A stretch of DNA of 26,334 nucleotides, taken from IMG/VR virus record IMGVR_UViG_3300030329_003943, positions 1,439 through 27,772 of that record; one strand, written 5' to 3'. The number at the start of each line of letters is the position of its first letter. Positions within the stretch are counted from its first letter, which is position 1. This DNA comes from a virus. The notes below the pieces were generated by a model that worked only from the letters and a program-made list of their open reading frames with translations, searched no databases and was not told the origin of the DNA. The translations under genes and the position numbers were made by a program. This document shows, piece by piece, positions 1-26,334 of this stretch.

Positions 1-1
1 A

Positions 2-325
2 GCCGCGTCAGATTTATCGAGGAACCGGTATAACGAGGCGAAAGAGGCGAAGACTGAAGTTAGGCGCGTACGCAGAGACTTGGTCACGATTTCGCGCAAA
101 CAAAAAGCGCGAGAAGAGGCATCCAAAGCGGGTTATTGGTCCGGTGGCGCTGCTGTATGTGTCGCGCTTTTCTACGAGATTTGCAAGGCGACGAACCAGT
201 GGCCTGGTGGTAGGCAGTACGAGTCAGTTTGGACCCATGAGGCGATGGTATCGGCGCTAACGTTTTTAACGACAGCACTATTTGCGGCGGCGTATAAATC
301 AATGCACCCCGAAAGCAAACAATAA
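2..325 (+). CDS. Small membrane protein, holin-like, 5'-partial
   Basis: The frame is open from the left edge, so the true start may lie outside the window; an internal TTG at 80 is the first start-like codon but has no good ribosome site. The visible 107 residues have a charged, Lys/Arg/Glu-rich N-terminal part, then two hydrophobic segments (around GYWSGGAAVCVALFYEI and AMVSALTFLTTALFAAAY) separated by a polar loop, and a short hydrophilic tail. Two membrane segments in a small phage protein next to other tiny membrane genes fit a class II holin, but no family motif is recognised. The stop overlaps the next start by one base (TAATG), which implies translational coupling. Function is inferred from size, topology and neighbours only. 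Confidence 0.6.
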   Translation, partial: AASDLSRNRYNEAKEAKTEVRRVRRDLVTISRKQKAREEASKAGYWSGGAAVCVALFYEICKATNQWPGGRQYESVWTHEAMVSALTFLTTALFAAAYKSMHPESKQ

Positions 326-561
326 TGGACCCTGGAACAGATCCTGTATCGATGCTGGTTACCGGCGGCGGCGGTTTAGGCGGCGGCGCTATCGGCGGTT
401 ACCTGCTCTCGCGTGTGTTAAGCAACGGCAAGGGCAACGACAACGCCGACCTTAAAAACGAATTAGCCGGTATCGGCCACAAATTAGACAACACCAACGA
501 GCTACTTAACGAGCTACTACGCAGTCAGGCCCGATTAGAGGGCATCCTAGCCAACAAATAA
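325..561 (+). CDS. Small protein with one membrane segment and a coiled coil
   Basis: 78 residues. A glycine-rich hydrophobic segment (about residues 10-32, containing GGGGLGGGAIGGYLLSRVL) is followed by a polar heptad-like helix (residues 40-76) rich in Asn, Leu and Glu. This topology, an N-terminal membrane anchor plus a coiled coil, is seen in phage spanin- or holin-associated proteins, but no motif proves that. It starts inside the stop codon of the preceding gene and ends 9 bases before the next one, so it belongs to the same transcript. Function unknown. Confidence 0.6.
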   Translation: MDPGTDPVSMLVTGGGGLGGGAIGGYLLSRVLSNGKGNDNADLKNELAGIGHKLDNTNELLNELLRSQARLEGILANK

Positions 562-570
562 GGAGACGAG

Positions 571-789
571 ATGGCAGACCGTTTAAACGACCGCATCGAA
601 GAGATGGCAGCAAACCAGCAAGAAGCGGCCCAGCAGCTACAAGCGGCCCAGCAGCAGGTAGCAGAGCTTACGGCGCTACTACAGCGTCAGACGGGCGCTC
701 TGACGGCCCTACGGCAGCTACAGGACGACGAGGCTGCGGCCAGCAACGGCGTAGCGGCAGCAGAGGAACTGGAGGCGATCACAGGATGA
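571..789 (+). CDS. Short Gln/Ala-rich coiled-coil protein
   Basis: 72 residues preceded by a good ribosome site (AAGGAG, 561-566). Nearly the whole chain is predicted helix with heptad spacing of Leu and Ala and many Gln and Glu residues (for example QQLQAAQQQVAELTALLQRQ). There is no signal peptide or membrane segment. The 3' end overlaps the next start by four bases (ATGA), so the two are probably translated together. It may be a structural or lysis accessory protein; no family was recognised. Confidence 0.6.
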   Translation: MADRLNDRIEEMAANQQEAAQQLQAAQQQVAELTALLQRQTGALTALRQLQDDEAAASNGVAAAEELEAITG

Positions 790-956
790 AGATACTAAAG
801 CAGATTGGCGAGAAGGTAGCCAGCCGCAAGCTGGCTGTGACGGCGGTGGTCGGTGCTGCTGCCGCTACCGGCGCAGTCGAGTTGACCTGGCCGATGGCAG
901 CAGTGGCGATAGCGTATGTCGTCAGTCAGGCGGTAGTAGACGCACGGACGCACTAA
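786..956 (+). CDS. 56-residue membrane protein, holin-like
   Basis: Starts with ATG at 786 overlapping the previous stop (ATGA). The protein has a basic N terminus (MKILKQIGEKVASRK), a small-residue hydrophobic helix (LAVTAVVGAAAATGAV), a short turn with Trp-Pro, and a second hydrophobic helix (AAVAIAYVVSQAVV), ending in a short charged tail. Two short membrane hairpins in 56 residues resemble small phage holins. It is the last gene of this rightward cluster, and the noncoding ParA leader follows immediately. Confidence 0.6.
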   Translation: MKILKQIGEKVASRKLAVTAVVGAAAATGAVELTWPMAAVAIAYVVSQAVVDARTH

Positions 957-965
957 AAAAAATTG

Positions 966-995
966 TTGGCGTATTAATTAGATTTTCCGTATAAT
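966..995 (+). promoter_or_regulatory. Strong sigma70-type promoter
   Basis: -35 TTGGCG (966-971) and a perfect -10 TATAAT (990-995) are separated by 18 bases. The predicted start is near 1002. No coding region lies directly downstream; the transcript enters a series of hairpins and an intrinsic terminator. This is the promoter for the small RNA and, on readthrough, for the ParA leader. Confidence 0.7.
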
Positions 996-1001
996 CGGAG
1001 C

Positions 1002-1156
1002 AGAACAAAAAAATGGGTGCGAATAGCGCAAACTATTCACACCCTGAGAATCGAACCATACAAGGGTGGTTGTTTCTCAATATTTAATTTAATGTAGTAA
1101 AAATTAAAATTAAACACAACCACCCTGCCGTCGTTAGCCAGACGCAGGGTTTTTTT
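1002..1156 (+). ncRNA. Candidate ~155-nt small RNA or attenuated leader
   Basis: The start is set by the promoter at 966-995 and the end by the terminator. Hairpin 1 (1015-1044) pairs GGGTG with CACCC and GAATAG with CTATTC around a CGCAAA loop. Hairpin 2 (1064-1125) pairs GGGTGGTTGT perfectly with ACAACCACCC and has an A/T-rich inner stem (1083-1093 with 1103-1114). Hairpin 3 is the terminator (1123-1156). The last three bases of hairpin 2 (CCC, 1123-1125) are also the first bases of the terminator stem, so the two compete. It could be a free small RNA or an attenuator controlling the partition genes. No RNA family was recognised. Confidence 0.5.
1123..1156 (+). terminator. Intrinsic terminator
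   Basis: Stem CCCTGCCGTC (1123-1132) against GACGCAGGG (1141-1149) with one bulged C and an 8-base loop, followed by seven T (1150-1156). It would end transcripts from the promoter at 966-995 unless the overlapping hairpin 2 forms first. Confidence 0.7.
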
Positions 1157-1689
1157 GTGTCTACTGCTAACGGCATCGACTAGCGGTGGATTGCGTAGCC
1201 TGCTCCAGCGCCGCTAGTGGCAGTGTCGCTACTGGAGGGCGTGGTAAGCGACGACCTAGCCGAAAGCAGGAGAGGTGCCACACATGGGCTTGGTGCCAGA
1301 GTCCTTAAGCAGCCTGCGTAGTCTAGCGCGGCACCTGCGCTGGATCGCCTTGACCGAGCGACTCGTCCGAATTGGCGATGGCAAAGCGGTTAACGCGCAC
1401 GGCTAGCTCGATGGTCCTAACTACTGGATTGTCGGGGCTAGAATCGCCGTGCCTATTCACTCACGATCTGAACCGATTGGCGGTGGCGTTATCGATGGTA
1501 TGCGGAGCTAGACGCCGCAAGAAGCGAGCGCAGCGAGTCCTGGAGGCCCGATTCTGGTACGTGGTTGCGCCGAAGTACTTGTACAGTGCTAGCCTCGTTT
1601 AGCTTAGAAATCGGTAGGGCAATGTACAACTTTTCTGGATTTCGGGTTTTCTGGCTTTCCATTTTTCTGTTTTTCTAAGGAGGCTTTTA
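1157..1689 (+). other. Structured noncoding stretch, probable long ParA leader
   Basis: No convincing gene. A 76-codon open frame here (1372-1602) has no ribosome site and an unnatural composition. Complementary segments tile the stretch: CCTGCT (1199-1204) with AGCAGG (1265-1270); CTCCAG (1203-1208) with CTGGAG (1232-1237); AGGTGCC (1273-1279) with GGCACCT (1330-1336); ATCGCC (1344-1349) with GGCGAT (1374-1379), enclosing CGAG/CTCG; CACGGC (1398-1403) with GCCGTG (1446-1451); TGCGG (1501-1505) with CCGCA (1515-1519); and CCGATT with AATCGG near 1548-1615. The last 60 bases are pyrimidine-rich, followed by an AAGGAGG ribosome site at 1677-1683. A large structured RNA or a long regulatory 5' leader is possible. 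Confidence 0.4.
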
Positions 1690-2343
1690 ATGGCTTTGAT
1701 CATATCGTGCGTCGCTCAGAAAGGCGGCGTGGGCAAATCGACGTTAGCGCGGCTGATAGCGCGTGAGTACGCCGCTAACGAGTGGCAGGTCAAGATTGCG
1801 GATATGGATCTGCAACAAGGCACCAGCTACAGTTGGCACCAGCGGAGGCTGCAAGCAGGTATAACGCCGGTGTTGTCCGTTGAGCAGTTTAATAGCGTCG
1901 AAAGTGCGTTGAGGGCGGCTCAAGCTGTCGATCTGCTCGTCTTCGATGGCGCTCCAGCCGCTGATCGCCAGACGCGTGAGATCGCCGCACAGAGCGATCT
2001 GGTCATCATCCCAACGTCGCTATCGCTCGATGACCTGGAGCCTACCGTGCGTCTGGCCCATGCGCTCCGGCAGCACTGCGACGCCAGGCGCTTGTGCTTG
2101 AGCCTTTGTCGCGTCGGCAACTCAAAACCGGAGCTAAACGAAGCCATCGAGTATCTGAATGAGACGCCCTACCACCTGCTGGCAGGACACCTGCTGGAAA
2201 AAACAGGGTATCGCAGGGCTTTTGACGCTGGCCGAGCAGCAACAGAAACGACGTTTTACAGTCTCAATGAAAAAGCTGATCAACTCGCTCAGTCTATCGT
2301 TGATCGCATCGAGGGTTCATATTCGGAGGTGGCAAATGGCTAA
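1690..2343 (+). CDS. parA: ParA-family partition ATPase
   Basis: 217 residues preceded by AAGGAGG at ideal distance. It has the deviant Walker A motif KGGVGKST (residues 11-18), the switch region ADMDLQQG (37-44) and a hydrophobic strand ending LLVFDGAP (82-89) for Walker B. It lacks an N-terminal DNA-binding domain, and the short length matches type Ib plasmid ParA proteins (ParF-like). These ATPases form ATP-dependent patterns on the nucleoid that move and space plasmid copies. The gene overlaps the following ribbon-helix-helix gene by 8 bases, the usual parF-parG layout. In a phage it suggests that the prophage is kept as a low-copy plasmid. Confidence 0.9.
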   Translation: MALIISCVAQKGGVGKSTLARLIAREYAANEWQVKIADMDLQQGTSYSWHQRRLQAGITPVLSVEQFNSVESALRAAQAVDLLVFDGAPAADRQTREIAAQSDLVIIPTSLSLDDLEPTVRLAHALRQHCDARRLCLSLCRVGNSKPELNEAIEYLNETPYHLLAGHLLEKTGYRRAFDAGRAATETTFYSLNEKADQLAQSIVDRIEGSYSEVANG

Positions 2344-2581
2344 GGCGCAAAAGCCCAAAAAAGGGGTGCCGCCAGGAGATGCGTTTCCTAGCTTGAAAGA
2401 GACGCGTCAGCCCAGCGCAGATTATGTGGGGTTAAATTTTAAAGTAACTAAGGAGTTCGCTAAAAGCTTTAAACAGGCGGCTCTGTTAGAAGATATGAAG
2501 CTGAATGAGTATCTCAGGCATCTGTTTTACCAAGCAGAAAACCAGAAAGACAAAAAGCCAGAAATACAGACAAGCGCATAA
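2336..2581 (+). CDS. Ribbon-helix-helix partition partner, ParG-like
   Basis: 81 residues starting at the ATG inside the end of parA, with GGAGG just upstream (2325-2329). A basic disordered N terminus (MAKAQKPKKGV) precedes a strand (YVGLNFKVT) and two helices (KEFAKSFKQAALLEDM and LNEYLRHLFYQ), the pattern of a ribbon-helix-helix fold. ParG and related centromere-binding proteins have exactly this architecture: a mobile tail that stimulates the ParA ATPase and a dimeric RHH that binds centromere repeats and represses the operon. Function is inferred from fold pattern and position. A longer in-frame version starting at 2159 would overlap most of parA and is unlikely. Confidence 0.75.
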   Translation: MAKAQKPKKGVPPGDAFPSLKETRQPSADYVGLNFKVTKEFAKSFKQAALLEDMKLNEYLRHLFYQAENQKDKKPEIQTSA

Positions 2582-2593
2582 TATATAATATGT

Positions 2594-2634
2594 AACCAAG
2601 AGAAAACATCTGTCAGGATGTTATCTTATTGGTT
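2594..2634. terminator. Hairpin between converging genes
   Basis: An interrupted inverted repeat: AACCAA (2594-2599) with TTGGTT (2629-2634) and AACATC (2605-2610) with GATGTT (2617-2622). It lies where the rightward partition pair and the leftward operon converge and overlaps the last codons of the leftward gene. There is no clear T run on either strand, so termination is plausible rather than shown. Confidence 0.35.
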
Positions 2635-2890
2635 CCTCCTGGCGCAACGGCAGCACGACGAGCCGGTAGGCGTCCGACAGTTGAATCCGGCGACGGTATT
2701 TTCCAGTGCCAGGCGTCAGGTAGCCCTTATACCGGAGTTCGCGCAGGACTCCGGTGACTGAGTTGGTCGACGTGTAGCCTAGTTGAGCCATCAGGTCGTG
2801 GTACGTCGGCGTCACTCTATGCTGTTCGATGTGGCTGATGATAGCGTCCATTAGGCGGCGTTGGCTCTTAGTGAGCGGTGGTAGGTTCAT
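2621..2890 (-). CDS. LexA-type winged-helix DNA-binding protein without peptidase domain
   Basis: 89 residues with AGGA six bases before the ATG. Residues 3-65 follow the LexA N-terminal domain closely: LTKSQRRLMDAIISHIEQH, then PTYHDLMAQLGYTSTNSVTGVLRELRYKGYL split over helix 2, the recognition helix and the wing. In LexA this domain binds SOS operators. Here the Ser-Lys peptidase domain is absent, so the protein cannot cleave itself and would not be SOS-inducible by the usual route. It is the last gene of the leftward operon and could regulate phage or host genes by competing for LexA-like sites; that role is inferred. Confidence 0.75.
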   Translation of the reverse strand: MNLPPLTKSQRRLMDAIISHIEQHRVTPTYHDLMAQLGYTSTNSVTGVLRELRYKGYLTPGTGKYRRRIQLSDAYRLVVLPLRQEEPIR

Positions 2891-2898
2891 CTAAAGTC

Positions 2899-3336
2899 CT
2901 ATCGGGTGTCGGTAGTCGTGTCGGCGGCGGCGGTGTAACCAGACGTATGCGGCAGCGACGAGAGCCACTGCCGGTATTGCCCAGGCGATAAATCGACCCA
3001 CGGTGCATCCTCACTTTTCAGATCGCAGATGGAGAGCGCATTAACGGCATCGCGCTCGACGGTGTATAAGACGATGACCATTGGCACTCGTAATGCCTGG
3101 GCTAATCGGCGCAGCTTACGACCGCTAAACTGATGCCAGATTCGGCTGGCGACAGCCTCTTTGACATCGTCGTCGATCTGGCCGGTCGTAGCGGCTGTAA
3201 GCTCGAGCACGGCGATGGGTAGCCCGTCACGATACTCGATCTGGTCGACGTCGTGTACTGCTCCGTGATCCCAGGTGTAGCGCCAGGCTTTGTAAGGCGC
3301 TGCTTTGTCGTTCCAGCCATGTCGTCGTTCTCTCAT
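2899..3336 (-). CDS. Unknown protein, possible PD-(D/E)XK nuclease-like fold
   Basis: 145 residues. The segment HDVDQIEYRDGLPIAVLELT (residues about 28-47) has the spacing of a PD-(D/E)XK nuclease core: an acidic residue, a strand turn, then a hydrophobic strand ending in Glu. The last position is Thr rather than Lys, so activity is doubtful. A basic helical segment follows (FSGRKLRRLAQAL), then another strand (VPMVIVLYTV). Phage operons for recombination often carry small resolvase- or nuclease-like proteins, which fits, but the assignment is weak. The start overlaps the stop of the gene upstream by one base. Confidence 0.6.
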   Translation of the reverse strand: MRERRHGWNDKAAPYKAWRYTWDHGAVHDVDQIEYRDGLPIAVLELTAATTGQIDDDVKEAVASRIWHQFSGRKLRRLAQALRVPMVIVLYTVERDAVNALSICDLKSEDAPWVDLSPGQYRQWLSSLPHTSGYTAAADTTTDTR

Positions 3337-3734
3337 TACTTTCTCTTAGCGGCTGCGCGACGACTTAATCGCCGCTTGTTGTCTGTTTCGTTCTCAATCT
3401 CGCTTATGATGCTTCTTATCAGCGCCTGGTCGTGCGCCATCACCTCGAGCACTTCGTAGTGCAGACGGCCTATGGTGCGCCGTATACGCGATCTGACGCG
3501 CTCTGGATCGAGGTCCAGCAGCAGGTGGTAGCAGGTGTCAGTCGTCAAGAACTGATACGCTATCACAGCACGTCGCAGGTGATGGTCACGCTCGTTGTAA
3601 AAGCGCGTGTCGTGCGCCGCTTCCAAACGCTTTTCTAAGTCGCGCCAGGCGTCATCGAGGACACCAGCCGCCAGCGCCGCATACGGGTCTGTTACGTTTC
3701 GACGCCAGGTGATGTTGCGCTTCTTCTCACCCAA
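3336..3734 (-). CDS. Unknown basic helical protein
   Basis: 132 residues, starting with TTG at 3734 with AAGGG six bases upstream; the ATG alternatives lie far downstream. The chain is highly charged and mostly helical (for example ERVRSRIRRTIGRLHYEVLE), ending in an Arg/Lys-rich tail (NKRRLSRRAAAKRK) that suggests nucleic-acid binding. It has no cysteine cluster or membrane segment. It is packed between coupled genes of the leftward operon. No family was recognised. Confidence 0.6.
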   Translation of the reverse strand: MGEKKRNITWRRNVTDPYAALAAGVLDDAWRDLEKRLEAAHDTRFYNERDHHLRRAVIAYQFLTTDTCYHLLLDLDPERVRSRIRRTIGRLHYEVLEVMAHDQALIRSIISEIENETDNKRRLSRRAAAKRK

Positions 3735-4170
3735 AGAGTTGCCCTTGGTCAGCCATTACGTCTGCGACGACGCGTGTTGCTGCGTCGTCCCACGCCGACC
3801 AGGTCTGATCCTGCTGGTTGTATTGAAACCCCGTCCTCATCAGCATCTTGTAGGTCGCTGGCGGTAGCTGCGCTGGTGGCCTGGCTTTGATCGTCAGCCT
3901 CTTCGCCGCTTCCGTGGGGTTTTCTTTGCGCTGCTGGTGGTCGTCGTTCTGGCGTTTGAGCCAGCGCACCTCCTCCTCGATTAGCTGGAGCAGCAGTCGG
4001 ACCTCCGGCGAGGTAGTCGACCCACCCGTATTCAGCCAAGCGGCCAGGCACGACGTCGCCCACTCCAGCGTCCGTGAGCTTGTTAAACTGCTCTTTTCGA
4101 TCTTGTGTTTTGAGACTAGCCTCGCTAATAACATCTCTGTCGTGTACTGCTCTGATACGCTGTCGGGCAT
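3727..4170 (-). CDS. Unknown protein overlapping the gene upstream in another frame
   Basis: 147 residues. The middle is an ordinary charged helix (LLLQLIEEEVRWLKRQNDDH) and the C-terminal part looks like a compact domain (KMLMRTGFQYNQQDQTWSAW followed by DDAATRVVADVMADQGQLF). Composition is protein-like throughout, whereas the competing frame over the same DNA becomes Pro/Gly/Arg-rich. So this frame is probably the coding one downstream of about 4080. It shares some 420 bases with the 218-codon frame that begins at 4405, with a weak ribosome site. It may be an independent gene or the C-terminal part of a frameshifted product. Confidence 0.55.
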   Translation of the reverse strand: MPDSVSEQYTTEMLLARLVSKHKIEKSSLTSSRTLEWATSCLAAWLNTGGSTTSPEVRLLLQLIEEEVRWLKRQNDDHQQRKENPTEAAKRLTIKARPPAQLPPATYKMLMRTGFQYNQQDQTWSAWDDAATRVVADVMADQGQLFG

Positions 4171-4405
4171 TCTTTACCATGTTTTCCAGTAGTTCACCGG
4201 CGCAGTGAAACGACGCACCGTCGGGTAGGTAGTAGGTATAGACCGCAAACTTGCGCTTACGGGTATGGAGCAGGTCATGCTCGTTGGCCGCGCCAAAGCT
4301 GTAGCCGTACTTGAGGTCGAGGTAGAGCGTGTGCTTTGAAAACCTCTCCAGGTCAAGCCCGTCGATCAGATCGATAGCCTCTTTGAGTGTGTTGGCAGTG
4401 TTCAT
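3749..4405 (-). CDS. Unknown protein; N-terminal half credible, C-terminal half doubtful
   Basis: 218 codons with an AGAGGG ribosome site before the ATG. Residues 1 to about 110 look real: a helical start (TLKEAIDLIDGLDLERFS), strands with aromatic residues (LYLDLKYGYSF, KFAVYTYYLPDGASFHC) and an amphipathic helix (ELLENMVKNARQRIRAV). From about residue 115 the sequence turns Pro/Gly/Ala/Arg-rich, typical of an out-of-frame read, while the +1 frame at the same place encodes a good protein. Either two genes overlap deeply, or a frameshift (programmed or sequence error) joins this N terminus to the 147-residue frame ending at 3727. No family was recognised. Confidence 0.5.
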   Translation of the reverse strand: MNTANTLKEAIDLIDGLDLERFSKHTLYLDLKYGYSFGAANEHDLLHTRKRKFAVYTYYLPDGASFHCAGELLENMVKNARQRIRAVHDRDVISEASLKTQDRKEQFNKLTDAGVGDVVPGRLAEYGWVDYLAGGPTAAPANRGGGALAQTPERRPPAAQRKPHGSGEEADDQSQATSAATASDLQDADEDGVSIQPAGSDLVGVGRRSNTRRRRRNG

Positions 4406-4416
4406 TTTTTACCCTC

Positions 4417-4647
4417 TTAATCGTCGCTTAAGTAGCTTAACGGCACCGTAATTTTGCAGCGTCGAGGCTTCTTCATCGTTTTGTACCGGCAGTACTCGTC
4501 TGGCCCCACCGGTAACGATCCGTTCCGTTTGTGGATCGTCGCCCACTCATGTACGATCTTAGGATGGCGACTGTCGGTCAGATGAAAGCGATGACTATAG
4601 GGGGCTTCATGCAAGCCAAAGAAGATTGGTAGAGATTCGTACGCCAT
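4417..4647 (-). CDS. Unknown 76-residue protein
   Basis: Starts at the ATG that overlaps the stop of the 56-residue gene upstream (TGATG), so it is translationally coupled. The protein is rich in His, Tyr, Pro and Arg (for example MAYESLPIFFGLHEAPYSHR), with a basic segment KKPRRCKITV near the C terminus. It has no membrane segment or known motif. The next gene follows after 11 bases. Confidence 0.5.
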   Translation of the reverse strand: MAYESLPIFFGLHEAPYSHRFHLTDSRHPKIVHEWATIHKRNGSLPVGPDEYCRYKTMKKPRRCKITVPLSYLSDD

Positions 4648-4817
4648 CAGTCGCTGCTTTCTGCGCGCCAGCCGACGACGTGCCAGGTGCCGTCGTCTTT
4701 TTCTTCTGGTCGCCGGAAATGGGTGGAGTAGCCCTGCGGAGGATAGTTAGCCATGTAGAATTTGATTTTCAGCTTGATGGCTTCCTTGGTGTCGGCCTCA
4801 AGTCTGACGGCTATCAT
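4647..4817 (-). CDS. Unknown 56-residue protein
   Basis: ATG at 4817 overlaps the stop of the Gp157-like gene by four bases (ATGA) and its own TGA overlaps the next ATG. The peptide reads MIAVRLEADTKEAIKLKIKF..., then an aromatic Pro/Tyr segment (YMANYPPQGYSTHF) and a tail with GTWHVVGWRAESSD. It looks like a small beta-rich domain. Coupled starts on both sides make it a real gene despite its size. No family was recognised. Confidence 0.6.
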   Translation of the reverse strand: MIAVRLEADTKEAIKLKIKFYMANYPPQGYSTHFRRPEEKDDGTWHVVGWRAESSD

Positions 4818-5323
4818 TTTTCCACCGGCGTGGTGATCGCTACGCTGTCGTCGCCGGTGATCACCTCAGTGCCGTCGACGATCTCACCGTTTTTTTCCAG
4901 CGCGGCGAGGATAGCTTTTTTGTCGGGTGTGCGCGTGACTTGTTCGCGCAGGTATTCGGCTGGTACGAGCGCCTCGTCGACGATCTGTACCTTGCGCCGC
5001 CCTTTAACTACTCTGACCTTGCCGTTGATCAGGTTTACCGTCTTAGCGCCGATAGCTTTGATCCAGGCACTCAGGCTGGACTCATGCCAGGTGCATCGCC
5101 GCAGCACCCTGGCCGTCTCCTGCTCTTCCCAGCGTGAAATCTTCTCTATCTCAGCCTGGGCGTGTTCTTGTATCTCATCGAGGCGCTGACGATGATACGT
5201 CAGCGCACGCAGGTGGTCCTCTGCGCGGCTCTCGCCGTCGATCTGCTCTACCTCGACTTCCTGTATCTCGTCGTCGTCCACCTGGCCGTAGGCGGTCTGC
5301 CAGGCGCTCGTCATATCGCTCAT
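4814..5323 (-). CDS. Siphovirus Gp157-like protein
   Basis: 169 residues. I chose ATG 5323 over ATG 5329 because the AGGAG site is six bases before the former and touches the latter. The N-terminal half is a long charged helix, probably a coiled coil (HRQRLDEIQEHAQAEIEKIS). The C-terminal half matches the Gp157 pattern: a helix, a beta segment (TVNLINGKVRVVKGRRKVQI), then VPAEYLREQVTRTPDKKAIL with the conserved VP.EY and PDK..I and an acidic end. Gp157 was named from Streptococcus phage Sfi21, where it was linked to phage resistance; the mechanism is unclear. It sits among recombination genes, as is common for this family. Confidence 0.75.
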   Translation of the reverse strand: MSDMTSAWQTAYGQVDDDEIQEVEVEQIDGESRAEDHLRALTYHRQRLDEIQEHAQAEIEKISRWEEQETARVLRRCTWHESSLSAWIKAIGAKTVNLINGKVRVVKGRRKVQIVDEALVPAEYLREQVTRTPDKKAILAALEKNGEIVDGTEVITGDDSVAITTPVEK

Positions 5324-5372
5324 GTCCATCTCCTATACCACGGTTTCTTCGTAGCGGTTTGCTTGACTAGTA

Positions 5373-6830
5373 TCATCGCAGATGCTCTTGCGATGGCAGG
5401 TAGCGCAGCGCATCCGGTACACGAGCAGGAACGCTCGTACACTGGCCTGGATAGTCACGTTGCCGTTCAAAGAGGTTCGTCTTCTCGTAGATCCTGCATT
5501 CGGCATCGGCGGCTTTGTTTTCCAGGTCGCGTATCCAGGCGCGAGGCGGCTTAAATTCGGGTGTCTGCGACGATGAACTGGCACCGCCCAGCACCAGCCA
5601 GTCGAACATCTCCAAGCTTTTAAACTCCAGTGGCTCAAGTAGAGGTTCGCAGGATAGCCACTTGACCGGAGCTTCGATATGCTCAAACGCTTTCTCTGCC
5701 GCAGCGATCCGCGCCTGGGTGTCTACGGAGGTGCCGACCCAGGCGTTGTCAGGAAACGCAAACTGGGCCATGCGGCTGGGAAACTTGGTCAGAAAGAGGA
5801 AGTTCCACTCCGGTGCTGCGGCGACGACGGTAAGGACAGCTTCGATCCATTCGGTCGGCACCCACTTGCCAAAAAGGTCGGCCATAGAGCAGGTGAAGAC
5901 GTTCTTCTCGCCGATGTGTTTTTCGGCGGCGGCAGGCACCTGCATATTCTGCGGTGCGGTGAGGCGGTCGGGGTAGAAGACCGGCGCAAAGCGGTCGCCT
6001 GGCAGGTAGTCATAGAAGCGGTTGGCGATGTCGCGTGCGTAGCAGTAGGGGCAGTTGTGCTTACAGCCGGTAACGGGGTTCCATGTCCATAGCGCCCACT
6101 CGACATTGTCGTTGGTGCGATTGTACTTGTGATCGCTGTTGGTAGGCGTTAGCGCCGCCCAACGCTCTAATTCAGCGAGGTCCGACCAGGCATCGAGGGT
6201 GATGTAGTTTATCTCTGGCGGTGCCTTGTCGGGTGCTGGCGGCAAAGCCTCACGGGCGGCCTTATAACCGGCGTGTACCGACTTCTCCAGTTGTTCGCGC
6301 ACCGCCTGCGCTGCGTCCTCATCGCCCTGCTCCTCCAGCGTGTCGATGGCGGCGACAGCTTTAGTGGCCTTTTCTATCTGCCGACCGCTCTGGCCCAACT
6401 GCTGACCGGCGTGATCACGAGCTTTACCTTGTGGAAAATTTTCCACAAGGTTGGGCGTAAGATCATGTCGAGTGCCTGCTCGTCTCTTTGCTCGTTCTCT
6501 CTCGATGTCGAGTAGCAACTGGGCTTCGCGGCCTAACTGCTCGTTGGTCTTCTGGCGCTGACGATTGGCTTCGACGAGCGCCTCCTGAATCTTTAACTCG
6601 TCATCGGATTGAAAGATGTGTACCGGCACCGTCGGCATCGCCAACCGCTGGGCGGCGTGCCAGCGGCGGTGGCCGCTGATGATGCGGTAGTCGCGGGTGA
6701 TCAGCAGGGGCGTCAGCAAGCCCTTCTCGTCGATGCTGGCGACCAGTTCATCACTAGCCTGGTCAGCGTAGATGCGCTCGTTGTCAGGATGGGGCCGCAG
6801 CTTCTCTACGGGGCAATTAATCGTCTCCAT
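5373..6830 (-). CDS. ParB-like domain fused to a DUF5131 (phage Gp37/Gp68) three-Cys domain
   Basis: 485 residues with AAGGA before the ATG. Residues 1-110 are a ParB/Srx-type domain (VEKLRPHPDN, then the nucleotide-binding box ISGHRRWHAAQRL at 51-63). Residues 135-200 resemble the helix-turn-helix region of ParB proteins. Residues 240-470 are DUF5131: WNPVTGCKHNCPYCYAR with C256, C260 and C263 in CxxxCxxC spacing, then FTCSMADLFGKWVP (312-325), FLFLTKFPSRM (344-354) and WLSCEPLLEPL (391-401). The Cys spacing and motif order are those of radical-SAM-like proteins, suggesting an iron-sulfur cluster. The substrate is unknown. The partner methyltransferase TcmP lies directly upstream in the operon. 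The ParB part may target DNA or use CTP; this is inferred. Confidence 0.85.
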   Translation of the reverse strand: METINCPVEKLRPHPDNERIYADQASDELVASIDEKGLLTPLLITRDYRIISGHRRWHAAQRLAMPTVPVHIFQSDDELKIQEALVEANRQRQKTNEQLGREAQLLLDIERERAKRRAGTRHDLTPNLVENFPQGKARDHAGQQLGQSGRQIEKATKAVAAIDTLEEQGDEDAAQAVREQLEKSVHAGYKAAREALPPAPDKAPPEINYITLDAWSDLAELERWAALTPTNSDHKYNRTNDNVEWALWTWNPVTGCKHNCPYCYARDIANRFYDYLPGDRFAPVFYPDRLTAPQNMQVPAAAEKHIGEKNVFTCSMADLFGKWVPTEWIEAVLTVVAAAPEWNFLFLTKFPSRMAQFAFPDNAWVGTSVDTQARIAAAEKAFEHIEAPVKWLSCEPLLEPLEFKSLEMFDWLVLGGASSSSQTPEFKPPRAWIRDLENKAADAECRIYEKTNLFERQRDYPGQCTSVPARVPDALRYLPSQEHLR

Positions 6831-6842
6831 GCAGTGTCCTTT

Positions 6843-7634
6843 TTAAGGTAGTACCAGTTTTAATTGCTCGTATTGCTGTCGTTCATTTTCGGTGTAGTTC
6901 AGTCGGTGTAAAATGCATTGTCCTGTTGCGCTGCTGACTCGATGAAACCCTTCACTTTCGTACGTTGGATAATTCAGCCAGTTGCTACCCAGCAAAAAAG
7001 ACCATTGGTGCTGACCGTGAGGTTCACGTATGATCCATTGGTCTTTGTCGATATTGGATAACTCGTCGATCAACGTAGGCGTGGAACCGTTCTGCGCGGC
7101 ACGCTTGCGTTTGAGGTTAGTGGCCGATAAGTAGATGAGTAGGTCGATGCGCTTGTAGTGCGAGGCGAAAGCGGCCAGCAGGTTAAAAGGGGGTGCTACG
7201 CCACTGGGGTCAGCATACAGCAACCCATACTTTTTTCGGCGTCGCGGTAAGTTGAAAAAAGTGGGTAGAGTGTCGGTGTGATCACCAGAAATGGCTTGCA
7301 TTTGGCTGTTGTCGAGGGGGTTGTCGCAGAGGCACTGTTCAAGCGCAGCATGGTTAACCTTCTCGCGTTCGAGAAAGTAACCGGCAAAGCGCGTTGTCGG
7401 ATGTTTGGCCGCTAACGCATGGAAGATCAGCGGACTGCCAACCGCACCCGTTGGGTCGTGGCCGCATCCAGCATTTATGTCGAAATAGTGGTAGATAGGA
7501 TCGATCCAATCGCGGTTTTTAGGTTTGGCGGCGATGCTGCAAAAAAGACGATGATGCAGGGCCAGCAACTGCTCAAAATGCGTTTGCTTTTGGGGCGTGT
7601 GTTCGCCGTATCCTATGCCGTTTAGTTTACCCAT
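6843..7634 (-). CDS. tcmP: Three-Cys-motif partner protein (TcmP family), methyltransferase-like
   Basis: 263 residues. It shows an SAM-type nucleotide motif (YFDINAGCG, 50-58), a conserved GSPLIFHAL helix (66-73), a GD motif (117-118), and YADPSGVAPPF (140-150) followed by LLIYLSATNLKRK. This order is that of the TcmP family, named because it accompanies CxxxCxxC proteins of the Gp37/Gp68 type. The partner is the next gene in this operon, 12 bases away, so the expected pair is complete. The reaction and substrate are unknown; nucleic-acid or small-molecule methylation is the obvious guess. Start ATG 7634 lies two bases after the RusA stop. Confidence 0.75.
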   Translation of the reverse strand: MGKLNGIGYGEHTPQKQTHFEQLLALHHRLFCSIAAKPKNRDWIDPIYHYFDINAGCGHDPTGAVGSPLIFHALAAKHPTTRFAGYFLEREKVNHAALEQCLCDNPLDNSQMQAISGDHTDTLPTFFNLPRRRKKYGLLYADPSGVAPPFNLLAAFASHYKRIDLLIYLSATNLKRKRAAQNGSTPTLIDELSNIDKDQWIIREPHGQHQWSFLLGSNWLNYPTYESEGFHRVSSATGQCILHRLNYTENERQQYEQLKLVLP

Positions 7635-7638
7635 CGCG

Positions 7639-8082
7639 CTATGCAGTAACCTGCGGCACCAGCCGCACTACGACGCGTGGCAGGTCTTTATCGACGTGGA
7701 AGCGATCTTGGAATCCGACGATCCATCGCTGGCTGTCGTCCGGCAGCACACCGGCTTTGACCAGCCCGTCCAGTACGAACTTAGACCCGATACGTAGGTT
7801 GTCTGGATCGCGCCGTCGGTTTTTAGAATACCAATCGAACTCGACAACGACGGGCAGCTGCACCGGCGCTATCGCTTCAGCCCGACAAAGCCAAGCGGTC
7901 CGCTCAGTCCAGCGGCGTTTTTCTTTGGCATACGCCTGATAGTGACCCTTCATCGCGTTGATGAGGGTGTTGAGGTCGGGCATAATGCCCTCGATGACTA
8001 ACTCCTGGGGCGACGACGGGGCGAAAGCTCCTCCTTTGGGGTTAGACGCCGCCGCCCCAGGCAGATCAGAAGGGCAGGTCAT
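7639..8082 (-). CDS. rusA: RusA-family Holliday junction resolvase
   Basis: 147 residues. The signature NRRRDPDNLRIGSKFVLDGL followed by VKAGVLPDDSQRW (88-120) holds the acidic residues D92, D94, D105, D115 and D116 expected of the RusA active site, and K101. RusA cuts four-way junctions symmetrically to free recombined or replicating phage DNA for packaging. The ATG at 8082 overlaps the SSB-like gene by 17 bases. The next ATG (7983) would remove the first family strand (ELVIEGIMPDLNTL), and no GTG or TTG lies between, so the long form is preferred, although its first 25 residues look non-conserved. Confidence 0.9.
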   Translation of the reverse strand: MTCPSDLPGAAASNPKGGAFAPSSPQELVIEGIMPDLNTLINAMKGHYQAYAKEKRRWTERTAWLCRAEAIAPVQLPVVVEFDWYSKNRRRDPDNLRIGSKFVLDGLVKAGVLPDDSQRWIVGFQDRFHVDKDLPRVVVRLVPQVTA

Positions 8083-8728
8083 CGTCGGGTGTCGCTGGAG
8101 GGGGTTCGGGCGCTGGGGCCGGAGCGGCCTTTTCCTCTAAGAGAGTGATGTCGATCATTTTGTTCGCCTCGATGAAAAGCGAGGTCGCTAAATCTTGAAC
8201 GTCTTGGGGTCCGGCTTTTTTCTCAATCGTGTAGCCCAGGTCGACGTATATCTTCTCCGATTGCGCCATCATTCTCTTCGCGCACGCTGCTATCGCCTGG
8301 ACTACCAGCAGGGCGTCCTCACGCGACTCAGGAGCGGCCATGACGGCCTTTTGGGTCGTAGCACCCGTCACTGCGCCGTTGGACTCTGACGGCGTCTCAG
8401 CGACGTCTACAAGCGGTCGCTCACTGCCGTCAGGGTTGGTAACAGACCAGCGTGTCTGTTCCTTGTTGTTGTCGTCGTAGGTGACGACCTTCGTGATCAT
8501 CAGGGTCGTCGTCGGTCCTACGCCGCGCCGCTGTAGCTCACGATGAGCAGCGGCTGTAGCAAACCAAGTATGCCGCACATCGTCAACGTCGACGTTGTAC
8601 TTGTAGGAGTCGCCCCAATCCTCATTCTTGGAGGGTATATGCTTTGCATCGCCATACTGGAAATAGACCACCACCGGTATGTTTGGATTGAATTGCAGCT
8701 TGGGGGGGTATTGCGTCGCCTCAGTCAT
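8066..8728 (-). CDS. SSB-like protein with acidic DDDLPF tail
   Basis: 220 residues. I chose ATG 8728 because it has a perfect AGGAGG seven bases upstream and overlaps the preceding stop by four bases; an upstream in-frame start at 8746 would bury the ribosome site. The N-terminal half is beta-rich with many aromatic residues, then come a helical part (LLVVQAIAACAKRMMAQSE) and a Pro/Ala-rich linker ending PDDDLPF. A flexible linker plus a D-D-D-(I/L)-P-F end is the hallmark of bacterial and phage single-stranded DNA-binding proteins, where it recruits partner enzymes. The core is not a recognisable standard OB fold, so it may be a divergent SSB or another recombination mediator. Confidence 0.7.
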   Translation of the reverse strand: MTEATQYPPKLQFNPNIPVVVYFQYGDAKHIPSKNEDWGDSYKYNVDVDDVRHTWFATAAAHRELQRRGVGPTTTLMITKVVTYDDNNKEQTRWSVTNPDGSERPLVDVAETPSESNGAVTGATTQKAVMAAPESREDALLVVQAIAACAKRMMAQSEKIYVDLGYTIEKKAGPQDVQDLATSLFIEANKMIDITLLEEKAAPAPAPEPPPATPDDDLPF

Positions 8729-8958
8729 CGCCAGACCTCCTGCCACAGCGTCGGCACGATCTGGTAGGCCAGGTAGGTAGCGGCCAGCGTCAGGAACCAG
8801 GCGGCGCAGCGGTCGCCTTTGCTACGCGGTTCGGCCTGGCGCAGATGTTTGGTGAGATTGGTCGGGCGAGGATTGCCGTGGAAGTCGTAATCGACTGCAC
8901 GACGCTTCACATCTCTTCGCTTGCTTACTGCCATGCTGTTCAGTATATTGAAAAACAC
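8725..8958 (-). CDS. Small basic protein with C-terminal membrane segment
   Basis: 77 residues starting at GTG 8958, preceded by AGAGAGG at five bases; the internal ATG 8934 has no ribosome site. Residues 8-50 are strongly basic (SKRRDVKRRAVDY, KHLRQAEPRSKGDR). A hydrophobic helix follows (CAAWFLTLAATYLAYQIV), then a short tail. This would be a tail-anchored or single-pass membrane protein. It is the first gene of the recombination operon and its stop overlaps the SSB start. Function unknown. Confidence 0.55.
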   Translation of the reverse strand: MFFNILNSMAVSKRRDVKRRAVDYDFHGNPRPTNLTKHLRQAEPRSKGDRCAAWFLTLAATYLAYQIVPTLWQEVWR

Positions 8959-9014
8959 AGAAGCCTCTCTTTCTTAGACGATAGGGGTGGATTCTGGTGA
9001 TCGATTTCGATCAA

Positions 9015-9053
9015 GCCATCGCAGCGGTTGCAGCCGCTACGGTGGCTTTTTTT
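9015..9053 (+). terminator. Hairpin with T run on the plus strand
   Basis: GCCATCG (9015-9021) pairs with CGGTGGC (9040-9046) and AGCGG (9023-9027) with CCGCT (9034-9038), with one mismatch between them, followed by seven T (9047-9053). The T run lies on the plus strand although both flanking genes are on the minus strand, so it would stop rightward, antisense transcription. On the minus strand the hairpin directly follows the repressor stop. Confidence 0.45.
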
Positions 9054-9756
9054 ATTGCGCTTCGTTGCTGTTTATGACCCTGATAGCCCTCTTCCTAATT
9101 TTCGGTTTGTTGGTTGATGTATTAAAAACGTAGTCACGCTCTAGCTTAATTATTTCCAATGTTTGCAACGATCGGGTCTGCATCGCGTGGACTTGACCGG
9201 CGTGTTGGCGCTGGTCGTCTGGCCGCATCGCAAACGTAGTTTTAGTGAGCAACAGGATAGTGCGACCGCCATACAAATACGCGGACATCGGCACTAGCGA
9301 CACCGAGGTGTATAGCCGACGTTCTTTCTCATTTTCTCGTAGTTCCTCGCGCATAGTAAGTTTTCGCGTGTCTTGCTGGTCATGCGAAAAAAGATACTGA
9401 AGTGTATAATCTTCAGTAACATACTCGCTTATAGCCTTTCCAGCGTCGGGTCCGACGTAGAGCAGCGCAAGGAACCCGTGCAGCATCGTATCGACATCGT
9501 AGTGGCCCGTCAGGGGGGCGTATAGCTCTGTGTCGACGTCAATCAGATTCGCCAGCGTCATGTTCAGCGCAGCGGCAATCTGACTCATGTGCGCTAGGTT
9601 CAGATTCTTGAGTTCGCCTTTGCAGATCCGGTGGATATTCGGTCGGCTCAAACCGCAGGCGCTGGCAAACGATTCGACCGTGTGGCCCTGGCGGCTGATT
9701 AGACCGCGTACGCGCTGGCCGATCTGCTCAGATAGGGTGCTGCCGTTGGTTAACAT
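9052..9756 (-). CDS. XRE-family repressor, likely lysogeny regulator
   Basis: 234 residues from ATG 9756. An open frame continues to TTG 9795, but that extension contains the -10 and -35 of the promoter, so the shorter start is preferred. Residues 6-75 are a helix-turn-helix of the XRE type (LSEQIGQRVRGLISRQGHTV, ESFASACGLSRPNIHRICKG, then a fourth helix MSQIAAALNMTLANLI). The remaining 150 residues show no LexA-type peptidase motif, so induction by self-cleavage is not evident. It lies between the two leftward operons with a palindrome upstream, as expected for a CI-like regulator. Confidence 0.75.
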   Translation of the reverse strand: MLTNGSTLSEQIGQRVRGLISRQGHTVESFASACGLSRPNIHRICKGELKNLNLAHMSQIAAALNMTLANLIDVDTELYAPLTGHYDVDTMLHGFLALLYVGPDAGKAISEYVTEDYTLQYLFSHDQQDTRKLTMREELRENEKERRLYTSVSLVPMSAYLYGGRTILLLTKTTFAMRPDDQRQHAGQVHAMQTRSLQTLEIIKLERDYVFNTSTNKPKIRKRAIRVINSNEAQ

Positions 9757-9763
9757 GGGGTAA

Positions 9764-9792
9764 ATTTTACGCTCGACAGCGACCACCGTCAA
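9764..9792 (-). promoter_or_regulatory. Repressor promoter giving a leaderless transcript
   Basis: On the minus strand, -35 TTGACG (9787-9792), a 17-base spacer and -10 TAAAAT (9764-9769). The predicted start (about 9757) falls at the repressor ATG (9756), so the mRNA would have no leader. There is no ribosome site before this ATG, in agreement. The lambda cI transcript from PRM is a known leaderless parallel. Confidence 0.6.
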
Positions 9793-9803
9793 CAATTAAA
9801 AAG

Positions 9804-9817
9804 ACCGTAATTACGGT
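9804..9817. promoter_or_regulatory. Perfect 14-bp palindrome, candidate repressor operator
   Basis: ACCGTAATTACGGT is a perfect dyad flanked by A runs on one side and T runs on the other. It begins 12 bases upstream of the repressor -35, a position suited to autoregulation. Only one copy was seen in the window. A short bidirectional terminator is an alternative reading. Confidence 0.4.
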
Positions 9818-10061
9818 TTTTTCTGACACTAACCGCTGGCTAATCCAGCAGTGTTTTGCCTAAGAGTCCTATAAAGTTAGACTTATCTAAATATCGTCGT
9901 GACAAAACAACCGAAAATTCTGACACGATAATCGTGTTCAGTTTTTGCCATCTGCATACTGTCCAAGTGTTCACCACTAACTAACTATACATTATAACAG
10001 CGATTCGTGCAATCGGTTAATCGAATCTGGTTAAGCTCCGCGCTAGAAAAGTACTAGCGCA
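9818..10061. other. Intergenic region with several dyads and a weak rightward promoter
   Basis: No gene. It contains a hairpin GCTGG/CCAGC (9834-9848) enclosed by CACT/AGTG; a near-perfect dyad CTGACACGAT / ATCGTGTTCAG (9920-9941) followed by TTTTT; a possible plus-strand promoter TTCACC-17-TATAAC (9970-9998); an inverted repeat GATTCG/CGAATC (10002-10027); and a perfect stem GCGCTAG/CTAGCGC near 10040-10060. Its place between repressor and integrase operons suits an operator region and perhaps the phage attachment site. No core site can be named without the host sequence. Confidence 0.35.
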
Positions 10062-10103
10062 CAAAAAAAGCGACCGCAGCGAGTCGTTCTCGCCGCAGCC
10101 GCT
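10062..10103 (-). terminator. Strong intrinsic terminator of the integrase operon
   Basis: Read on the minus strand, a 15-bp stem (including G-U pairs) formed by 10089-10103 and 10069-10083 around a 5-base loop is followed by a run of seven T (10063-10069 as A on the plus strand). It sits 26 bases after the stop of the small XRE gene and would end the leftward transcript from 12492. Confidence 0.8.
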
Positions 10104-10114
10104 ATCCACTAACC
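10104..10114 (+). repeat. ATCCACTAACC element, copy 1
   Basis: One of four ATCCACTAACC copies in the window. It is followed by CTC, then AGGAGG (10122-10127) and an ATG-TAG start-stop pair (10138-10143), so on the plus strand it looks like a gene leader with no gene behind it. The downstream bases also form a hairpin (ACTAA.CCTC with GAGG.TTAGT). Confidence 0.6.
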
Positions 10115-10128
10115 CTCGACTAGGAGGA

Positions 10129-10356
10129 TTAGTCTGAATGTAGCATTTCCACCGCCGGACGCAACGCCAAAAGCACCTGCGCCAATCGCCTCGCCGGCCC
10201 AGGCACTTGGATCTCGCCTCTTTCCCAGCGGCCTACGGTGATGAGTGTGACGCCCATCGTCGAGGCGAACTGCGTCTGCGTCTGGCCCAGGTGCTGCCGC
10301 AGACGCCTGATGGCGTCGCCGTTCATCTCGTCAAGCTTGTCGTTGTCGAGCTTCAT
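10129..10356 (-). CDS. Small XRE-type helix-turn-helix protein
   Basis: 75 residues, with its ATG overlapping the integrase stop (TAATG) and AGAGGAGG upstream. Residues 14-65 form an XRE helix-turn-helix (GDAIRRLRQHLGQTQTQFAS, then TMGVTLITVGRWERGEIQVP), with the typical RWERG turn. Such short proteins beside integrases serve as excision or lysogeny regulators (Cro-, Cox- or YiaG-like); which applies here is inferred from position. It is the last gene of the operon, just before the terminator. Confidence 0.75.
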   Translation of the reverse strand: MKLDNDKLDEMNGDAIRRLRQHLGQTQTQFASTMGVTLITVGRWERGEIQVPGPARRLAQVLLALRPAVEMLHSD

Positions 10357-11312
10357 TATGCGTCCTCCTCTTGGTTTGGGTTAGTGGATGCGGCGACGCT
10401 ATCTATGTTGATGTAATCCGTCGCGTTGTCCTCAAGCCGGTTCCGGTCGTCGTAATACCTCATCGTCGTCTTGAGGTCGGCATGGCGCAGATGACCCTGC
10501 ACCTGTTGTGGCCTGGCACCGCCCTCCATCGCCATCGTAGCGCACGTATGCCGAAAGGAGTGGGCGGTGATGGATACACCGGCGCGGTCGCCGTAGTAGA
10601 CGGCCAGGTCGCGCACGGTGGCCTCGCGTAAGCGACCGCCGTAGTTGTTGTGGTTGATGCTGGTGTAGATGTAATCGCTTTCGATGCCAGCCTCGGTAGC
10701 CGCCTCGCGCCAGACCTCGATAGCTTCGACGACGACCGGCGCAAGTTTTACGTGCTGAATGACGCCGCTCTTGGTCGCTGGCAATAGCGCGACGCTGTGT
10801 CCAGCTTCGATAATCAGATCGGACCAGCGCAGTCCAGCCGCCTCGCCGCGTCTCAAACCGGTAAAGAGCAGCGTCAACAACAGCGCGTGATCACGCCGCC
10901 CCTTGAGTGCATTGCGATGGTTCTTAGCGTCTGCCAGCATCCGATCAATCGCATCGGAATCAATCGCCTTGCCGATGGCGACGCTATCGACCTTGAATCC
11001 TTTGACAACCGCCGGATCGGCTGGGCTGACATCGACGATCCGCAGCGCGATCAACCGCCGGAAAAAAGCTCTAATCGACGTCAGCTTTCGGTTAATCGTC
11101 GTCGGTTTACGACCGGCAGCGACGAGGTCGTTGCGATAGGTTTCGACGTCCTCGATGGTGACCGACTGCGCCTGGTCGACGGTGACGATAGCGGTGCCGA
11201 AAAACTCAGCCAGGTCGCTGGCGTAGGCCGTCCTCGTCGCTGGCCTCGTCTGAGCAGAGAGGAACGGCGCGACCAGGTCAGCCGCTGGATGGGGTAGGGT
11301 AGCGAGAGTCAT
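10356..11312 (-). CDS. int: Tyrosine recombinase (phage integrase)
   Basis: 318 residues from ATG 11312, chosen because it overlaps the preceding stop by four bases and has AAAGGA upstream; a longer in-frame start at 11345 adds an Arg-rich stretch inside the neighbour. Residues 10-95 are the SAM-like core-binding domain. Residues 118-290 are the catalytic domain, with all active-site residues visible: R154 (TGLRRGE), K181 (TKSG), H251 and R254 (HSFRH), H277 (RHADLKTTMRYY) and Tyr286 as nucleophile. It is of ordinary length and intact. It would catalyse integration between attP and a host attB, which sits oddly beside a partition system. Confidence 0.93.
   Translation of the reverse strand: MTLATLPHPAADLVAPFLSAQTRPATRTAYASDLAEFFGTAIVTVDQAQSVTIEDVETYRNDLVAAGRKPTTINRKLTSIRAFFRRLIALRIVDVSPADPAVVKGFKVDSVAIGKAIDSDAIDRMLADAKNHRNALKGRRDHALLLTLLFTGLRRGEAAGLRWSDLIIEAGHSVALLPATKSGVIQHVKLAPVVVEAIEVWREAATEAGIESDYIYTSINHNNYGGRLREATVRDLAVYYGDRAGVSITAHSFRHTCATMAMEGGARPQQVQGHLRHADLKTTMRYYDDRNRLEDNATDYINIDSVAASTNPNQEEDA
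10379..10389 (-). repeat. ATCCACTAACC element, copy 2
   Basis: Minus-strand copy inside the last codons of the integrase, 23 bases upstream of the XRE gene start, followed by AGAGGAGG and its ATG. It is therefore placed like a leader element of the XRE gene. No good -35/-10 pair lies upstream. Confidence 0.6.
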
Positions 11313-11494
11313 TCGGCACCGTCCTTTCCAAGCTCTGCGACGCATTCGGCGCGGAGGTCGTCGACGAGGCTATCCAGTTCAGCCTCGTATTGGGTATGGA
11401 TGGCCGACCGCAGCGACGGGTTCACCTCGCGCTGGTAGCTGCGGTAGAGCGTTTGGATGCTGACCAAGTCGGCTAAGATCTCCTGTTTATTCAT
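11309..11494 (-). CDS. Unknown 61-residue acidic helical protein
   Basis: Starts at ATG 11494 with GGAGGG eight bases upstream; its stop overlaps the integrase start (ATGA). The chain is helical and acidic (MNKQEILADLVSIQTLYRSY, later YEAELDSLVDDLRAECVAEL) with no membrane segment. It may be an integrase accessory protein by position. No family was recognised. Confidence 0.6.
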   Translation of the reverse strand: MNKQEILADLVSIQTLYRSYQREVNPSLRSAIHTQYEAELDSLVDDLRAECVAELGKDGAE

Positions 11495-11496
11495 TG

Positions 11497-12255
11497 TTAG
11501 CCCTCCACCGTCGCGTTATCAGCTCGGCGCAGTTCGTCGCGCAAATATTCGCAAAACCCGACTGCGCCGGTGATGGTGCAGCCTTCGCCGGTCGCGTAAT
11601 CAACCATCGCAGCGGCAATCGTCTCTATATCGTCGTCGTCGCTATCGGCGGTGAGGCCGTACTCGTCGCAAGGGTCGATGCCCTGCATCCAGTCCTCGAC
11701 TGCCATGACGCCATGCGAGTCGGTCAAGCGGTCGGCGCACATCCGTTCGACGTCACCCCCAAAGTCACCCGCGTCGGGGTCTTTTTCCAGCACCGCAGCA
11801 ACCTCGTCTAACAGCGTATTAATCTCATCCGCTGTCAGATGCGGCGAAATCGAATACCGCCGCCGCTTGCCGTTCCAGACGCTCTCCGGCACACCGCCGC
11901 CGATCTCGCCGCTGTAGTCGGCGCTCAACTCATCAGTAATCGAGTTAAATTCGATGAACGCCGGTTGGGTCGTCAGTTGGCCGTCGTACTGGACCCAAAG
12001 CGGGTGTAGTCCTTCTTCTTCGTCATCCAGATGCTGGACAACAATCTTATACTCTTCCGCAACGATCTCGCGATGCGATTGATCGTTGTGGTCGCGCTCG
12101 ATAATCTGAGTCTCGTCTGCGCTAATTTCGAGATACCGACCTTCCAAAGCGCAGTCCTCCTTTTTAAACATTTGAAGGACGCTCTTCAAAAACTCGAACG
12201 TGCTGGTTTCGGGGTCGCCGTAGTGGTCGCTGACGACTTTGTATAACGTAGCCAT
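11497..12255 (-). CDS. Unknown acidic protein
   Basis: 252 residues, strongly acidic, with GAGGAG nine bases before the ATG. The central part (PLWVQYDGQLTTQPAFIEFN, then ADYSGEIGGGVPESVWNGKR) resembles a segment I associate with uncharacterised proteins of plasmids and mobile elements near antirestriction genes; this is recollection, not a search. The C-terminal third is a helical acidic domain (VDYATGEGCTITGAVGFCEY). High acidity could indicate DNA mimicry, as in ArdA-type proteins, but the characteristic motif is not visible. Confidence 0.6.
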   Translation of the reverse strand: MATLYKVVSDHYGDPETSTFEFLKSVLQMFKKEDCALEGRYLEISADETQIIERDHNDQSHREIVAEEYKIVVQHLDDEEEGLHPLWVQYDGQLTTQPAFIEFNSITDELSADYSGEIGGGVPESVWNGKRRRYSISPHLTADEINTLLDEVAAVLEKDPDAGDFGGDVERMCADRLTDSHGVMAVEDWMQGIDPCDEYGLTADSDDDDIETIAAAMVDYATGEGCTITGAVGFCEYLRDELRRADNATVEG

Positions 12256-12257
12256 GA

Positions 12258-12446
12258 CTAGTACTCCTCGCCCAGCGACCGCACTTCGCGGTCAATAGAC
12301 ATCTGATCAGCGGTTGCCTCGCCCAACTCCTGACGGGTATGGCGGTAGCGGTTGGCATCGGTCAAACCTAGCTGCCGGTCAATAGCGTCAGCCTCGCGCT
12401 CTAATCGCGCCAGCTTCTTTTCGACGTCCTCAAGTATACGTGCCAT
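12258..12446 (-). CDS. Short coiled-coil protein
   Basis: 62 residues, first gene of the leftward operon, with AAGGAG six bases before the ATG. Residues 1-30 form an amphipathic charged helix (MARILEDVEKKLARLEREAD), followed by a second helix with many Arg and Glu. The leader of its transcript starts with ATCCACTAACC and contains two GGATCC words that can pair as a hairpin (12459-12480). Function unknown. Confidence 0.55.
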   Translation of the reverse strand: MARILEDVEKKLARLEREADAIDRQLGLTDANRYRHTRQELGEATADQMSIDREVRSLGEEY

Positions 12447-12491
12447 GCTGCTCTCCTTAGTTGTGGATCCGAAATGGATCCGGTTAGTGGA

Positions 12492-12528
12492 TGCAAGTAG
12501 TATACAACAATATGCTACATGTTGTCAA
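12492..12528 (-). promoter_or_regulatory. Leftward promoter of the integrase operon
   Basis: Minus strand: consensus -35 TTGACA (12523-12528), 18-base spacer, -10 TATACT (12499-12504). The expected start at 12492 is the first A of ATCCACTAACC (12482-12492). The spacer shares TAGCAT and flanking bases with the divergent promoter at 12738. Confidence 0.8.
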
Positions 12529-12541
12529 GACTTTTTTTTGC

Positions 12542-12614
12542 TAATCCAATCTAATTCAATCTGCTCTATCTAATCTAATCCAATCCAATCTAATCCAATC
12601 TAATCTAATTCAAG
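12542..12614. repeat. Tandem pentamer repeat (T/C)AATC
   Basis: About 14 units of five bases, mostly TAATC and CAATC with a few variants (TAATT, one TGCTC-TATC interruption), next to an eight-T run. It lies between two divergent promoters in an A/T-rich stretch. It could be an iteron array, a DNA unwinding element or binding sites for the ParG-like or XRE proteins. It encodes nothing. Confidence 0.7.
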
Positions 12615-12737
12615 TGCGGCCAGTGCTGTCGTGGTAGGGCTAAATGGCGTATTTACAGGGTCATGCGCCAGTCCGACGACGACGGCTAAACGTCGATGGT
12701 AAACGTCGATTGTTTGGCGAATGGAGAAAAAAAGATG
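12615..12737. other. Intergenic region with an 11-bp direct repeat and a hairpin
   Basis: Two copies of TAAACGTCGAT (12687-12697 and 12700-12710) are spaced 13 bases apart. Upstream, TGGCGTAT (12645-12652) pairs with ATGCGCCA (12663-12670), allowing one G-U. No open frame with a ribosome site was seen. The direct repeats lie 28 bases before the rightward -35, a good place for a regulator site. Confidence 0.4.
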
Positions 12738-12772
12738 TTGACAATATATAGCATTATGGTATATTGAATGTA
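12738..12772 (+). promoter_or_regulatory. Rightward promoter of the zinc-ribbon/Gp88 operon
   Basis: -35 TTGACA (12738-12743), 16-base spacer, -10 TATATT (12760-12765). The predicted start at 12772 is again the first A of ATCCACTAACC (12772-12782). The leader continues CTC, then GGAG (12791-12794), to the ATG at 12803. Confidence 0.75.
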
Positions 12773-12802
12773 TCCACTAACCCTCAACCTGGAGTATCTA
12801 TT

Positions 12803-12976
12803 ATGTATCAGCATTTTAGTTTGATAGACGGCGCCGAAGAATATTTTTCGCGCAGTCTTTGCGACGTTTGCAAGACTTGGCTAGCTGGCGGTCGTTACGA
12901 CGCTACTGCACTAGACAACAACGACGACGTCGTCGAATTGTCGTTGTGTGTTGATTGCTTGCTGGAGGTGATGTGA
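12803..12976 (+). CDS. 57-residue zinc-ribbon-like protein
   Basis: ATG 12803 follows GGAG and the promoter; an in-frame start farther upstream would begin inside the -10 box. Two CxxC pairs (C20/C23 in LCDVCKTW and C49/C52 in LCVDCLLEV) are separated by a 25-residue acidic loop, as in small zinc ribbons. It may bind nucleic acid or protein. Its stop overlaps the next start by one base (TGATG). No specific family was recognised. Confidence 0.65.
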   Translation: MYQHFSLIDGAEEYFSRSLCDVCKTWLAGGRYDATALDNNDDVVELSLCVDCLLEVM

Positions 12977-13149
12977 TGGAAATAGTCACCATGGATTACG
13001 AGACGGCTAAACTCGTCTCGACAGACTTTCCGGCTGAAACCGAATCTCGTCGATATCTGCCGGTAGAAATTGAGCCTAGCAAGTGGGCAATTGGGATTTT
13101 TACCGACGAGCTAAGGCTGATAGACTATATCCGGCTGGAGGTGCAATAA
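12976..13149 (+). CDS. Unknown 57-residue protein
   Basis: Starts at ATG 12976 overlapping the previous stop, with GGAGG upstream, and ends overlapping the next ATG (TAATG). The sequence (MEIVTMDYETAKLVSTDFPA, then LPVEIEPSKWAIGIFTDE) looks like a small mixed alpha/beta domain without cysteines or membrane segments. Tight coupling on both sides supports a real gene and a role with the Gp88-like protein. Confidence 0.6.
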   Translation: MEIVTMDYETAKLVSTDFPAETESRRYLPVEIEPSKWAIGIFTDELRLIDYIRLEVQ

Positions 13150-14021
13150 TGGCGACGATGAAACGAGCGCAACAGATGACGCTAGCCAAGCTAGCTGCCG
13201 TCGGAGACGTCGCTAAATTGCGCGATGGTATATCCGATATCGTCGACGCTGGAGACAAAACAAAACGCGGAACATGGTCTTATTTTGCCAGCAAGTTTGG
13301 CGACTGGCTAGACGCCGAGATGCCGGAAGATACGCCGTTCAGTGTTTGGAGTTTACAAGGCAATACCAAGCTTCCGTTTGCCAATTTTTCGACGGCTCCG
13401 GTCGTTACGTGTCCTGGCGCCGGCGCTTGCGCCTTAGACGGATGGTGTTATTCGTTCAAGGGGTGGAGATATCCGGCGGCATTCTTGAGGCAATTGCAAA
13501 ATACGCTTTTGCTCACAAAAAGCGCCGGTCGGCGTATCGTCGCTAAAAAGACAAACGAACTACCGGCTGGCATCGATTGTCGGCTATACGTTGACGGCGA
13601 CTTTGCGACGTTAGCACAAGTCGCCTTTTGGATGTCGGCAATTAACAGCCGGTCGGATTTACGCGTTTATGGTTATAGCAAGTCATGGCGTCAATTGCTG
13701 GAGTATGACAAGATAGGCGGTTTATGGCCTGATAACTATTGCCTAAACTTGTCAAACGGCGGCAATGCTGAACACTTGCGAGACGACGTTGCAAGATTGC
13801 CGATTGTACGCGGCAATTTTCTTACCGTCGATATCGACAAACGTTTGGCCGGAAAATACGGCACAACGGCGTATAAAGCGGCCGTACGCCAAGCGGCCGC
13901 TAAAGCCGGTATTCAGCGGCCGTTTGTCTGCCCTGGCAAATGTGGCGAATGTACCCCTAAAGGTCATTTCTGCGGCCGCTCGGAGACGTCAGGCGTCGAC
14001 GTCGTGATCGGAGTTCACTAG
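13149..14021 (+). CDS. Phage Gp88-like Cys-cluster protein
   Basis: 290 residues from ATG 13149 with GGAGG upstream. An N-terminal helical part precedes the diagnostic stretch: NTKLPFANFS (72-81), TCPGAGACALDGWCYSFKG with C88, C94 and C100, then RLYVDGDF (145-152), LRVYGYSKSW (171-180), YCLNLSNGG (197-205) and FLTVDID (224-230). This order matches the Gene product 88 family of phages and mobile elements. A second cluster, CPGKCGECTPKGHFCG (C261, C265, C268, C275), sits at the C terminus. The layout parallels DUF5131 and radical-SAM-like proteins and suggests one or two metal or iron-sulfur sites. Function unknown. Confidence 0.75.
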   Translation: MATMKRAQQMTLAKLAAVGDVAKLRDGISDIVDAGDKTKRGTWSYFASKFGDWLDAEMPEDTPFSVWSLQGNTKLPFANFSTAPVVTCPGAGACALDGWCYSFKGWRYPAAFLRQLQNTLLLTKSAGRRIVAKKTNELPAGIDCRLYVDGDFATLAQVAFWMSAINSRSDLRVYGYSKSWRQLLEYDKIGGLWPDNYCLNLSNGGNAEHLRDDVARLPIVRGNFLTVDIDKRLAGKYGTTAYKAAVRQAAAKAGIQRPFVCPGKCGECTPKGHFCGRSETSGVDVVIGVH

Positions 14022-14023
14022 CC

Positions 14024-14107
14024 ATGATTGAGATACTTGTAGAGTGCAGCCCGTTCTTGCTGATGTACGTTTGCGCTGTTTGGGTTAATCGAGACGCCGA
14101 CAGCTAG
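14024..14107 (+). CDS. Tiny 27-residue membrane peptide
   Basis: Starts two bases after the Gp88-like stop, with GGAG ten bases upstream. The peptide is a single hydrophobic segment (ILVECSPFLLMYVCAVWV) with a charged end (NRDADS). It lies before the operon terminator. Its size makes it uncertain, but position and topology are gene-like. Confidence 0.35.
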   Translation: MIEILVECSPFLLMYVCAVWVNRDADS

Positions 14108-14133
14108 ACGCCAGCACCATACACGCCAGCAAC

Positions 14134-14169
14134 AAGCGCCCGACGGTTTAAACGCCGTCGGGCGCTTTT
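14134..14169 (+). terminator. Intrinsic terminator after the Gp88 operon
   Basis: Perfect stem GCGCCCGACGG (14136-14146) / CCGTCGGGCGC (14155-14165), extended by AA/TT, with an 8-base loop and TTTT. It ends the rightward transcript begun at 12772. Confidence 0.85.
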
Positions 14170-14642
14170 GTGGTTATACGCCGGTCGGATCCGACGACGG
14201 CTTGACGGCGCAACACGCAACGTGACGTGACGGCGTGATGCGGCGCTTGGCGTGTTGGTGGATATGCTAAAGCGCCAATGCATACAATCGCTCACAATCA
14301 ATTCGCGGCCGTTCAATTAGTGCGCCGACGGTCGGCCTGGCGTCGGTCGATCGGTCGGTCGCCTGGCGTCGTTTATCGGCCGGTTTGCGCCGTTTGGCGC
14401 TTATAATTGGCAATATAGCCGGCTTTTTTTGGGGCTTAGTTTCGGCTGTTTTCGTCGCCGGTTTGCCGGTCGTTTGGTCGCAGATCGTCGCATCGAGGCG
14501 AAACGACCAGGGCCGGTCCTAAACGAAGCCGAACCCGAATATACTCGCCCACGCATGATCGCCGTCAAAACACCGCCCACATGTGACCGCCGCGAAAACG
14601 CCCACGCCGCTGCTGTTGCGTCGTGACTCTCGCCGTGTACGG

Positions 14643-14876
14643 CGTCTAGCGTCGTGTGTCTCGTCGTGCTGTTGTCGGTGGGGTACGTCGAGCGGCTCGA
14701 TGTCGGTGGTGTTAGCGATGAGCCGCTCGTTGGTGTACGTACGTCTAGCGGTGGTTTAACGTCTAGCGCCGTACTTTCCTGACTATTAACGCCGTCTAAG
14801 GTACGTACACGACGTTAACGACGTCTAGCGTACGTACGGCGTTAACGTCGTCTAGACGTCGTACGGCGTACGACGT
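14643..14876. repeat. CGTCTAGCG / GTACGTAC repeat field with nested inverted repeats
   Basis: CGTCTAGCG occurs at 14643, 14742, 14760 and 14822, with variants at 14793 (CGTCTAAGG) and 14849 (CGTCTAGAC). GTACGTAC occurs at 14735, 14801 and 14830. An 11-bp inverted repeat CGACGTTAACG / CGTTAACGTCG (14810-14820, 14840-14850) encloses one unit, and ACGTCGTAC / GTACGACGT (14856-14864, 14868-14876) forms a tight cruciform. The regularity suggests protein binding sites; the purpose is unknown. Confidence 0.65.
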
Positions 14877-14964
14877 TTTACGTCGTCGCCGCCGCGCAAA
14901 GCTAACTCCGTTTGAACGCTTCGTCAACCCCTCTGGTAATTTTTTTTCATTTTTCTTCTCGATA

Positions 14965-15009
14965 CTGTCAGGATATATCCATAGACAGCGGTTCTACCCT
15001 AGCTAAATT
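14965..15009 (+). promoter_or_regulatory. Candidate late promoter with overlapping dyad
   Basis: A dyad CTGTC (14965-14969), GGATATATCC (14971-14980), GACAG (14984-14988) overlaps a possible -35 TAGACA (14982-14987). A 16-base spacer leads to -10 TAAATT (15004-15009), seven bases before the ATG at 15017. The late transcript would thus be nearly leaderless, like that of the repressor. No ordinary ribosome site precedes this ATG. Confidence 0.4.
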
Positions 15010-15016
15010 TTAGGGC

Positions 15017-15427
15017 ATGGCGACCCGTTTCACTGAAGCGACCTGGCCTAAAGACCGCTGGCCTAATTTTTCATTTTCCGAGCTGGCCTGTCGTGAAACG
15101 GGTGAGTGCGTAGTCGACGAGGTGCTGGTCGACTGCTTGCAGCGGTTGCGCGACAAGGTCGGGCCGGTGACGGTGACGAGTGGGTACCGCTCAAGTTCTA
15201 GTTCGGTTGAAAGGGCTAAAAAACGCCCTGGCACTCATGCGATGGGGTTGGCGGTGGATGTGGCGTGTGCTGGCAAGGAGGCGTTTGCGGTGTTACAGAC
15301 GGCGCTGGATGTTGGTTTTACGGGTATCGGCGTCAGCCAGAAGGGCGAGAATCGGTTTTTGCATTTGGATATTGTGACGCATCTCGATGATTTTCCGGCG
15401 ACTAGGCCGTCGGTCTGGAGTTATTAG
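15017..15427 (+). CDS. M15-family peptidase (endolysin-type D-Ala-D-Ala peptidase)
   Basis: 136 residues forming a single M15A domain: WPNFSFSELACRETGE (15-30), VTVTSGYRS (51-59), then the zinc ligands H74 and D81 in GTHAMGLAVDVA and H116 in FLHLDIV. These enzymes cleave peptidoglycan stem peptides and serve as phage lysins or DNA-ejection hydrolases. There is no signal peptide, so release would need a holin; the small membrane genes at the left edge are candidates if the genome is circular. It is the first late gene and abuts the terminase small subunit. Confidence 0.85.
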   Translation: MATRFTEATWPKDRWPNFSFSELACRETGECVVDEVLVDCLQRLRDKVGPVTVTSGYRSSSSSVERAKKRPGTHAMGLAVDVACAGKEAFAVLQTALDVGFTGIGVSQKGENRFLHLDIVTHLDDFPATRPSVWSY

Positions 15428-15886
15428 GTGGCACTGAGCGAGAAACAGCTTGAGGCGGTGCAGTTGGTCGTCCTCGACCGCTGGAACCCTAAGTTGGTCA
15501 ACGATAAGATCGCTAAGACGGTCGGCGTTGAGAAGTCGACGGTGTTTCGTTGGCGCAAAGACCCTGAGTTCGATGCGGAGTTGCAAAAGCAGTTGGAGCG
15601 CGACCGGCAGGATTTTGATGAGATACCGCTGGCCTGGCGCAAGAACCGCGTCCTGGCGCTGGAACGGCTCTACGACAAGATCGACGACCAGCGAGTAAGT
15701 CTGAAGCTCAAAGTCCTCAAGGAGATACGCGAAGAGGTCGGTGATCACCGCATCCAGGTCGATCATACCGTCGAGGTCAAGGGCATTAACCTGCCGCCGC
15801 GTGCCGAGAGCTACGAGGAGTGGGTGGCTCAGAACCAGCAGATGGAGGCCGTCCAGGCCGATTACCAGGTAGAGGCGGCTGGATGA
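15428..15886 (+). CDS. terS: Terminase small subunit
   Basis: 152 residues starting at GTG 15428, directly after the lysin stop. Residues 1-45 form a helix-turn-helix of the phBC6A51/homeodomain type (LSEKQLEAVQLVVLDRWNPK, then IAKTVGVEKSTVFRWRKDPE), followed by long charged helices that would form the oligomer. Small terminases bind pac or cos DNA and load the large subunit. Assignment rests on the HTH, the size and the large terminase 330 bases downstream. The stop overlaps the next start (ATGA). Confidence 0.8.
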   Translation: MALSEKQLEAVQLVVLDRWNPKLVNDKIAKTVGVEKSTVFRWRKDPEFDAELQKQLERDRQDFDEIPLAWRKNRVLALERLYDKIDDQRVSLKLKVLKEIREEVGDHRIQVDHTVEVKGINLPPRAESYEEWVAQNQQMEAVQADYQVEAAG

Positions 15887-16215
15887 ATAATGCCAAAACT
15901 GCGTCAGACCCACTGCATTTCAGTACCAGGGGTCAGGAATATGCCAAGCAAATGGCGCAACGCGCCGCCAAGCAGCCGAAAACTAAGAAATACCCGATTG
16001 TCGGTACCGATCAAAGCATAAACCTGACTCAAGACCAGATCCAAGAACTGGTCGAATACGGCGATTTGTATGACCAAAGCGGCAATCGCTTGGTGCTGGA
16101 CAACAACCGTTTGCGATTGATGAAGGGCAACCGAGCCGACGACTTAATGACCGAGATTTTAACTAGTTTAGCCGATCAAGGCATCGACACTACTGGTGTC
16201 ACAAGAGGCAAGTAG
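15883..16215 (+). CDS. Unknown protein between terminase subunits
   Basis: 110 residues from ATG 15883, overlapping the terS stop; an in-frame start at 15820 lies well inside terS and is rejected. The N-terminal third is polar and basic (RGQEYAKQMAQRAAKQPKTK). A helical segment (NLTQDQIQELVEYGDLYDQS) and a Leu/Arg-rich stretch (NRLVLDNNRLRLMKGNRADD) follow. It could help assemble the packaging motor. No family was recognised. Confidence 0.6.
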   Translation: MNNAKTASDPLHFSTRGQEYAKQMAQRAAKQPKTKKYPIVGTDQSINLTQDQIQELVEYGDLYDQSGNRLVLDNNRLRLMKGNRADDLMTEILTSLADQGIDTTGVTRGK

Positions 16216-17598
16216 ATGACCTGGCGACCGCAACCTGGGCCGCAGGAGGCGGCGATCCGCGCCAGCTTCGTCGACGAGTTGTTTTTCGGCGGTGCGCGAG
16301 GCGGCGGCAAGTCGGAATACCTGCTGGGCGACTTTCTTTCAGACGTCGACACCTACGGTGAGCATTGGTCGGGCGTGCTGATACGCCGGACCTATCCAGA
16401 GTTGGACGAGATACTGGAGCGCAGCCGCCAGATTTTCCGCGCCGCCTACCCCGACGCCGAATACAAGGTCGGGCGACATGAGTGGATCTTCAAAAATGGC
16501 GCGACGCTGAAATTGCGGCACTTAGAAAACGAAGCCGACGCCGACCATTTTCAAGGGCAGCAGTACACTTGGATCGGCTGGGATGAGTTAACAAGTTGGG
16601 CCGACATGCGCGCCTATCACAAGCTCAAGGCGTGTTTGCGTACTGGTGCCGCCGAGATACCGACTAAGCGCATCCGCGCCTCTGGTAACCCAGGCGGTCC
16701 AAACCACAACAACGTCAAAGCGTATTTTATCGACGCTGCGCCGGAGTCGACCATTGTCGAGGGCGACGACGGCATGAAGCGGATGTATATCCGCAGCCTC
16801 GTTACCGACAACAAGATCCTGCTGGAGCGTGACCCTGGCTATATCAAGCGTTTGGAAGGGGTTGGTGACGAGCAGTTGGTCAAAGCGTGGCTTGAGGGCG
16901 ACTGGGATAGCTTTGTCGGACAGTACTTTACCAACTGGGACGAGCAAAAGGTCGCCGTGCCGTCGTTTGAGGTGCCGGACCACTGGCCTCTTTTCGGAGG
17001 ACTCGATTACGGCGAGGCGGCACCGACCAGCTATGGGCTGTATACCGTCGACTACGACTCTAACGTGTATCGCATCTGCGAGTACTACCAGGCCAACGCC
17101 ACCGCCTCGCAGCACGCGGCCAACATCGCGCAGATGATCGAGGCGTGTCCGTTTACCGGCGGCAGGTATCCGCAGGCGACCTATGCCGACCCAAGTATGT
17201 TTGTTAAGAGGCGCTTGAGTGAGGTTATCAACCACTCACCGGCCGATGTCTTTGCCGAGCAGGGCATTTTCCTGACACGCGCCAATAACGACCGCATCAC
17301 CGGCTGGAGGGTCGTCAACGACGCGCTGATAAAAGAGCGTATCTACCTGTTTAACGGCTGGAACGACGCGCTGATGAGGACGATGCCAGCACTGCCGCGC
17401 AGCAGCAAGAACCCAGAGGATCTGGATACGACGGCAGAGGATCATGCCGCCGACGAGCTACGCTACGCCATGATGCACGTCTATAAGCCGCATCAGGTCA
17501 AAGAGCCGGAACCGTACGAGGGTACCGGCCAGGAAGTGATCGATATTTTGGAAAACGGCAGCGGTCGCCGCAGCGGTCGCTATGCCTACGCATCTTAA
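16216..17598 (+). CDS. terL: Terminase large subunit (packaging ATPase-nuclease)
   Basis: 460 residues with AGAGG before the ATG. The ATPase shows Walker A GGARGGGKS (25-33) and Walker B with catalytic Glu in YTWIGWDELTSW (117-128). The nuclease domain shows FGGLDYGEAAPTSYG (first Asp D264), TYADPS (D325) and DHAADELRYAMM (about 409-420). The enzyme translocates DNA into the prohead and cuts concatemers. All key residues are present and length is normal. Confidence 0.93.
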   Translation: MTWRPQPGPQEAAIRASFVDELFFGGARGGGKSEYLLGDFLSDVDTYGEHWSGVLIRRTYPELDEILERSRQIFRAAYPDAEYKVGRHEWIFKNGATLKLRHLENEADADHFQGQQYTWIGWDELTSWADMRAYHKLKACLRTGAAEIPTKRIRASGNPGGPNHNNVKAYFIDAAPESTIVEGDDGMKRMYIRSLVTDNKILLERDPGYIKRLEGVGDEQLVKAWLEGDWDSFVGQYFTNWDEQKVAVPSFEVPDHWPLFGGLDYGEAAPTSYGLYTVDYDSNVYRICEYYQANATASQHAANIAQMIEACPFTGGRYPQATYADPSMFVKRRLSEVINHSPADVFAEQGIFLTRANNDRITGWRVVNDALIKERIYLFNGWNDALMRTMPALPRSSKNPEDLDTTAEDHAADELRYAMMHVYKPHQVKEPEPYEGTGQEVIDILENGSGRRSGRYAYAS

Positions 17599-17648
17599 CT
17601 ACTACCGTCGGGGCGCTTCTGCCGACCGGCGTAAACCTAGGACGACCA

Positions 17649-17765
17649 ATGGCTAAATTTAACGGTACACCCAAATCGACCAAGACCAAGCCCAAGAGCA
17701 ACAGCACCCGCGTCAAGGCGCAGCCTGCCGGTGCAGACAACCTCAAAGCAGGAAGGAGGAAGTAA
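17649..17765 (+). CDS. 38-residue Lys-rich peptide
   Basis: ATG 17649 to TAA 17765, between terminase and portal. It is polar and basic (KFNGTPKSTKTKPKSNSTR) with no hydrophobic core, so probably disordered. Its stop overlaps the next ATG (TAATG), and the ribosome site of the next gene (GGAAGGAGG) lies in its last codons. No ribosome site of its own is evident. Confidence 0.45.
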   Translation: MAKFNGTPKSTKTKPKSNSTRVKAQPAGADNLKAGRRK

Positions 17766-17884
17766 TGCCACGCGTCGGCAAGGTCCATTATCCGTACACC
17801 GCTGCTGGAAAGAAAAAAGCGGCAGCGGCGCGTAAGGCGAAGAAGAGGAAGACGGCGGCTACACGTAAGGCGCGTAAGAAGTAA
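17765..17884 (+). CDS. 39-residue basic protein of the terminase-portal gap
   Basis: Preceded by AAGGAGG. The peptide begins MPRVGKVHYPYTAAGKKKAA and continues as alternating Ala/Lys/Arg. An MP-x-VGK-x-H/F-x-YT start followed by a basic tail recurs in small proteins encoded near the terminase or portal of many podoviruses, from general recollection. A DNA-condensing or head-internal role is plausible but unproven. Confidence 0.6.
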   Translation: MPRVGKVHYPYTAAGKKKAAAARKAKKRKTAATRKARKK

Positions 17885-17925
17885 CTCTTTTTTTGCTTAC
17901 GACTTAACGGCGATTTATTAAGCGT

Positions 17926-19956
17926 ATGAAGCCCAAAGAAATCGAGTACTGGCAGAGCGCGATTGAGAACGGTCGCAAGTATATGCGGTCGCGTCATAAG
18001 ACCTGGCGTCGTCTGCTCAAAACGTACGAACTGGATTTCGATGTGCCTGGCCTGGGCGACGATAAGATCGTTAAGATCAGCCGTATGTACCCTCTGGCGC
18101 GGCAGATCATCGCCTCCGTCAGCTTTAATTATCCGCACGTCTTTTTCAAAGTCGAAGAGCCGCAGCGCGAGTTTGCGTCCGAGATATTAGAGCGCGTGGC
18201 TAATGCGGCGCTGGAGCAGATGGACGCCAAGCGCGAGGTCCAGCAAGCTATCTTCGATGCGCTCTTCTGTAGTGTCGGCTGGCTCAAATTTGGGTACAAC
18301 CCTCCAGGCGACGACGATATTGAAGCGCCGTACGTCGTCAACGACTCGATGGAGAATGATTTTCCGTATGTCACTCGCGTCTCGCCTTTCAACATCTTCA
18401 TCGACCCCCTGACGCCGCCGCACAAGCTCTCGCACGCTCGTTTCATCATTGAGAAAATGCTGGTGCCGCTGGAGTTCGTGAAAGAGGACCAGCGGTTCGT
18501 CAATCGACGCCAGATACAGCCGATGAGCGACGAGGACTCACGCAGCGACGGTTTCATTACTGATTTTGAAGACCAGGCCCACTCCGACGAGCAAGACGCC
18601 ATCACCGCCAGCAAAGAGTCGGGCCAGATGGTGCTGCTCTACGAGATCCACGATAGGATGCACAAAAAACGCATCACGTTTGCTGACGGGGTCAAAGAGC
18701 CTATTGAAGAGGTCGACCACCCGATGCTGGCGATGGAGGCGGTCACTGAGCCGGACCCTTTCACCGGTGAGCCGATGATGACGGGTGAGTTTGAGCCGTC
18801 TGGCGGCTACCTCGTCGACGGCGGCTTTCCATACCATGCCCTCAAGTTCGACCAGAGCGAAAAAGCGTTCATTGGCGAGCCGCCGATGGCGTATGCGGAG
18901 GATACGCAGAAGCTGATCGTCGAGAGCGTCAGCCGACGTGCCGACCTGCTCAAGCGGTTCCAGCGTATTGTGTTGGCAAGCCGCCGTGAGCGCGAAGCCA
19001 ACCAGGACTTAGGCGACACACTGGAAGAGGGGCGCGACGGCGAGATCATATGGGTCGAAGATCCAAACACGTCGATGAAGGAGCTTAATTTCGGCGCACC
19101 GCCTCCTGACCAGATCGGCCTGGAAAACACCGCCCATCACCTGGAGGAGCAGACGCTTAACGTCAGTCAGATGGCTATGGGTGGCGGCTCTAAGGTCACA
19201 GCGACGCAAGCGTCGTTACAGGCCAGCTATGCTCAAGTCAACCGCGAGTGGATGCAGCTACGCGTAGCCGACACCTACCGAGCTATCGTACGCAACAGCT
19301 TGCGTATGATGGCTGACCCAAGATATACGCCAGAGAACTTTCTCATTAACGTCGCCCAGAACGAGCAAGACCCCGTTTTTGAGGCGGTCAGCGCCGATAT
19401 GCTGCGCGTGCGCTTCAAGGTCCAGATCGAAGCAGGCTCGATGCAGCCGCTGACCGAGCAGCTAGAGCGCGAGGATGCGTTGCAGCTTTTTAACTATATA
19501 GGCAACCTGCCGGAGATAAACCGTCTGGAAGCGATCAAGGGGTTGCTCAAAGCGTTTCGAGTCCAAGATCCTGACAAGTACCTAGGCCACCGCGAGAACG
19601 GTGACGCCATCAAGGCGGCGAACTTGGAAAACGTAGCCTACCTGATGGTCGGCGGCGACCCAGGCGTCACGCCGGACGAGAACCACCAGATGCACATACA
19701 GGTACACCAGCAGATACAGCAACTGCCGCAGTTCCAGCAGATGCTGCCCGTCCAGCAGCAGCAGGTCATGCAAGCGGCCCAGCAGCACATGGCCCAGCAC
19801 CAGCAGTACTTGGAGCAGATGGCGCAAGGCGCACAGCCTCAAGCGCCAGGCGGCGGCGACGACCGGACGCAGTCGGAGGGCGGTATCGTCAGCCTCGTAC
19901 GATCACAGGCGCAGGAAATGGCCCAGCAGGTGCAACGCGCACCAGGACAAGGATAG
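17926..19956 (+). CDS. Portal protein
   Basis: 676 residues. The N-terminal helical region (EIEYWQSAIENGRKYMRSRH, then YPLARQIIASVSFNYPHVFF) and the central mixed domain with FNIFIDPLTPP and a stem/crown part (ETLNVSQMAMGGGS-like region near residues 405-420, QVNREWMQLRVADTYRAIV) match large podovirus portal proteins in order and length. The C terminus is Gln/Met/Pro-rich (about residues 575-676), as in P22-type barrels. The dodecameric portal forms the DNA channel of the capsid vertex. Position between terminase and scaffold supports the call. Confidence 0.85.
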   Translation: MKPKEIEYWQSAIENGRKYMRSRHKTWRRLLKTYELDFDVPGLGDDKIVKISRMYPLARQIIASVSFNYPHVFFKVEEPQREFASEILERVANAALEQMDAKREVQQAIFDALFCSVGWLKFGYNPPGDDDIEAPYVVNDSMENDFPYVTRVSPFNIFIDPLTPPHKLSHARFIIEKMLVPLEFVKEDQRFVNRRQIQPMSDEDSRSDGFITDFEDQAHSDEQDAITASKESGQMVLLYEIHDRMHKKRITFADGVKEPIEEVDHPMLAMEAVTEPDPFTGEPMMTGEFEPSGGYLVDGGFPYHALKFDQSEKAFIGEPPMAYAEDTQKLIVESVSRRADLLKRFQRIVLASRREREANQDLGDTLEEGRDGEIIWVEDPNTSMKELNFGAPPPDQIGLENTAHHLEEQTLNVSQMAMGGGSKVTATQASLQASYAQVNREWMQLRVADTYRAIVRNSLRMMADPRYTPENFLINVAQNEQDPVFEAVSADMLRVRFKVQIEAGSMQPLTEQLEREDALQLFNYIGNLPEINRLEAIKGLLKAFRVQDPDKYLGHRENGDAIKAANLENVAYLMVGGDPGVTPDENHQMHIQVHQQIQQLPQFQQMLPVQQQQVMQAAQQHMAQHQQYLEQMAQGAQPQAPGGGDDRTQSEGGIVSLVRSQAQEMAQQVQRAPGQG

Positions 19957-20355
19957 ATGATCTTTCACGATTTTGAATGCGAGTGCGGTCACCTGCTTGA
20001 AGACGTCGCTTTCATCTCGCACAAAGAGGTGACTAAGACGGTCGTCTGCGACGAGTGCGGCAAGGACGCTCCGATGATCTTTGCCAAGCATAACGGCATA
20101 CACCATAGCCACTCCGGTATGTATGGTAAGTACCATGCCGGTTTCGGGTGTGTCGTCGAGAGCTACTCACATAAACAACAGCTTCTAAAGAAGTACAACG
20201 TCGTTGAGTCGTCCGACGCGGTCGGCGGCTCACGTAACCACATCACCTCCGAGGTGACTAACCCTGCTCCACGCTCTAGCGACCCCGTTTACTGGGGTAA
20301 CACCCCCGCCGAGGCACTCGCAACAGCCGAGCAGGCTACCATGGAGAACCTATAG
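19957..20355 (+). CDS. FmdB-like zinc-ribbon protein
   Basis: 132 residues with AAGGATAG before the ATG, which touches the portal stop. Cysteines C8 and C10 (FECECGH) and C31/C34 (VVCDECGKD) form a rubredoxin-like zinc ribbon of the FmdB/regulatory type, followed by a His-rich segment (KHNGIHHSHSGMYGKYH) and a polar tail. Such proteins are frequent next to portal or scaffold genes in phages; their role is not defined. Confidence 0.65.
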   Translation: MIFHDFECECGHLLEDVAFISHKEVTKTVVCDECGKDAPMIFAKHNGIHHSHSGMYGKYHAGFGCVVESYSHKQQLLKKYNVVESSDAVGGSRNHITSEVTNPAPRSSDPVYWGNTPAEALATAEQATMENL

Positions 20356-21225
20356 ATGTCCGAAATTCTGGAACTGGACTCCGGCAACGACGATGCGACA
20401 CCCGATACGGGCGCGTCTGATAACGGTTCGGTGGATAACGCCGTCGAACTGTTTGAAAACGACACCCCGACTACGGCCCCATCTGATGACGCTGGACACT
20501 CTGCTCACAGCGACGTATCGGATTTCGATCCGGCCACGACCGATTGGCTTCGTGCCGATCCGGCTACGGTGCCGGAGCAGTACCAACCGCTTTTACCGTT
20601 GGCAAAAAACATGCAGGCGCAGTTCACGCGCACGCAGCAGGATCTTGCCGACCAGCGCAACCAGCTAGCCCAAGAGCGGCAGGAGTGGTCATCGCGTATA
20701 CAGCAGATGGCTTCACCGCCGCCGCCGCCCAGCCCCATCGACCAGATGAGGCAGAACGTGTCGGAGGAGGAAGCGCGTGGCATCGACGCCGTGCAGCAGA
20801 TCGTCCAGCACCAGGTAGGCGCTCACATCAACGGGCTGACGCAGCAGGTGCAACAGTTGCAGCAGCAGCTAGCGCACGCTAACAGCTACGTCCAAAACCA
20901 GCAGACGGCGTATATCAGTCAGCAGGTGCAGGAGGCGCGTGACCAGTACGGACCCGATCTGGACCGTTACACCGACCAGATCGTCGCCACGACCAAGATC
21001 AACAACCCCAACACCGGTCAGCCGTACAGCGTCAAGGAAGCGTATGAGCTACACGCAGGGGTGACGGCGCAAAACGCCGCCGACCTGCGCCAGCAAGATA
21101 CGCAAGCCAAACGGTCGAGCAAGCGTGCGGTGCGTCAGACGCAAGGTGTCGACGCCAGCGAGGAAAGCGGCTCGTTATCCGACAGCGAAGTCTTGTCGGG
21201 TTTAACCAGTCTAGGATTTGAATAA
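20356..21225 (+). CDS. Capsid scaffolding protein
   Basis: 289 residues: an acidic, disordered N terminus (DSGNDDATPDTGASDNGSVD), a long Gln-rich coiled coil (about residues 95-210, for example QQVQQLQQQLAHANSYVQNQ) and a basic C-terminal end (KRSSKRAVRQ). Acidic N terminus, long helices and basic C terminus directly before the capsid gene are the pattern of scaffold proteins that template prohead assembly and are then expelled or cleaved. No protease gene is seen nearby. Confidence 0.8.
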   Translation: MSEILELDSGNDDATPDTGASDNGSVDNAVELFENDTPTTAPSDDAGHSAHSDVSDFDPATTDWLRADPATVPEQYQPLLPLAKNMQAQFTRTQQDLADQRNQLAQERQEWSSRIQQMASPPPPPSPIDQMRQNVSEEEARGIDAVQQIVQHQVGAHINGLTQQVQQLQQQLAHANSYVQNQQTAYISQQVQEARDQYGPDLDRYTDQIVATTKINNPNTGQPYSVKEAYELHAGVTAQNAADLRQQDTQAKRSSKRAVRQTQGVDASEESGSLSDSEVLSGLTSLGFE

Positions 21226-21237
21226 GGATAACTAAAA

Positions 21238-22227
21238 ATGGCAGCAACCAGCACTACCGAAACCTGGGATGCCGCGTGGACACTGACCATGCGTGCCAAG
21301 CGCAAGGAGTTGACCGATAACTTCTTCGACGCGTACCCCACCTTAGATATGTTCCGCAGCGGCGGCGCTCTTGTCACCGATAACGGGGGCAAGGAGATAC
21401 AGGCCGACCTGATGTACGCGGCTAACAGCGCCCAGTACTTTAGCGGTTACGACGTCCTCAACACCGACGCCGTAGACGGTATCACGGCGGCTTTTTACCC
21501 GTTCCGCTATGCGGCTGTACCCATCACTATCAACTACACCGAGGAGATGGAAAATCGCAAGTCCGATTCGGCTATGAAACTTTTGGCCGCTAAGACTGAG
21601 CAGTCGATGCTGACACTGCGCGACCAGATCAATAGCTCGATCTATTCGGCGCAGACCGGCAAAGCGCCTTTGGGCTTTCAGGACATCATCGCCGATGCGC
21701 CTGCCAGCAGCCCAACGACCTTGGGCGGTATCACTATCTCGTCGAATAGTTGGTGGCAGAACAAAGCCAACAACGCTACCTCCGACACCTCGTTTCAGAC
21801 CATCGTCAATACCAATTTCTACCAAGGTATGATACGGATGTCGACGCTCTGGAACGACGTCAGCGAGGGCAACGAGCAGCCTACCAACATCTTTACGACC
21901 AACGGCATCTACGCCGATTACGAAGAGATTTTTGAAGGCACCGGCTACCAGCGGTTGTCCGGCAAAGACTCGCCTGGCGTAGACGGTCGCTTGCCGTCGT
22001 TTAGAGGCATTCCGGTGCAGTACGACCGTGATTGCGGTACGGGCCGGATGTATTTCCTCAACACCAAGTACCTCAAGATGCACATGCAGGCCGGAATGAA
22101 CTTCGCTAAGACGCCCTTTAAAGAGCCGTCGAACCAGATGGCAAAGGTCGGATTTATCGTGGTAGGTTTGCAGATCACTACCAATAATCGTCGTCGTCAG
22201 GGCGTCATTTATAACATTAACGACTAA
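21238..22227 (+). CDS. Major capsid protein
   Basis: 329 residues with AAGGA upstream. It has an N-terminal helix (ETWDAAWTLTMRAKRKELTD), an E-loop-like segment (GGKEIQADLMYAANSAQYFS), a long spine helix (KSDSAMKLLAAKTEQSMLTL) and a beta/A-domain region ending in GVIYNIND. This arrangement and the position between scaffold and decoration genes indicate an HK97-fold capsid subunit, about the usual length without an inserted domain. Confidence 0.85.
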   Translation: MAATSTTETWDAAWTLTMRAKRKELTDNFFDAYPTLDMFRSGGALVTDNGGKEIQADLMYAANSAQYFSGYDVLNTDAVDGITAAFYPFRYAAVPITINYTEEMENRKSDSAMKLLAAKTEQSMLTLRDQINSSIYSAQTGKAPLGFQDIIADAPASSPTTLGGITISSNSWWQNKANNATSDTSFQTIVNTNFYQGMIRMSTLWNDVSEGNEQPTNIFTTNGIYADYEEIFEGTGYQRLSGKDSPGVDGRLPSFRGIPVQYDRDCGTGRMYFLNTKYLKMHMQAGMNFAKTPFKEPSNQMAKVGFIVVGLQITTNNRRRQGVIYNIND

Positions 22228-22239
22228 AAAGGCTTAACG

Positions 22240-22701
22240 ATGGCAATTTTACACGCAAGTCCAACTACAACGTCGGCTACTGACGACCACGGAGTCGGCA
22301 ACGTCTTTGAAAGCAAGGACGGCAAGAAGTACAAGTGGGTCGAGGTTGTTGATGTCGACCTGGCAATCGGCTACGTCGTTTGTCCGGCCAGCACCGACGG
22401 CACCAAGGTGACTGCTGATGTTTCTGGTGGCTCACAGCTTGCACAGCGTGGCATTGGTGTAGCTTTGGGTACCGTCGACATTTCGGACAAGAAATACGCT
22501 TTTATCCAGGTAGCCGGTGTTGTCGATGTTTACAGCGACGGCTCTGTAGCGGCTGGCGAAGCGGTGGTTGCTGACTCAAGCACCAATGGCTTGGCCGACA
22601 CTATGGCTGACGGCGAAGAAGAGCAGGTTTTTGGATGGGCGCTGGAGGCTGACTCCGGCTCACCCGTAACCTGCGCTTGCTTGCTGGTCGGCTGCATCTA
22701 A
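22240..22701 (+). CDS. Head decoration or fibre-like protein
   Basis: 153 residues with AAAGG before the ATG. The sequence is Gly/Val/Ala-rich and beta-type (GIGVALGTVDISDKKYAFIQ, VAAGEAVVADSSTNGLAD), resembling capsid-stabilising proteins of the DUF2190/decoration kind that follow capsid genes. It ends in a Cys-rich strand (CACLLVGC), unusual for this type and possibly able to form disulfides. Assignment is from composition and position. Confidence 0.6.
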   Translation: MAILHASPTTTSATDDHGVGNVFESKDGKKYKWVEVVDVDLAIGYVVCPASTDGTKVTADVSGGSQLAQRGIGVALGTVDISDKKYAFIQVAGVVDVYSDGSVAAGEAVVADSSTNGLADTMADGEEEQVFGWALEADSGSPVTCACLLVGCI

Positions 22702-22710
22702 TCACACGGT

Positions 22711-22744
22711 AGAGAGCGGCGACACCCATATCGCCGCTCTCTTT
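22711..22744 (+). terminator. Terminator-like hairpin after the head genes
   Basis: Perfect 12-bp stem AGAGAGCGGCGA (22711-22722) / TCGCCGCTCTCT (22731-22742) with an 8-base loop, followed by only two further T (22743-22744). It probably attenuates transcription between head and tail genes, giving more capsid than tail mRNA, rather than stopping it fully. Confidence 0.6.
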
Positions 22745-22771
22745 AACCATAAGAGAGTGTTTAAACGGTCT

Positions 22772-23182
22772 ATGGCTAAAAGATCGCAGCAGCACCAACT
22801 GTCAGCAGAGATCGCAGAAGTCGCATCGAGTGCCGCACCGCCAGCACCGGCAGCACCGCCGGAGGTCACACCCGACCAGATCGCGCAGTTGATTCTCAAA
22901 AGTACCGACAACACTAAGGCCGCTATACGCAAGGCGCTCGACCTCGACAAGACGCACACGCGCCAGCGTAAGTCGACAATGACCAACAGCCAGGTACGCA
23001 ACACCGTCAAGGCGGTTGGCGAGGTGACACACGCCGATGGGTTCATACCCGATCCACCGTCGCGTATTGCCGAGCGTGGACCGGAGGCTATCGAGATCTG
23101 GAAACAACGCTGGCTGGACAATAACGGCGATAACCTCTCCGAGTATGACCTCGATCATATGTCGGTCGAAGCTCATATGTAG
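22772..23182 (+). CDS. Unknown head-tail region protein
   Basis: 136 residues from ATG 22772; a GTG at 22757 is in frame and possible, as neither has a clear ribosome site. A Pro/Ala linker (ASSAAPPAPAAPPEVT) separates a short basic start from a helical part (PDQIAQLILKSTDNTKAAIR). The C-terminal half (IAERGPEAIEIWKQRWLDNN) is charged and helical. It may be a structural or internal head protein. No family was recognised. Confidence 0.6.
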   Translation: MAKRSQQHQLSAEIAEVASSAAPPAPAAPPEVTPDQIAQLILKSTDNTKAAIRKALDLDKTHTRQRKSTMTNSQVRNTVKAVGEVTHADGFIPDPPSRIAERGPEAIEIWKQRWLDNNGDNLSEYDLDHMSVEAHM

Positions 23183-23184
23183 CC

Positions 23185-23412
23185 ATGACTGAGTCGGTCG
23201 CCCAACTCAACGCCGGTAGCTTTTTTGGTGATACGGCGCTGATAGGTGATGTCCAGGCCGATACCGGTGCGTACGCCACGTCGTTTACCTTGCCGCGCCT
23301 GACGACGACCCAGCGCAATGCGCTGACCGCGGTCAACGGCATGATCATCTACAACAGCACCGATAACAAATTTCAAGGCTACGAAAATGGAGGCTGGGCT
23401 AACCTGATATGA
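23185..23412 (+). CDS. 75-residue tail-fibre tip motif protein
   Basis: Residues 36-75 carry the pattern LPRLTTTQRNALTAVNGMII followed by YNSTDNKFQGYENGGWANL, a module usually found near the ends of long tail fibre or collar proteins. Here it stands alone with a short N-terminal Ala/Gly-rich segment. It is flanked by a unknown gene and the adaptor, overlapping the latter start by four bases (ATGA). It may be a small collar or tail appendage subunit. Confidence 0.65.
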   Translation: MTESVAQLNAGSFFGDTALIGDVQADTGAYATSFTLPRLTTTQRNALTAVNGMIIYNSTDNKFQGYENGGWANLI

Positions 23413-24107
23413 CCAATATCGAAGTGATGCAGGCGGCACTACGTCGCGTGGGCCTTAACACGTCAGCCTCGACGTTCAAGGACGGTGCGCGGTCCTACCT
23501 CAACATGGTAGGAAAAGACATCCAAAACCGCGAAAAGTGGAACTGGATGTTCAAGTCGTCGACTTTTAATACCACTAACGGCACGCAGACGTACAGCCTC
23601 GCCTCCGACGCAGCAACACCGCTCTCGTTTCGCAATACGACCGAGAACCACGTCATCATCATCATGTCGACGCAAGACCTAGATGCGGCCGATCCTGACC
23701 ACTCTATCAGCGGCGACCCTCGCTGGGCCGTTATCGATGGCGTCGATAGCTCCGGCTACGTCCAGGTATCGCTCTATCCTAAGCCCGACTCGACCGACAC
23801 CATAGCCTATAGATACTACAGGCTGGTGCCGGACTTCGTCGAAGCCAATGATAACGACAGCCTCAACGGGTACTACAGCCCGATCATACAGCCAGCACTG
23901 GTCTACGGTATCGCCGCGCTCTACAAGCAGGAAAAGGGCGATGACGAGGGGGCTTTGGCTGATCGGGGTGAGATGGAACGCGTCATAGCCGTCGCCAGCC
24001 GCCAGAACGCCAACGTCCAGGGTAACAGGACGTATCGTATGCGCCGCTCTGACGACCGTGCATCGGGTCAGTTTAGCTATTATCCGCAAGAAGGAAGCCT
24101 CTCCTAA
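23409..24107 (+). CDS. Head-tail adaptor (tail tubular protein A / gp4-like)
   Basis: 232 residues. The N-terminal helices (IEVMQAALRRVGLN, then RSYLNMVGKDIQNREKWNWM) with the NR..WNWMFK motif, a central beta part (TYSLASDAATPLSF) and C-terminal helices (QPALVYGIAALYKQEKGDDE) are those of podovirus adaptor proteins such as T7 gp11 and P22 gp4. They bind below the portal and carry the nozzle, which is the next gene. Confidence 0.8.
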   Translation: MTNIEVMQAALRRVGLNTSASTFKDGARSYLNMVGKDIQNREKWNWMFKSSTFNTTNGTQTYSLASDAATPLSFRNTTENHVIIIMSTQDLDAADPDHSISGDPRWAVIDGVDSSGYVQVSLYPKPDSTDTIAYRYYRLVPDFVEANDNDSLNGYYSPIIQPALVYGIAALYKQEKGDDEGALADRGEMERVIAVASRQNANVQGNRTYRMRRSDDRASGQFSYYPQEGSLS

Positions 24108-25621
24108 TGCCTATCGCTGCGGAGAGCCTGCGCCTGGGTCCGTGGAGAGCAGGCGTTAACTACAGCCTACCAGCCGAGGAGATAGGGCCGGAGGGCTTGT
24201 ACGACATGGCTAACTGCACCATCGGTCAGGCCGGCGAGGTCAAGAAGCGCAAAGGATACGCCAAGTATAACGCCAGCGCATTGAACTCCGGCGCTACCGT
24301 CACGGCGCTGGGGCAGCTGGTGCTGGCCGGTACCGAAAAAGTCTTTGCCATCGCTGGCAACAAGTTCTACGATGTGACCGGCGGCACTGCCACCGACCGC
24401 ACCGGCAGCGTCACGATAACCGCTGGCGACGACAACGTATGGAACTGGGTGCTGGCTGGCGACACGCTCGTAGCAGTCAACGGCGTCGACACCGACGGCA
24501 TCACCTGGGCTGGCGGCACCAACAACGCTGGCACCCTCGATGACGATAGTCGCTTCACGAAGCCTACCTGGATCGCCTTTTGGGAAAACAGGCTTTGGTT
24601 AGGCAACGAGAACAGCAATAACGACCGTGTCTGGCGGTCTGATGCTGGCGATATAACGACCTGGGGCGCTACTAACTACCACCAGTTCGGCTATGAGGTA
24701 CATGGCCTGTCGCCTTTTGGCAACGCGCTAGCTGTACATACCGAGCAAGGTATCCACACCCTGACGCCGACGGGCAACTCAACGATACCGTTCCAGCAGC
24801 AGCAGCAGACCCAGCAGGGTACTATCGCCGGTCGCAGCATCGTCAACATACCAGGCCAGCGCCAACTCTTTGTGCGTGAGGATGGTATCTATCAGTGGGC
24901 AGGTGGCACCCAGGTCGAGAAGATGAGCTTTGCGCTCGATGACCGCTACTGGGACGACATCAACACCGCACGACTAGCCTACTCTTTTGCGCTCTATTAC
25001 CCCAATAAAGAAGAGGTCTGGTTTTTCCTGCCGCACGGAGCCGGTCAGTCTACGATGGATTCGGTTGTCGTCTACTCGACGCGCCTCAACTGCTGGTTTG
25101 GCCCCTACGACAACTTCACCCGTGACAGCGCCGCCCTCATCGACGATCTGCCGCACGCTGGCGACTTCGACGGCTACGTAATGAAGCATGAGACGGGCAA
25201 TAACGACGATGGCGACCTGATCAAAGGCTATTTTGAGACGGGCAACATAGCACCCTTGGGCGACAGCGTTGAGTGCCGCTGGCTCTACGCCAGGACGCTC
25301 TTCGACAACCAGGGCGACTACGACGTAGCGGTGCAGCAGAAAGCGGCTGGTATCGTCGCTAATGTCGAGACGCTGACGATGGAGCATACCGGCAGCACCG
25401 CAGCCTTTGGGCTGCTCGACTCGACGTTTGTCCTCGATACGTCGACGTTGCAACCGGAGTTGTCGACGCTTACGGGCGACACCGACCTCTTTGGCTATGA
25501 TCCGCGCACCATGCTACGCTTTTCCAACTTCGTCGACGACGAGACGTTCACCATCCGGCGCACCAGCCTCATGTATAAGCCCATAGGCCGCACCAGGCAT
25601 CGAAGAACAGGACTTGAATAA
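24107..25621 (+). CDS. Tail nozzle / stabilization protein (P22 gp10-like)
   Basis: 504 residues, start overlapping the adaptor stop (TAATG). The N terminus has the family start RLGPWRAGVNYSLPAEEIGP and MANCTIGQAGEVKKRKGY. The middle is a run of beta repeats with WIAFWENRLWLGNENSN and QLFVREDGIYQWAGG, consistent with a beta-propeller. Such proteins form the tail nozzle that closes the DNA channel. The function fits its place after the adaptor. Confidence 0.8.
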   Translation: MPIAAESLRLGPWRAGVNYSLPAEEIGPEGLYDMANCTIGQAGEVKKRKGYAKYNASALNSGATVTALGQLVLAGTEKVFAIAGNKFYDVTGGTATDRTGSVTITAGDDNVWNWVLAGDTLVAVNGVDTDGITWAGGTNNAGTLDDDSRFTKPTWIAFWENRLWLGNENSNNDRVWRSDAGDITTWGATNYHQFGYEVHGLSPFGNALAVHTEQGIHTLTPTGNSTIPFQQQQQTQQGTIAGRSIVNIPGQRQLFVREDGIYQWAGGTQVEKMSFALDDRYWDDINTARLAYSFALYYPNKEEVWFFLPHGAGQSTMDSVVVYSTRLNCWFGPYDNFTRDSAALIDDLPHAGDFDGYVMKHETGNNDDGDLIKGYFETGNIAPLGDSVECRWLYARTLFDNQGDYDVAVQQKAAGIVANVETLTMEHTGSTAAFGLLDSTFVLDTSTLQPELSTLTGDTDLFGYDPRTMLRFSNFVDDETFTIRRTSLMYKPIGRTRHRRTGLE

Positions 25622-26334
25622 TGGCACTTAGTAATCGGCGGAATCGTCAGAATGGTAGCAGCGGCAGGTCGGTAGTGCGTCGACAGCCAGCACAACAACG
25701 GCAAATGCCGTCGCAAATAAATTGGAAACAACAAAGGTCGCTCAATACAGGAGCATTAGCGGGTCGCCCGATGCAGATCGGCGCGACGGCACCAGTACAA
25801 CAGCCTGGGTTAGCTACCAATCCATCGGTCGACCCGTTGACGCAGGCGCTAGCACCAGCCCAACCAGGTCTAGCCGATACCCCCCAGGTAACTACTACTA
25901 CGGGTGGTGGCACTGGTGGTGCTGATTATTACACCCAAGCAACCACTCCTCCAGCCCAGCCAGGGTTAAACGTCGCGCCGCCACCGCCACCGCCGCCACC
26001 GCCGCCGCCACCCCAGCAGCCTGGGTTTAACGATTTAGTTACTCCTGGGGGTCGTAGTACTGAGGTATCGACAGTACCTACGGCAAAAGAAGACGTACCA
26101 TTTACGCCAACGCCATCTACAAGGCCGATGCAGCCTGGGTTAGCTGATACGCCACCAGTAACTACTACCCCCGTAACAGACCCATTTGGCCGAGGTATTG
26201 GTACTACTGCCATTACTACCCCCCAACAACCTGCATTTGACGCAGATCCGTTTGGCCGAGGTGGAGCAACCCAACCTCAACAGCCTGGATTAGCAACGTA
26301 CGACCCTCCAGCAACCCCTGCATTTGACGCAGAT
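25621..26334 (+). CDS. Proline-rich repeat protein, 3'-partial
   Basis: Open to the right edge (238 codons seen), starting at ATG 25621 inside the nozzle stop. A basic N terminus (MALSNRRNRQNGSSGRSVVR) is followed by low-complexity Pro/Thr/Gly/Gln sequence with repeated QPGLA/QPGLN units (about seven), a run of twelve prolines (about residues 121-132) and repeats of DPFGRG and PAFDAD. Such extended repeats suit a tail needle, fibre stalk or head-tail linker. No enzymatic motif is visible. The missing C terminus prevents a firmer call. Confidence 0.6.
   Translation, partial: MALSNRRNRQNGSSGRSVVRRQPAQQRQMPSQINWKQQRSLNTGALAGRPMQIGATAPVQQPGLATNPSVDPLTQALAPAQPGLADTPQVTTTTGGGTGGADYYTQATTPPAQPGLNVAPPPPPPPPPPPPQQPGFNDLVTPGGRSTEVSTVPTAKEDVPFTPTPSTRPMQPGLADTPPVTTTPVTDPFGRGIGTTAITTPQQPAFDADPFGRGGATQPQQPGLATYDPPATPAFDAD

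Follow-up and report, generated by a model that had tools for sequence, protein, structure and literature searches.

Antisense attenuators are known mainly from the plasmids of Gram-positive bacteria (PMC5703833 and, in part, general knowledge), and in pT181, the bound antisense RNA sequesters the pre-emptor, after which the terminator forms (PMC5703833, PMC4878617). In cluster A mycobacteriophages, the integrase is replaced by parABS in about 20%, and most of the parABS phages lack repA, their prophage replication requiring a noncoding-RNA region proximal to parABS; Alma, LadyBird, and RedRock are non-RepA parABS mycobacteriophages with RNA-based origins (PMC7157519). Here, we describe a 190-base element in a tailed phage that we interpret from its sequence, with moderate confidence, as a countertranscribed-RNA attenuator that works like that of pT181 and lies inside a maintenance cassette replacing the integrase of the lineage.

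Source sequence and relatives

The window, which is the whole stretch of DNA analysed (26,334 nucleotides), corresponds to bases 1439–27772 of the linear, 27,772-base record IMGVR_UViG_3300030329_003943. It encodes a terminase, portal, major capsid, and tail proteins, a Cro/C1-type repressor, an XerC-like recombinase, ParA, and other phage genes. A run of ten Ns in the record bases adjoining the left edge of the window (L095, 1429–1438) indicates that the source record was scaffolded and that part of the genome is absent. Relatives of the major capsid protein numbered 252 in IMG/VR, of which 80 were fetched; among the named phages, only distant relatives of the capsid protein were found, and none were found in the GTDB genomes. 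Four small genes, g1–g4 (80–956), close the late operon, and the 190-base element adjoins g4 directly at its 3' side. The closest g1–g2 relative (G050; L082/L099 and L100) carries two diverged g1 copies near the opposite ends of a 41-kb record, which suggests permuted ends or a joined assembly.

Structure of the sense leader

The elements between g4 and the noncoding stretch that follows are listed below.

966–995, plus strand: sense promoter, TTGGCG (966–971)-18-TATAAT (990–995), start predicted at about 1002
1002–1156, plus strand: sense leader RNA, about 155 nt if terminated, a predicted promoter-to-terminator unit (fold z −5.4)
1007–1079, minus strand: predicted antisense RNA of about 72 nt, with a 5' stem–loop and a terminator stem–loop
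1015–1044, minus strand: hairpin 1, read as an intrinsic terminator for the predicted antisense RNA, with a 13-pair stem on this strand and then A and T7
1045–1079, plus strand: hairpin 2' (third hairpin), which competes with hairpin 2 and is the part of the sense RNA that the predicted antisense RNA likely targets
1064–1125, plus strand: hairpin 2, predicted antiterminator, in which the pre-emptor (1064–1073) pairs with 1116–1125
1114–1086, minus strand: antisense promoter, TTTAAT-17-TAAATT, in the AT-rich middle of hairpin 2, start predicted at about 1079
1123–1156, plus strand: intrinsic terminator, stem 1123–1149, then T7 (1150–1156)

An earlier note, made from the sequence, had read a promoter, two hairpins (1015–1044 and 1064–1125), and an intrinsic terminator on the plus strand, with nothing coding between them, and all of these were recovered. 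Across both strands of the window (about 52,600 positions), the sense promoter ranked fifth, scored with a matrix that approximates that of E. coli and may not be that of the host; the four sites that outranked it are intergenic promoter-like sites in the window. Because a general consensus scan found two promoters where 2.1 were expected, the support for this promoter comes from its perfect TATAAT, A/T-rich flank, rank, and placement, and not from the count. The RNA from 1002 to 1160 folded at −52.2 kcal/mol (z = −5.4), the terminator stem and its T-tract could be read directly, and no frame of 966–1156 resembled the genes of the phage. A leader peptide encoded by a 24-codon ORF at 1013 was rejected, as the GGAG lies upstream of the RNA start and there is no Shine–Dalgarno sequence within the transcript, and a type I toxin–antitoxin system was rejected because the sense RNA encodes no hydrophobic peptide.

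The arms of hairpin 2 (GGGTGGTTGT and ACAACCACCC) form 10 perfect pairs around an AT-rich inner stem, and its CCC at 1123–1125 is also part of the 5' arm of the terminator, an overlap of only 3 nt. The shared CCC is directly legible, and the mutual exclusion that the earlier note had drawn from it was backed by the folding ensembles of growing sense transcripts, in which hairpin 2' formed up to 1118, hairpin 2 formed in transcripts ending at 1125–1145 (P 0.94–1.0), and the terminator formed together with hairpin 2' from 1149. In silico, hairpin 2', hairpin 2, and the terminator are therefore mutually exclusive in turn. The cross-pairing of GGGTG and CACCC between the hairpins, which had also been proposed, could occur, but the ensembles do not favour it: P(hairpin 1) was 1.0 at all transcript lengths folded. 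When 1007–1079 was blocked, mimicking an antisense duplex, hairpin 2 fell to 0 and the terminator rose to 1.0. The full-length sense RNA favoured the terminator at equilibrium even without antisense; readthrough would therefore hinge on how long hairpin 2 persists kinetically, and this dependence is the main mechanistic weakness of the attenuator reading.

A predicted antisense RNA on the opposite strand

The T-tract of hairpin 1 and its stronger pairing are on the minus strand. Hairpin 1 folded at −21.3 kcal/mol on the minus strand versus −14.8 kcal/mol on the plus strand, a difference of 6.5 kcal/mol; two mismatches on the plus strand are G·U pairs on the minus strand, and the T7 there corresponds to A7 at 1007–1013 on the plus strand. 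The G·U pairing and the T-tract indicate that hairpin 1 is a terminator of leftward transcription. This minus-strand terminator, the third hairpin at 1045–1079, and the minus-strand promoter at 1114–1086 had all been missed in the earlier note.

The antisense promoter is the best minus-strand candidate in this vicinity; its score was moderate (9.3; rank 17 of about 52,600, again with a matrix that approximates that of E. coli and may not be the host's), and AT-rich sequence favours promoter matches of this kind. The predicted antisense RNA folded at −31.5 kcal/mol (z −6.8 versus mononucleotide shuffles) and covers the 5'-most ~77 nt of the sense RNA (~155 nt), with its start, at about 1079, lying at the base of the third hairpin.

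To gauge how unusual this arrangement is, we scanned for promoters with a terminator 40–220 nt downstream and required each such unit to share 50 nt or more with a similar unit on the opposite strand. One head-on overlapping pair emerged in the window, at this locus, and none in 100 block shuffles; with thresholds chosen after the locus was seen and comparison loci that are partly redundant, no pair was found among the other fetched loci, in 2.3 Mb when the promoter threshold was 8 or 7, or in 1.97 Mb when it was 9. With looser terminators, the scan yielded 19 distinct loci. Of 2000 local shuffles of 940–1200, none contained a pair at threshold 9 and one did at threshold 7. The scan, applied without alteration to pT181 as a positive control, returned the sense unit at 4103–4288 and the antisense unit at 4193–4106, and Rfam placed ctRNA_pT181 at the same pair (105.6 bits).

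Comparison with plasmid antisense systems

The leader is predicted to have the features of a pT181-type attenuator, namely a sense promoter, an intrinsic terminator, and a countertranscribed RNA with its own promoter and terminator, together with a pre-emptor pairing that, in silico, is incompatible with the terminator and is lost once the antisense region is masked. As in the repC leader/RNAI of pT181 (RF00242) and pIP501 RNAIII, the sense promoter lies upstream and the intrinsic terminator lies beyond the pre-emptor arms. In both the window, as predicted, and pT181, the antisense RNA ends 3–5 nt inside the sense start, and the antisense promoter is placed in an AT-rich hairpin between the pre-emptor arms, within the antiterminator. 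The offsets from the sense start in the window and pT181, respectively, are 5 and 3 nt for the antisense 3' end, 76 and 90 for the antisense start, and 153 and 185 for the terminator. Antisense pairing would remove the antiterminator of the window in silico, and in the folding of pT181, the terminator rose from 0.5–0.8 to about 1.0 once the antisense region was blocked. As judged from these correspondences, a pT181-like working of the attenuator is well supported at the level of sequence, and the controlling ligand is likely to be the countertranscribed RNA from the same DNA.

The locus differs from pT181 in its shorter antisense RNA (about 72 nt versus 87 nt), its 3-nt overlap between hairpin 2 and the terminator, its location in a tailed phage, and the lack of a rep gene after the terminator. 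There is neither a rep gene nor a convincing ORF directly after the terminator, the next gene being that of ParA, and no Rep was detected among the proteins scanned in this record, an incomplete linear fragment of 27.8 kb in which a rep gene may lie elsewhere. The Rfam search, to which the earlier note had looked for support, returned no family at gathering or permissive thresholds, RF00242 included. Because two defining features, the rep gene and the RF00242 match, are missing, membership of the pT181 family is not claimed.

As with ColE1 RNA I and RNA II, the predicted antisense RNA of the locus is directed against the 5' end of a long sense RNA that encodes nothing, with no rep gene found. 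ColE1 works by primer refolding, and its leader has no intrinsic terminator. No ColE1-like RNA was among the Rfam matches in the window.

A partition cassette at the integrase position

The following features lie downstream of the terminator.

1157–1689, plus strand: noncoding stretch of 533 nt, candidate origin region, which would be transcribed by readthrough
1631–1678, plus strand: six degenerate 8-bp repeats, TTTTCTGG-like (lag 8 matches 29/52, lag 16 matches 26/44)
1690–2343, plus strand: ParA partition ATPase, 217 aa (phrog_164, E 6e-32; PF13614)
2336–2581, plus strand: small ORF for a ParA partner, 81 aa (phrog_6024, E 6e-6)

The coding scores of all six frames of 1157–1690 were −0.37 or below, compared with +0.53 for the held-out gene g2 and 0.5–0.87 for the training genes. 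The same segment had no BLASTN match in phages and plasmids, a large structured RNA within it was unsupported (fold z −1.2), and searches for DnaA, IHF, and PAS motifs gave nothing convincing. A 40-codon ORF within the stretch (1284–1406) is preceded by a strong Shine–Dalgarno sequence (AGGAGAGG), and it was rejected as a gene because its hexamers are not coding-like. The repeats at 1631–1678 are probably parS, since relatives of ParA carry 8-bp arrays in the same place upstream of its gene. Small ORFs like that of the ParA partner also occur 3' of parA in Vibrio phages, and the best relative of ParA in the GTDB genomes (57%) was on a Saprospiraceae-assigned contig, where the region upstream differs. 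Elsewhere in the window, a 485-aa protein (5373–6830) combines ParB_N at the N-terminus with DUF5131 at the C-terminus, and it was absent from the ten relatives compared.

The element itself was absent from the 38 loci with a g4 relative, and none of the close relatives sought with ParA, g2, and g4 as queries carries it; the relatives therefore lend the attenuator reading no evolutionary support. The exact hairpin-2 pattern occurred nowhere in IMG/VR, and BLASTN of positions 1–4000 against phages and plasmids returned a single weak match to ParA. In the relatives, the slot after g4 usually contains a short hairpin and a convergent tyrosine integrase, although one group (G047 and G062) has only a hairpin and another (that of G018) has a phosphoesterase-like gene. 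The gene order in three relatives (G014, G058, and G064) is g4, integrase, LexA-like gene, and a homologue of the gene at 2899, and that in the window is g4, element, noncoding stretch, ParA, partner, LexA-like gene, and 2899. The par cassette thus occupies the position of the integrase cassette of the relatives. ParA was found in none of 36 relatives, a set that includes fragments and has no positive control for ParA. The XerC-like recombinase (10356–11345) could serve to integrate the phage, but it had strong matches in 14 of 36 relatives, several of them integrase-bearing, which argues that it is not a substitute for the integrase. The presence of a par gene and the element at the integrase site of the sister phages suggests that this marine temperate phage is maintained as a plasmid and not within the host chromosome.

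A conserved compound stem–loop, GGCCGTGCCGGGC...GCCCGGTGCGGC, occurs about 20–85 nt past g4 in L208, L211, and L216; it has an inner TGTGGC/GCCACG stem and no T-tract, separates the late genes from the integrase in many relatives, and is possibly a terminator, part of attP, or an RNA element.

The arrangement resembles that of Alma, LadyBird, and RedRock, in that a partition cassette takes the place of an integrase cassette just downstream of the virion genes and a noncoding RNA region of a few hundred nucleotides, predicted in the window, lies beside parA, with no RepA found among the proteins scanned in this incomplete record. However, the RNA of the mycobacteriophages runs away from parA, whereas that predicted in the window would run toward it; no attenuator is described in the mycobacteriophages, and their origins were demonstrated with deletion and plasmid assays, whereas that of the window is a candidate from sequence (PMC7157519). 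No sequence similarity to the non-RepA mycobacteriophages was detected in the phage collection. By this analogy, the window looks like an independent case in which the integrase has been replaced by parABS with an RNA-based origin.

Proposed mechanism and alternative explanations

In the mechanism that we infer, the sense RNA starts near 1002, and hairpin 2' (1045–1079) forms first and refolds into hairpin 2 (1064–1125), which would capture the CCC at the terminator's base, permitting readthrough. An antisense RNA of ~72 nt would start near 1079 and stop at hairpin 1; paired with the nascent leader, it would block hairpin 2, the terminator would fold, and transcription would stop near 1156. 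More gene copies would then mean more antisense RNA and less readthrough into 1157–1690. The readthrough transcript would probably activate or prime the replication of a plasmid-form prophage, or top up parA. Given the 533 noncoding nucleotides and the repeats before parA, the attenuator would govern transcription into a noncoding region ending at parS and parA, and in our preferred reading, the element belongs to a plasmid-maintenance cassette, where it probably sets how much transcription enters a noncoding origin region. We give a low probability to the further proposal that the prophage origin is protein-free and that its noncoding primer or activator transcript, running through 1157–1690 toward parS/parA, is throttled by antisense-induced termination; ColE1-like priming would here be combined with pT181-like attenuation, in a cassette turning an integrating tailed phage into a phage-plasmid.

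The locus might instead hold an ordinary pair of terminators, hairpin 1 for leftward transcription and 1123–1156 for the late operon, with promoter-like sites arising by chance. The relatives do have a simple hairpin between convergent genes at this place, after the last late gene, and the element directly follows g4. However, no leftward gene lies between 1160 and 2620 for hairpin 1 to stop, two promoters of high rank are directed into one 150-nt stretch, a perfect, GC-rich 10-bp stem overlaps the foot of the terminator, and the head-on arrangement did not occur in the 2.3 Mb of other loci and was all but missing from the shuffles, so we consider this explanation unlikely.

The attenuator may also be real and control readthrough into parA, adjusting the partition protein and not replication. 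The earlier note had similarly allowed for a switch of readthrough into the partition operon, and the attenuator in that proposal is supported. That parA follows as the next plus-strand gene, and that the terminator scan found no strong terminator within 1157–1689, accord with parA as the target, which is nonetheless weakly supported: parA begins after 533 noncoding nucleotides with its own Shine–Dalgarno sequence and 8-bp repeat array, none of the 95 ParA loci scanned had an attenuator of this type adjoining parA, and the relatives of ParA elsewhere have similar upstream arrays without one. We judge it about as doubtful as ordinary termination; since a parA-acting attenuator also requires an attenuator, the probabilities of the alternatives overlap in part and do not sum to one with that of the main reading.

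Phage antisense RNAs are known, lambda OOP being an example, and both predicted RNAs are short, structured, and bounded by terminators, as expected of a free trans-acting small RNA (the other option in the earlier note) or an OOP- or sar-like antisense immunity RNA. Their only second complementary targets in the window were matches of chance length, which makes a free RNA in place of a cis attenuator improbable, although the sense RNA, once terminated, might act in its own right. An attenuator controlled by a protein or metabolite (a PyrR-like or other leader, with no antisense RNA) is very improbable: PyrR (RF00515) was the best Rfam match because the three mutually exclusive hairpins, anti-antiterminator, antiterminator, and terminator, have the identical order, but its 24.1 bits (E 0.15–0.66) fall far under the gathering score of 54, no pyrimidine or other biosynthetic gene lies downstream, and hairpin 1 is built for the minus strand.

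The interpretation in the earlier note is thus partly supported. If the countertranscribed-RNA attenuator is confirmed, a phage lineage outside the actinobacteriophages would have shifted from integration to plasmid maintenance by one cassette swap, and the plasmid-maintenance cassette would gain a concrete mechanism of copy control. Finding an antisense attenuator in a tailed phage from the sea, with no rep gene behind it, would make the copy-number control of Rep-less plasmid prophages directly testable.

Other regulatory and noncoding regions of the window

Two further regions of the window were observed. At 12446–12782, divergent near-consensus promoters, TTGACA-18-TATACT on the minus strand and TTGACA-16-TATATT on the plus strand, are flanked by a 58-bp inverted repeat with 78% identity and probably constitute a repressor-controlled early switch. 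At 14020–15010, a GP88-like gene is separated from the rightward gene that follows by about 1 kb that shows no coding signal and contains many ACGT and GTCTAG repeats; part of it (about 14495–14560) is retained in four relatives (L026, L050, L055, and L032), and the stretch is possibly a cos/pac site or a lytic origin.

Follow-up and report, generated by a model that had tools for sequence, protein, structure and literature searches.

Immunity based on antisense RNA has been described in a handful of enterobacterial phages. The CI RNA of the satellite phage P4 is processed from the transcript that it regulates, and acts by premature termination. In the temperate phages P1 and P7, heteroimmunity involves the antisense RNA c4, whose loops are complementary to sites around the ribosome site of its target (PMC12197685), and the autoregulatory sRNAs OppZ and CarZ are derived from 3' UTRs (PMC9438474). 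The locus described here lies in a 26,334-nucleotide stretch of viral DNA (positions 1,439 to 27,772 of IMG/VR record IMGVR_UViG_3300030329_003943), which we refer to as the window. It very probably encodes a phage antisense sRNA that is targeted to the starts of two divergent early mRNAs and represses both operons, as judged from sequence analysis. To our knowledge, it is unusual for two divergent operons to carry such a target exactly at their +1.

The repeated element and the divergent promoters

The 11-letter element ATCCACTAACC is present in four exact copies, at 10104-10114 (+), 10379-10389 (-), 12482-12492 (-) and 12772-12782 (+), as a first-pass annotation of the window had reported; 0.02 copies are expected, four or more were reached in 0 of 100 shuffles, and a scan of the 27,772-base IMG/VR record identified no further exact copies. 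Two strong promoters, each scoring 11/12, diverge from one common intergenic region: TTGACA-18-TATACT leftward (12499..12528, -) and TTGACA-16-TATATT rightward (12738..12765, +). The earlier observation that the first A of the element is the seventh base after the -10 holds at both, and this A is the predicted +1 (12492 on the minus strand, 12772 on the plus strand). At the start of the leftward operon the target site is AUCCACUAACC (12482..12492, -; site L), which is identical in the relative L007, and at the start of the rightward operon it is AUCCACUAACCCUC (12772..12785, +; site R). The first leftward gene, taken from the open reading frame list, codes for 62 aa (12258..12446, -) with its start codon 46 nt after the +1; the first rightward gene codes for 57 aa (12803..12976, +) with its start codon 31 nt after the +1, and has homologues in L064 and L030.

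Three of the copies are in the sense orientation relative to transcription, at the leftward mRNA 5' end, the rightward mRNA 5' end and the int/HTH junction (10389). The last of these (10379..10389, -) is at the end of the gene for a tyrosine recombinase of the phage integrase type (10356..11345, -; Pfam PF00589, 3.4e-23), precedes the ribosome site of a gene for a 75-aa Cro/CI-type HTH protein (10129..10356, -; Pfam HTH_31, 2.7e-07), and has one mismatch in L007. The fourth copy, 10104 (+), is on the strand opposite its transcript, between the HTH gene stop codon and an intrinsic terminator, and should therefore be transcribed as its complement. The four copies of ATCCACTAACC are accordingly assigned different roles, with that at 10104 a predicted antisense copy within the leftward transcript. 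The annotation had placed a ribosome site and an ATG after all four copies, which does not hold for 10104: the ATG there is followed directly by TAG, the 'GGAGGA' is the complement of the anti-Shine-Dalgarno loop described below, no promoter precedes the copy, and the GC-rich terminator upstream reads from the other strand.

Two further types of repeat were seen in this region. A palindrome-like sequence, TATAGCATTATGGTATA, lies between the -35 and -10 of both promoters (12744-12763, +; about 12500-12520, -), with related repeats in relatives, such as TGTATACACAGTATACA in L043; these are probably repressor operators that form a second layer of control. Between the two divergent promoters, at 12541-12610, are tandem CTAATCCAATC-type repeats, with equivalents at the same place in relatives (AATCTAATC, TAATCAAATTGA) and long arrays in L075 (5786-5920); they could represent an origin, a partition site or a repressor array. 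Elsewhere in the window (1690-2581 and 5373-6830) a ParA-like ATPase precedes a small DNA-binding-type protein, and a ParB_N/DUF5131 protein is also encoded; the ParA-like ATPase and the ParB_N/DUF5131 protein together with the integrase possibly indicate a phage-plasmid.

The candidate antisense RNA and its targets

We infer an antisense RNA of about 69 nt that extends from about 10130 to 10062 on the minus strand (10062..10130) and abuts the 3' end of the HTH gene. It is predicted to consist of a first stem-loop (SL1) with an anti-Shine-Dalgarno loop, a single-stranded toehold, and a terminator hairpin with a U tail. The predicted fold of the 69 nt has an energy of -35.8 kcal/mol, and the 76-nt stretch 10060-10135 forms two hairpins with z = -6. 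The intrinsic terminator (10069..10103, -) has a 15-pair stem, a 5-nt loop and a T-run. At the 10104 copy the leftward RNA reads GAGGGUUAGUGGAUA, a perfect complement of 14-15 nt of the rightward mRNA 5' end and of 11 nt of the leftward one; the antisense seed GAGGGTTAGTGGATA (10103..10117, -) is perfectly complementary to TATCCACTAACCCTC at the rightward 5' end (12771-12785), the two places forming a 15-base direct repeat (10103/12771). The free toehold, AGUGGAU, complements nucleotides +1 to +7 of the mRNAs at their predicted starts, and UCCUCCU, an anti-Shine-Dalgarno sequence partly within the SL1 loop and partly next to it (10122..10128, -), has as its cofolding partner the AGGAGGA or GGAG of the targets.

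Cofolding of the sRNA with each of the three targets in the window predicts two separate contacts, one between the seed and the 5' end and one between UCCUCCU and the Shine-Dalgarno sequence, with gains of -24.9, -16.6 and -22.5 kcal/mol compared with about -4 for shuffled targets; the gain of -22.5 kcal/mol belongs to the third copy (10379-10389), for which shuffled targets give -4.9. Judged on duplex energy alone, site L does not stand out, 612 of 8,766 windows being equally good. The suggestion of the first-pass annotation that a shared mRNA 5' end is the target of a small RNA is thus strongly supported, with the 10104 copy, read from the opposite strand, as the partner. The partners that it had named fared less well: pairing with the RNA at 1002-1156 amounts to -13 to -14 kcal/mol, less than 1 sd away from shuffled sequence, and pairing of the element with the 16S anti-Shine-Dalgarno sequence to 0.2 and -2.6 kcal/mol. 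A sub-threshold match to Rfam ctRNA_pGA1 (25.5 bits, against a gathering threshold of 45) was noted at 9003-9056 (+), at the end of a second HTH gene (9052-9795).

A possible sRNA promoter, TTGCGT-16-TACATT with a TG extension (10137..10164, -), places the +1 at 10130; it is weak, 14% of shuffles being equally good, and the corresponding promoter is weak by consensus in every phage taken singly. When 150 upstream bases were scanned in each sequence group, the +1 of the best promoter fell 26-32 nt upstream of the terminator stem in 8 of the 11 groups (P ~2e-6 in a rough binomial model). Such recurring promoters with the +1 at the base of SL1 weaken the idea of a purely 3'-UTR RNA. They also bear on an alternative in which there is no separate sRNA, and the complement in the 3' UTR pairs in cis with the 5' end of the leftward mRNA that carries it or with the HTH ribosome site, controlling translation or decay. 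The antisense copy does lie in the int-HTH 3' UTR and is complementary to its own 5' end and to the HTH leader, and 3'-UTR sRNAs that control their own operon exist (OppZ; PMC9438474). However, the longest complementarity (14-15 nt) is with the separate rightward mRNA, several relatives match the rightward mRNA only, and promoters at the SL1 base recur in most groups, and we regard a purely cis interaction as improbable.

Matched seeds in related phages

A scan of IMG/VR with the promoter plus the exact element as query yielded only one relative phage, present as two near-identical contigs (L007 and L008), each with both divergent copies. Nucleotide identity with the window is 77-93%, and both +1 copies are exact despite diverged promoter spacers; the antisense copy is also kept in L007, and L008 ends before that position. 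In L005, also of the close relative, int and the HTH gene are separated by additional genes (6921-7476), and the third copy (ACCCACTAACC) precedes the ribosome site of an inserted gene.

A wider set of relatives was assembled by alignment of terminases (68 contigs) and of integrases (80 loci, with L079-L099 in the same group). With the exception of the close relative, these lack ATCCACTAACC in the roles described; the layout is the same and the letters differ. Their elements are AGCTGTTAACCTA, ATCTATTAACCT, ATCACACTC, ATCATATTACC, TAACCTTTCACC, ACCATTTA and ATCATTCACC, and each predicted sRNA matches its own mRNA starts. L064/L079 carry AGCTGTTAACCTA and AGTTGTTAACCTA at the two +1 sites, and the complement follows the HTH gene, ahead of a terminator. 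The phage's own sequence likewise recurs at both 5' ends and in the antisense in L046/L085 (ATCTATTAACCT and ATCTATTAATCT), L088 (ATCACACTC and ATCACACTT), L084 (ATCATATTACC and ATCATATTACT), L090 (TAACCTTTCACC and TAACCTTTCACT) and L022/L097 (ACCATTTAAT and ACCATTTAGT). A second set matches on the rightward side: L095 and L043/L045 (with ATCATTCACC and ATCATTCACT in L095 and L043), and L092-94, in which L092/L094 have a partly repetitive CATTCATC-type site and L093 has CACCATTCA; no clear site was found at the leftward 5' end in L092-L095 and L043. L098 has a partial match only.

The SL1-toehold-terminator architecture is common to 14 relatives, and all groups combine an SL1 and a U-tailed terminator hairpin with a short seed, most of which is unpaired or belongs to the 3' arm of SL1. 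Among L082-L088 the terminator hairpin is nearly identical and the seeds are different, fitting their own leaders where leaders are present. In L092, L093 and L094 the SL1 loop (UUUGCUCCC) is complementary to ribosome sites of the AGGGAGCAA type at several other genes, which suggests that the predicted sRNAs of this subgroup may have additional targets. L052 has three near-identical leaders (CAAACCAGAGGAGGATTACCCATG) before different genes (2545-4335), and a partner RNA was not found there. No relatives of the control region or of the HTH protein were found in annotated phage and plasmid collections, and GTDB genomes gave only distant integrases, with no prophage and no member of the phage group from which a host could be assigned.

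The match between seeds and leaders was evaluated by comparing each sRNA with each leader across about nine sequence groups. In duplex energy, cognate pairs average -22.7 kcal/mol for L and -25.7 for R, and non-cognate pairs -13.5 and -13.3, respectively. Cognate pairing beats all permutations, at 1/40,320 (L) and 1/362,880 (R), values that include several leaders located through the match itself; the subset free of that bias, comprising only leaders located by promoter score, gives 1/5,040 (L) and 1/24 (R). Seed-target complementarity is thus maintained by covariation, as expected of a trans-acting base-pairing sRNA. Departures from complementarity at +1 to +12 were counted on a wobble-blind alignment. 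Of the transitions, 14 leave a G-U pair in place and 3 disrupt it (P = 0.006, somewhat optimistic since a few leaders were picked by a G-U-tolerant search); the 23 transversions mostly fall past the paired core or occur in L098/L092, where the match is poor. RNA pairing, unlike a DNA-binding site, is expected to produce a G-U bias of this kind.

These data also weigh on the view, raised as an operator at +1 in the first-pass annotation, that ATCCACTAACC is a DNA element bound by an HTH repressor, the integrase or an initiator at both +1s and near the terminator. Sites are present at both promoters, two HTH proteins are encoded nearby, and protein specificity and sites could likewise co-diverge. 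Nonetheless we consider a DNA element very unlikely: ATCCACTAACC is not palindromic, both promoters already have a separate palindrome-like repeat between their -35 and -10, the fourth copy is at a terminator rather than a promoter and always antisense in every phage group, the G-U-keeping differences between copies answer to no requirement of a DNA site, and the common sRNA fold is left unexplained. An antitermination site of the nut/put type has the nutL/nutR geometry in its favor, with a single RNA element closely following each of two divergent early promoters, yet the sequence changes freely among relatives provided that the 3'-UTR complement changes too, no boxA/boxB-like conserved element was seen, and the antisense copy has no explanation, making such a site highly unlikely. 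DnaA boxes or origin iterons can be dismissed almost entirely, since the noted likeness of TATCCAC to part of the TTATCCACA consensus does not extend to the flanking bases, which fail the TTATNCACA consensus in all four copies (the invariant block begins ATCCAC, is preceded by T or C, and has T rather than A after CAC), and is contradicted by elements of relatives that are not DnaA-like, such as ATCTATTAACCT and ATAACCTTTCACC.

Proposed mechanism and comparison with known RNAs

The trans-acting sRNA would be produced from its own promoter and/or from the 3' end of the leftward operon, directly behind int-HTH. Its single-stranded toehold, AGUGGAU, would pair with the first seven nucleotides of both divergent early mRNAs; pairing would next invade the first hairpin (GAGGGUU with AACCCUC), freeing UCCUCCU to cover the Shine-Dalgarno sequence. 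Translation would be blocked for the rightward operon, the leftward operon and, through the third copy, the HTH cistron, and the mRNA would probably be exposed to decay as well. The sRNA would act alongside transcriptional repression through the palindrome-like repeat between the -35 and -10. Repression of translation of both early operons and the HTH cistron is most likely its function, and the adjoining HTH and integrase genes suggest a role in the lysogeny decision or in superinfection immunity; we infer both the repression and the service to lysogeny or immunity.

The best reading of the sequence differences is that sRNA specificity diversifies between phages in the manner of c4/CI RNA immunity. 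More tentatively, with less than even confidence, we propose a family of immunity RNAs in which one sRNA of about 70 nt silences both divergent early operons at their first dozen nucleotides, and in which seed and targets co-diversify to give RNA-defined immunity groups. The combination, in an uncultured metagenomic phage group, of one RNA architecture and at least eight distinct seeds, each of which fits its own mRNA 5' ends, makes the evolution of sRNA-target specificity and of RNA-defined heteroimmunity readable from sequence, and testable by seed swaps.

Among described RNAs, FinP of F-like plasmids (RF00107) has a similar plan of two stem-loops, with an anti-Shine-Dalgarno sequence in SL1 and a U-tailed terminator as SL2. 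The window RNA aligns to FinP over all 76 positions (30.8 bits, E 0.022 over the window); this score is below the gathering threshold of 45 and five relatives give no match, and membership of the FinP family was rejected. FinP is cis-encoded opposite its target, whereas the window sRNA is at 10130-10062 and its targets are at 12492 and 12772. No ProQ/FinO protein (PF04352) was found in the 27.8-kb record, which is possibly a fragment, and a host could supply one. As with OppZ and CarZ, an RNA at the 3' end of an operon would pair with its own operon, but the window sRNA has a further match in the divergent operon and apparently a promoter of its own.

The likeness to c4 lies in complementarity to the target leader, including the ribosome site, which is seen here, and in a specificity that differs between related phages; the window had no reported Rfam match to c4. 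However, c4 controls one gene (ant), and the window sRNA, trans-encoded behind int-HTH, fits two divergent operons exactly at their +1 ends. Like P4 CI, it would be a small stable phage RNA complementary to leaders and a basis of RNA immunity, but it is predicted to be separate and terminator-ended, with sites at the +1 next to the Shine-Dalgarno sequence. RNAs of the c4/CI type are processed from the transcript that they control, upstream of the target gene, and the window sRNA is instead at the end of the int-HTH operon. In its predicted action the window sRNA resembles c4 of P1/P7 and P4 CI, yet it stands outside any described family.
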